Of a stretch of 31,650 nucleotides of DNA, positions 1 to 31,650 are shown piece after piece; the stretch's first letter is position 1; each line of letters begins with the position of its first letter. The DNA is from a virus. The notes beneath the pieces were generated by a model. That model had not been told where the DNA came from. It did not search any database and saw nothing but the letters and a program-made list of their open reading frames with translations. Position numbers and translations under genes: made by a program. The stretch spans positions 1-31,650 of the IMG/VR virus record IMGVR_UViG_3300027736_000156; one strand, written 5' to 3'.

Positions 1-462
1 TTTATCTCCCATCGTGGCAATCGTTTTGGTCCTGATGAGACCAGAGAGAATTCTCCATCATTCATTGATGAGGCGATAGCAAAAGGTTTTTCTGTTGAGA
101 TAGATTTGAGACTCGTTGGAGATGTAATCTATCTCGGCCACGATGGTCCACAATATGATATTGATTTAGATTGGCTTCAGAGTAGAAGAACTCTTCTTTG
201 GATTCATGCTAAAAATAGAGAAGCCTTTGAATATTGTTTGAAACATAACCTACACACATTCTTCCATGATAAAGATGATTACACCATGACTTCATGGGGA
301 TATGTGTGGGCTTATCCAGGTCAAATGCCAGTAGGATCATTGTCTATAGGTGTGATGCCAGAACATCATTTCTTACCTGATGAGGTTCTTAAAATGAGTT
401 TCTTAGGCATTTGTACTGATTTTCCTGAGTTGCTGAAAGACCCCACTATGGCAGAATTATAA
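1..462 (+). CDS. glycerophosphodiester phosphodiesterase-like protein (5' partial)
   Basis: The reading frame is already open at base 1, so the start lies outside the window. The visible residues begin FISHRGNRFGPDETRENS. This matches the HRG...EN motif at the active site of glycerophosphodiester phosphodiesterases, and is followed by a VEIDLR segment (metal-binding E-x-D) and GHDGP, where the family has a catalytic H-D. These are TIM-barrel enzymes that cleave glycerophosphodiesters; phage homologues may instead act on other phosphodiesters. The visible 153 residues are short for the family (about 230-300), so either much is missing upstream or this is a reduced phage version. The TAA stop lies inside a TATAAATA late-promoter box for the next gene. 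Confidence 0.7.
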   Translation, partial: FISHRGNRFGPDETRENSPSFIDEAIAKGFSVEIDLRLVGDVIYLGHDGPQYDIDLDWLQSRRTLLWIHAKNREAFEYCLKHNLHTFFHDKDDYTMTSWGYVWAYPGQMPVGSLSIGVMPEHHFLPDEVLKMSFLGICTDFPELLKDPTMAEL

Positions 463-465
463 ATA
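458..465 (+). promoter_or_regulatory. T4-type late promoter (TATAAATA)
   Basis: An exact TATAAATA box, the consensus of T4 late promoters (read by gp55 sigma with gp33/gp45), with no sigma70 -35 element. It overlaps the TAA stop of the preceding gene and lies 34 bases before the ATG at 500, leaving room for a short leader. The downstream block encodes head-core-like proteins, which fits late expression. Confidence 0.6.
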
Positions 466-499
466 ACAGTATTCTTTAACTGTTTGCTGTAGAGGCAAA

Positions 500-2959
500 A
501 TGAAATTTAGCAAATTTTTGGCAGAAGCCAAAGGTCAATCCAAGGTCATTGTCGTGTATGGTGGAGGCTTTCAGCCTTTCCATGCAGGTCATATGAGTAG
601 TTACGAACAAGCGAAAAGTGCTTTCCCAAGTGCTGATTTCTATGTCGCCTCAAGTAACGACACAAAGCAAAGACCAATCCCATTCAAAGACAAACAATTC
701 TTAGCGCAACAAGCAGGCGTTACAGATAAATTCGTTCAGGTTATTCAACCTGTAAATCCCAAAGAAATTCTAGCGCAGTACAACCCAAAGAAAGATATTC
801 TTATTTTGGTTCGTAGTGAGCGAGACCCTGTGAACTACACAAAGAAAGATGGTTCAAAGGCATACTATCAACCATACAAATCAATTAAAGAATGCAAGCC
901 TTTTGATGATAAGACTGGGCATGGATACATATTCGTCACAAAGAAAAAAGTATTCCAATTAAATGGCAAAGAAGTATACTCGGGTTCACAAGTCAGAGAG
1001 ATGTATGCCAAAGCGGATGATAAGGCAAAGAGACAAATGATAAGTCAATTATATCCACATGCAAAAAGTCCTGAAAAAGTAAAAAGTCTTTTAGACAAGT
1101 ACATTGGTGAAGTGAAAGAGTCTGTTGAGATTACAATGGACATTCTTTTTGAGAATCTTCTAGTTGAAGGTGTTCACGATTCAGGTATCTTCAAAGCAAT
1201 TTTCTTAGCAGGTGGTCCTGGTTCAGGCAAAGATTTTGTGATGAACAAAACTCTTGCTGGGAATGGTCTAACTGAAATCAATTCTGACAATGCTTTTGAA
1301 TTCTTGATGGACAAAAAGCGTCTGAATAAAAAGATGCCTGATTCAGAAAAATCACAGAGAGATGAGATTCGTGGTACTGCTAAGTCAGTTACAGAATTAA
1401 GACAGCGCCTTGCCCTCAATGGTCGCAATGGTCTAATCATCAATGGCACTGCTGATGATATCGAAAAGACAAAGCGTATCAAAAAAGAACTTGAAGACTT
1501 GGGTTATGAAACTCAAATGGTTTTCGTTGACACTGCTGATGAAGTATCTCGCCAAAGAAATATTGAAAGAGGTCAAAGAGGTGGTCGTGAAGTGCCTGAT
1601 AAAATTCGCAAAGAGAAATGGGATTCTGCACAGGCTGCAAGACCTGAATTACAAAAACTATTTGGTCAATCTAATTTCTTTCACTATGATAACTCAGAAG
1701 ACTTACGAAATGCGCCACCTGATGTTGTTCATAGAAAGACGCAAGAACTTAATGGTATCTTTAAGAATGTAAGAAAATTTACAGCCGCACCACCTAAATC
1801 AGATATTGCTAAGTCATGGATTTCAACTGAACTTGTTCGTAAAGATAAGACAGTTGAGAAAAATCTTGAAGCAAGACCTGTTCGTAAAGGTTCTGGTGCT
1901 GGTGAGCAAGCATCTAAACTTGGTCTGACTTACTATGGTTTTGGTCGTTATGGTAAAGATAGAGAAATCACACATCATTCAGTTAATGATGAATTGGTTG
2001 CTATCAATAAGAATCAACCAACACCATCACCAAACATTCCAACTCAGTCAGGTTCTTTGGGTTCATCGAAACCTGCAACCGCTAAACAATCAGCGCCAAC
2101 AAAATTAAAATCAGTTGCAGACATTACAAAGACTGAAATGACTCCAGAACTCAAAGGTCGTTTAGACAAAGCAAAAAATTCATCCACTCTCAATAAATTG
2201 AAAGCGGCAGAAAAAGGTATCAGAAAAGAAGATATCGATACAAGTTTCAGTGAATTACTTGGTGAGAGTTTTGAATTCTCAGATAACTCATCAACCAAAA
2301 TGTTGATGCTAGGTAAACAAATTGAAATTTATGGTAGCAGTGCAGAGCCATTGATGCTATCATCAATCAAAGAGAAGTTGACACAAAAAATAAAAGAGGA
2401 GAATCCCCATGTTCAAAGCAATAGCCGCCTTATTCAAGAAGAAACCAGAGCCAGAAGTAGTACAGACACCAGCAGTCGAGCCAGCACCGGTCCAAGAAGC
2501 ACCCGTGAACTTAGAGAACACTGTGGTTGCGAAGCCAACCACGCCGAAGAAAGCGCCAGCGAAGAAACAACAGTTTACGCCAAAGAAGCCAGCGGCGAAA
2601 AAAGTAATCGCAAAGCCGGCACCCTCTCGCTCAAAGAAATAAAGAAAAAACTTCATAATCATCCAATCAATATTGACGATGAGTTTGAAGGAAAAGAATT
2701 AATCACGCCACCATTGGGAACTGCTAGTAGTAAATACGATTCATTAGGTAGGGTGACAGAAGAAAAGAAAGCCTCTATAACTAAGAAAGAAAGTTTTAGA
2801 GGTAGAACTACTGCTGATGTTGAATATAATGTACATGATGAAAAAGGCAATCATATCAGAACCACAAAAACAAAAAAAGAAGCTAAGGTGTGGGCTGATA
2901 TGCATGAGTTATCAAAAGAAGACATGTATAAAAAATATCCTGAGTTGATACCAAAATGA
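500..2959 (+). CDS. nucleotidyltransferase / P-loop kinase fusion, putative head-internal protein
   Basis: 819 residues. Residues about 15-205 form a cytidylyltransferase-like domain: GGGFQPFHAGH (21-31) is the GxFxPxHxGH nucleotide-binding motif, and SGSQVRE near 160 replaces the ISSTxxR motif. Residues about 228-420 form a zeta-toxin/kinase-like domain with Walker A GGPGSGKD (238-245). The rest is low-complexity and lysine-rich. Homologues labelled cytidylyltransferase occur in T4-like marine phages; the substrate is not predictable. The N-terminus MKFSKFLAEA resembles the T4 internal-protein capsid-targeting peptide. LAE/A (8-10/11) and LVE/G between the two domains both fit the T4 prohead protease consensus (L/I)xE/(A/G/S). 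Residues 637-714 are overprinted by another gene in a different frame and have an atypical R/S/T/E-rich composition. The ATG at 500 has no strong SD. Confidence 0.75.
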   Translation: MKFSKFLAEAKGQSKVIVVYGGGFQPFHAGHMSSYEQAKSAFPSADFYVASSNDTKQRPIPFKDKQFLAQQAGVTDKFVQVIQPVNPKEILAQYNPKKDILILVRSERDPVNYTKKDGSKAYYQPYKSIKECKPFDDKTGHGYIFVTKKKVFQLNGKEVYSGSQVREMYAKADDKAKRQMISQLYPHAKSPEKVKSLLDKYIGEVKESVEITMDILFENLLVEGVHDSGIFKAIFLAGGPGSGKDFVMNKTLAGNGLTEINSDNAFEFLMDKKRLNKKMPDSEKSQRDEIRGTAKSVTELRQRLALNGRNGLIINGTADDIEKTKRIKKELEDLGYETQMVFVDTADEVSRQRNIERGQRGGREVPDKIRKEKWDSAQAARPELQKLFGQSNFFHYDNSEDLRNAPPDVVHRKTQELNGIFKNVRKFTAAPPKSDIAKSWISTELVRKDKTVEKNLEARPVRKGSGAGEQASKLGLTYYGFGRYGKDREITHHSVNDELVAINKNQPTPSPNIPTQSGSLGSSKPATAKQSAPTKLKSVADITKTEMTPELKGRLDKAKNSSTLNKLKAAEKGIRKEDIDTSFSELLGESFEFSDNSSTKMLMLGKQIEIYGSSAEPLMLSSIKEKLTQKIKEENPHVQSNSRLIQEETRARSSTDTSSRASTGPRSTRELREHCGCEANHAEESASEETTVYAKEASGEKSNRKAGTLSLKEIKKKLHNHPINIDDEFEGKELITPPLGTASSKYDSLGRVTEEKKASITKKESFRGRTTADVEYNVHDEKGNHIRTTKTKKEAKVWADMHELSKEDMYKKYPELIPK
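2409..2642 (+). CDS. nested Lys/Pro/Ala-rich basic protein (histone H1-like tail)
   Basis: 77 residues, encoded entirely inside the 500-2959 gene in a different frame (+1 relative). It has the better initiation signal of the two readings: GAGGAG at 2396-2401 with a 7-base gap to ATG. The protein starts with an amphipathic MFKAIAALFKKK, continues through an acidic/Pro-rich linker (PEPEVVQTPAVEPAPVQEAP) and ends in repeated PKKAPAKK / PKKPAAKK units and a basic SRSKK tail. That composition is typical of H1-like nucleic-acid-binding tails, whereas the enclosing frame reads as unordered R/S/T/E-rich sequence here. A role in DNA condensation or head filling is inference only. Confidence 0.65.
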   Translation: MFKAIAALFKKKPEPEVVQTPAVEPAPVQEAPVNLENTVVAKPTTPKKAPAKKQQFTPKKPAAKKVIAKPAPSRSKK

Positions 2960-3324
2960 AATCATTCAAAACATTTGTTACCGAAAGATGTTGGCCTGGA
3001 TATAAATCAGTGCCAGGTAAAAAAGCATTTTCTTCAGGTTCTTGCATGAAAGAAGATGAGATGGAAGAAGATTGGCAAGATGTCAATCGCAAAGATAAGA
3101 CTGATGGGCTTTCTCAGAAAGCAGTCAATGCATATCGCCGTGAAAATCCTGGATCAAAATTAAAAACTGCTGTGACTGAAAAAGACCCAAAAGGTAAAAG
3201 AGCAGACCGCCGTCTAGCGTTTTGTCGTAGAATGGGTGGTATGAAAAAGAGATTGACTAATCCTGAGAATGCGAGAGACCCCGATTCACCGATTAACAAA
3301 GCCCTGAGGAGATGGAATTGTTAA
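2956..3324 (+). CDS. small conserved phage protein with C-terminal Cys/Arg domain and targeting-like N-terminus
   Basis: 122 residues, overlapping the previous stop by 4 bases (ATGA). It opens with MKSFKTFVTE, which aligns without gaps to the T4 capsid-targeting peptide MKTYQEFIAE, then a short CWPGYKSVPGKKAFSSGSC segment. The C-terminal part (about residues 45-122) contains KDPKGKRADRRLAFCRRMGGMKKR and ends NKALRRWNC. I recognise it as a small domain of unknown function common in tailed phages (possibly the DUF6321 group; the name is not certain). It sits between the kinase fusion and acidic core-like proteins, so a head or internal-protein role is likely but unproven. Confidence 0.7.
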   Translation: MKSFKTFVTERCWPGYKSVPGKKAFSSGSCMKEDEMEEDWQDVNRKDKTDGLSQKAVNAYRRENPGSKLKTAVTEKDPKGKRADRRLAFCRRMGGMKKRLTNPENARDPDSPINKALRRWNC

Positions 3325-3578
3325 TCAGAACATTAGGAACTGAAGTTGTTCTATCACCAACTGCAAATACAACAGTTAACAATGCGGTTGTGGTTAGACT
3401 TGTTCATATTGGCTCACAAGAACATGTGATTACAATTCAAGACAGTACAGGTGCTAATATTGCAAATTTAACAATACTAAACAATTCAGAAATGATTATA
3501 GAAAAAGATAGAGACCACGCATTATTAGTTAATGCAGGTACAGATGTTAAAGCAGTTTCCATAGCTTATAAAAATTAA
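3312..3578 (+). CDS. hypothetical beta-rich phage protein
   Basis: 88 residues, overlapping the end of the preceding gene. Alternating hydrophobic/polar stretches (AVVVRLVHIGSQEHVITIQD, ANLTILNNSEMIIEK) suggest a small beta-sandwich, as in decoration or virion proteins; I do not recognise a family. The start is uncertain. GAGGAG at 3306-3311 touches the ATG at 3312 with no spacer, but lies 6 bases before an in-frame TTG at 3318, which may be the true start (product MLIRTLGTEV). Confidence 0.6.
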   Translation: MELLIRTLGTEVVLSPTANTTVNNAVVVRLVHIGSQEHVITIQDSTGANIANLTILNNSEMIIEKDRDHALLVNAGTDVKAVSIAYKN

Positions 3579-3593
3579 ATAGGAGAACCCCAA

Positions 3594-4676
3594 ATGCGTA
3601 TGAATGATCCAATCACAAAAAGTGTTTCTAATGCCTACACAAAAATGAAGGCTGAAGAATTGACAGCAAAACAAAAAAAGATAGACCTCAACAAGAACAA
3701 CAAAATTGATGGTGAAGATTTAGCTAAACTTCGCAAAGAAGACAATGAAGTTGAAGAGGGTTGGGATGATATGATGAAGGCTGTTAAAGCTAAGTCTGGT
3801 CCACAACCAAGTGGTGGTAGCGGTGTAAAAAAAGGTACTCGCTATGGTGGCAGTAATCAAAAAGATGAGCCAGAAGTTAAAGAAAAACCAACAGCAAAAA
3901 CAAAGAAAAAGCCTTTCTCTGAAATGCTTGAGACATATAAGTCTGCTGGTCTAAAATCATTGTTCGAATCTCTTGAAGAGAAAGCACTTGCTGAAGAAGT
4001 TGAATCTATTGAAGAAGAAGATACTGGTTATATGGATCGTTATGCAGTTAAGAATGGTAAAGCTGTTAAAGATAATCCAAAACAACGCAATTATGATGAT
4101 GATGAGCCCCATCATGTTTATGCTGATAGTCCAGAACATGCTGTTCGTAAATATGCTAAGATGAAAAAACCTGGAATGAAGAAAGAGGAAGTTGAAGAAC
4201 TTGATGAATTGTCAAAAGATACTTTAAACAGCTATGTTAAAAAATCTTTTAGTGATAAAGAAAAAGATAATCTGAATACACCAGAAAGACAAAAGGGTTT
4301 AAGAAAAGCCACATCTCGTTTGTATAAAGAAGATGAAGAACATATTGAAGAATTATCAACACCAACTCTTGCATCTTATGTTAAAAAAGTTGGACATGAA
4401 GGTGCTTGGACTAAGAAAAGAACTGCTGGTGTTAATAGTGCTTTGAATAAAGTAAAACAAAATTCAATGAAAAGTGAAGAAATGGATATTGATGCTATCA
4501 ATGGTGTGAAAATGTCTACTATTGGTGAAGAAGAAATGACTGATGCTGAAATGAAAAAGCGTGAAGACATTGTAAAGGGTATGAAAAAAGGCATGGCAGG
4601 TTTCAAAGAGCGTTATGGTGACCGTGCTAAATCAGTAATGTATGCGACAGCAACCAAGCAAGCAATGAAAGATTGA
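3594..4676 (+). CDS. acidic EF-hand and ELS-repeat protein, head scaffold/core candidate
   Basis: 360 residues, highly charged, start set by AGGAGAA 6-8 bases before the ATG. Residues about 31-45 read DLNKNNKIDGEDL, an EF-hand/dockerin-type calcium loop (D-x-N-x-N-x-x-I-D-x-x-D). The middle contains Gly/Ser linkers and acidic coiled-coil stretches. Two copies of a short repeat follow: EELDELSKDTLNSYVKK and EELSTPTLASYVKK. A related version (IDELSNDLLGRYKTG) is in the next protein. Such proteins are usual near the head genes of T4-like phages, where charged scaffold or core proteins fill the prohead. No enzymatic motif is visible. Scaffold or core is my best inference. Confidence 0.65.
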   Translation: MRMNDPITKSVSNAYTKMKAEELTAKQKKIDLNKNNKIDGEDLAKLRKEDNEVEEGWDDMMKAVKAKSGPQPSGGSGVKKGTRYGGSNQKDEPEVKEKPTAKTKKKPFSEMLETYKSAGLKSLFESLEEKALAEEVESIEEEDTGYMDRYAVKNGKAVKDNPKQRNYDDDEPHHVYADSPEHAVRKYAKMKKPGMKKEEVEELDELSKDTLNSYVKKSFSDKEKDNLNTPERQKGLRKATSRLYKEDEEHIEELSTPTLASYVKKVGHEGAWTKKRTAGVNSALNKVKQNSMKSEEMDIDAINGVKMSTIGEEEMTDAEMKKREDIVKGMKKGMAGFKERYGDRAKSVMYATATKQAMKD

Positions 4677-4677
4677 A

Positions 4678-6390
4678 ATGAAATCTTTTTCGACTTTTCA
4701 AGAAGATTTGCGTAACTGGTTCAATCCCAACCATCCTGATGGTGGTTGGAAAAGAGTTAACACCAAAGGTGAAGTTGTTGGTGATTGTGCGAGAGAGCCT
4801 GGAGAAGCAAAACCGAAATGTATGTCGAATGCACAAAGAGCATCTTTATCTAAAAAAGAAAAAGCCTCTGCTGTGAGAAGAAAAAGAAAAGCGGATCCGA
4901 ATCCAGAGAGACAAGGTGAACCGATTAATGTTACAAGTAAGGTAAATGAAAACATGGAACAACTAGACGAAAAAAATAAGCCTACAAATCCCGATTTGTG
5001 GGCAAGGGCTATCGCTCAAGCAAAATCTAAGTTTGATGTTTATCCATCTGCATATGCAAATGGGTGGGCATCGAAGTGGTATAAAGAGCATGGTGGAGAA
5101 TGGAAAACAGTTTCTGAATCTAAAAAAATATCATCATTCATTTCATCAATAAAGTATGCAAAGTTGGATCCTAAACATGATAAAGGTCCTAAAGGTTCTA
5201 CTGATGATGAAGAACATGGTGCCGTTGGTGAAAAAGAATGGCAACAACAACTTGACCATGCTAAGAAAAGAGCCATGATGACTACTGAGGCTAAAGAAAA
5301 GACTGAGTATGATTACGAAGGTGACATGGCTCGTGGTCAATTACAAAGCATTATCAGCAATGCACAGAGAGTGCATGACATGCTAGAAGATAATGACAAT
5401 CTTCCTGAATGGGTACAATCAAAGATTACACTTGCTGAAGACTACATTTCAACAGTTGCTAATTATATGATGAGTGAAGTTGATGAAGCTGTTGTAATTA
5501 AAACCAATAAACCAATTGGTGTTCGTGTTGCTGACATTGGTGCTGGTGGCAAAGAATACAATGTAAAAACTGATAAGGCTTATGATAATGCTCAAGCTAA
5601 AAAGAAACTACCACAAGGCGCAGACTTTGCCGCTCAAAGACGCAAGGAAAGATTAGCATCAAATGGTCGTATGGATGAAGAATCTATTGATGAATTGTCT
5701 AATGACTTACTTGGTCGTTACAAGACTGGTGCAAGCAAACAAGCATCTGAATTAGATAAAGCAGGCAATATTAAAAAAGCAGATAGTCGTTTCTCTGGTA
5801 TTGTAAAAGCAACAAAAAAACAATTTGACAATGACTTGAAGAAAGAGGCAAGTAGTCCTGCTCAACAAGCGGCTATTGCAATTGCTATGAAGAAAGCAGG
5901 TAAGAAACCTATGAATGAAACTCTTGAAGAAGGACGCCCATCACAAAGACATCCTTTAGAAGGACATGACTATCATAAGAAAACGAATGCAGAATTAGAA
6001 TACATTGCAAAAGATGCACACAAGGCTGCCGATGCAATGAAGTCACACAACACAGATGCAGAGAATAAGTATCGTGACCAAGCAAATGATTCTGCAACTG
6101 TTCGTTACTTCCGTCAGAAGAATGGTATGCCTGATTGGTACAAAAAGAAATATGGCCATGTCAAAGAATCTGTAGAAGTTCTTGATGGCGAAGAGATGCA
6201 AGCATCTGAGATAATTGATAACATTCAAGAATCTCGCAAGAAGGCTATTGTTCGTGAAGCATTGAAAGATGCAAAAGACCGTATGGAAAAAAAAGGTAAA
6301 AAAGAAGAGAAAAAAGATGCCGTGGGTGGTAAAGGTGACAAATTCGAAGCCGAACCTCAAATGACTTCACTAGTTAATGATAAACAATGA
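4678..6390 (+). CDS. large charged head-core-like protein with targeting-like N-terminus
   Basis: 570 residues, one base after the previous stop. N-terminus MKSFSTFQED fits the T4 capsid-targeting pattern. Residues about 14-85 (WFNPNHPDGGWKRVNTKGE...CAREPGE..PKCMS..KRKADPNPERQGEPINV) are a conserved module I know from many tailed phages without a function. Residues about 102-145 carry a second common module, YPSAYANGWASKWYKEHGG. An ELS-repeat (IDELSNDLLGRY) links it to the preceding protein. The rest is helical, alternating Lys and Glu, and ends in a K/E-rich tail. No catalytic motif is seen; a prohead core or internal protein is inferred from composition, position and N-terminus. Confidence 0.65.
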   Translation: MKSFSTFQEDLRNWFNPNHPDGGWKRVNTKGEVVGDCAREPGEAKPKCMSNAQRASLSKKEKASAVRRKRKADPNPERQGEPINVTSKVNENMEQLDEKNKPTNPDLWARAIAQAKSKFDVYPSAYANGWASKWYKEHGGEWKTVSESKKISSFISSIKYAKLDPKHDKGPKGSTDDEEHGAVGEKEWQQQLDHAKKRAMMTTEAKEKTEYDYEGDMARGQLQSIISNAQRVHDMLEDNDNLPEWVQSKITLAEDYISTVANYMMSEVDEAVVIKTNKPIGVRVADIGAGGKEYNVKTDKAYDNAQAKKKLPQGADFAAQRRKERLASNGRMDEESIDELSNDLLGRYKTGASKQASELDKAGNIKKADSRFSGIVKATKKQFDNDLKKEASSPAQQAAIAIAMKKAGKKPMNETLEEGRPSQRHPLEGHDYHKKTNAELEYIAKDAHKAADAMKSHNTDAENKYRDQANDSATVRYFRQKNGMPDWYKKKYGHVKESVEVLDGEEMQASEIIDNIQESRKKAIVREALKDAKDRMEKKGKKEEKKDAVGGKGDKFEAEPQMTSLVNDKQ

Positions 6391-6893
6391 AAAACAAAGA
6401 AGATATAGGTATCATATATTGTGACATGGATGGTGTCTTAGTTGACTTCTTGGCAGGCGCTGAGAAAGTCCTAGGGCATCATTTCGATGCACCATACAAT
6501 GATAAAAAAGATAAGATTGCTCGTAAGGCAAAAATAGCGAGCCATGATAATTTCTGGGCTGACTTACCACCAATGAAAGATTTTAAAACATTGTGGAAAG
6601 TTATAGATAAATATGATGCACACATTCTAACTGCATATGCTGAATGGGATCCATCATCGATTGAAGGTAAAAAGTTGTGGGTAAAGAAATACTTGAATCT
6701 TCCGATGGATCGTTTTCATGCAGTTAAAAGAGAAGAAAAACAAGATTACACTAAAGATGGTGACAAGAAGAATATTTTGATTGATGATTATATCAAGAAC
6801 ATCAAAGAATTTGACAGTGCTGATGGTATCGGCATTCACCATGTTAGCGCAAGGGTTTCATTATTAAAATTAAGAGAACTAGGTTTTCACTAA
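6387..6893 (+). CDS. HAD-family 5'(3')-deoxyribonucleotidase-like phosphatase
   Basis: 168 residues, start overlaps the previous stop by ATGA. Residues 13-21 are DMDGVLVDF, the HAD motif I with nucleophile D13 and acid/base D15. ILTAYAEWD supplies the Thr of motif II and NILIDDY the acidic pair of motif III. The small cap between motifs I and II and the length match 5'-nucleotidases of the NT5C/yorS type found in phages, which dephosphorylate nucleoside monophosphates and tune nucleotide pools. It is the only clear metabolic enzyme inside the structural block. Confidence 0.85.
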   Translation: MKNKEDIGIIYCDMDGVLVDFLAGAEKVLGHHFDAPYNDKKDKIARKAKIASHDNFWADLPPMKDFKTLWKVIDKYDAHILTAYAEWDPSSIEGKKLWVKKYLNLPMDRFHAVKREEKQDYTKDGDKKNILIDDYIKNIKEFDSADGIGIHHVSARVSLLKLRELGFH

Positions 6894-6903
6894 GGAGAAA
6901 AAA

Positions 6904-7257
6904 ATGGCTTTATGGTCAAATACAGACGCAAACACAAGCGCACCAAAATGGGGTGGAGCAGGTGGTTTAGGCGTTTCCGCAAACGGAAGAACATTGTATG
7001 CTAATACTCAAACAAGCGCATTCGTAACTGGTGCTAATGTTGGAATATTTGGTGTCGATACAAATGAGGTAGCAAATACATCAGCCGCAAGTAAAGCGAG
7101 TAAACCTGCTCACGCTGGTTGGGTTTTGCGTAAAGCTGGTACTGGCAATCGTGTTGGTCGTGTCCAAACTGAAGTTTTGGTAGCGATGGGTTCGATGACT
7201 GGTGACGGTTCCGCATCTGCTAACGATGATGTAATCTTCCAAGATACAGCAGGCTAA
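6904..7257 (+). CDS. Gly/Ala/Asn-rich virion protein candidate
   Basis: 117 residues behind a strong SD (AAGGAG, 7-base gap). The sequence begins MALWSNTDANTSAPKWGGAG and is poor in charged residues, rich in Gly, Ala, Ser, Thr and Asn, with short beta-prone stretches. Small proteins with this MALW-(S/G)-N opening recur in T4-like marine phages, where they are annotated as hypothetical or structural. The strong SD suggests high expression, so a decoration or tail-associated subunit is plausible. I cannot assign a specific role. Confidence 0.65.
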   Translation: MALWSNTDANTSAPKWGGAGGLGVSANGRTLYANTQTSAFVTGANVGIFGVDTNEVANTSAASKASKPAHAGWVLRKAGTGNRVGRVQTEVLVAMGSMTGDGSASANDDVIFQDTAG

Positions 7258-7649
7258 TGAAAAAGTTTGCTGACTATTTGACTGAAGAGTTGAATGACGC
7301 AAGTCTTCAAGTCTCAGTCGATGTAAACGATCCTATGGTTCGTGCAGATATTAACCAAGGCCTTATGGACTTGGATAAACAATTTTTATCTGCCGAAGCT
7401 GGACTTGAAATGCTTCGAAGCATTCTATCACGATATGGTGCAGACTTCTCTTTTTCAATAGAAGCTGAATCACCGGATGATGATTATGAATGTGAAGAAG
7501 TAATTTCAATCGAAGGAACGGATTACTTTTTGTATATTAACTATGGCCTCACTGATGACGGTTATTATGAATTCTATTCTGAAATTATTGATGAAAATGA
7601 ATTGGAAGAAATCATGTCAATTAGTGGGGAGGACTACGAAGAAGAATAA
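7257..7649 (+). CDS. acidic conserved phage protein with targeting-like N-terminus
   Basis: 130 residues, TAATG overlap with the previous stop. Begins MKKFADYLTEE, the fourth protein in this block with the M-K-x-F-x-x-F/Y-x-x-E pattern. The remainder is strongly acidic (PDDDYECEE, ISGEDYEEE at the end) with a predicted alpha/beta pattern. No family recognised with certainty; T4-like marine phages carry similar acidic proteins. Its N-terminus and place at the end of the block suggest a head-internal protein. Confidence 0.6.
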   Translation: MKKFADYLTEELNDASLQVSVDVNDPMVRADINQGLMDLDKQFLSAEAGLEMLRSILSRYGADFSFSIEAESPDDDYECEEVISIEGTDYFLYINYGLTDDGYYEFYSEIIDENELEEIMSISGEDYEEE

Positions 7650-8044
7650 TGTCTTTTGAAAATCTGAATAAAGATAATTTTATATTATATGCGGCTAAGG
7701 CATACGATAAACCAAATGTAATACAAAGTGAATTTCAGGAGGACATGAAGCGATTCAATTATTTGAAACGACTTTTTCGTAGATATAGTAAATATAGAGA
7801 GATGCGTGAGAGACTTGTTCTCAACCATCTTGTCGTGCTATACAATGTTTTTGGTGTTGAGCCTACCACTCGAATGTTGTTTCACGAAATTCGAAAAGAA
7901 GATTGGCCAGTGCTAAAAACATTTTTAGTTTTTTTAAGTTATATGCCAGAGAGAGTGAAGGGTATTGATAATGATGATATAATTTCATCAGACATTCAGT
8001 TAGATTCGCCGACTGTGGACTTATTGAGAAGAATAGTAAAATGA
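7649..8044 (+). CDS. conserved T4-like phage protein (basic, helical)
   Basis: 131 residues, TAATG overlap. The N-terminal MSFENLNKDNFILYAAKAYDKP, the FxEDMKRFNYLKRLFRRY helix and ERLVLNHLVVLYNVFGVEP are features of a small conserved protein found widely in T4-like phages (I recall a DUF7207 label, not certain). Function unknown. It is the last of the overlapped block that begins at 6387; the next gene has its own SD. Confidence 0.7.
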   Translation: MSFENLNKDNFILYAAKAYDKPNVIQSEFQEDMKRFNYLKRLFRRYSKYREMRERLVLNHLVVLYNVFGVEPTTRMLFHEIRKEDWPVLKTFLVFLSYMPERVKGIDNDDIISSDIQLDSPTVDLLRRIVK

Positions 8045-8056
8045 CCGAAAGAGGTA

Positions 8057-8734
8057 ATGGATCCAATCACTGCATTTGCGATGGCGCAGGCTGCCATAGG
8101 TGCTATCAGGAAAGGTGTAGCCTTTTACAAGGAGGCGAAGCAAGCCGGTAAAGAAGTCATGGATGTTGCCCATGAGGTAGGCGGGCACATAGGCAGATTT
8201 ATGGATGCCGCAGATGTTGTAAAGACAGCGGCAGAAGAACAGAGAAAGATTGTTCCTAAAAAAGGACAGGGTTTAAATTCGAAAGCATTAGATAATGTTC
8301 TTAGAGCCAAACAAGTTCAAATGGCTGAAGAAGAACTGAGAGAGATGTTAGTGTATCAAAGTCCTCCAGAACTTGGTGCTGTGTGGACAGAGTTTGAAGC
8401 AGAGAGAAAGAGACTAAGAGAATTACAAGAAGCACAAGAAGCACAAGAAAAACTTGAAGATGCTAAAAAACTCAAGGCACGCCGTGCTTTGATGAAAAAG
8501 CATAGAGATGCAATCATATATGTTGGTTTAGGATTTCTCTTGTTTTTGTTTTGGTTAGGTTCAATATTTTGGGTAGTTCAAATGAGAAAAGAAGACTATC
8601 CTGAGTATGGCGATAATTTCATACCAAGACTTCAACCAGATTGGAGATTGAAAGAAGTTGCTCAGAGAAGAAAAGAATTAGATGAGAGAGAACGAAAATT
8701 AAAAGAACAATACAGTAGGTCAAGAAATGAATGA
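8057..8734 (+). CDS. single-pass membrane protein with coiled coils
   Basis: 225 residues, SD AAAGAGG ahead of the ATG. A hydrophobic N-terminal helix (ITAFAMAQAAIGAIRKGVAF) is followed by a long helical charged region with QEAQEAQEKLEDAKK coiled coil. One clear transmembrane segment lies at about residues 154-176 (AIIYVGLGFLLFLFWLGSIF), followed by a Pro-rich link and a basic C-terminal coiled coil (RRKELDERERKLKEQ). It directly precedes the lysis block. A lysis-associated or internal virion role is possible; no family is assigned. Confidence 0.65.
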   Translation: MDPITAFAMAQAAIGAIRKGVAFYKEAKQAGKEVMDVAHEVGGHIGRFMDAADVVKTAAEEQRKIVPKKGQGLNSKALDNVLRAKQVQMAEEELREMLVYQSPPELGAVWTEFEAERKRLRELQEAQEAQEKLEDAKKLKARRALMKKHRDAIIYVGLGFLLFLFWLGSIFWVVQMRKEDYPEYGDNFIPRLQPDWRLKEVAQRRKELDERERKLKEQYSRSRNE

Positions 8735-9041
8735 TATAAACGAAGATATGGCAGTTAACAATGTTAGTTCGGGTAACATTGCTGGCGCAGGTGTCGGCTC
8801 ACAAGGTGAACCTGGCATTAAGAAATTTGCTGGTTCTCGTGTATTCAAAGTGCCTACAAAGTTCTTTCTCAATGCAAGAATGATGAAAAGAAAGTATGCA
8901 AAGTATGAAGAGTATGTTGGTGCAGATGAAGTCGGTCAACAGATTCGTGAATACGGCAATTCAAATTATGGTAAACCTATTATTGTACAAGATGAAACTA
9001 CTGGTGCGATGATGTATCTAAGATATGGAAAATCAATATGA
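8727..9041 (+). CDS. small conserved phage protein
   Basis: 104 residues, start inside the previous gene (8-base overlap). The N-terminus MNDINEDMAVNNVSSGNIAGAGVG is Gly/Asn-rich and followed by a domain ending KYVGADEVGQQIREYGNSNYGKPIIVQDETTGAMMYLRYGK. The motif 'EY/AKY-VG-DEVG..IREYGR/NSN..KPIIVQ..TGAM.YLR' is familiar from many tailed phages as a protein of unknown function. No catalytic residues are obvious. Confidence 0.65.
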   Translation: MNDINEDMAVNNVSSGNIAGAGVGSQGEPGIKKFAGSRVFKVPTKFFLNARMMKRKYAKYEEYVGADEVGQQIREYGNSNYGKPIIVQDETTGAMMYLRYGKSI

Positions 9042-9487
9042 TGTGGCTATTAAGTTTTCTACCTGACTGGTGGTTCTATGCTCTGTTGGCTTTAGGTCTA
9101 GCAGGCATATTTGTAAGTTATTTGATGAGTTTCATTCCGTTTGTTTCGATGTATAGAAATCTTATTCAAGCAACATCTATTGTTGCTATTGTCATTGGTA
9201 CATACATGTCGGGTGCTATATCAAATGAAGATAAATGGCAATTGAAAATAAAAGACCTTGAGTTGAAGATATCACAATCAGAAACACAATCTGCTGAACA
9301 AAATGTAAAGATTGTTGAGAAAATTATTGTAAAGAAACAGATAGTTAAAGAAAGAGGCGAAGAAGTAATCAAGTACATCGATAGAGAAGTTGTCAAGTAC
9401 GATACTAAATTCATTCAAGGAGGCGATTGTGAATTGCCTAATGAATTTTTTGATGCGTTGAATCAAGCCGCAGGGGTCGGAAAATGA
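9038..9487 (+). CDS. i-spanin-like inner-membrane lysis protein (Rz-like, two TM)
   Basis: 149 residues, ATGA overlap. Two hydrophobic helices (about 10-35 and 42-60) are followed by a periplasmic coiled coil (KWQLKIKDLELKISQSETQ...). The C-terminus CELPNEFFDALNQAAGVGK resembles the conserved end of Rz-type proteins (C-x-(I/L)-P...(L/H)N-x-AA). The next gene overlaps its stop and encodes a small lipoprotein, the arrangement of phage i-spanin/o-spanin pairs that fuse inner and outer membranes at lysis. Two TM helices instead of one is unusual for Rz. Assignment is by architecture and neighbour. Confidence 0.7.
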   Translation: MMWLLSFLPDWWFYALLALGLAGIFVSYLMSFIPFVSMYRNLIQATSIVAIVIGTYMSGAISNEDKWQLKIKDLELKISQSETQSAEQNVKIVEKIIVKKQIVKERGEEVIKYIDREVVKYDTKFIQGGDCELPNEFFDALNQAAGVGK

Positions 9488-9738
9488 AATACCTTGCATG
9501 TTTATTGCTTACTATATTAGTTGGCTGTTCTACTGATGTTCCTTTGACACGCAAATTTCCTGATGCTCCAGAACTTATGATGGAGAAGTGCCCAAATTTA
9601 GAGATGTTAAATAACACAATGAAAATGTCTGAAGTAACAAAAACCATTTCAGACAACTATGCGAAATATCATGGATGTTCAGATAAAAATGATACATGGA
9701 TTGAATGGTACAACAAACAGAAAAAAACATTCGAATGA
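9484..9738 (+). CDS. o-spanin-like lipoprotein (Rz1-like)
   Basis: 84 residues, ATGA overlap with the i-spanin candidate. The N-terminal signal MKYLACLLLTILVGC ends in a lipobox L-V-G-C with C15 as the lipidated residue. The mature part starts STDVPLTRKFPDAPELMMEKCPNLEML, similar to the KFPD.P.ELM..CP.L segment of phage Rz1-like lipoproteins. It should be anchored in the outer membrane and contact the coiled coil of the preceding protein. Confidence 0.75.
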   Translation: MKYLACLLLTILVGCSTDVPLTRKFPDAPELMMEKCPNLEMLNNTMKMSEVTKTISDNYAKYHGCSDKNDTWIEWYNKQKKTFE

Positions 9739-9899
9739 ATACGGAATCAACAGAAGTTTTTTATAATGAGTATACAAGACTTTTTGAAGCTGAAGAAATT
9801 TCGAAAGAAGAGTACTTAGCTTTACTGGGTGTGTTAGAGACTGACGATGAAGGTTTGAAAAATATTATTGATACGGCGATTTTTGTTAATTCAAAATAA
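9735..9899 (+). CDS. small acidic hypothetical protein
   Basis: 54 residues. The start is set at the ATG overlapping the lipoprotein stop (ATGA); a longer in-frame reading from 9705 would run through the lipoprotein gene without an SD. The product is helical and acidic (NEYTRLFEAEEISKEEYLALLGVL). No family recognised. Its place between the spanins and the holin suggests co-expression with lysis genes. Confidence 0.55.
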   Translation: MNTESTEVFYNEYTRLFEAEEISKEEYLALLGVLETDDEGLKNIIDTAIFVNSK

Positions 9900-9917
9900 C
9901 AATAAGAGGAACAAAAA

Positions 9918-10214
9918 ATGCCAGAAATATCAACAGAAGTTTCCGTTAACGGAAAAGATGAAGATTGGATGACTAAAAAATGGAGACCAGCTATGGGATG
10001 GACTTACATGGCGACATGTATATTTGACTTTATCATTGCACCAATTCTTTGGTCACTAATACAAGTTATAGGATCGGGTAAAGTTGACATGCAATGGCAA
10101 CCAATTACATTGCAAGGCGCTGGATTGTTTCATCTTGCTATGGGTGCTGTTCTTGGTATTGCCGCTTATGGTCGTACAAAAGAAAAGACAACCGCAATGG
10201 AACAAAATAACTAA
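9918..10214 (+). CDS. holin, 3TM superfamily-like
   Basis: 98 residues behind SD AGAGGA. The core KKWRPAMGWTYMATCIFDFIIAPILW...WQPITLQGAGLFHLAMGAVLGIAAYGRTKEK has the W-R-P...G-W-x-Y, 'P-(I/L)-T-L-(Q/E)-G-(A/G)-G-L-F-H-(L/I)-A-M-G-A' and terminal GRTKEK features of the GTA/phage 3TM holin family. Two clear hydrophobic helices are visible (about 30-53 and 69-88). The protein would form the inner-membrane lesion that triggers lysis. It sits between the spanins and an XhlA-like protein. Confidence 0.8.
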   Translation: MPEISTEVSVNGKDEDWMTKKWRPAMGWTYMATCIFDFIIAPILWSLIQVIGSGKVDMQWQPITLQGAGLFHLAMGAVLGIAAYGRTKEKTTAMEQNN

Positions 10215-10233
10215 CAACTAGGGAATAAAGAAA

Positions 10234-10545
10234 ATGGCAACCACCGTTGAACGAATTGGTATCGTAGAGACCAAAGTAGAAAATCTTAATGAAAAGATGG
10301 ATGACTTGAAGGTTGATGTGAAAGAGATGCATGATTGCCTTGATAAGACAAGAGAAGGCTTGACAGAGAAGTTGGAAGAGATGTATACTGCATCATGTAC
10401 ACAACATACTCAATTGGCTAAAGAGATATCATACTTGAAAAATCAAAGAGATAAGTGGATATGGACATTCGCTGGCATAGTTGCCGCTGGCGGATTCGTA
10501 TCAGGGCATGCCGAAACGATACTAAAAATTATCGGTGGAAATTAA
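10234..10545 (+). CDS. XhlA-like coiled-coil tail-anchored membrane protein
   Basis: 103 residues. Residues about 1-75 are heptad-like (VERIGIVETKVENLNEKMDDLKVDVKEMH...), then one hydrophobic helix (WIWTFAGIVAAGGFVSGHA) and a short tail. This is the layout of haemolysin XhlA-type proteins that accompany phage holins. It ends the lysis block; no endolysin is present in this window. The intergenic region after it carries a strong promoter. Confidence 0.6.
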   Translation: MATTVERIGIVETKVENLNEKMDDLKVDVKEMHDCLDKTREGLTEKLEEMYTASCTQHTQLAKEISYLKNQRDKWIWTFAGIVAAGGFVSGHAETILKIIGGN

Positions 10546-10552
10546 AAAGTAG

Positions 10553-10581
10553 TTGACAAACCTCATAGTCTCATGTATAAT
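10553..10581 (+). promoter_or_regulatory. consensus sigma70 promoter of the primase-nrd operon
   Basis: TTGACA at 10553-10558 and TATAAT at 10576-10581 with an exact 17-bp spacer, a perfect consensus on both boxes. Transcription should start about 10587-10590, directly before the ATG at 10591, so the mRNA would be leaderless or nearly so. The -10 box lies in the loop of a perfect palindrome, described separately. Confidence 0.85.
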
Positions 10582-10595
10582 TATGAGACTATGAG
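10562..10595 (+). promoter_or_regulatory. perfect 13-bp palindrome over the -10 box (operator candidate)
   Basis: CTCATAGTCTCAT (10562-10574) and ATGAGACTATGAG (10583-10595) are exact inverted repeats separated by 8 bases that contain TATAAT. The right arm also contains the primase ATG (10591). As DNA this looks like a dimeric repressor site that would block polymerase. In RNA read through from the lysis genes it would form a hairpin hiding the start codon, whereas a transcript starting at the promoter would lack the left arm. Confidence 0.7.
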
Positions 10596-11622
10596 CCTAT
10601 ACATTGACCTTAAATACACAACCCAAATAGCACATCGATTTGAGAAATTCTCTCGAAAAAATGATTACCTATTTAATGTTCGTTGCCCCATCTGCGGCGA
10701 CTCAAAGAAAAACTTATCAAAGATGCGAGGGTTCATCTTTCGCAAAGAAAATGATTTGTTTTACAAATGCCACAACTGTGGACAGGGACTAAGCCTTGGT
10801 AATCTTATCAAATATCTCGACCCAAACCTATATAAGGAATACATTCTTGAGAGATACAAGAGTGGCGAAAGTGGTCAATCCAACTTCAAAAAGCCCTCAT
10901 TCAACATTCCATCACCAAGATTCGGAAAAGTCGAAAAAGCAAAAATATTCGAACACGCCGAATGGCTCAGCAAACTCCCGAGTGGACATTTTTGTCTAGT
11001 ATACTGTACAAATAGAGGCTTTTTGTCTAGAATAGCAGACAAATTACTCTTCACAAGTAACTACAGACAATTCATTGATGCACTTGTTCCAAATCACGAA
11101 AAAAAACTAATTGATGATGCAAGGCTTGTTATACCATTTTACGATGAGTATAATAACCTTATAGCGGTCTCTGGTCGTGCGCTAGAAACTTCCGATAAAA
11201 CACTCAGATATATAACTGTTCGAACAACGGACAGTACTGATAAATTGATTTACGGAATGGACACTGTAGACAAAACTAAACCCATCTATGTTGTAGAAGG
11301 TCCAATCGATTCATTTTTCATCGATAATGCTGTGGCCGCAGGTGATGCTAATCTGACTGCTGTTGCAGACAAATTAGGTATTGTCAATACAGTTCTGATA
11401 TATGACAATGAACCTCGCAATAAAGAGATTGTCAATATGGTCGAGAGGGCTGTAAAAAATAACTACAGAGTTGTCATTTGGCCAAATAATGTTGAAGGTA
11501 AAGACATAAATGAGATGATAATGAACGGAATGACAGAAAGTGAAATTAAAGAAATCATAGATACTAATACATTCTCTGGTCTAAGAGCATTAACAGAATT
11601 TACATACTGGAAGAAATTATGA
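10591..11622 (+). CDS. T4 gp61-type DNA primase (DnaG-like)
   Basis: 343 residues from the ATG at 10591. The upstream in-frame ATG at 10573 lies inside the -10 promoter region and is unlikely, and MSLYID is the usual opening of this family. Residues 32-63 form a zinc finger (CPICGDS...CHNCG; Cys 32, 35, 60, 63). Residues about 225-300 form a TOPRIM domain with VVEGPIDS and YDNEPRNK supplying the acidic residues. It makes RNA primers for lagging-strand synthesis together with a replicative helicase, which is not in the window. First gene of the replication/nucleotide operon. Confidence 0.85.
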   Translation: MSLYIDLKYTTQIAHRFEKFSRKNDYLFNVRCPICGDSKKNLSKMRGFIFRKENDLFYKCHNCGQGLSLGNLIKYLDPNLYKEYILERYKSGESGQSNFKKPSFNIPSPRFGKVEKAKIFEHAEWLSKLPSGHFCLVYCTNRGFLSRIADKLLFTSNYRQFIDALVPNHEKKLIDDARLVIPFYDEYNNLIAVSGRALETSDKTLRYITVRTTDSTDKLIYGMDTVDKTKPIYVVEGPIDSFFIDNAVAAGDANLTAVADKLGIVNTVLIYDNEPRNKEIVNMVERAVKNNYRVVIWPNNVEGKDINEMIMNGMTESEIKEIIDTNTFSGLRALTEFTYWKKL

Positions 11623-12290
11623 GAGTTAAATTGATAGGAATGACAGCCGGAATAGACGGACATGGTAGCGCAGAAGATTTGATTGTTTATATGGCTAGAG
11701 TTTCTAATCCAAGCAATCAACAAAGCACAACAGGTAAAGATAAACTCATTGGTTATTTAATTCGTAATGAACACTGGTCGCCATTTGAAATGGTGTCAGT
11801 CGTGATAGAAATAAATACTACACGAGATATAGCAAGACAGATTTTAAGACACCGTTCTTTTTCGTTTCAAGAATTTTCACAAAGATATGCTGACCCAACA
11901 ACTGAATTGACTTTTGGTTTAAGGACAGCTAGAAAGCAAGACCCAAAGAATCGTCAAAACAGTATTGAGTTAGATGGCACATTGGGTAATGCATTGTTAG
12001 GTGATGAATGGATTCAGAAACAACAAGAATTGATTGCTCATTCACTAGAAACATATCAATGGGCTATTGAAAAAGGTATTGCTAAAGAACAGGCGAGAGC
12101 AGTTCTTCCTGAAGGTAACACACACTCAAAAATGTACATGAACGGCACTCTTCGTTCATGGATTCACTATTGTCAATTAAGAATGTCTAACGGCACTCAA
12201 AAAGAACATGCAGAAATTGCAAGTGCTTGTTGGGACATTATTGGTCAGAATTTCCCTAATGTTGTAAAAGCATTAGATAGCAGTAATTAA
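11619..12290 (+). CDS. thyX: FAD-dependent thymidylate synthase ThyX
   Basis: 223 residues, ATGA overlap with the primase. The ThyX signature RHRxxSxxxxSxRY is present as RHRSFSFQEFSQRY (residues 77-90), and the C-terminal LPEGNTHSKMYMNGTLRSWIHYCQLR region provides the conserved Arg/Asn substrate contacts. It methylates dUMP to dTMP using methylenetetrahydrofolate and FAD. T4 itself uses a ThyA-type enzyme; ThyX is common in marine T4-like phages. It is transcribed with the ribonucleotide reductase genes. Confidence 0.93.
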   Translation: MRVKLIGMTAGIDGHGSAEDLIVYMARVSNPSNQQSTTGKDKLIGYLIRNEHWSPFEMVSVVIEINTTRDIARQILRHRSFSFQEFSQRYADPTTELTFGLRTARKQDPKNRQNSIELDGTLGNALLGDEWIQKQQELIAHSLETYQWAIEKGIAKEQARAVLPEGNTHSKMYMNGTLRSWIHYCQLRMSNGTQKEHAEIASACWDIIGQNFPNVVKALDSSN

Positions 12291-12307
12291 TTAAAATTGG
12301 AGTTAAG

Positions 12308-14131
12308 ATGGTAGACACCGTTAATGGTATTGTAGTAGATTTTTCCCGTGACAATTTGTTTGATGAGTTAGGTTTAAAAAGATTAAAAGAATCATACATG
12401 CGAGAAGAAGAAAACTCTCCGCAAGAAAGGTTTGCATATGTATCAAAGGCGTTTGGCTCTAACGAACTTCATTCCCAGAGACTCTATGAGTATAGCAGTA
12501 AGCATTGGTTGTCTTATTCTACTCCCATTCTTAGCTTTGGGCGTTCTAAGCGTGGCCTTCCTATTTCATGTTTCTTACCTTATCTTCACGATTCTGCCGA
12601 AGGTTTGGTTGACTGTTTGGCGGAAGTTAACTGGCTATCGATGCTAGGTGGTGGAGTAGGAATTGGCGTTGGAATCCGTAGTACTGACGATAAGTCTGTT
12701 GGTGTTATGCCTCACCTTAGGACTTATGATGCGTCAAGCCTCGCCTACCGCCAAGGCCGTACACGCCGTGGTTCTTATGCCGCTTATCTTGATATTTCTC
12801 ATCCAGACATTCTTATCTTTCTTGAAATGAGAAAGCCTACAGGCGACCAGAACATGCGTTGCTTGAATCTACATCATGGTATCAACATCACAGATGACTT
12901 CATGCGTATCATTGAACAATGTATGCTTGACCCTGAGTTCGATGATACATGGGAACTAAAAGACCCACACAATAATGAAGTGAGAGATACGATACCTGCA
13001 AGAGAATTGTGGCAGAGAATTCTTGAGATGCGTATGATGACAGGTGAACCATATCTACACTTCATCGACACAAGCAATCGCATGATGCCAGAGTTTCAAA
13101 AGAAACTAGGTCTATCAATCAAACAATCAAATCTATGTTCTGAAATTATTTTACCAACAGACAAAGACCGCACTGCTGTTTGTTGCTTGTCTTCTGTTAA
13201 CTTGGAGTACTATGATGAATGGAAATCAGATAAATTATTTTTGCAAGATATGGCGGAAATGCTCGACAATGTTCTTCAGTATTTTATTGATAATGCTCCT
13301 GAGCCTGTTGCCAGAGCAAAGTACTCTGCTATGCGTGAGCGTAGTATTGGTATTGGTGCATTGGGCTTTCATGCTTATCTACAGAGAAATGGTTTCCCAT
13401 GGGAATCAGCACAAGCGGTTGGAAGAAACAAACAAATCTTTCAACACATCAGGAGTAAACTAGATGAAGCAAATCTTCAATTGGGTTCTGAACGGGGCGA
13501 AGCACCTGACGCCGTGGGTACTGGGAAGCGTTTTAGTCATATGCTCGCCATTGCTCCTAATGCTTCAAGTTCTATTATTATGGGTAATACTTCTCCTTCC
13601 ATTGAACCATATAGAGCGAATGCTTACAGACAAGACACCTTGAGTGGTGCATCATTGAATAAGAATAAATGGTTAGATAAAGTTATTATGAAACATCTCG
13701 ACCCTGAGGGTGGCGTCACACTAACACCTAAAGGTGAACAAGAATATGCAGACATTTGGTCATCTATCATTGCTAACGATGGTTCATGCCAACATTTAGA
13801 ATGGATGGATGATTGGACAAAAGATGTATTCAAAACAGGTATGGAGATTGACCAACGATGGGTTATTCAACATGCGGCTGATAGACAAGAATTCATTGAC
13901 CAAGCACAATCACTGAATGTATTCTTCAGACCTGATGTGAATGTGAAGTATCTTCATGCAGTACACTTTCAAGCATGGAAACAAGGACTGAAGACAATGT
14001 ACTACTGCCGCTCTGAGAAATTAGCTAAAGCAGATAAAGTATCAAAAAGAATTGAAAGAAATGTAATTGAAGAAATTGATATGAAGGCACTCGCTTCAAC
14101 TGAAGAAGTTTGTTTAGCTTGCGAGGGCTAA
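12308..14131 (+). CDS. nrdA: ribonucleotide reductase class Ia large subunit NrdA, no ATP cone
   Basis: 607 residues, clearly shorter than E. coli NrdA (761). It begins in the catalytic barrel, so the N-terminal ATP-cone that mediates dATP inhibition is absent. Catalytic cysteines are visible: C88 in PISCFLP, C277 in NLCSEI, and C292/C293 in AVCCLSSVN. The C-terminal redox pair is C602/C605 (CLACEG). LGGGVGIGVGIRS supplies the substrate loop. It reduces ribonucleotides to deoxyribonucleotides with NrdB. GGAG stands 5-6 bases before the ATG. Followed without gap by the amidotransferase-like gene. Confidence 0.93.
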   Translation: MVDTVNGIVVDFSRDNLFDELGLKRLKESYMREEENSPQERFAYVSKAFGSNELHSQRLYEYSSKHWLSYSTPILSFGRSKRGLPISCFLPYLHDSAEGLVDCLAEVNWLSMLGGGVGIGVGIRSTDDKSVGVMPHLRTYDASSLAYRQGRTRRGSYAAYLDISHPDILIFLEMRKPTGDQNMRCLNLHHGINITDDFMRIIEQCMLDPEFDDTWELKDPHNNEVRDTIPARELWQRILEMRMMTGEPYLHFIDTSNRMMPEFQKKLGLSIKQSNLCSEIILPTDKDRTAVCCLSSVNLEYYDEWKSDKLFLQDMAEMLDNVLQYFIDNAPEPVARAKYSAMRERSIGIGALGFHAYLQRNGFPWESAQAVGRNKQIFQHIRSKLDEANLQLGSERGEAPDAVGTGKRFSHMLAIAPNASSSIIMGNTSPSIEPYRANAYRQDTLSGASLNKNKWLDKVIMKHLDPEGGVTLTPKGEQEYADIWSSIIANDGSCQHLEWMDDWTKDVFKTGMEIDQRWVIQHAADRQEFIDQAQSLNVFFRPDVNVKYLHAVHFQAWKQGLKTMYYCRSEKLAKADKVSKRIERNVIEEIDMKALASTEEVCLACEG

Positions 14132-14779
14132 ATGAAACCTACTATAGCGTTGTTTGTATGTGATCCGAAGTGTTCAGTACAATCATCTAATGGTGTAATG
14201 AAAGCACTATCGGGAAGCTATGACTTCAAATTATTTTCAAAGAATGAAGTTGAAGAAGGTTTCTTTGATGATGTTGATATGGTTGCATTTCCAGGTGGTA
14301 TCGGTGATTCAGATTCATATGATAACATACTGAAAAACAACAAAGATGTTGTAGTCAATTTTGTAGCAAGAGGTGGTAAGTATCTTGGCATCTGCATGGG
14401 TGCATATTGGGCAGGTAAAGATTACTTCAACATACTTGACAAAGTAGATGCGGTACAGTATATTAAGAGACCTGGTACTTGCACAAGAAGACCACATGCA
14501 AAAAATATGCGTGTTATGTGGAGAAATCAACCATATGACATGTTCTTCTATGATGGCTGTGCTTTAGTTGGTGATGAAAACTCACCATATGAAACCATAG
14601 CAACATATAGCAATGGTGACAACATGGCCATTATTCAAAATCGTATAGGGTTAATTGGTTGTCATCCAGAGAGTGGACAGTTTTGGTATGATAGTTATAG
14701 TTGGATGAAGGGTAAGTATCATAATGGAACTCAACACACACTATTATTAGATTTTGTAAACGAATTAATGGAGAGATAA
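14132..14779 (+). CDS. class I glutamine amidotransferase-like protein (biotin-ligase N-domain type)
   Basis: 215 residues, starting on the base after the nrdA stop. The nucleophile elbow GGKYLGICMGAYWAG has C88, and GCHPESGQFW supplies H178 and E180, so the full Cys-His-Glu triad of class I amidotransferase-like folds appears present. The G-x-C-x-G-A-Y-W/L pattern matches the BPL_N group (the amidotransferase-like N-domain of biotin protein ligases) better than CTP synthase or GMP synthase. No synthetase partner is fused or adjacent. Its location between nrdA and thioredoxin suggests a nucleotide- or redox-linked role; the substrate is unknown. Confidence 0.7.
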   Translation: MKPTIALFVCDPKCSVQSSNGVMKALSGSYDFKLFSKNEVEEGFFDDVDMVAFPGGIGDSDSYDNILKNNKDVVVNFVARGGKYLGICMGAYWAGKDYFNILDKVDAVQYIKRPGTCTRRPHAKNMRVMWRNQPYDMFFYDGCALVGDENSPYETIATYSNGDNMAIIQNRIGLIGCHPESGQFWYDSYSWMKGKYHNGTQHTLLLDFVNELMER

Positions 14780-15022
14780 ATGAAAAGAATTTTAAGATTT
14801 ACTGCATCATGGTGTGGACCATGCAAAGCATTGTCAATGAATTTAGAAAGTGCAAATATTGAAATGCCTATTGAAGTTGTTGATATTGATGTGCATGATG
14901 ATTTGGCAAGAGAATATGGTATTCGCAGTGTGCCTACATTAGTGATGCTTGATGAAAATATTGAAGTAAAGAGAATAGTTGGTTCGAAGACAGTAAAAGA
15001 ATTACAAGAGTGGGCGCAATGA
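14780..15022 (+). CDS. thioredoxin
   Basis: 80 residues, adjoining the previous stop. Active site WCGPC at residues 11-15 and the cis-proline SVPTL near 53 define a thioredoxin fold, shorter than E. coli TrxA (109). Between nrdA and nrdB it most likely serves as the electron donor that re-reduces the NrdA C-terminal CxxC pair, in place of the glutaredoxin (NrdC) of T4. Confidence 0.9.
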   Translation: MKRILRFTASWCGPCKALSMNLESANIEMPIEVVDIDVHDDLAREYGIRSVPTLVMLDENIEVKRIVGSKTVKELQEWAQ

Positions 15023-16005
15023 GCAAAAGAAAAAGTAATCTATCAGAAGAGAGAACAAGTTTTAAACCTTTCAACTATCCATGGGCATATGATGCATGGT
15101 TAAAGCATGAGCAATCACATTGGTTACATACAGAAGTGCCAATGGCAGAAGATGTTAAAGATTGGAAGAATAAGTTATCAAAAGAAGAGAAACAGTTTTT
15201 AACACACATCTTCAGATTCTTTACGCAAGGTGACATTGATGTTGCTGGTGGTTATGTGACAAATTATCTACCATACTTTCCACAACCAGAAGTTCGTATG
15301 ATGTTGTTAGGTTTTGCGGCCCGTGAAGCATTGCACATTGCCGCATATTCACATTTGATTGAGACACTCGGTTTACCAGAAACAACATACAATCAGTTTC
15401 TTGAGTATGAGGCAATGAGAGCCAAGCATGATTATGTCATGGACTTATCTGCACAGAATACAACTAAAGAGAACACTGCAACCCATATCGCCGTGTTCAG
15501 TGCTTTCACTGAAGGGATGCAGTTGTTCTCATCTTTTATCATGCTGTTGAATTTTCCAAGAACGGGTAAGATGAAAGGTATGGGTCAAATCGTTACATGG
15601 TCTATTGTTGATGAAACACTACATGCCGAGAACATGATTAAATTATTCCGTACATACATAGAAGAGAACAAAGAGATATGGAACGATGGCCTCAAAGGGC
15701 GTATCTATTCTATTGCAGAAAGAATGGTTGAGTTAGAAGATAAGTTTATTGACCTTGCTTTTTCTATGGGTGCTATGGAAGGTCTTTCTAGTGAAGATGT
15801 TAAGAAGTATATCCGTTATATTGCTGACAGACGATTGATATCTCTCGGTCTTAAAGGCATTTTTAAAGTAAAAAGAAATCCACTACCATGGGTTGAGGAG
15901 ATGATTAATGCACCTATTCACGGAAACTTCTTTGAGAATAGAGTGACTGACTATGCTAAAGGTGCTTTGTCTGGTAGTTGGGGAGAAGATGTTTGGGCAA
16001 AATAA
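15019..16005 (+). CDS. nrdB: ribonucleotide reductase class Ia small subunit NrdB
   Basis: 328 residues from the ATG overlapping the thioredoxin stop (ATGA); a GTG nine bases upstream is in frame but lacks support. All diiron ligands occur at E. coli spacing: D72, E103, H106, E165, E199, H202. The radical tyrosine is Y110, four residues after H106 as in Y122 of E. coli. It should therefore be an active tyrosyl-radical, iron-dependent class Ia subunit that pairs with the NrdA encoded upstream. Confidence 0.93.
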   Translation: MSKRKSNLSEERTSFKPFNYPWAYDAWLKHEQSHWLHTEVPMAEDVKDWKNKLSKEEKQFLTHIFRFFTQGDIDVAGGYVTNYLPYFPQPEVRMMLLGFAAREALHIAAYSHLIETLGLPETTYNQFLEYEAMRAKHDYVMDLSAQNTTKENTATHIAVFSAFTEGMQLFSSFIMLLNFPRTGKMKGMGQIVTWSIVDETLHAENMIKLFRTYIEENKEIWNDGLKGRIYSIAERMVELEDKFIDLAFSMGAMEGLSSEDVKKYIRYIADRRLISLGLKGIFKVKRNPLPWVEEMINAPIHGNFFENRVTDYAKGALSGSWGEDVWAK

Positions 16006-16011
16006 AAACAA

Positions 16012-16776
16012 ATGTTAAAAAAATATCGCAGTATTTTTATTAGTGATGTACATTTGGGAACAAGAGATTGCAAAGCAGAGCAACTCAACAATTTTTTAAA
16101 GAATAACACCTGCGAAACATTATATCTTGTAGGTGATATCATTGATGCATGGCGCATTCAACAGAACAAATGGCGCTGGAAACAGAGTCACACAAATGTT
16201 GTTCGCCGTGTGCTTGGTCATGCTAAACGAGGCACAAAAGTAGTCTATGTTGCTGGCAACCACGATGAATTTTTAAGACCAATGATACCATATGGATTCA
16301 GTTTCGGTCTAGTTGAAATACATAATCAAACAGAACACATTGGTGCTGATGGTAAACACTATCTGGTCACACATGGTGACCTGTTCGATGGCATCACAAG
16401 ACTAGCACCATGGCTTTCATTTTTAGGAGACACGGCATATGATTTTATTCTATCGCTTAATAGCAAATTCAATTGGCTACTGCACCGCTTTGGTTTTCGG
16501 TATTTTAGTCTTAGCAAATATCTCAAAACAAGAGTAAAACGAGCAATCGATTTTATTTTTAAGTTTGAAGAAAACTTAGCAAACTATTGCAAGAAAAAAG
16601 GTTATGATGGTGTGATATGTGGTCACATACATCATGCAGAGATAAAAGAGATTAATGGTGTGATGTATATGAATGATGGTGATTGGGTTGAAAGTTGTAC
16701 AGCACTTGTAGAACATCACGATGGTCGCTGGGAGATAATCACATGGACACAGGAGACTGATAGTGTTACAGGATAA
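16012..16776 (+). CDS. LpxH-like UDP-2,3-diacylglucosamine hydrolase-family metallophosphoesterase
   Basis: 254 residues. Metal-binding blocks in order: SDVHLG (D12, H14), LVGDIIDAW, VAGNHDEF, VTHGDLFDG and CGHIHHAEI. The conserved NDGDWVESCTALVEH end identifies the long proteobacterial UDP-2,3-diacylglucosamine pyrophosphatase-like group (COG2908). Classical LpxH acts in lipid A synthesis at the inner membrane; the exact substrate of this longer group is less certain. It looks recently bacterial in origin and overlaps a glycosyltransferase, so an envelope-modifying pair is likely. The start at 16012 follows 6 bases after nrdB. Confidence 0.8.
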   Translation: MLKKYRSIFISDVHLGTRDCKAEQLNNFLKNNTCETLYLVGDIIDAWRIQQNKWRWKQSHTNVVRRVLGHAKRGTKVVYVAGNHDEFLRPMIPYGFSFGLVEIHNQTEHIGADGKHYLVTHGDLFDGITRLAPWLSFLGDTAYDFILSLNSKFNWLLHRFGFRYFSLSKYLKTRVKRAIDFIFKFEENLANYCKKKGYDGVICGHIHHAEIKEINGVMYMNDGDWVESCTALVEHHDGRWEIITWTQETDSVTG

Positions 16777-17476
16777 AATTACAATCGTTGTTCCTTGTAA
16801 AAATGAAGAATCGTATATTTTTCATTTGTTGTATCATCTGAAGAAACAAAACATCGGCGATACAAGAATTATCATTGCTGATTGTTCTACTGATGATACG
16901 AGAGAAGTTATTGATTTCTATAAAGAAGATTTGAAATTGAATGTAGAGGTTATTGATGGTGGTCCAGTATCCATTGCAAAGAACAATGGTGCTAGACTTG
17001 CTACCACACCATACATTCTATTCATTGATAGTGATGTGAGATTCTTCTCAGATACAGTTATAACTGATTGTGTGAAAGAATTAGAGTCAAATAACTTAGA
17101 TTTGATTGGCACATACATAAAGTGTTACGATGGTGATAAGAGGGCGCAAATCGGATTCATGCTGTTCAATGGTGTGAATAAAATTATGAGCCGCAAAGTT
17201 CCATTTGCTGTTGGTGCATTCATGTTAACACGCCGAGATAAATTTGAACAGCTTGGCGGCTTTGCAGAAAAGTATGGCACCAGTGAAGATTTCTTTCTAT
17301 CAAAAAAATATGATGTAAAGAAATTCAAGTTAGTCAAACACTACTTTGGACAAGACAGCAGAAGATTTCAGAGGATGGGATACTTCGGTATGGTGTGGTA
17401 TCTCATAAAAAACTTCTGGAATAGAAACAATGAGAAATATTGGAACAACATAGACTATTCAAAATATTGGAAATAA
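16763..17476 (+). CDS. family 2 glycosyltransferase
   Basis: 237 residues from a GTG start, supported by AGGAG at 16750-16754 with an 8-base gap; it overlaps the previous gene by 14 bases. KITIVVPCKNEE and ADCSTDDT are the nucleotide-sugar binding segment of a GT-A fold, and FIDSDVRF is the DxD motif. GTSEDFFLSKK resembles the ED catalytic-base motif. No strong TM segment is visible, though FGMVWYLIKNFW could associate with a membrane. Overlap with the LpxH-like gene suggests the two modify lipopolysaccharide or another glycolipid together. Acceptor unknown. Confidence 0.8.
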   Translation: MLQDKITIVVPCKNEESYIFHLLYHLKKQNIGDTRIIIADCSTDDTREVIDFYKEDLKLNVEVIDGGPVSIAKNNGARLATTPYILFIDSDVRFFSDTVITDCVKELESNNLDLIGTYIKCYDGDKRAQIGFMLFNGVNKIMSRKVPFAVGAFMLTRRDKFEQLGGFAEKYGTSEDFFLSKKYDVKKFKLVKHYFGQDSRRFQRMGYFGMVWYLIKNFWNRNNEKYWNNIDYSKYWK

Positions 17477-17477
17477 G

Positions 17478-17807
17478 ATGATAACACTAGACGAAGCCGC
17501 CAAAGATAAGATTACAGACTTATACATAGATGAAAATGACTCATCTATCAAAGGAATGAGAATTTTTGTTCAAGGTGGTGGTTGTTCTGGTTTTTCATAT
17601 GGTTTCACATGGGAGTGGGAAAAGAATGAAGATGATTTTGAATTCCCTATCAATGAAAAAATTCAAGTATTGGTTGATGCAATGAGTATGCAATACCTAC
17701 AAGGAGCAACAATCAAATTCAAAACAGAATTAATGGGTTCTAATTTTCTAATTGAGAATCCAAACGCAACCAACAAATGTGGTTGTGGATCATCGTTTGC
17801 AGTATAA
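17478..17807 (+). CDS. A-type iron-sulfur carrier (IscA/ErpA-like)
   Basis: 109 residues. The three conserved cysteines of HesB/IscA/ErpA proteins are present: C36 in GGGCSGFSYGF, C101 and C103 in NKCGCGSSF. Family members bind a [2Fe-2S] or [4Fe-4S] cluster or iron and deliver it to target proteins. Similar genes are known as auxiliary genes in aquatic phages. In this window it sits between the iron-dependent NrdB and a Dps-like ferritin. Confidence 0.88.
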   Translation: MITLDEAAKDKITDLYIDENDSSIKGMRIFVQGGGCSGFSYGFTWEWEKNEDDFEFPINEKIQVLVDAMSMQYLQGATIKFKTELMGSNFLIENPNATNKCGCGSSFAV

Positions 17808-17826
17808 AAAAAGAAAGAATGAAAAA

Positions 17827-18282
17827 ATGAAAAAACTAACAACATATTTTATTATCAGTTTATTAATGGGCACCTTTGCTTCTTTAGCAATTGCTCAAGG
17901 TAAGCAGAAGGCAGGCGTTACATATGATGCGGTTATAACCCGTGTGATTGATGGCGATACAGTAGCATTTCAAGCAAACTTTTTGCCAGAACCCCTTAAA
18001 AAGGAATTGTCAATACGAGTGTTTGGTGTTGATACACCAGAAAAAGGTCACAGGGCACAATGCCCCTCAGAGGCTTCTAAAGGTGAAGCCGCATCATTAT
18101 TTACAAAAACTCAAGTTAATGCATCAACTAAACGACAAGTCATACTCATGGACTGGGACAAGTATGGTGGTCGTGTATTGGGTGATGTTATTTTAGATGG
18201 CAAATCACTTCGAGAAATGCTCATTCAAAATGGGTTTGCCCGTGAGTATTACGGTGAAGCCAAACAGTCGTGGTGCAACTGA
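17827..18282 (+). CDS. secreted thermonuclease-like (SNase) endonuclease
   Basis: 151 residues from the ATG at 17827; a longer frame from 17752 would overlap the Fe-S carrier and displace the signal peptide. Residues 1-24 (MKKLTTYFIISLLMGTFASL + AIAQ) are a signal peptide. The mature domain has RVIDGDTVAF, RVFGVDTPE (catalytic Arg and Glu) and DKYGGRVLGDV (second Arg), the staphylococcal nuclease active site. Export would place it in the periplasm, for example to degrade nucleic acid there. Its end nearly touches the convergent Dps gene. Confidence 0.85.
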   Translation: MKKLTTYFIISLLMGTFASLAIAQGKQKAGVTYDAVITRVIDGDTVAFQANFLPEPLKKELSIRVFGVDTPEKGHRAQCPSEASKGEAASLFTKTQVNASTKRQVILMDWDKYGGRVLGDVILDGKSLREMLIQNGFAREYYGEAKQSWCN

Positions 18283-18284
18283 TA

Positions 18285-18722
18285 TTACAATTGTTTCAAG
18301 AATGAGCGAAGCATCCATCCATGCTTATCATGGGCAGTGATTCTATCTTGCAAAGCATTAGCAACACCCTGTTCATTAGCCGCATTAGCCGCATTGTATG
18401 CATCATACAAAGATGCTCTCACAATGTCATTATCAGCAACTAATTTCATAACCATATCACGGGCTGATGGTACTGCATTTTCATCTTGTACGGATGAAAG
18501 TTCTGCGAATCTACTAAGCGAACCAGGAACATATGCATCTTGAGTGCGAATCAATTCAGCGATTACATCTACAGCAAGAAAAAGTTCGTTGTATAAATTA
18601 GCAAAGAAATCGTGAAATTGTGCAAAGAACATGCCCTCAACATTCCAGTGGAAGTTATGAGATTTAAGATACATAGCAAAGGTATTTGCTTGCACACGCT
18701 TGAGAAGTTCAACTAGGTCCAT
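18285..18722 (-). CDS. Dps-like ferritin
   Basis: 145 residues, the only gene on the - strand. Residues H25, H37, D52 and E56 have exactly the spacing of the E. coli Dps ferroxidase ligands (H51, H63, D78, E82), inside SHNFHWNV...FHDF and AVDVIAEL. Dps dodecamers oxidise and store iron and protect DNA. The N-terminal DNA-binding extension of E. coli Dps is missing, so iron handling rather than DNA coating is the safer inference. AAAGGA precedes the start. A TATAAATA late box on the same strand lies at 18753-18760. Confidence 0.85.
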   Translation of the reverse strand: MDLVELLKRVQANTFAMYLKSHNFHWNVEGMFFAQFHDFFANLYNELFLAVDVIAELIRTQDAYVPGSLSRFAELSSVQDENAVPSARDMVMKLVADNDIVRASLYDAYNAANAANEQGVANALQDRITAHDKHGWMLRSFLKQL

Positions 18723-18752
18723 GAAGAGTCCTTTAATTAAGAGATATAAGTA

Positions 18753-18760
18753 TATTTATA
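18753..18760 (-). promoter_or_regulatory. T4-type late promoter for the Dps gene (minus strand)
   Basis: Read on the - strand, 18760 to 18753 is TATAAATA, the T4 late consensus, about 30 bases before the Dps start codon at 18722. Only two exact boxes of this kind were noticed in the window, both in sensible positions, which supports function. Confidence 0.5.
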
Positions 18761-18770
18761 AGGAGAAAGT

Positions 18771-18926
18771 ATGCAGTTAAAACACACTTGCGAAAACTGC
18801 AATTCCAGTTTTAGAATTTCATATGTTGAGACGGAAACTGAGGATGACCCTCATTACTGCCCATTTTGCGGCGAATACATTATTGAGGATGACGATACTT
18901 TAACAGATGATGACGATAACGAATGA
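18771..18926 (+). CDS. zinc-ribbon protein
   Basis: 51 residues behind AAGGAG (6-base gap). Two CxxC pairs (C7/C10 and C30/C33, in TCENC and CPFCGE) form a zinc ribbon, followed by a strongly acidic tail (IIEDDDTLTDDDDNE). Small ribbons of this MxLKHTCENC type are common in T4-like phages and have no known function. The acidic tail could mimic nucleic acid or mediate protein binding. It overlaps the next gene by 20 bases. Confidence 0.75.
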   Translation: MQLKHTCENCNSSFRISYVETETEDDPHYCPFCGEYIIEDDDTLTDDDDNE

Positions 18927-19350
18927 GTGGACATATAATGGCAATCTATTTACATCAGAACAAACTGAAGGTTTCTATGGGTTCGTATACCTGATTACGA
19001 ACACTGATAATAATCGAAAGTATATAGGTCGAAAGTATTTCACAAAAGCAAAAACAACTCAGCTAAAAGGCAAGAAGAAAAGGTCAAGAGTCGGCTCTGG
19101 ATGGGAAGACTATTGGGGTTCTAATAAAGTTTTAGTTGAAGAGGTTGCGGTTCATGGTAAAGAAAAATATAGGAGGGAAATTCTACATCTTTGCAAATCA
19201 AGGTCCGAGTGTAGTTATATGGAGACTTTTGAAATCTTCAATCGTTCCGCTCTTCTGAGCGACTCTTACTATAACTCATGGGTGACTTGTAAAATTCACA
19301 AATCTCATGTAATAGGAAAAATCGATGGCACGAAAACCAATAGCAAATAA
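18907..19350 (+). CDS. GIY-YIG nuclease-like protein
   Basis: 147 residues, starting within the zinc-ribbon gene. GFVYLITNTDNNRKYIGRKYF carries the FVY...YIG form of the GIY-YIG core, followed by a basic stretch (QLKGKKKRSR) and GSGWEDYWGSNK. EILHLCKSRSECSYMETFEIF supplies the downstream conserved Glu. Phages carry many proteins of this kind, either as free-standing homing endonucleases or as resident enzymes. The overlaps on both sides argue for an established gene, not a recent insertion. Confidence 0.75.
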   Translation: MMTITNEWTYNGNLFTSEQTEGFYGFVYLITNTDNNRKYIGRKYFTKAKTTQLKGKKKRSRVGSGWEDYWGSNKVLVEEVAVHGKEKYRREILHLCKSRSECSYMETFEIFNRSALLSDSYYNSWVTCKIHKSHVIGKIDGTKTNSK

Positions 19351-20062
19351 TGAAACAATAGTGGCCAAAACATCTAATCAATTGAAAATAAGAATTGATG
19401 ACTTAAAAACATTTACCCCATTAACAGAGAATCAAAAGATATTTTTTGATGCATATCGAAGAGGTGATTATTTTGTAGCACTACATGGTGTTGCAGGTAC
19501 AGGAAAAACATTCTGTGCATTATATAAAGCAATTGAAGAAGTACTAGACAAATCAAATCCATTTACCAAAATCATTGTAGTTCGTTCAGCGGTGCAAAGC
19601 CGTGAGATAGGTCACCTTCCAGGTGATGTAAACGAAAAGATGGAAATATATCAGCAACCATACAGACAAATCTGTGAGACTCTATTCGGTCGCCGTGATG
19701 CATGGGACAGACTAGAAGAACAGCATCACATAGAGTTCATCAGTACTTCATTCATTCGTGGTATGTCATTCGATGACGCTATCATTATTGTAGATGAGAT
19801 GCAGAACATGACTTTTGAAGAAATAGATACCGTTATGACACGGGTTGGTTATCGCTCAAAGATTCTATGGTGTGGTGACTATCGTCAAACAGACTTGAAT
19901 AAGAAGAAGAATGATGTATCGGGCATTCTTAAATTCTTTGACATTGCCATGCACATGAAGGCATTCACTAGAATTGAGTTTACCGCAGATGACATTGTTC
20001 GTTCATCATTGGTTAAAGACTACATCTTGGCAAAGATACAATACGAAGATAACATTTCATAA
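19325..20062 (+). CDS. phoH: PhoH-like P-loop ATPase
   Basis: 245 residues, overlapping the previous gene by 26 bases. Walker A GVAGTGKT at residues 55-62, the PhoH signature RSAVQSREIGHLPGD, and Walker B IIIVDEMQNM are all present, with the sensor WCGDYRQTDL. PhoH is one of the most common genes of aquatic phages; a role in RNA metabolism or phosphate stress has been proposed, without a firm function. Confidence 0.92.
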   Translation: MARKPIANNETIVAKTSNQLKIRIDDLKTFTPLTENQKIFFDAYRRGDYFVALHGVAGTGKTFCALYKAIEEVLDKSNPFTKIIVVRSAVQSREIGHLPGDVNEKMEIYQQPYRQICETLFGRRDAWDRLEEQHHIEFISTSFIRGMSFDDAIIIVDEMQNMTFEEIDTVMTRVGYRSKILWCGDYRQTDLNKKKNDVSGILKFFDIAMHMKAFTRIEFTADDIVRSSLVKDYILAKIQYEDNIS

Positions 20063-20096
20063 AGTGAAATAGACTTGGTATTCTAGTAAAAAGATG

Positions 20097-20125
20097 TTGC
20101 ATTGCACAAAGGATTACTATATAAT
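20097..20125 (+). promoter_or_regulatory. sigma70 promoter for the phasin-like gene
   Basis: TTGCAT at 20097-20102 and TATAAT at 20120-20125, 17-bp spacer, in the 117-base gap after phoH. A leader of about 45 bases and an AGGAG site precede the ATG at 20180. Confidence 0.65.
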
Positions 20126-20179
20126 GATATGGGCGCTCAATTGTGAGGCTCATTAATTAATCGTCTTAGGAGATAAAAT

Positions 20180-20392
20180 ATGTTCGCAGTAGATACATTC
20201 ATTGAAACCGTTCAAGGTGCAAAAAAATACTTTGTCAGTACATTCATTACCGATAAAGAGTTACAGAAACCTCTCAACGCTTTCATCGACAAACAAACCG
20301 AGTTTGTTAATCAAATCGTCAAAACCAACCAAGAAGTATCAAACCAAGTTTTAGATTCATTGTCAAAATATTCTAAAACTTCAAAGGCATAA
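20180..20392 (+). CDS. small phasin-like helical protein
   Basis: 70 residues with SD TTAGGAG and its own promoter. Entirely helical: FAVDTFIETVQGAKKYFVSTFITDKELQKPLNAFIDKQTEFVNQIVKTNQEV, which resembles bacterial phasins (polyhydroxyalkanoate granule coat proteins) in length of helices, spacing of Phe and the 'PLN.F(I/V)D.QTEF' region. Similar small phasin-like proteins occur in T4-like phages with unknown function. The own promoter and good SD indicate independent, probably strong expression. Confidence 0.6.
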   Translation: MFAVDTFIETVQGAKKYFVSTFITDKELQKPLNAFIDKQTEFVNQIVKTNQEVSNQVLDSLSKYSKTSKA

Positions 20393-20402
20393 CATGGTTA
20401 AG

Positions 20403-20449
20403 TAGAGGTTTCGCTTTTCATACATAATAGTATGCAGAAAGAACCTCTA
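20403..20449 (+). promoter_or_regulatory. nested hairpins sequestering a start codon
   Basis: TAGAGGTT (20403-20410) pairs with AACCTCTA (20442-20449), and inside it CATAC (20419-20423) pairs with GTATG (20430-20434). The inner right arm holds the ATG (20432) of the next gene. No normal SD is present, so translation of that gene may depend on opening this structure. Confidence 0.4.
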
Positions 20450-20704
20450 TCAGTTATCTATCGAAAAATTCTTCAACAGGATATTCGTAAGACATTGAAA
20501 ACTTGGGATCCAACCATTCGACACGGTTGGATCATAAAATTCTCCATCTACAGAGATGAGAATATTTTATTGGTGTTTACATCTAGGCATACAGGACAAA
20601 CTTTCGTCAGATATTTCAATGAAGAAAATGATGCAGTGACTTTTATCAATTTTGTGTGTGATAAATTAGATGCCAATAGGGTTCATTTTGAAAATTCAAA
20701 ATAG
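20432..20704 (+). CDS. hypothetical phage protein
   Basis: 90 residues. KEPLSVIYRKILQQDIRKTLKTWDPTIRHGWIIKFSIYRDENILLVFTSRHTGQTFVRYF suggests an alpha/beta fold with a central sheet. No family recognised. It is co-transcribed with the phasin-like gene and is followed by an intrinsic terminator, so these two genes form a short transcription unit. Its start codon is inside a hairpin. Confidence 0.55.
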   Translation: MQKEPLSVIYRKILQQDIRKTLKTWDPTIRHGWIIKFSIYRDENILLVFTSRHTGQTFVRYFNEENDAVTFINFVCDKLDANRVHFENSK

Positions 20705-20726
20705 TACAATCTTAGTTGTCATTCAG

Positions 20727-20757
20727 AAAAGTGTTGCGTAAAAACAACACTTTTTTT
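20727..20757 (+). terminator. intrinsic terminator
   Basis: AAAAGTGTTG (20727-20736) pairs with CAACACTTTT (20745-20754) over an 8-base loop, followed by a run of T. It closes the phasin-like/hypothetical unit; a new promoter starts five bases later. Confidence 0.85.
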
Positions 20758-20761
20758 GTGC

Positions 20762-20790
20762 TTGACAAATGGCACAATGTGTGTTATAGT
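20762..20790 (+). promoter_or_regulatory. sigma70 promoter with dyad over the -10 box
   Basis: TTGACA (20762-20767), 17-bp spacer, TATAGT (20785-20790). ATGTGT (20777-20782) and ACACAT (20791-20796) flank the -10 as an inverted repeat with an 8-base centre, the same geometry as the primase promoter palindrome. It serves the genes from 20827 to 22510. Confidence 0.75.
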
Positions 20791-20826
20791 ACACATATTG
20801 ACACATTTCACTGCATTAGGTGAGCC

Positions 20827-20988
20827 ATGGCACACATTATGAAACTTTCACTGAAACCTCGCAACCTAGTTGCAAAAGATTTACGCACACCTAAATATCG
20901 CCAACGGGTAGAGTTGAGTGAAAAGGTGTACTCACGCCCAAAAAACAAACAAAATTTCAAGAAGGAGTTGTATGGCATTACATCCTAA
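20827..20988 (+). CDS. small basic phage protein (KPRN type)
   Basis: 53 residues, start at ATG 20827 with AGGTGA just upstream. MAHIMKLSLKPRNLVAKDLR is followed by PKYRQRVELSEKVYSRPKNK. Short, very basic proteins beginning M-K-x-S-L-K-P-R-N are common in tailed phages, usually expressed early, with no known function. Net charge suggests RNA or DNA binding. It overlaps the next gene's start and is the first gene after a strong promoter. Confidence 0.7.
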   Translation: MAHIMKLSLKPRNLVAKDLRTPKYRQRVELSEKVYSRPKNKQNFKKELYGITS

Positions 20989-21340
20989 ACCTACTGACTA
21001 CGATGGTTTCTATTTCGTACCTGACCCTGAGGATGATGATTCTACACAATTTCAATATTTCACATTCAACAATGCTGAGACTAGAGGACTGAAAGTTAAG
21101 GGTAATGATTTTGGTGACTTGTACCATGTAATTCTGTTCAAGACCAATGATGACAATGTGCCGATTCTTGATGAAAACTTTGAGGCAGTCTTCAGTGACC
21201 CAATTGTCTATGCCAAAAATTTATCTGACATGAGCATCTATGGTTGTATCTTGAGAAAGACCAATACTTCACCCAATTGGATAAAAGATTACTTGACAAA
21301 CTATGCGGATCGTGTTAAGATGTATCTATCTGAATCGTAA
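20972..21340 (+). CDS. hypothetical phage protein
   Basis: 122 residues from the ATG at 20972, preceded by AAGGAG; a longer upstream reading lacks an SD and would overlap the KPRN gene entirely. The product (MALHPKPTDYDGFYFVPDPEDDD...) is acidic and mixed alpha/beta. It has no motif I recognise. Second gene of the unit started at 20762. Confidence 0.6.
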   Translation: MALHPKPTDYDGFYFVPDPEDDDSTQFQYFTFNNAETRGLKVKGNDFGDLYHVILFKTNDDNVPILDENFEAVFSDPIVYAKNLSDMSIYGCILRKTNTSPNWIKDYLTNYADRVKMYLSES

Positions 21341-21351
21341 TGGAGATGTTT

Positions 21352-21642
21352 ATGAGTACTGAAATTGTGTTTAAGGGTGAAGAAGAAAAGAATTGGCTTC
21401 GAGCCATATTGCAAGAAGGTGTTGTGACAATCACATTCACTAAAAAAGATGGTGATGAGCGAGTGATTAAGGCTACACTGAAAGAAGATTTGATTCCTTT
21501 CGATATGATTCCAAAAGGAACCTCTACTCGCAAAAAGAGTGAAGAATCACAATCGGTGTTTGATGTTGAGAAAGATGAATGGCGTTCATTTCGCTGGGAT
21601 TCTATTAAGGGTTTCAATTTTTCTATCGGAGAAGAAGTATGA
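21352..21642 (+). CDS. SH3-fold phage protein (WRSFR...I type)
   Basis: 96 residues from ATG 21352, with GGAG 6 bases upstream; an ATG at 21340 is in frame but badly spaced. ILQEGVVTITFTKKDGDERVIKATLKEDLIP and SVFDVEKDEWRSFRWDSIKGF match a small SH3-like beta-barrel protein spread among tailed phages (LREG-V-TVTFTKKDG...VWD-KEAWRSFR-DSI). Function unknown. It overlaps the next gene by ATGA. Confidence 0.75.
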   Translation: MSTEIVFKGEEEKNWLRAILQEGVVTITFTKKDGDERVIKATLKEDLIPFDMIPKGTSTRKKSEESQSVFDVEKDEWRSFRWDSIKGFNFSIGEEV

Positions 21643-22145
21643 AAAAGACAGTTCTCGCATTGTTGATTGCACCTAGTGTAGTCTTTGCACAAAATGCACT
21701 GACACCTAACAATCAATTGCAGTTTCATGATGGTGCTAGAGTTGTAAGTGTAGAACCTATATTTGCAGTACAAAATGTTCCCACACAATCATGTAGACAA
21801 GTGAGTGTAGTTGGACCTAGTAGTGATGGCACTACAGGAACAGTGATTGGTGGTGTTGCTGGTGGTATCATCGGCAATCAAGTGGGTGGTGGTGTTGGTA
21901 AAGGTATAGCAACAGCAATTGGTGCTGTGACTGGTGCTGTAGTTGGTAGTAAGATTGACAAATCAATGTCACAACAATCGCAAGTTCAAACACAATGCCA
22001 TACAACATATCAAACAGTATCTTCACCTGAAGGATACAATACGACTTTAGAATATCATGGAAGATATTTGACAATTCGTACCAATTACATTTCGCAAATC
22101 GGTTCAATGATGAGTGTGAATGTTTATGTTAGCCCGCAAAATTAA
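21639..22145 (+). CDS. exported glycine-zipper protein
   Basis: 168 residues. A signal peptide (MKKTVLALLIAPSVVFA) is followed by a mature domain with a glycine-zipper membrane segment (GTVIGGVAGGIIGNQVGGGVG...GAVTGAVVGSKID, about residues 67-108) and a C-terminal beta region with QTQCHTTYQ. This is the layout of the Rickettsia 17-kDa/SlyB-type outer-membrane proteins, minus the lipobox. Expressed in the early-type unit, it probably inserts in the host envelope during infection, for instance in exclusion of other phages. That role is inference. Confidence 0.75.
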   Translation: MKKTVLALLIAPSVVFAQNALTPNNQLQFHDGARVVSVEPIFAVQNVPTQSCRQVSVVGPSSDGTTGTVIGGVAGGIIGNQVGGGVGKGIATAIGAVTGAVVGSKIDKSMSQQSQVQTQCHTTYQTVSSPEGYNTTLEYHGRYLTIRTNYISQIGSMMSVNVYVSPQN

Positions 22146-22156
22146 AAGGAATCGTT

Positions 22157-22510
22157 ATGAAATATTATTATCAATTGAGTGAAGTAGAACAAGCAGTAAT
22201 TCGCCTTAAATCTTTCTATTCAACATTTCGAGTAGTTGCTAATGGTGTTGAACAATCGACACCTGAAGATATCAATGAGGCATTGTTTTATCTTGAAGGT
22301 TCGCTAGAGGATATTCAGAAAAGTTTAGATGATTCATTCTATAAATTGTGGGAAGATGTTCGTGATGAATCAGGTGTAGAAGAATTGGAAAATGCACTTG
22401 CAGATGAGCAATTGGAAAATGCACTTGCAGATGAGCAGTCAGAAGATGTTTGGAATCATGTTGTAGAAAATTTACAAATTAATCCAAATATTTCCGAAGA
22501 AAACACTTGA
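22157..22510 (+). CDS. acidic hypothetical protein with internal tandem repeat
   Basis: 117 residues, SD AAAGGA before the ATG. Mostly helical and acidic; SEVEQAVIRLKSFYSTFRVV and a central SLEDIQKSLDDSFYKLWEDV. Near the C-terminus nine residues are duplicated exactly (QLENALADE copies), produced by a perfect 27-bp tandem duplication. The TGA stop is embedded in the TTGACA of the next promoter. Family unknown. Confidence 0.6.
   Translation: MKYYYQLSEVEQAVIRLKSFYSTFRVVANGVEQSTPEDINEALFYLEGSLEDIQKSLDDSFYKLWEDVRDESGVEELENALADEQLENALADEQSEDVWNHVVENLQINPNISEENT
22384..22437 (+). repeat. 27-bp perfect tandem duplication
   Basis: 22384-22410 is repeated exactly at 22411-22437 inside the coding frame, adding nine codons. 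Identity at every position implies a recent slippage event or a length polymorphism. Confidence 0.9.
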
Positions 22511-22535
22511 CAAGCAATAAAAAAACATATATAAT
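22507..22535 (+). promoter_or_regulatory. sigma70 promoter of the tRNA-region leader RNA
   Basis: TTGACA (22507-22512) overlapping the TGA stop of the preceding gene, 17-bp spacer, TATAAT (22530-22535). Perfect consensus in both boxes. Transcription would begin near 22542. Confidence 0.85.
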
Positions 22536-22632
22536 ACTATGATGCAAAATATATCCCATTTCTTTAAGTTGAGCGGCGCCACACTCTGGCAGGTTGAGTC
22601 ACGCCCATGCTCAATTAATACAGGTGCGGATT

Positions 22633-22680
22633 ATGGAACACAATGGGGATTTTGCTAACTTTGTAACTAATACAAAATAA
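22633..22680 (+). CDS. leader peptide candidate
   Basis: 15 codons, MEHNGDFANFVTNTK, with AGGTG (22622-22626) 6 bases before the ATG. The frame covers the left arm of the antiterminator-like hairpin (22645-22654) and stops two bases before its right arm begins (22683), the geometry expected of a ribosome-controlled attenuator. A second, SD-less frame (22539-22658, 39 codons) overlaps it. Translation is not proven. Confidence 0.4.
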   Translation: MEHNGDFANFVTNTK

Positions 22681-22684
22681 ACCA

Positions 22685-22719
22685 AAATCCCCTAGCCTAA
22701 AAAACTAGGGGATTTTTGT
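22685..22719 (+). terminator. intrinsic terminator before the tRNA array
   Basis: AAATCCCCTAG (22685-22695) and CTAGGGGATTT (22705-22715) form an 11-bp stem with a 9-base loop, followed by T-rich sequence. It can be disrupted by the alternative pairing with 22645-22654. Confidence 0.85.
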
Positions 22720-22750
22720 TTGTAGTTGTAGAAATAGCAACTTAGGTTGC

Positions 22751-22779
22751 TTGACAGATGCATCGACTTCTGTTACACT
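22751..22779 (+). promoter_or_regulatory. sigma70 promoter for the first tRNA operon
   Basis: TTGACA (22751-22756), 17-bp spacer, TACACT (22774-22779), then a boxA-like leader and tRNA-Gln. This is the main start for the tRNA cluster if the attenuator terminates. Confidence 0.75.
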
Positions 22780-22786
22780 GACTACA

Positions 22787-22810
22787 GTTCTTTAAAAATT
22801 TGCATTGCTT
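22787..22810 (+). repeat. boxA-like leader repeat, copy 1
   Basis: A 24-nt sequence starting GTTCTTTAAAAATTTG is repeated exactly at 23742-23765. Both copies lie between a sigma70 promoter and the first tRNA of a group. The core resembles the rRNA boxA element (E. coli TGCTCTTTAACAA), which recruits the NusB/NusE antitermination complex. In rRNA operons boxA is also found in the leader, so function as an antitermination site is a reasonable inference. Confidence 0.6.
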
Positions 22811-22813
22811 TGT

Positions 22814-22887
22814 TGGGGATTTGTGTAATGGTAGCACAGCAGACTTTGAATCTGTTAGCACAAGTTCGATTCTTGTATCCCCTGCCA
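22814..22887 (+). tRNA. tRNA-Gln (TTG)
   Basis: Full cloverleaf with loop CTTTGAA, anticodon TTG, and encoded CCA. Acceptor TGGGGAT pairs with ATCCCCT; position 1 and 72 are a U-U mismatch. First tRNA of the array. Confidence 0.92.
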
Positions 22888-22958
22888 TATAAAAACACAC
22901 TTCCGACAGTAGGCGGAACTTTGGATATGTCCATTCGGGTGAGTGTGTTCCTATATGG
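22885..22958 (+). ncRNA. structured tRNA spacer 1 (three-way junction)
   Basis: CCATATA (22885-22891, including the CCA of tRNA-Gln) pairs with TATATGG (22952-22958), then AACACACT with AGTGTGTT. Two small hairpins (TCCG/CGGA and TGGA/TCCA) complete a branched fold between tRNA-Gln and tRNA-Ser. No T-loop or anticodon arm is present, so it is not a tRNA. A processing signal or a stable RNA like the T4 RNA C/D species is possible. Confidence 0.5.
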
Positions 22959-22962
22959 TATT

Positions 22963-23051
22963 GGAAGAGTGGGTGAGTGGTTTAAACCAGCAGTCTTGAA
23001 AACTGCCGACTGTAACAAGGTCCCTGAGTTCGAATCTCAGTTCTTCCGCCA
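22963..23051 (+). tRNA. tRNA-Ser (TGA)
   Basis: Class II tRNA with long variable arm; stem GCAGT, loop CTTGAAA, anticodon TGA; acceptor GGAAGAG with TTCTTCC, G73 and CCA. Confidence 0.95.
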
Positions 23052-23058
23052 AGTTTAT

Positions 23059-23150
23059 GGAGAGTTGGATGAGTGGCTTAAATCGGCACCCTGCTAAGGT
23101 GTTGTCTGTAGAAATATGGGCCGTGGGTTCAAATCCCACACTCTCCACCA
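23059..23150 (+). tRNA. tRNA-Ser (GCT)
   Basis: Class II tRNA; stem GCACC, loop CTGCTAA, anticodon GCT; acceptor GGAGAGT with ACTCTCC, A73 and encoded CCA. Confidence 0.95.
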
Positions 23151-23169
23151 AATTAAGCAAGGAGTTGGT

Positions 23170-23418
23170 ATGTCGCATGAAGAAGAAAAAATCAAGCATT
23201 CTAAACGCATTTTCGAAACAGACAATGCAGTGAAGAAACAAGTTAAGATTGCTAAAGAGTTCGGCATTGTTGTTGATGAGCCTCACAAATTCGCAAAACA
23301 TCATGCTATGAATTGTGGTAATCCAAAATGTTTCATGTGTAGTAACCCTAGAAAAGTTTTCAAAGAGAAAACAATACAAGAACAAAGACTCGAACAAGAT
23401 TTAGAAAAAGAAGACTGA
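23170..23418 (+). CDS. small conserved phage protein with CxxC motif, ending inside a tRNA
   Basis: 82 residues from ATG 23170 behind AAGGAG; a longer reading would run through tRNA-Ser. The C-terminal half, FAKHHAMNCGNPKCFMCSNPRKVFKEKTIQEQR, is a motif shared by many tailed-phage proteins (H-x-A-M-x-C-G-x-P-x-C-x-M-C-x-N-P-R), probably metal binding through three cysteines and a histidine pair. Function unknown. Its last two codons and TGA stop overlap the acceptor stem of tRNA-Met by 7 bases, which is unusual. Confidence 0.75.
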   Translation: MSHEEEKIKHSKRIFETDNAVKKQVKIAKEFGIVVDEPHKFAKHHAMNCGNPKCFMCSNPRKVFKEKTIQEQRLEQDLEKED

Positions 23419-23486
23419 TAGCTTAATGGTAAAGCAGCCGACTCATAATCGGTCGAGTAAGAGTTCAATTCTCTTTCAGTCTACCA
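23412..23486 (+). tRNA. tRNA with CAT anticodon (Met or Ile2), copy 1
   Basis: Stem GCCGA, loop CTCATAA, anticodon CAT; acceptor AGACTGA with TCAGTCT, A73, CCA. Overlaps the stop codon of the preceding protein gene. One of three CAT tRNAs; whether C34 is lysidine-modified (Ile) cannot be read from the sequence. Confidence 0.9.
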
Positions 23487-23487
23487 T

Positions 23488-23566
23488 GCCCTTGTGGACA
23501 AATCTGGTAAAGTCGCTTCTCTCAAAAGGAAGAGTTCTCTCAGTTCGAATCTGAGCAAGGGTACCA
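23488..23566 (+). tRNA. tRNA-Leu (CAA), short variable region
   Basis: Acceptor GCCCTTG with CAAGGGT (G1-U72), A73, CCA. D-arm is of the Leu kind. Stem CTTCT, loop CTCAAAA, anticodon CAA. The variable region is only six bases (AGTTCT), whereas leucine tRNAs are class II with a long arm; the array's two other Leu tRNAs have one. Confidence 0.8.
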
Positions 23567-23571
23567 GTTAT

Positions 23572-23649
23572 AGTGCGGTGGCCGAGTGGTCAAAGGCAAC
23601 TGATTGCAAACCAGTACAATCGTGAGTTCGAATCTCACTCGCACTTCCA
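23572..23649 (+). tRNA. tRNA-Cys (GCA)
   Basis: Loop TTGCAAA, anticodon GCA; acceptor AGTGCGG with TCGCACT; U73, the Cys discriminator, then CCA. One A-C mismatch in the anticodon stem. Confidence 0.92.
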
Positions 23650-23651
23650 GT

Positions 23652-23677
23652 CACTGTTGTATTTTTGTAACAGTGTG
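23652..23677 (+). other. hairpin closing the first tRNA group
   Basis: CACTGTT and AACAGTG pair around a T-rich loop just after tRNA-Cys and before the next promoter. It lacks a following U-tract, so it may be a weak terminator or a 3' processing structure. Confidence 0.4.
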
Positions 23678-23687
23678 AAAATAGATG

Positions 23688-23715
23688 TTGACAAAACCTA
23701 CAGTTCTGTTATACT
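23688..23715 (+). promoter_or_regulatory. sigma70 promoter for the second tRNA group
   Basis: TTGACA (23688-23693), 16-bp spacer, TATACT (23710-23715). Followed by the second boxA-like copy and tRNA-Glu. Confidence 0.8.
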
Positions 23716-23741
23716 TCATTCATCGGTTGAGAAATCGATAT

Positions 23742-23765
23742 GTTCTTTAAAAATTTGCATTGCTT
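23742..23765 (+). repeat. boxA-like leader repeat, copy 2
   Basis: Exact copy of 22787-22810 placed two bases before tRNA-Glu in the leader of the second tRNA promoter. Conservation of the whole 24 nt in the same promoter-to-tRNA position argues for function. Confidence 0.6.
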
Positions 23766-23767
23766 AT

Positions 23768-23842
23768 GCTCGGTTCGACTATCGGTTAGGTCGCTAGCCT
23801 TTCAAGCTGGAAAGACGGGTTCGATTCCCGTACCGAGTACCA
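23768..23842 (+). tRNA. tRNA-Glu (TTC)
   Basis: Stem CTAGC, loop CTTTCAA, anticodon TTC; acceptor GCTCGGT with ACCGAGT (G1-U72), A73, CCA. Confidence 0.93.
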
Positions 23843-23990
23843 TTGTTAAGTGTTATCAGGGTATCGTCATAGGACGCTATGACTACTCGACAGTAAGGGT
23901 GCGACCAACACTGTCTGATATAACTGCTATTCGCTTGTGAGTGTTAGCTACATTATTCACAAATAGGCACGATAGCACTTAACAATGGTA
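23838..23990 (+). ncRNA. structured tRNA spacer 2, closed by a 20-bp stem
   Basis: Positions 23838-23857, which include the ACCA end of tRNA-Glu, pair with 23971-23990 over 20 bp with a single G-U. Inside are GTCATAG/CTATGAC, GACAGT/ACTGTC and TTGTGA/TCACAA stems, giving a branched RNA of about 150 nt with no open frame. It ends 5 bases before tRNA-Lys. I know no named RNA family that matches; analogues are the stable RNAs of the T4 tRNA cluster. Confidence 0.6.
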
Positions 23991-23995
23991 AATTT

Positions 23996-24069
23996 GGGGG
24001 TATAACTTAGTGGTAAAGTAGTAGGCTTTTAACCTATTAACCAGAGTTCGATTCTCTGTACCCCTACCA
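23996..24069 (+). tRNA. tRNA-Lys (TTT)
   Basis: Stem GTAGG, loop CTTTTAA, anticodon TTT; acceptor GGGGGTA with TACCCCT, A73, CCA. Confidence 0.94.
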
Positions 24070-24077
24070 AAAGTTTT

Positions 24078-24163
24078 GGAGATATGGCCGAGTGGCTGAA
24101 GGCGGCAGACTGTAAATCTGTTCTGTAAAAAGCACGGTGGTTCGAATCCATCTGTCTCCACCA
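24078..24163 (+). tRNA. tRNA-Tyr (GTA)
   Basis: Class II; stem GCAGA, loop CTGTAAA, anticodon GTA; long variable arm; acceptor GGAGATA with TGTCTCC, A73, CCA. Confidence 0.94.
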
Positions 24164-24367
24164 ATCCCGTTACCACTTTCGTTAAAGTGGCGCTTGATTA
24201 GCGATAGAGATCCGGTGGCAGAAAACCGTTAGCGAGTACGGCACAGAACCCGACTCAGGCTCTGATAGGCAGAATCCTAACTGCACACAGACATTAGAAT
24301 AAAATGGATGGACAGAGTAACTGCTCAATTAGGGGCTTGTGTGGAAACAAGTAGCCTATTCTAATTT
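24164..24367 (+). ncRNA. structured tRNA spacer 3
   Basis: 204 nt without a reading frame between tRNA-Tyr and the aberrant tRNA-Asp. Visible stems: CCACTTT/AAAGTGG (24173-24190), CGCT/AGCG (24191-24203), CGGT/ACCG (24213-24228) and ATTAGAATA/TATTCTAAT (24293-24301, 24357-24365). The last encloses GGCTTGT...ACAAGTAGCC. Signatures of RNase P RNA and tmRNA were looked for and not found. A structured RNA of unknown type. Confidence 0.5.
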
Positions 24368-24442
24368 GGTTCGTAAGTGTTCATGGACGCACATATGCCT
24401 GTCACGCATAAAGAAGGGGATCGTTACCCCTACGAACCGCCA
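24368..24442 (+). tRNA. aberrant tRNA-Asp (GTC)
   Basis: 75 nt with 7-bp acceptor GGTTCGT/ACGAACC, 4-bp D stem, perfect anticodon stem TATGC/GCATA, loop CTGTCAC (anticodon GTC, C38), T stem AGGGG/CCCCT, G73 and CCA. Asp identity elements G73, G34-U35-C36, C38 and G10 are present. The T-loop is ATCGTTA instead of TTCRANY, and position 8 is A while 14 is U. The conserved U8-A14 and U54-A58 pairs are thus both reversed. Without it the array would lack Asp. Confidence 0.65.
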
Positions 24443-24471
24443 ATTGTTTTAATGTTGTTGAGGAGATGAGG

Positions 24472-24828
24472 ATGAGAATAGAAGATATGGTTGGTAAAGT
24501 GTTCACATCGGTGACAGAACATGGTCGTGAAATGGTGTTTGCTAATGATACAGAAAAATTCAAATTCTATCATTATCAAGATTGTTGCGAATCGGTTTAC
24601 ATTGAAAGCATTGTAGGTGATTTATCAGATTTAGAAGGTGAACCACTTTTGATTGCTGAAGAAGTTTCAGGTGAAATACCAAAAGCTAGAGAAGATGAAT
24701 ACATTGAATCTCGCACATGGACATTCTACAAATTTGCTACACGCAAAGGTTATGTTGATGTTCGTTGGTTGGGAGAATCAAACGGTTATTATTCTGAGTC
24801 AGTAGATTTGGAATACGAGTTAGTATAA
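24472..24828 (+). CDS. DUF7448-like conserved phage protein
   Basis: 118 residues from ATG 24472, which is 6 bases after AGGAG; the ATG at 24466 touches the SD and is unlikely. MVGKVFTSV...MVFANDTEKFKFYHYQDCCESVYIESIVGDLSDL and TWTFYKFATRKGYVDVRWLGESNGYYSESVD match a widespread small phage protein (DUF7448) with a QDCCE-(S/N)-V motif. Function unknown. It lies between the second and third tRNA groups and shares their transcript. Confidence 0.85.
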   Translation: MRIEDMVGKVFTSVTEHGREMVFANDTEKFKFYHYQDCCESVYIESIVGDLSDLEGEPLLIAEEVSGEIPKAREDEYIESRTWTFYKFATRKGYVDVRWLGESNGYYSESVDLEYELV

Positions 24829-24831
24829 AGT

Positions 24832-24905
24832 TTTTGTGGTAAGGAAAGTAAAAGGAGAATGGGCAAGTCGTTGACTAATCAATGACTAGATACCTCACCT
24901 GCCAC
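24832..24905 (+). ncRNA. structured tRNA spacer 4
   Basis: TTGTGG and CCACAA close a fold that contains an 8-bp stem AGTCGTTG/CAATGACT with a 6-base loop. It follows the DUF7448-like gene and precedes tRNA-Asn. No T-arm, so not a tRNA. Could protect the mRNA end or guide tRNA 5' processing. Confidence 0.4.
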
Positions 24906-24917
24906 AATTTTAATTAT

Positions 24918-24993
24918 TCCTCAGTAGCACAGCGGTAGTTGCGTCTGGCTGTTAACCAGAATGTCGGTGGTTCGATCCCATCCTGAGGAGCCA
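24918..24993 (+). tRNA. tRNA-Asn (GTT)
   Basis: Stem TCTGG, loop CTGTTAA, anticodon GTT; acceptor TCCTCAG with CTGAGGA, G73, CCA. Confidence 0.95.
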
Positions 24994-25046
24994 GTACTCG
25001 CCTTGATTGATGGCGTATAATGAGATAAGTAGTCAATCGCATTTTT

Positions 25047-25121
25047 GGGGGATTAGTGATAATGGGAGCACATGTGCTTTGCAAGCATGAAGTGGGAGTT
25101 CGATCCTCCCATCCTCCACCA
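25047..25121 (+). tRNA. tRNA-Ala (TGC)
   Basis: Loop TTTGCAA, anticodon TGC; acceptor GGGGGAT with ATCCTCC, containing the G3-U70 wobble that defines alanine tRNAs; A73, CCA. The 53-nt spacer before it has only a weak CGCC/GGCG hairpin. Confidence 0.95.
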
Positions 25122-25132
25122 ATAGAAGTCCA

Positions 25133-25207
25133 CTGAATATAAAGAGGTGGCAGATTAATCACCTCTGAGTTCAGAGTAGTTTGATTAGCAGTCGGTGGAA
25201 GCCCGAC
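25133..25207 (+). ncRNA. structured tRNA spacer 5
   Basis: CTGAA/TTCAG encloses AGAGGT/ACCTCT (25143-25148, 25161-25166), followed by hairpin GTCGG/CCGAC (25191-25207). It shares two 9-mers with spacer 3 (TTGATTAGC and GGTGGCAGA). Not a tRNA: no U33-anticodon loop fits. Confidence 0.4.
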
Positions 25208-25216
25208 ACCTATTTC

Positions 25217-25290
25217 GCCCTATTAGTATAATGGTATTACACCTGTCTTGTAATCAGGTTACGGCAGTTCGATTCTGTCATGGGGCACCA
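25217..25290 (+). tRNA. tRNA-Thr (TGT)
   Basis: Loop CTTGTAA, anticodon TGT; acceptor GCCCTAT with ATGGGGC; A73, CCA. A U-U mismatch closes the anticodon stem. Confidence 0.93.
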
Positions 25291-25298
25291 AGTTTTAT

Positions 25299-25375
<77 letters not shown>

Positions 25376-25379
25376 ATGT

Positions 25380-25455
25380 CGCAGAGTATGGAAGTGGTCA
25401 TCCGCTTGGTCTCATAAGCCAAGAACCGCAGGTTCGAATCCTGCCTCTGCTACCA
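25380..25455 (+). tRNA. tRNA with CAT anticodon, copy 2 (1-72 unpaired)
   Basis: Stem TTGGT, loop CTCATAA, anticodon CAT; acceptor CGCAGAG with CTCTGCT, leaving C1 and U72 unpaired as in initiator tRNAs. The anticodon stem has only two G-C pairs of the three typical of initiators. A73, CCA. Confidence 0.85.
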
Positions 25456-25459
25456 ATAT

Positions 25460-25534
25460 GGTGATATAGCACAGCGGTAGTGCATCTGCTTCATACGCAG
25501 GAGGTCGTTGGCTCGAATCCAACTATCACCACCA
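25460..25534 (+). tRNA. tRNA with CAT anticodon, copy 3
   Basis: Stem TCTGC, loop TTCATAC, anticodon CAT; acceptor GGTGATA with TATCACC; A73, CCA. T-loop CTCGAAT (C54). Confidence 0.9.
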
Positions 25535-25538
25535 ATTA

Positions 25539-25613
25539 GGGTCTTTAGTAAAATGGATATTACAGTAGGCTACGAACCTACGAGTGGGAGTTCGATTCTC
25601 TCAGGACCCACCA
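25539..25613 (+). tRNA. tRNA-Arg (ACG)
   Basis: Stem GTAGG, loop CTACGAA, anticodon ACG, which needs host TadA to make inosine; acceptor GGGTCTT with AGGACCC; A73, CCA. Confidence 0.94.
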
Positions 25614-25618
25614 AGTTT

Positions 25619-25693
25619 CCTCTTGTAGCTCAATGGTAGAGCATTCGGCTGATAACCGAAAGACCTAAGGTTCGATTCCTTTCGAGAGGACCA
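25619..25693 (+). tRNA. tRNA-Ile (GAT)
   Basis: Stem TTCGG, loop CTGATAA, anticodon GAT; acceptor CCTCTTG with CGAGAGG; A73, CCA. Confidence 0.95.
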
Positions 25694-25696
25694 TAT

Positions 25697-25771
25697 ATCT
25701 CGCTGGTGTTAACGGCAGCATGACGGTCTCCAAAACCGTGGGACGGGGTTCGAATCCCTGGCGGGGTGCCA
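25697..25771 (+). tRNA. tRNA-Trp (CCA)
   Basis: Stem ACGGT, loop CTCCAAA, anticodon CCA; acceptor ATCTCGC with GCGGGGT; G73, the Trp discriminator; CCA. Confidence 0.95.
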
Positions 25772-25784
25772 TAAAGGAAGTAGT

Positions 25785-26273
25785 ATGAAAAATTTTGAAA
25801 TCGAAAAAGTGAAAGAATTCGTTGTGAATCAAGGACCTGATACGAAAATTTATCTTGGTGCTGATTCAGAAAGAGTTAGAGTTGACGGCGTGTGGTATGC
25901 AGATTATGCATTGGCTGTTGTAGTTCATATTGATGGACGCCATGGCTGTAAGATTTTCGGTTTTCTAAATCGTGAATTAGATTACGACCACAAGAAAAGC
26001 AAACCTGCTATGAGGTTGATGACTGAAGTCTACAAGGTTTCAGAATTATTTCAATCGTTAGCTGATGTGCTTGAAGATAGACATGTTGAAGTTCATTTGG
26101 ACTTGAACAAATCTGATGAACACGGAAGTTCTTGCGTAGTGCAACAAGCAATTGGTTATATCAAAGGTACATGTAATGTGACACCAATGGTCAAGCCAGA
26201 TGCGCCAGCCGCAAGTTTCTGTGCTGATAGACTGAAAAGAATCTTAGCTGAACAAGAATTGGCTAAGGTATAA
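25785..26273 (+). CDS. RNase H-like protein (YkuK-type)
   Basis: 162 residues behind AAAGGAAG. KIYLGADSERVRVDGVWYADYALAVVVHIDGRHGCKIFG has the first beta strands and catalytic-type Asp (D27) of an RNase H-like fold, and HLDLNKSDEHGSS supplies further acidic residues. It resembles the YkuK/DUF458 group seen in bacteria and phages. Position inside the tRNA array, three bases before tRNA-Gly, makes an RNA-processing role attractive but untested. Confidence 0.7.
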   Translation: MKNFEIEKVKEFVVNQGPDTKIYLGADSERVRVDGVWYADYALAVVVHIDGRHGCKIFGFLNRELDYDHKKSKPAMRLMTEVYKVSELFQSLADVLEDRHVEVHLDLNKSDEHGSSCVVQQAIGYIKGTCNVTPMVKPDAPAASFCADRLKRILAEQELAKV

Positions 26274-26276
26274 TAT

Positions 26277-26351
26277 GCGGGTATGGTGCTAGTGGTAACA
26301 CAAGACCTTGCCAAGGTTTAGTTGAGGGTTCGATTCCCTCTACCCGCTCCA
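26277..26351 (+). tRNA. tRNA-Gly (GCC)
   Basis: Loop TTGCCAA, anticodon GCC; acceptor GCGGGTA with TACCCGC; U73 as expected for Gly; CCA. Confidence 0.94.
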
Positions 26352-26390
26352 GTATAGAGTGCAGGCTCTTTATAAATCTTGCCTTTGTGT

Positions 26391-26428
26391 GGCACCGAAC
26401 ATTGCTTCTGCTTGAATAAGCATCGGTG
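26391..26428 (+). ncRNA. hairpin spacer between the Gly tRNAs
   Basis: GCACCG and CGGTGC form a 6-bp stem, with TGCTT/AAGCA stacked inside. It lies between tRNA-Gly(GCC) and tRNA-Gly(TCC) in an 81-nt spacer that has no reading frame. Confidence 0.4.
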
Positions 26429-26432
26429 CATT

Positions 26433-26506
26433 GCGGGGTTAGTTTAATGGTAAAACTGTAGATTTCCAATCTTCCGTTGAGAGTTCGATTCTCTCACTCC
26501 GCTCCA
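26433..26506 (+). tRNA. tRNA-Gly (TCC)
   Basis: Loop TTTCCAA, anticodon TCC; acceptor GCGGGGT with ACTCCGC; U73; CCA. Confidence 0.93.
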
Positions 26507-26532
26507 TTGTTTATTGTATGAGTTTGCTTTGG

Positions 26533-26608
26533 GTTGTGCTTAGTGTAGTGGTCTGCACCTCTCGCTGTGACCGAGATAGTATGAGTTCAATCCTCATAGC
26601 ACAACCCA
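26533..26608 (+). tRNA. tRNA-His (GTG) with long extended acceptor stem
   Basis: Stem TCTCG, loop CTGTGAC, anticodon GTG. G-1 (26533) opposite C73 (26605), the His hallmark; CCA encoded. The flanks continue the acceptor helix: 26523-26540 and 26598-26615 form 18 perfect base pairs that include G-1 and the CCA end. Confidence 0.93.
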
Positions 26609-26631
26609 AAGCAAATTAATAGGAGAAAATT

Positions 26632-27213
26632 ATGCCTTCAGTATTTTTAACAAGTGACACACATTTTGGTCATGCTGGAGTGTGTAAGTTTATGCGTGAT
26701 GACGGAGTAACGAAATTAAGACCATGGGACAATCCAGAAGATATGGATGAAGAAATGGTCAAGCGATGGAACGAAACTGTTCGACCAAATGATAAAGTGT
26801 ACCACCTCGGTGATGTTGTAATCAACCGAAAGGCACTTAGCATCATGCACAGGCTGAACGGTGATAAAGTTCTGATTCGTGGTAACCATGATATCTTTCG
26901 TGATGATGAATACAGAATTCATTTTCGTGAATTGAGAGCATATCATGTAATGAATGGAATGATTCTTAGTCATATCCCAATTCATAGTGACAGTCTAGGT
27001 CGTTTTGGTACAAACATTCATGGTCACACCCATTCAAACCGTGTGATGATTCGTGGCTTCAATGGTAAACCTATGGGTGTTGATGCTAGATACCATTGTG
27101 TTTGTGTAGAACAAACAGACTTTAGACCCATTCTCTTTGAAGATGTGATTAAGAGAATCGAAGAAGAAGGTGGTTCCGTTGGCTTTAAAAACGGCAACGG
27201 TCCCACTATGTAA
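26632..27213 (+). CDS. calcineurin-like metallophosphatase
   Basis: 193 residues with SD TAGGAG. Metal-binding blocks in order: SDTHFGH (D9, H11), YHLGDVV, RGNHD, LSHIPIH and IHGHTHSN. The family hydrolyses phosphomono- or diesters, and many phages carry one of this length. Nothing indicates the substrate; in the tRNA array a 2',3'-cyclic-phosphate or RNA-end activity is a possibility only. Stop is three bases before tRNA-Val. Confidence 0.85.
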   Translation: MPSVFLTSDTHFGHAGVCKFMRDDGVTKLRPWDNPEDMDEEMVKRWNETVRPNDKVYHLGDVVINRKALSIMHRLNGDKVLIRGNHDIFRDDEYRIHFRELRAYHVMNGMILSHIPIHSDSLGRFGTNIHGHTHSNRVMIRGFNGKPMGVDARYHCVCVEQTDFRPILFEDVIKRIEEEGGSVGFKNGNGPTM

Positions 27214-27216
27214 TTT

Positions 27217-27291
27217 GCCTTGTTAACTCAGCGGTAGAGTAACTCTTTTACACGGAGAAGGTCGGCGGTTCAATCCCGTCACAAGGTACCA
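27217..27291 (+). tRNA. tRNA-Val (TAC)
   Basis: Loop TTTACAC, anticodon TAC; acceptor GCCTTGT with ACAAGGT; A73, CCA. The anticodon stem has one mismatch at 27-43. Confidence 0.88.
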
Positions 27292-27297
27292 ACAATT

Positions 27298-27371
27298 GCT
27301 CTCATAGTTAAGTGGTATAACACATCCTTGGTAAGGATGAATTCTGAGTTCAATTCTCGGTGAGAGCACCA
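27298..27371 (+). tRNA. tRNA-Thr (GGT)
   Basis: Stem CATCC, loop TTGGTAA, anticodon GGT; acceptor GCTCTCA with TGAGAGC; A73, CCA. Confidence 0.95.
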
Positions 27372-27372
27372 T

Positions 27373-27448
27373 GCTACTTTAGCTGATGTGGTCATAGCGA
27401 TGGTCTGAAGAACCATTGAAAGAGGTTCGATTCCTCTAGGTAGCACCA
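27373..27448 (+). tRNA. tRNA-Phe (GAA)
   Basis: Stem ATGGT, loop CTGAAGA, anticodon GAA; acceptor GCTACTT with AGGTAGC; A73, CCA. Confidence 0.94.
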
Positions 27449-27454
27449 ATTTTT

Positions 27455-27471
27455 AAAAGCAATGCAAATTT
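27455..27471 (-). repeat. inverted partial copy of the boxA-like leader
   Basis: Read on the - strand this gives AAATTTGCATTGCTTTT, sharing 16 consecutive bases with leader copy 1 at 22787-22810 plus its next base. It stands three bases before tRNA-Leu(TAG). In the transcript it would be complementary to the leader. Confidence 0.55.
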
Positions 27472-27473
27472 AT

Positions 27474-27556
27474 GCCCCGATGGTGGAATGGTAGACACGC
27501 TGGTCTTAGAAACCAGTGCCTAGTGCGTGGGAGTTCGAGTCTCCCTTGGGGCACCA
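27474..27556 (+). tRNA. tRNA-Leu (TAG)
   Basis: Class II with long variable arm; stem CTGGT, loop CTTAGAA, anticodon TAG; acceptor GCCCCGA with TTGGGGC; A73, CCA. Confidence 0.95.
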
Positions 27557-27562
27557 TTATTG

Positions 27563-27592
27563 CCACACAAGTCTGTGTGGTTGTGTTATAAT
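27563..27592 (+). promoter_or_regulatory. hairpin and extended -10 promoter for the MazG-like gene
   Basis: CCACACA/TGTGTGG (27563-27580) form a 7-bp hairpin, followed at once by TGTTATAAT, an extended -10 (TGn-TATAAT, 27584-27592). No -35 at normal spacing. The hairpin may end upstream transcription or be an operator. Confidence 0.5.
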
Positions 27593-27614
27593 GCATTCAT
27601 TAGGAGAAAAGACA

Positions 27615-27881
27615 ATGAATGATGTTGATAGAGAAATTATGTTGATTACACAAGAAGAATGTGCAGAGGTCACACAAGCAATCAGCAAGTGTTTTCGATT
27701 TGGTCTAAATGAAACATACAATGAGCGTACAAACAAACAACGATTAACTGAAGAGTTAGGTGACTTGCATTGCATGATTGAATTGATGGTTGAATCAGGT
27801 ATGATTAACCGAGAAGAATTACTCAATGCATCAGGTCTCAAACGACAAAAATTGCAGAAGTGGTCTGCAATATTCAAATAA
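27615..27881 (+). CDS. MazG-like nucleotide pyrophosphohydrolase
   Basis: 88 residues from ATG 27615 with SD AGGAGA; a longer frame would run through tRNA-Leu. QEECAEVTQAISKCFRFGLNE has the EExxE-type metal-binding pattern and TEELGDLHCMIELM the ExxD pair of all-alpha NTP pyrophosphohydrolases. Family members hydrolyse (d)NTPs or ppGpp-like nucleotides to monophosphates. With RNR, ThyX and the nucleotidase it extends the nucleotide-pool functions of this phage. Confidence 0.8.
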   Translation: MNDVDREIMLITQEECAEVTQAISKCFRFGLNETYNERTNKQRLTEELGDLHCMIELMVESGMINREELLNASGLKRQKLQKWSAIFK

Positions 27882-27887
27882 AATATT

Positions 27888-27962
27888 CTGGCGTTAGTAT
27901 AATGGATAATACAGTAGGCTTCTACCCTTCTAATGGGAGTTCGATTCTCTCACGCCGGACCA
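27888..27962 (+). tRNA. tRNA-Arg (TCT)
   Basis: Loop CTTCTAC, anticodon TCT; acceptor CTGGCGT with ACGCCGG; A73, CCA. One U-U mismatch in the anticodon stem. Reads AGA/AGG, the Arg codons most used in AT-rich phage genes. Confidence 0.92.
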
Positions 27963-27967
27963 ATCAA

Positions 27968-28052
27968 GCGAGTATGGTGAAATTGGTAGACACAGGAGAT
28001 TTAAAATCTCCCGCTTTCGGGCGTGCTGGTTCAAATCCTGCTACTCGCACCA
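27968..28052 (+). tRNA. tRNA-Leu (TAA)
   Basis: Class II; stem GGAGA, loop TTTAAAA, anticodon TAA; acceptor GCGAGTA with TACTCGC; A73, CCA. A run of seven T follows the CCA, so the tRNA and T-run may act as the end of the array transcript. Confidence 0.95.
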
Positions 28053-28075
28053 TTTTTTTATGATACATAATAGAT

Positions 28076-28312
28076 ATGACACAACAATCCGATGTTAAAT
28101 TAGAAGAAATTGCTTTCAAAGTTGATGATATAATTGTAGGGTTAATCAACGAATACAAAATAGATCCGCTGTCCTTGACTTCAATTATAGCGGCTAGACT
28201 TGTGCTTGCAAATGATTTCATGGGTTCTGGAGAAGAGTTTCGCAAAATATTAGCGAACATACCTGAAATGCAATTGAAAAATGTTGACACGACTGACCAA
28301 ATAGTTCACTAA
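28076..28312 (+). CDS. small conserved phage protein
   Basis: 78 residues. Helical: VKLEEIAFKVDDIIVGLINEYKIDPLSLTSIIAARLVLANDFMGSGEEFRKILANI. The pattern 'L-x-x-I-(I/V)-x-A-R-L-x-L-x-N-D-x-x-G-S-G-E-x-F-(R/K)' is one I have seen in small T4-like phage proteins without assigned function. No clear SD before the ATG. Confidence 0.6.
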   Translation: MTQQSDVKLEEIAFKVDDIIVGLINEYKIDPLSLTSIIAARLVLANDFMGSGEEFRKILANIPEMQLKNVDTTDQIVH

Positions 28313-28328
28313 GGGAGAAACGAATGAC

Positions 28329-28604
28329 ATGAATTCACATTACAAAGCAATATTAATGGTTTTGTTATGTTTAATTGTGTTTTTTGTTCTACCTATTCTA
28401 ATGGCACGATACTGGCATTTTGTGATTGTCGGTATCATAATCATTTCATTCACACTATCTTTAGGCATTCTTATCGTATTCACATACATTGAGTTGAAGG
28501 CTGAAATGGATTGGGAAGATGAAATGAATGAAAATTTAACGCATAATTTTGATGAGGCACAGAAAAAGGTTTATTATGATTCTTTAAAAATTCTAAGAAA
28601 GTAA
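28329..28604 (+). CDS. two-TM membrane protein
   Basis: 91 residues: two hydrophobic helices (about 7-26 and 29-53), then an acidic cytoplasmic tail (EMDWEDEMNENLTHNFDEAQKK). The good SD (AAGGGAG) is better placed for an ATG at 28324 that opens only ATG-ACA-TGA; the TGA overlaps the real ATG at 28329. Function unknown; possibly superinfection or envelope related. Confidence 0.6.
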   Translation: MNSHYKAILMVLLCLIVFFVLPILMARYWHFVIVGIIIISFTLSLGILIVFTYIELKAEMDWEDEMNENLTHNFDEAQKKVYYDSLKILRK

Positions 28605-28607
28605 TAG

Positions 28608-28811
28608 ATGAAAATCATACTGCTGTTGTTATTTACAGTAAATGCATATGCTGAAAGTATGAATGATTGTATGAAAATGACAGGCAATGATAAACTATAT
28701 TGCCTAGCAAAGTATTCAGGTTCTGCTACATTTTGTGATAAAATGATAGGATATGAAAAAAGAAGTGAGTGTTATCGTATGGTGATTAGAAAACAAAGGG
28801 AATCAAGATGA
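28608..28811 (+). CDS. small exported Cys-rich protein
   Basis: 67 residues. MKIILLLLFTVNAYA is a signal peptide; the mature part ESMNDCMKMTGNDKLYCLAKYSGSATFCDKMIGYEKRSECYRMV has four cysteines, likely two disulfides in the periplasm. No family recognised. It starts three bases after the previous stop and its TGA overlaps the next start. Confidence 0.65.
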   Translation: MKIILLLLFTVNAYAESMNDCMKMTGNDKLYCLAKYSGSATFCDKMIGYEKRSECYRMVIRKQRESR

Positions 28812-28939
28812 ATGAAGATGAAGTTAAAGAATTGATTGAGAAGACTCTAAAAGAAAAAGAGGAAGCGAAAGCAAAAGAAGAATCGGAGAAATGGGCAAGG
28901 CTCCGTGGGTCGATGAGAGAATTTGCAGACGGTATGTAA
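28808..28939 (+). CDS. 43-residue charged helical protein
   Basis: ATGA overlap with the preceding stop. MNEDEVKELIEKTLKEKEEA is followed by a continuous charged helix ending in WARLRGSMREFADGM. No family recognised. Supported by tight coupling and by a gap-free gene order; the region would otherwise be a 140-base gap. Confidence 0.55.
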   Translation: MNEDEVKELIEKTLKEKEEAKAKEESEKWARLRGSMREFADGM

Positions 28940-28953
28940 ACAGAGGATTTATT

Positions 28954-30066
28954 ATGAGTTACTACATGAAATCAGGCAATACATTCCGTATTGCAACCAA
29001 AGAATCGATGGACTTGCATGAACAGTTGCCAGCTGGTAACTATGTTGTAAAGCAAGACCCATTCGAAAACTTCTTCATTGAACACATTGAAGATTTCACT
29101 ATGCCTACAAAGTTGTATGGCGACACTGCTCGCAATACTGATAGGATTATCAATAGTTTCTGGAATCGTGACCAAAGCACAGGTGTTATGCTTGTTGGTG
29201 AGAAAGGTTCTGGTAAAACACTATTGAGCAAAAACATCTCAGTTGAGTTGGCTAAGCAAGGTGTACCCACCATTGTAGTGAACGCTGACTTCAGTGGTGA
29301 CAAATTCAATACACTGATTCAATCTATTGAACAGCCATGCATTGTCTTCTTTGATGAGTTTGAAAAGGTCTATGATAGAGATGACCAAGAAAAACTGTTG
29401 ACATTACTGGATGGTATCTTCACATCTAAAAAATTGTTTATGCTAACCAGCAACGACAAATGGCGTGTAGATGACCACATGAGAAATCGTCCTGGTCGTA
29501 TCTTCTATATGGTAGAATTCAAAGGATTAGATGAGAGTTTCATTCGTGAATACTGTGCCGATAACTTGGGCAACAAAGCACACATTGATTCTATTGTGAA
29601 TATTGCATCTGTATTTTCAGCATTCAATTTTGACATGCTGAAAGCAGTTGTCGAAGAGATGAATCGTTACAATGAGACACCGCAACAAGCTATGCGTATT
29701 CTAAATGTCAGAGCAGAGTTTGACAGTGGTTCACCTTATGCTGTTGAAATCTACAAAGGTAACCGCAAGGCTGACAGAGTGAGTCCTGCTACTTGGAATG
29801 GTACACCACTATCAACAAAAGAAATTGATTTAAGTTATTGGTTCAAGTCTAAAAAGAAAGCAGAAAGTGATGCTCCAGTTGCTATTGGTACTATTGGTAT
29901 TGATGATGATCCAGATGATGAGAATGGTTGGGGTGAGAAATCTTTTACCACTGATGATTTGGTTCAATTCAATAACAAGACAAATCAATTCATCTTTGAG
30001 AAAGATGGTATGACTTTGATTCTAGTCAAAGAAACGCCAAAATATTTTAACTTTGATGCATTCTGA
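28954..30066 (+). CDS. AAA+ ATPase
   Basis: 370 residues from ATG 28954 with AGAGGA upstream; a longer in-frame reading from 28891 overlaps the small gene and lacks an SD. Walker A GEKGSGKT (82-89), Walker B IVFFDEFEK (130-138, D134/E135), sensor 1 MLTSND and an NRPGRI arginine-finger region identify an AAA+ module, followed by a helical lid and an acidic C-terminal tail (GIDDDPDDENGWGEK). Phage AAA+ proteins of this kind are of uncertain use (remodelling of replication or host complexes). Confidence 0.85.
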   Translation: MSYYMKSGNTFRIATKESMDLHEQLPAGNYVVKQDPFENFFIEHIEDFTMPTKLYGDTARNTDRIINSFWNRDQSTGVMLVGEKGSGKTLLSKNISVELAKQGVPTIVVNADFSGDKFNTLIQSIEQPCIVFFDEFEKVYDRDDQEKLLTLLDGIFTSKKLFMLTSNDKWRVDDHMRNRPGRIFYMVEFKGLDESFIREYCADNLGNKAHIDSIVNIASVFSAFNFDMLKAVVEEMNRYNETPQQAMRILNVRAEFDSGSPYAVEIYKGNRKADRVSPATWNGTPLSTKEIDLSYWFKSKKKAESDAPVAIGTIGIDDDPDDENGWGEKSFTTDDLVQFNNKTNQFIFEKDGMTLILVKETPKYFNFDAF

Positions 30067-30308
30067 TGAGTTACGCTAGATGGAGTAATAGTTGCTGGTA
30101 TGCATTTCATAATGTAAACGGTAAACTGTCTCTGTGGTATGACATGGACCACACATTCGATTGGGATTATGATGACCTGATTGAATGTGTGGAAAATGCT
30201 GAGATGAAGACAGTTTTGATTGAACGATACAAATGTACAGAATCTGAGGCTGAAGAGGCTCTGAAGTACATTAATTATTTTATAGAGGATTATGAAGATG
30301 AGTCTTGA
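30066..30308 (+). CDS. small acidic aromatic-rich protein
   Basis: 80 residues, start overlaps the ATPase stop (TGATG). Rich in Trp, Tyr, Asp and Glu (SNSCWYAFHNV, LWYDMDHTFDWDYDDL, YFIEDYEDES). Family unknown. The pronounced negative charge is like that of DNA-mimic proteins, but this is only a composition argument. Confidence 0.6.
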   Translation: MSYARWSNSCWYAFHNVNGKLSLWYDMDHTFDWDYDDLIECVENAEMKTVLIERYKCTESEAEEALKYINYFIEDYEDES

Positions 30309-30642
30309 TGTTGATTTAATGATTACGAAACCTATTTCAGTTTACGGTGGGAACATTACACATAACTTAGGCAAAATGGCTGGTGAAGTCAAATTGTCTA
30401 ATGGTATGACATTGTATGATGTGCTGTGGCGACCTGATGAGCAAGAAGGTTTAGTCTTTGCTAGAAACATTTCAGAGTTGCTTAACGAAGGTTGGAACAC
30501 TTTATTGTCTGATCCTGAACATTTCAAGCAATGGGATCCAGAGAATGGTTGGGGTAGTTATGAAGGTCTGGTTGATTTTGTGTACAAATATCGCAATGCA
30601 TGTTGGGACAATCCAGATGCAGAACTGAGGGTATCAAGATGA
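30298..30642 (+). CDS. conserved phage protein (NITHNLGKMA type)
   Basis: 114 residues from ATG 30298, 8 bases after AGAGGA; ATG 30292 is too close to the SD. MSLDVDLMITKPISVYGGNITHNLGKMA...YDVLWRPDEQ and ENGWGSYEGLVDFVYKYRNACWDNPDAELRVSR are strongly conserved among tailed phages. Function unknown. It overlaps the previous gene by 11 bases. Confidence 0.8.
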   Translation: MSLDVDLMITKPISVYGGNITHNLGKMAGEVKLSNGMTLYDVLWRPDEQEGLVFARNISELLNEGWNTLLSDPEHFKQWDPENGWGSYEGLVDFVYKYRNACWDNPDAELRVSR

Positions 30643-30857
30643 AGAATATTGAATTGAGTGCAGAAGTTGCTGATGGTATTACCTTGAGTAATCTAAAAGA
30701 ACATCGAAAGTATATTTCTGATGAATTGCAAAAGTGGACAGACAACCCAAGAACAGATTCTAATCCTACTGGGTACTGGTTACATTCAGAAGATGTGGTT
30801 GGCAATACATTACTTGTTAAAGCATTAGATACTGTTATTAGTTATTACGGAGGCTAA
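30639..30857 (+). CDS. small conserved phage protein
   Basis: 72 residues from ATG 30639, overlapping the previous stop (ATGA). VADGITLSNLKEHRKYISDELQKW..NPRTDSNPTGYWLHSEDVVGNTLLVKALDTVISYYG is a helical protein I recognise as a recurrent small phage protein. Function unknown. Confidence 0.7.
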   Translation: MKNIELSAEVADGITLSNLKEHRKYISDELQKWTDNPRTDSNPTGYWLHSEDVVGNTLLVKALDTVISYYGG

Positions 30858-30859
30858 GA

Positions 30860-31255
30860 ATGATTGATTGTTTGATTGTAGGTGATAGTATTGCAGTTGG
30901 CACACATCAATTCAAGCCTGAGTGTGTCGCCTATGCTAAAGGCGGTATCAATAGCTGGCAATGGAACAAACAGAATGCGAATAGAAAACTGAATGCAAAC
31001 ACAGTGATTATCAGTCTAGGTTCAAACGACCATGCAGGTGTTCGTACACTATGGGAACTGCAACAGTTGAGAGCGAGAGTTGAATCCGATAGAGTATTCT
31101 GGATATTGCCAGCAATCAAACCTGATATACAACAGATGGTTCAGTTGATAGCGAAAGATTATGGTGATACGGTGTTACCCATACCAAACCTACAAGCAGA
31201 CAAAGTGCATCCGAGTTGGGCAGGCTATAAGAAACTAGCAGAGCAAACAAAATGA
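30860..31255 (+). CDS. SGNH/GDSL-type hydrolase
   Basis: 131 residues behind GGAGG. VGDSIAVG (7-14) gives the nucleophile Ser, ISLGSNDH the Asn block, and ADKVHPSWAGY the Asp-x-x-His pair, the complete SGNH set. Family members are esterases or deacetylases; at 131 residues this is a minimal form. Phage SGNH enzymes often act on surface polysaccharide acetyl groups, but no tail domain is fused here, so the substrate is open. Confidence 0.85.
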   Translation: MIDCLIVGDSIAVGTHQFKPECVAYAKGGINSWQWNKQNANRKLNANTVIISLGSNDHAGVRTLWELQQLRARVESDRVFWILPAIKPDIQQMVQLIAKDYGDTVLPIPNLQADKVHPSWAGYKKLAEQTK

Positions 31256-31374
31256 CAGTAGCAATGAAACTGCTATACAATCTTGCACTAGTAGCCGGAA
31301 CAGTATTCCTCATGGTAATGTATAACTGGTCCGGCTGGTGGTTTCTATTAACAATTGCATTGATGAGTCCATAA
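31252..31374 (+). CDS. 40-residue single-TM protein
   Basis: ATGA overlap with the SGNH gene. MTVAMKLLYNLALVAGTVFL is followed by MVMYNWSGWWFLLTIALMSP: nearly all hydrophobic with two possible short helices split at YNWSGWW. No family recognised. The coupling and next start two bases later make it likely to be real. Confidence 0.6.
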   Translation: MTVAMKLLYNLALVAGTVFLMVMYNWSGWWFLLTIALMSP

Positions 31375-31375
31375 T

Positions 31376-31594
31376 ATGAAAAAAGAAGATGTTTTAAGAG
31401 AAATAGAACGATGTGAGAATGGTATCAAATCCGCATATGAAAGATTGGATGCATTAGAGAAAGAGAATATTGCACTGAGAGAACTAGTGCATCATCTAGC
31501 ATCAAGACCAGCACCATATGTGCCACCAATGGCTGGTGGTAGTGCTGGCGAACCATCAACATATGTGCCATCGACAAGATATAATTATGAATAA
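31376..31594 (+). CDS. coiled-coil protein with Pro/Gly-rich tail
   Basis: 72 residues. A heptad region (LREIERCENGIKSAYERLDALEKENIALRELVHHL) is followed by a disordered tail with a loose repeat, APYVPPMAGG and STYVPSTRY. No family recognised. It overlaps the next start by 8 bases. Confidence 0.6.
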   Translation: MKKEDVLREIERCENGIKSAYERLDALEKENIALRELVHHLASRPAPYVPPMAGGSAGEPSTYVPSTRYNYE

Positions 31595-31650
31595 TGTAGA
31601 ACTAAGATGGGTTGCAGAGAGAATATCACCATCCCATAAGTCAATGACCT
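31587..31650 (+). CDS. hypothetical protein (3' partial)
   Basis: ATG at 31587 overlapping the previous stop; 21 codons (MNNVELRWVAERISPSHKSM + T) are open to the window end. Too short to classify. Confidence 0.45.
   Translation, partial: MNNVELRWVAERISPSHKSMT

Follow-up and report, generated by a model that had tools for sequence, protein, structure and literature searches.

The universal tertiary pairs U8/A14, R15/Y48 and U54/A58 are all replaced in a tRNA-Asp(GUC) carried by a virus of bacteria, which instead has A8/U14, C15/A48 and A54/U58. The gene lies in a 31,650-base virus record from IMG/VR, which was analysed whole and is called the window here, and ARAGORN places it, as the single Asp tRNA, among 28 clustered tRNAs at 22814-28052 that together cover all 20 amino acids. 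We consider it probable that the gene encodes a functional phage tRNA-Asp whose core has been re-paired, likely rewritten so that host factors acting on tRNA bodies fail to recognise it. The basis is that the gene is present, that it is conserved with compensatory changes in its stems, that relatives have a canonical-core version at the same slot and that many other phage tRNAs vary at 54/58. The features of the gene, all on the plus strand, are as follows.

24368..24442, plus strand: tRNA-Asp(GUC), 75 nt, CCA encoded; exact ARAGORN call, 38.1 bits with the Rfam tRNA model under lax filters, 94 distinct relatives with covarying stems
24375..24376, plus strand: A8 A9, where U8 (the s4U site) is canonical; from the sequence, numbered from both ends
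24377..24392, plus strand: D-arm GUGU-UCAUGGAC-GCAC with U14, C15, A16, G18, G19 and C21, G10 retained; near-invariant in relatives
24399..24405, plus strand: anticodon loop CUGUCAC with G34 U35 C36 A37 C38, the bacterial Asp identity set (by numbering; identity table in PMC9976931)
24411..24414, plus strand: variable loop AAGA (44, 45, 46, 48), A48 replacing a pyrimidine; little variation in relatives
24420..24426, plus strand: T-loop AUCGUUA (by numbering) with A54/U58 reversed, U55 C56 G57 retained and A60 replacing a pyrimidine; found in 94 distinct tRNA-Asp and in other isotypes
24440..24442, plus strand: encoded CCA end (by numbering)

A sequence-only reading had described both U8/A14 and U54/A58 as reversed in a molecule with intact helices and Asp identity elements. 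Numbering the full molecule (GGUUCGU-AA-GUGU-UCAUGGAC-GCAC-A-UAUGC-CUGUCAC-GCAUA-AAGA-AGGGG-AUCGUUA-CCCCU-ACGAACC-G-CCA) from both ends confirms this, placing A8 at 24375, U14 at 24381, A54 at 24420 and U58 at 24424, and adds non-canonical positions which that reading had missed, namely C15/A48 (canonically R/Y), C21 and A60. All pairs of the 7-, 4-, 5- and 5-bp stems form, with a single D-stem wobble (U13-G22), and RNAfold returns a cloverleaf, though it shifts the register of the D-arm. G73, G10, G34, U35, C36 and C38, which make up the identity set of bacterial tRNA-Asp (PMC9976931), are all there. The sequence retains G18 with U55 and G19 with C56, the bases of the two elbow contacts, so the usual L could form. 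The cloverleaf lengths, GUC anticodon, G10, C38, G73, G18/G19, U55/C56 and CCA are shared with canonical bacterial tRNA-Asp(GUC), whereas A8/U14, C15/A48, C21, A54/U58 and A60 stand in place of U8/A14, R15/Y48, A21, U54/A58 and Y60. By sequence the molecule has neither of the uridines, U8 and U54, that are modified to s4U8 and m5U54.

No other tRNA among the 28 of the window has A8/U14 or A54/U58. A second tRNA without U54, called as Met(CAT) at 25460-25534, has C54/A58 and the T-loop CUCGAAU. Asp codons make up 295 of the 4281 counted in eleven window ORFs (GAU 196, GAC 99). A PhoH gene at 19325-20062 has its best phage-record match, at 48.2% identity, in a cyanophage, and window positions 1-25000 have no isolate-phage match at megablast level. 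On the minus strand at 23059-28050, the tRNA genes give weak, sub-threshold antisense matches to the Rfam Plastid-ycf2 and psbl-rps4 models, probably reflecting tRNA sequence within those models.

The unusual core is conserved. An exact 33-mer running from the anticodon loop to the T-stem recurs in 72 IMG/VR stretches, which is beyond chance, and two further patterns of this tRNA gave at least 120 IMG/VR matches each. ARAGORN found 120 distinct tRNA-Asp(GTC) in 346 loci, 94 of them with A54, and the final filtered set from 360 loci held 133 distinct tRNA-Asp, 94 of which are A54/U58; these Asp counts are enriched by the pattern-based choice of loci, and protein-selected loci hold 52 variant versus 37 other Asp. 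Over the 94 distinct A54/U58 tRNA-Asp, Watson-Crick or G-U pairs fill 1952 of 1974 stem cells, and 15 of 21 pairs, including 12/12 in the acceptor and anticodon stems, show changes on both sides; at pair 29-41 as many as 60 sequences do. In 14 sequences, a U inserted beside the T-stem causes 49-65 to be scored as a U-C mismatch. The D-arm (AAGUGUUCAYGGACGCAC), variable loop (AAGA) and T-loop (AUCGUUA) vary little, and two of the 94 sequences have a different D-arm with G8/G14.

Structural selection on the stems together with a near-fixed unusual core is the opposite of decay, and the earlier view that the change is not random decay is upheld by this alignment. That the gene is a decaying pseudogene out of use, as its departure from universal positions and its Rfam score of 38.1 bits, below the 41.8-72.2 bits of the others, might suggest, is very improbable given that 94 distinct sequences show compensated stems with the CCA and the identity set intact. 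It is also the sole Asp tRNA found in 220 of the 226 loci that carry it; 6 loci have it beside another Asp and 53 have another Asp alone. The loci of this tally overlap in their contigs, many of them were picked with a pattern of the variant tRNA, and genes may be missing from fragments. Decayed helices here with a normal copy elsewhere, the outcome named beforehand as evidence against the tRNA, is therefore not what the 220 loci with only this Asp present. Decay was rejected on the stem compensation.

The expectation that standard searches may miss this tRNA held for one tool and not for another. An Rfam cmscan of the window at the gathering threshold reports 27 other tRNAs without it, and it is also absent from a 5.5-kb Rfam scan with E up to 10. 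ARAGORN, by contrast, calls tRNA-Asp(GTC) at exactly 24368-24442, and the RF00005 tRNA model run on 131 bases with lax filters gives 38.1 bits, above the 29-bit gathering cut-off. The model thus accepts the molecule and the speed filters lose it, and a default Rfam scan can overlook a real phage tRNA.

The T-loop change extends beyond Asp. Among 1672 distinct filtered tRNAs from loci L001-L233, 138 lack U54, and 137 of these retain U55-C56-G57. Extended to 3242 distinct tRNAs from 360 loci, the number without U54 is 296, and the 54/58 combinations are U/A 2945, A/U 201, A/A 34, C/A 33, C/G 15, C/U 8, G/G 4, U/U 1 and G/A 1. The A54/U58 type spans 15 anticodon classes, with Asp contributing 94 of the 201. 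Excluding Asp, U54 is missing from 71/1098 tRNAs in protein-selected loci, 128/2133 in pattern-selected loci and 19/264 in 14 isolate-phage records, which were chosen as matches of the tRNA cluster or of the window ORF at 25785-26273; for all isotypes the isolate figure is 20/277. Among isolates, A54/U58 is seen for instance in phages of Aeromonas, Vibrio (two), Synechococcus, Stenotrophomonas, Xanthomonas, Rhodobacter and Pseudomonas, and the tRNA-His of the Rhodobacter phage combines A54/U58 with A8/U14. Stenotrophomonas phage DLP_6 and Rhodobacter phage RcXuper both have A54/U58 tRNAs. Where a locus holds 15 or more tRNAs, at least one is non-U54 in 199 cases out of 202, a proportion to which Asp-based selection contributes. 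The variant Asp belongs to a wider phage habit of rewriting tRNA cores, one that is apparently undescribed. By reading, neither the 8 annotated T4 tRNAs nor the 25 T5 tRNA entries have lost U54, which separates the T5 tRNAs from the variant Asp with its A54, although T5 (record AY543070) resembles it in having A8/U14 in tRNA-Thr and A8 in G1 and I2. A backup-copy idea was tried and rejected: of 106 anticodon sets with several copies (Met excluded), 28 combine a canonical T-loop with an altered one and 1 contains two altered loops, where the chance expectation was reckoned at ~17% from the single-copy rate, and half of the mixed sets (14) are Glu.

One explanation for this breadth needs no nuclease. 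Phage tRNAs made in a burst may outrun host ThiI and TrmA, so that cores not needing s4U8 or m5U54 would be favoured. It would account for the loss of exactly the two modified uridines, the replacement of U54 by A, C or G and the retention of U55 in 137/138, but we regard it as rather unlikely, given that most phage tRNAs keep both uridines, that U8 loss and U54 loss are unassociated outside Asp and that the isotype bias is strong: most non-U54 tRNAs are Asp, Ile-GAU, His, Glu or Met, and none occurs among 132 Cys, 119 Ser-GCU and 113 Tyr. The isotype bias and the missing general association also count against escape from body-reading host factors, the explanation we prefer, since no such bias would be expected if U54 were under general pressure.

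Within the core, several positions are tightly linked. In the 3242 distinct tRNAs, U58 occurs 210 times, 209 of them with non-U54 (31/31 in the 70% identity clusters), A54 is accompanied by purine 60 in 208/235, Y15 by R48 in 423/457 and non-U8 by R48 in 327/366; the links 54-58, 54-60, 15-48 and 8-48 all persist after 70% identity clustering. A reversed 15/48 (pyrimidine 15, purine 48) was seen in 423 of the 3242 distinct phage-locus tRNAs, coupled to U8 loss. From the Y15-R48 and non-U8-R48 links, 15/48 is also reversed as a class, and 8, 15 and 48 change together. Westhof 2020 argues that a shift of 48 has to come with a shift of 54, as both are on the same strand (PMC7566577).

The sequence-only reading had called the double swap a coordinated change, which is right only in part. 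Outside Asp, A54/U58 is found in 10/56 A8/U14 tRNAs versus 97/3053 others (odds ratio 6.6, p 1.4e-5), and the exact double swap remains enriched after 70% clustering (odds ratio 6.3, p 0.02). However, non-U8 and non-U54 in general show no association outside Asp (odds ratio 1.2, p 0.43), and the pairs also occur apart: among family-typical tRNAs with A8/U14, L285 has U54/A58 and L248, L308 and L323 have C54/A58, so the two pairs can switch separately. A single D-arm family includes A/U, C/A and U/A at 54/58, and A54/U58 accompanies U8/A14 in 33 of 1672 distinct tRNAs. The 8/14 and 54/58 reversals are only loosely coupled.

The ORF just downstream of tRNA-Asp (24466-24828) anchors a slot that can be followed between related loci. 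The re-paired tRNA-Asp fills it in the window, L006-L014, L018 and L019, and a canonical-core tRNA-Asp (U8/A14, U54/A58) in L001-L005, L015-L017 and L020. Between the window and L001, identity is 50.7% for tRNA-Asp against 90.2% for the 204-nt element upstream and 94.2% for the downstream ORF, from which we infer that unlike tRNA-Asp versions were exchanged in place. A tree of the downstream ORF (360 columns, 14 rows), poorly resolved with one well-supported branch, does not group the alleles (4 label changes versus a shuffled mean of 3.6), which suggests repeated exchange. The window and L001 also differ in the tRNA-Tyr on the far side of the 204-nt element, at 72.1% identity; rapid turnover of tRNA genes in this region may therefore have other causes, a point against our preferred reading.

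The alleles differ in the anticodon arm too. The canonical-core alleles have the anticodon loop UUGUCUA, with U37/A38 and hence no C38, and those of L001-L004 and L020 also have A10 in place of G10, whereas the re-paired allele of the window carries the whole bacterial Asp identity set. Over all distinct tRNA-Asp, A37-C38 is retained in 90/94 re-paired bodies and 16/39 other bodies (Fisher p 1e-11, a value that ignores kinship), and in Asp a re-paired body and an altered anticodon loop would thus seem to be alternatives.

The 204-nt element at 24164-24367, between tRNA-Tyr and tRNA-Asp, is a conserved structured RNA. Alignment of 29 of its 37 full-length distinct homologues gives 38 consensus pairs, 7 with changes on both sides. 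It has neither an Rfam match nor an isolate-phage match and apparently lies outside any Rfam family. A tRNA-like regulator or decoy in place of a decoding tRNA could explain a fixed and unusual core, and the adjoining conserved RNA suggests that the cluster holds other small RNAs. We nevertheless find such a role improbable, since the anticodon loop and Asp identity set are complete and a canonical-core tRNA-Asp occupies the same slot in relatives; moreover, the 204-nt RNA also stands beside the canonical-core allele of L001, while the spacing indicates that some variant alleles (L006, L007, L010) have no such neighbour.

Neutral drift among tolerated cores, with weaker selection on phage tRNAs, spread by recombination and no benefit, is possible, though we doubt it. 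The 54/58 types C/A, G/G, A/A and C/G resemble trans Watson-Crick/Hoogsteen relatives of U/A (isostericity), as such tolerance would lead one to expect. The difference in the adjoining tRNA-Tyr fits drift as well, and A54/A58 with A48 is accepted in eukaryotic tRNA-Ala (PMC7566577). In the T5 record AY543070, G1 and I2, both with A8, are noted as amber suppressors when given a new anticodon; the A8/U14 tRNA-Thr with a changed anticodon is not, which, as the nearest tested case, weighs against a working re-paired tRNA. Drift is hard to reconcile with a variant Asp core that stays near-fixed over 94 sequences while its stems turn over. The enrichment of Asp counts by pattern searches tempers our preferred reading. 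The window holds 24 GATC sites where 120 are expected, a depletion of about five-fold, which suggests that it may avoid a GATC-directed restriction system; over 197 variant-Asp loci the depletion is weaker (ratio 0.72). A54 after G53 creates a GATC in the variant Asp family, yet is retained, again unlike drift. Avoidance of TCGA as a cause was rejected: the window has 93 against ~106 expected, with mildly low numbers outside the cluster (61 versus 87), A57 would be a simpler removal and A54 makes a GATC, a site depleted in the window.

Two small controls used bacterial genomes. In one cyanobacterial MAG, all 22 tRNAs passing the filter are U54/A58 and U8/A14 and 9 more failed end-finding, in a small control drawn from the best 30 of 40 tRNA matches and biased to high scores. 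The A54/U58 T-arm pattern GGATCGTNNCC+CCA matched in 29 of 146 genomes of that phylum, and among the 30 loci examined a tRNA lay at the match only on a phage contig; cyanobacteria often lack an encoded CCA, which makes this CCA-based search a weak control. A host origin was rejected, the D-arm pattern matching one genome contig, L234, a 3-kb piece of a cyanobacterial MAG with four tRNAs like those of phage clusters. At 2361-2451 on its minus strand, this contig also has, next to the variant tRNA-Asp, an amber tRNA (anticodon CUA) whose variable arm is long, and loci L001-L360 together hold 10 distinct CUA tRNAs. For a homologue in isolated phages, blastn gave 5 partial matches, and the two examined (H62 and H65) have no tRNA by ARAGORN.

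Known tRNAs offer partial parallels. Eukaryotic initiator tRNA has A60. Its T-loop is A54/A58 (PMC7912444), so it shares A54 with the phage tRNA-Asp but retains A58, in a type confined to initiators, where the phage has U58. Westhof 2020 describes A54/A58 with R15/A48 in eukaryotic tRNA-Ala and its absence from bacterial and archaeal tRNAs (PMC7566577). That tRNA-Ala(AGC) resembles the phage tRNA-Asp in pairing a purine 54 with A48, in purines at 16 and 60 and in having a residue at 17 (here A16, U17, A48, A54, A60), but the phage molecule, with U58 and C15, is not of the A54/A58, purine-15 type, and its 8/14 change has no counterpart described for tRNA-Ala in the sections consulted. Phage tRNAs are reported to evade host nucleases through anticodon-loop changes (van den Berg 2023, PMC10264068); they share with our tRNA a divergence from host tRNA at a recognisable region, whereas here the anticodon loop is of bacterial type and the body is changed. 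The six body-region terms searched for do not occur in the text of PMC10264068, and a term search of a review of non-canonical tRNAs (PMC7609411) gave no mention of phages. Among the open-access matches listed, taken at the level of titles and abstract openings and with subscription literature mostly outside, none reports A54/U58 phage tRNAs.

We propose that the core of tRNA-Asp is held by A8/U14, Y15/R48 (here C15/A48) and A54/U58 instead of U8/A14, R15/Y48 and U54/A58, that it presumably folds to the usual L and that A54/U58 would take the place of U54/A58 in the stack on G53-C61, its edges exchanged. Host AspRS would charge it through the complete identity set, and it would decode GAU and GAC, presumably when host tRNAs fail. 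Selection may have retained and diversified the re-paired core; less certainly, nucleases directed at the T-loop or core, or enzymes with U8 and U54 as substrates, would no longer recognise it. Escape from body-reading factors is favoured because unlike bodies share one slot, because position 54 may be A, C or G and because such factors are reported: CdiA-CT E479 is a T-loop-cleaving bacterial tRNase (PMC9086364), Cas12a3 contacts the tRNA T-arm (PMC12851939) and Septu cuts a tRNA variable loop (PMC13096335).

More tentatively, and at odds we would not call favourable, tailed phages may keep alternative cores, with 8/14, 15/48 and 54/58 reversed or replaced, and swap these alleles in place as an antigenic-type escape from body-recognising host systems. 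If so, the tRNA elbow and core would join the anticodon loop as ground on which phage and host are in conflict. U54/A58 and U8/A14 are regarded as close to universal, and they are relied on in search filters, in modification biology and in the design of tRNAs. A conserved natural A54/U58 class in many isotypes means that the tRNA core has other solutions; these tRNAs are ready-made test molecules for the purpose of s4U8 and m5U54, and their existence suggests that bacterial defences may read tRNA bodies.
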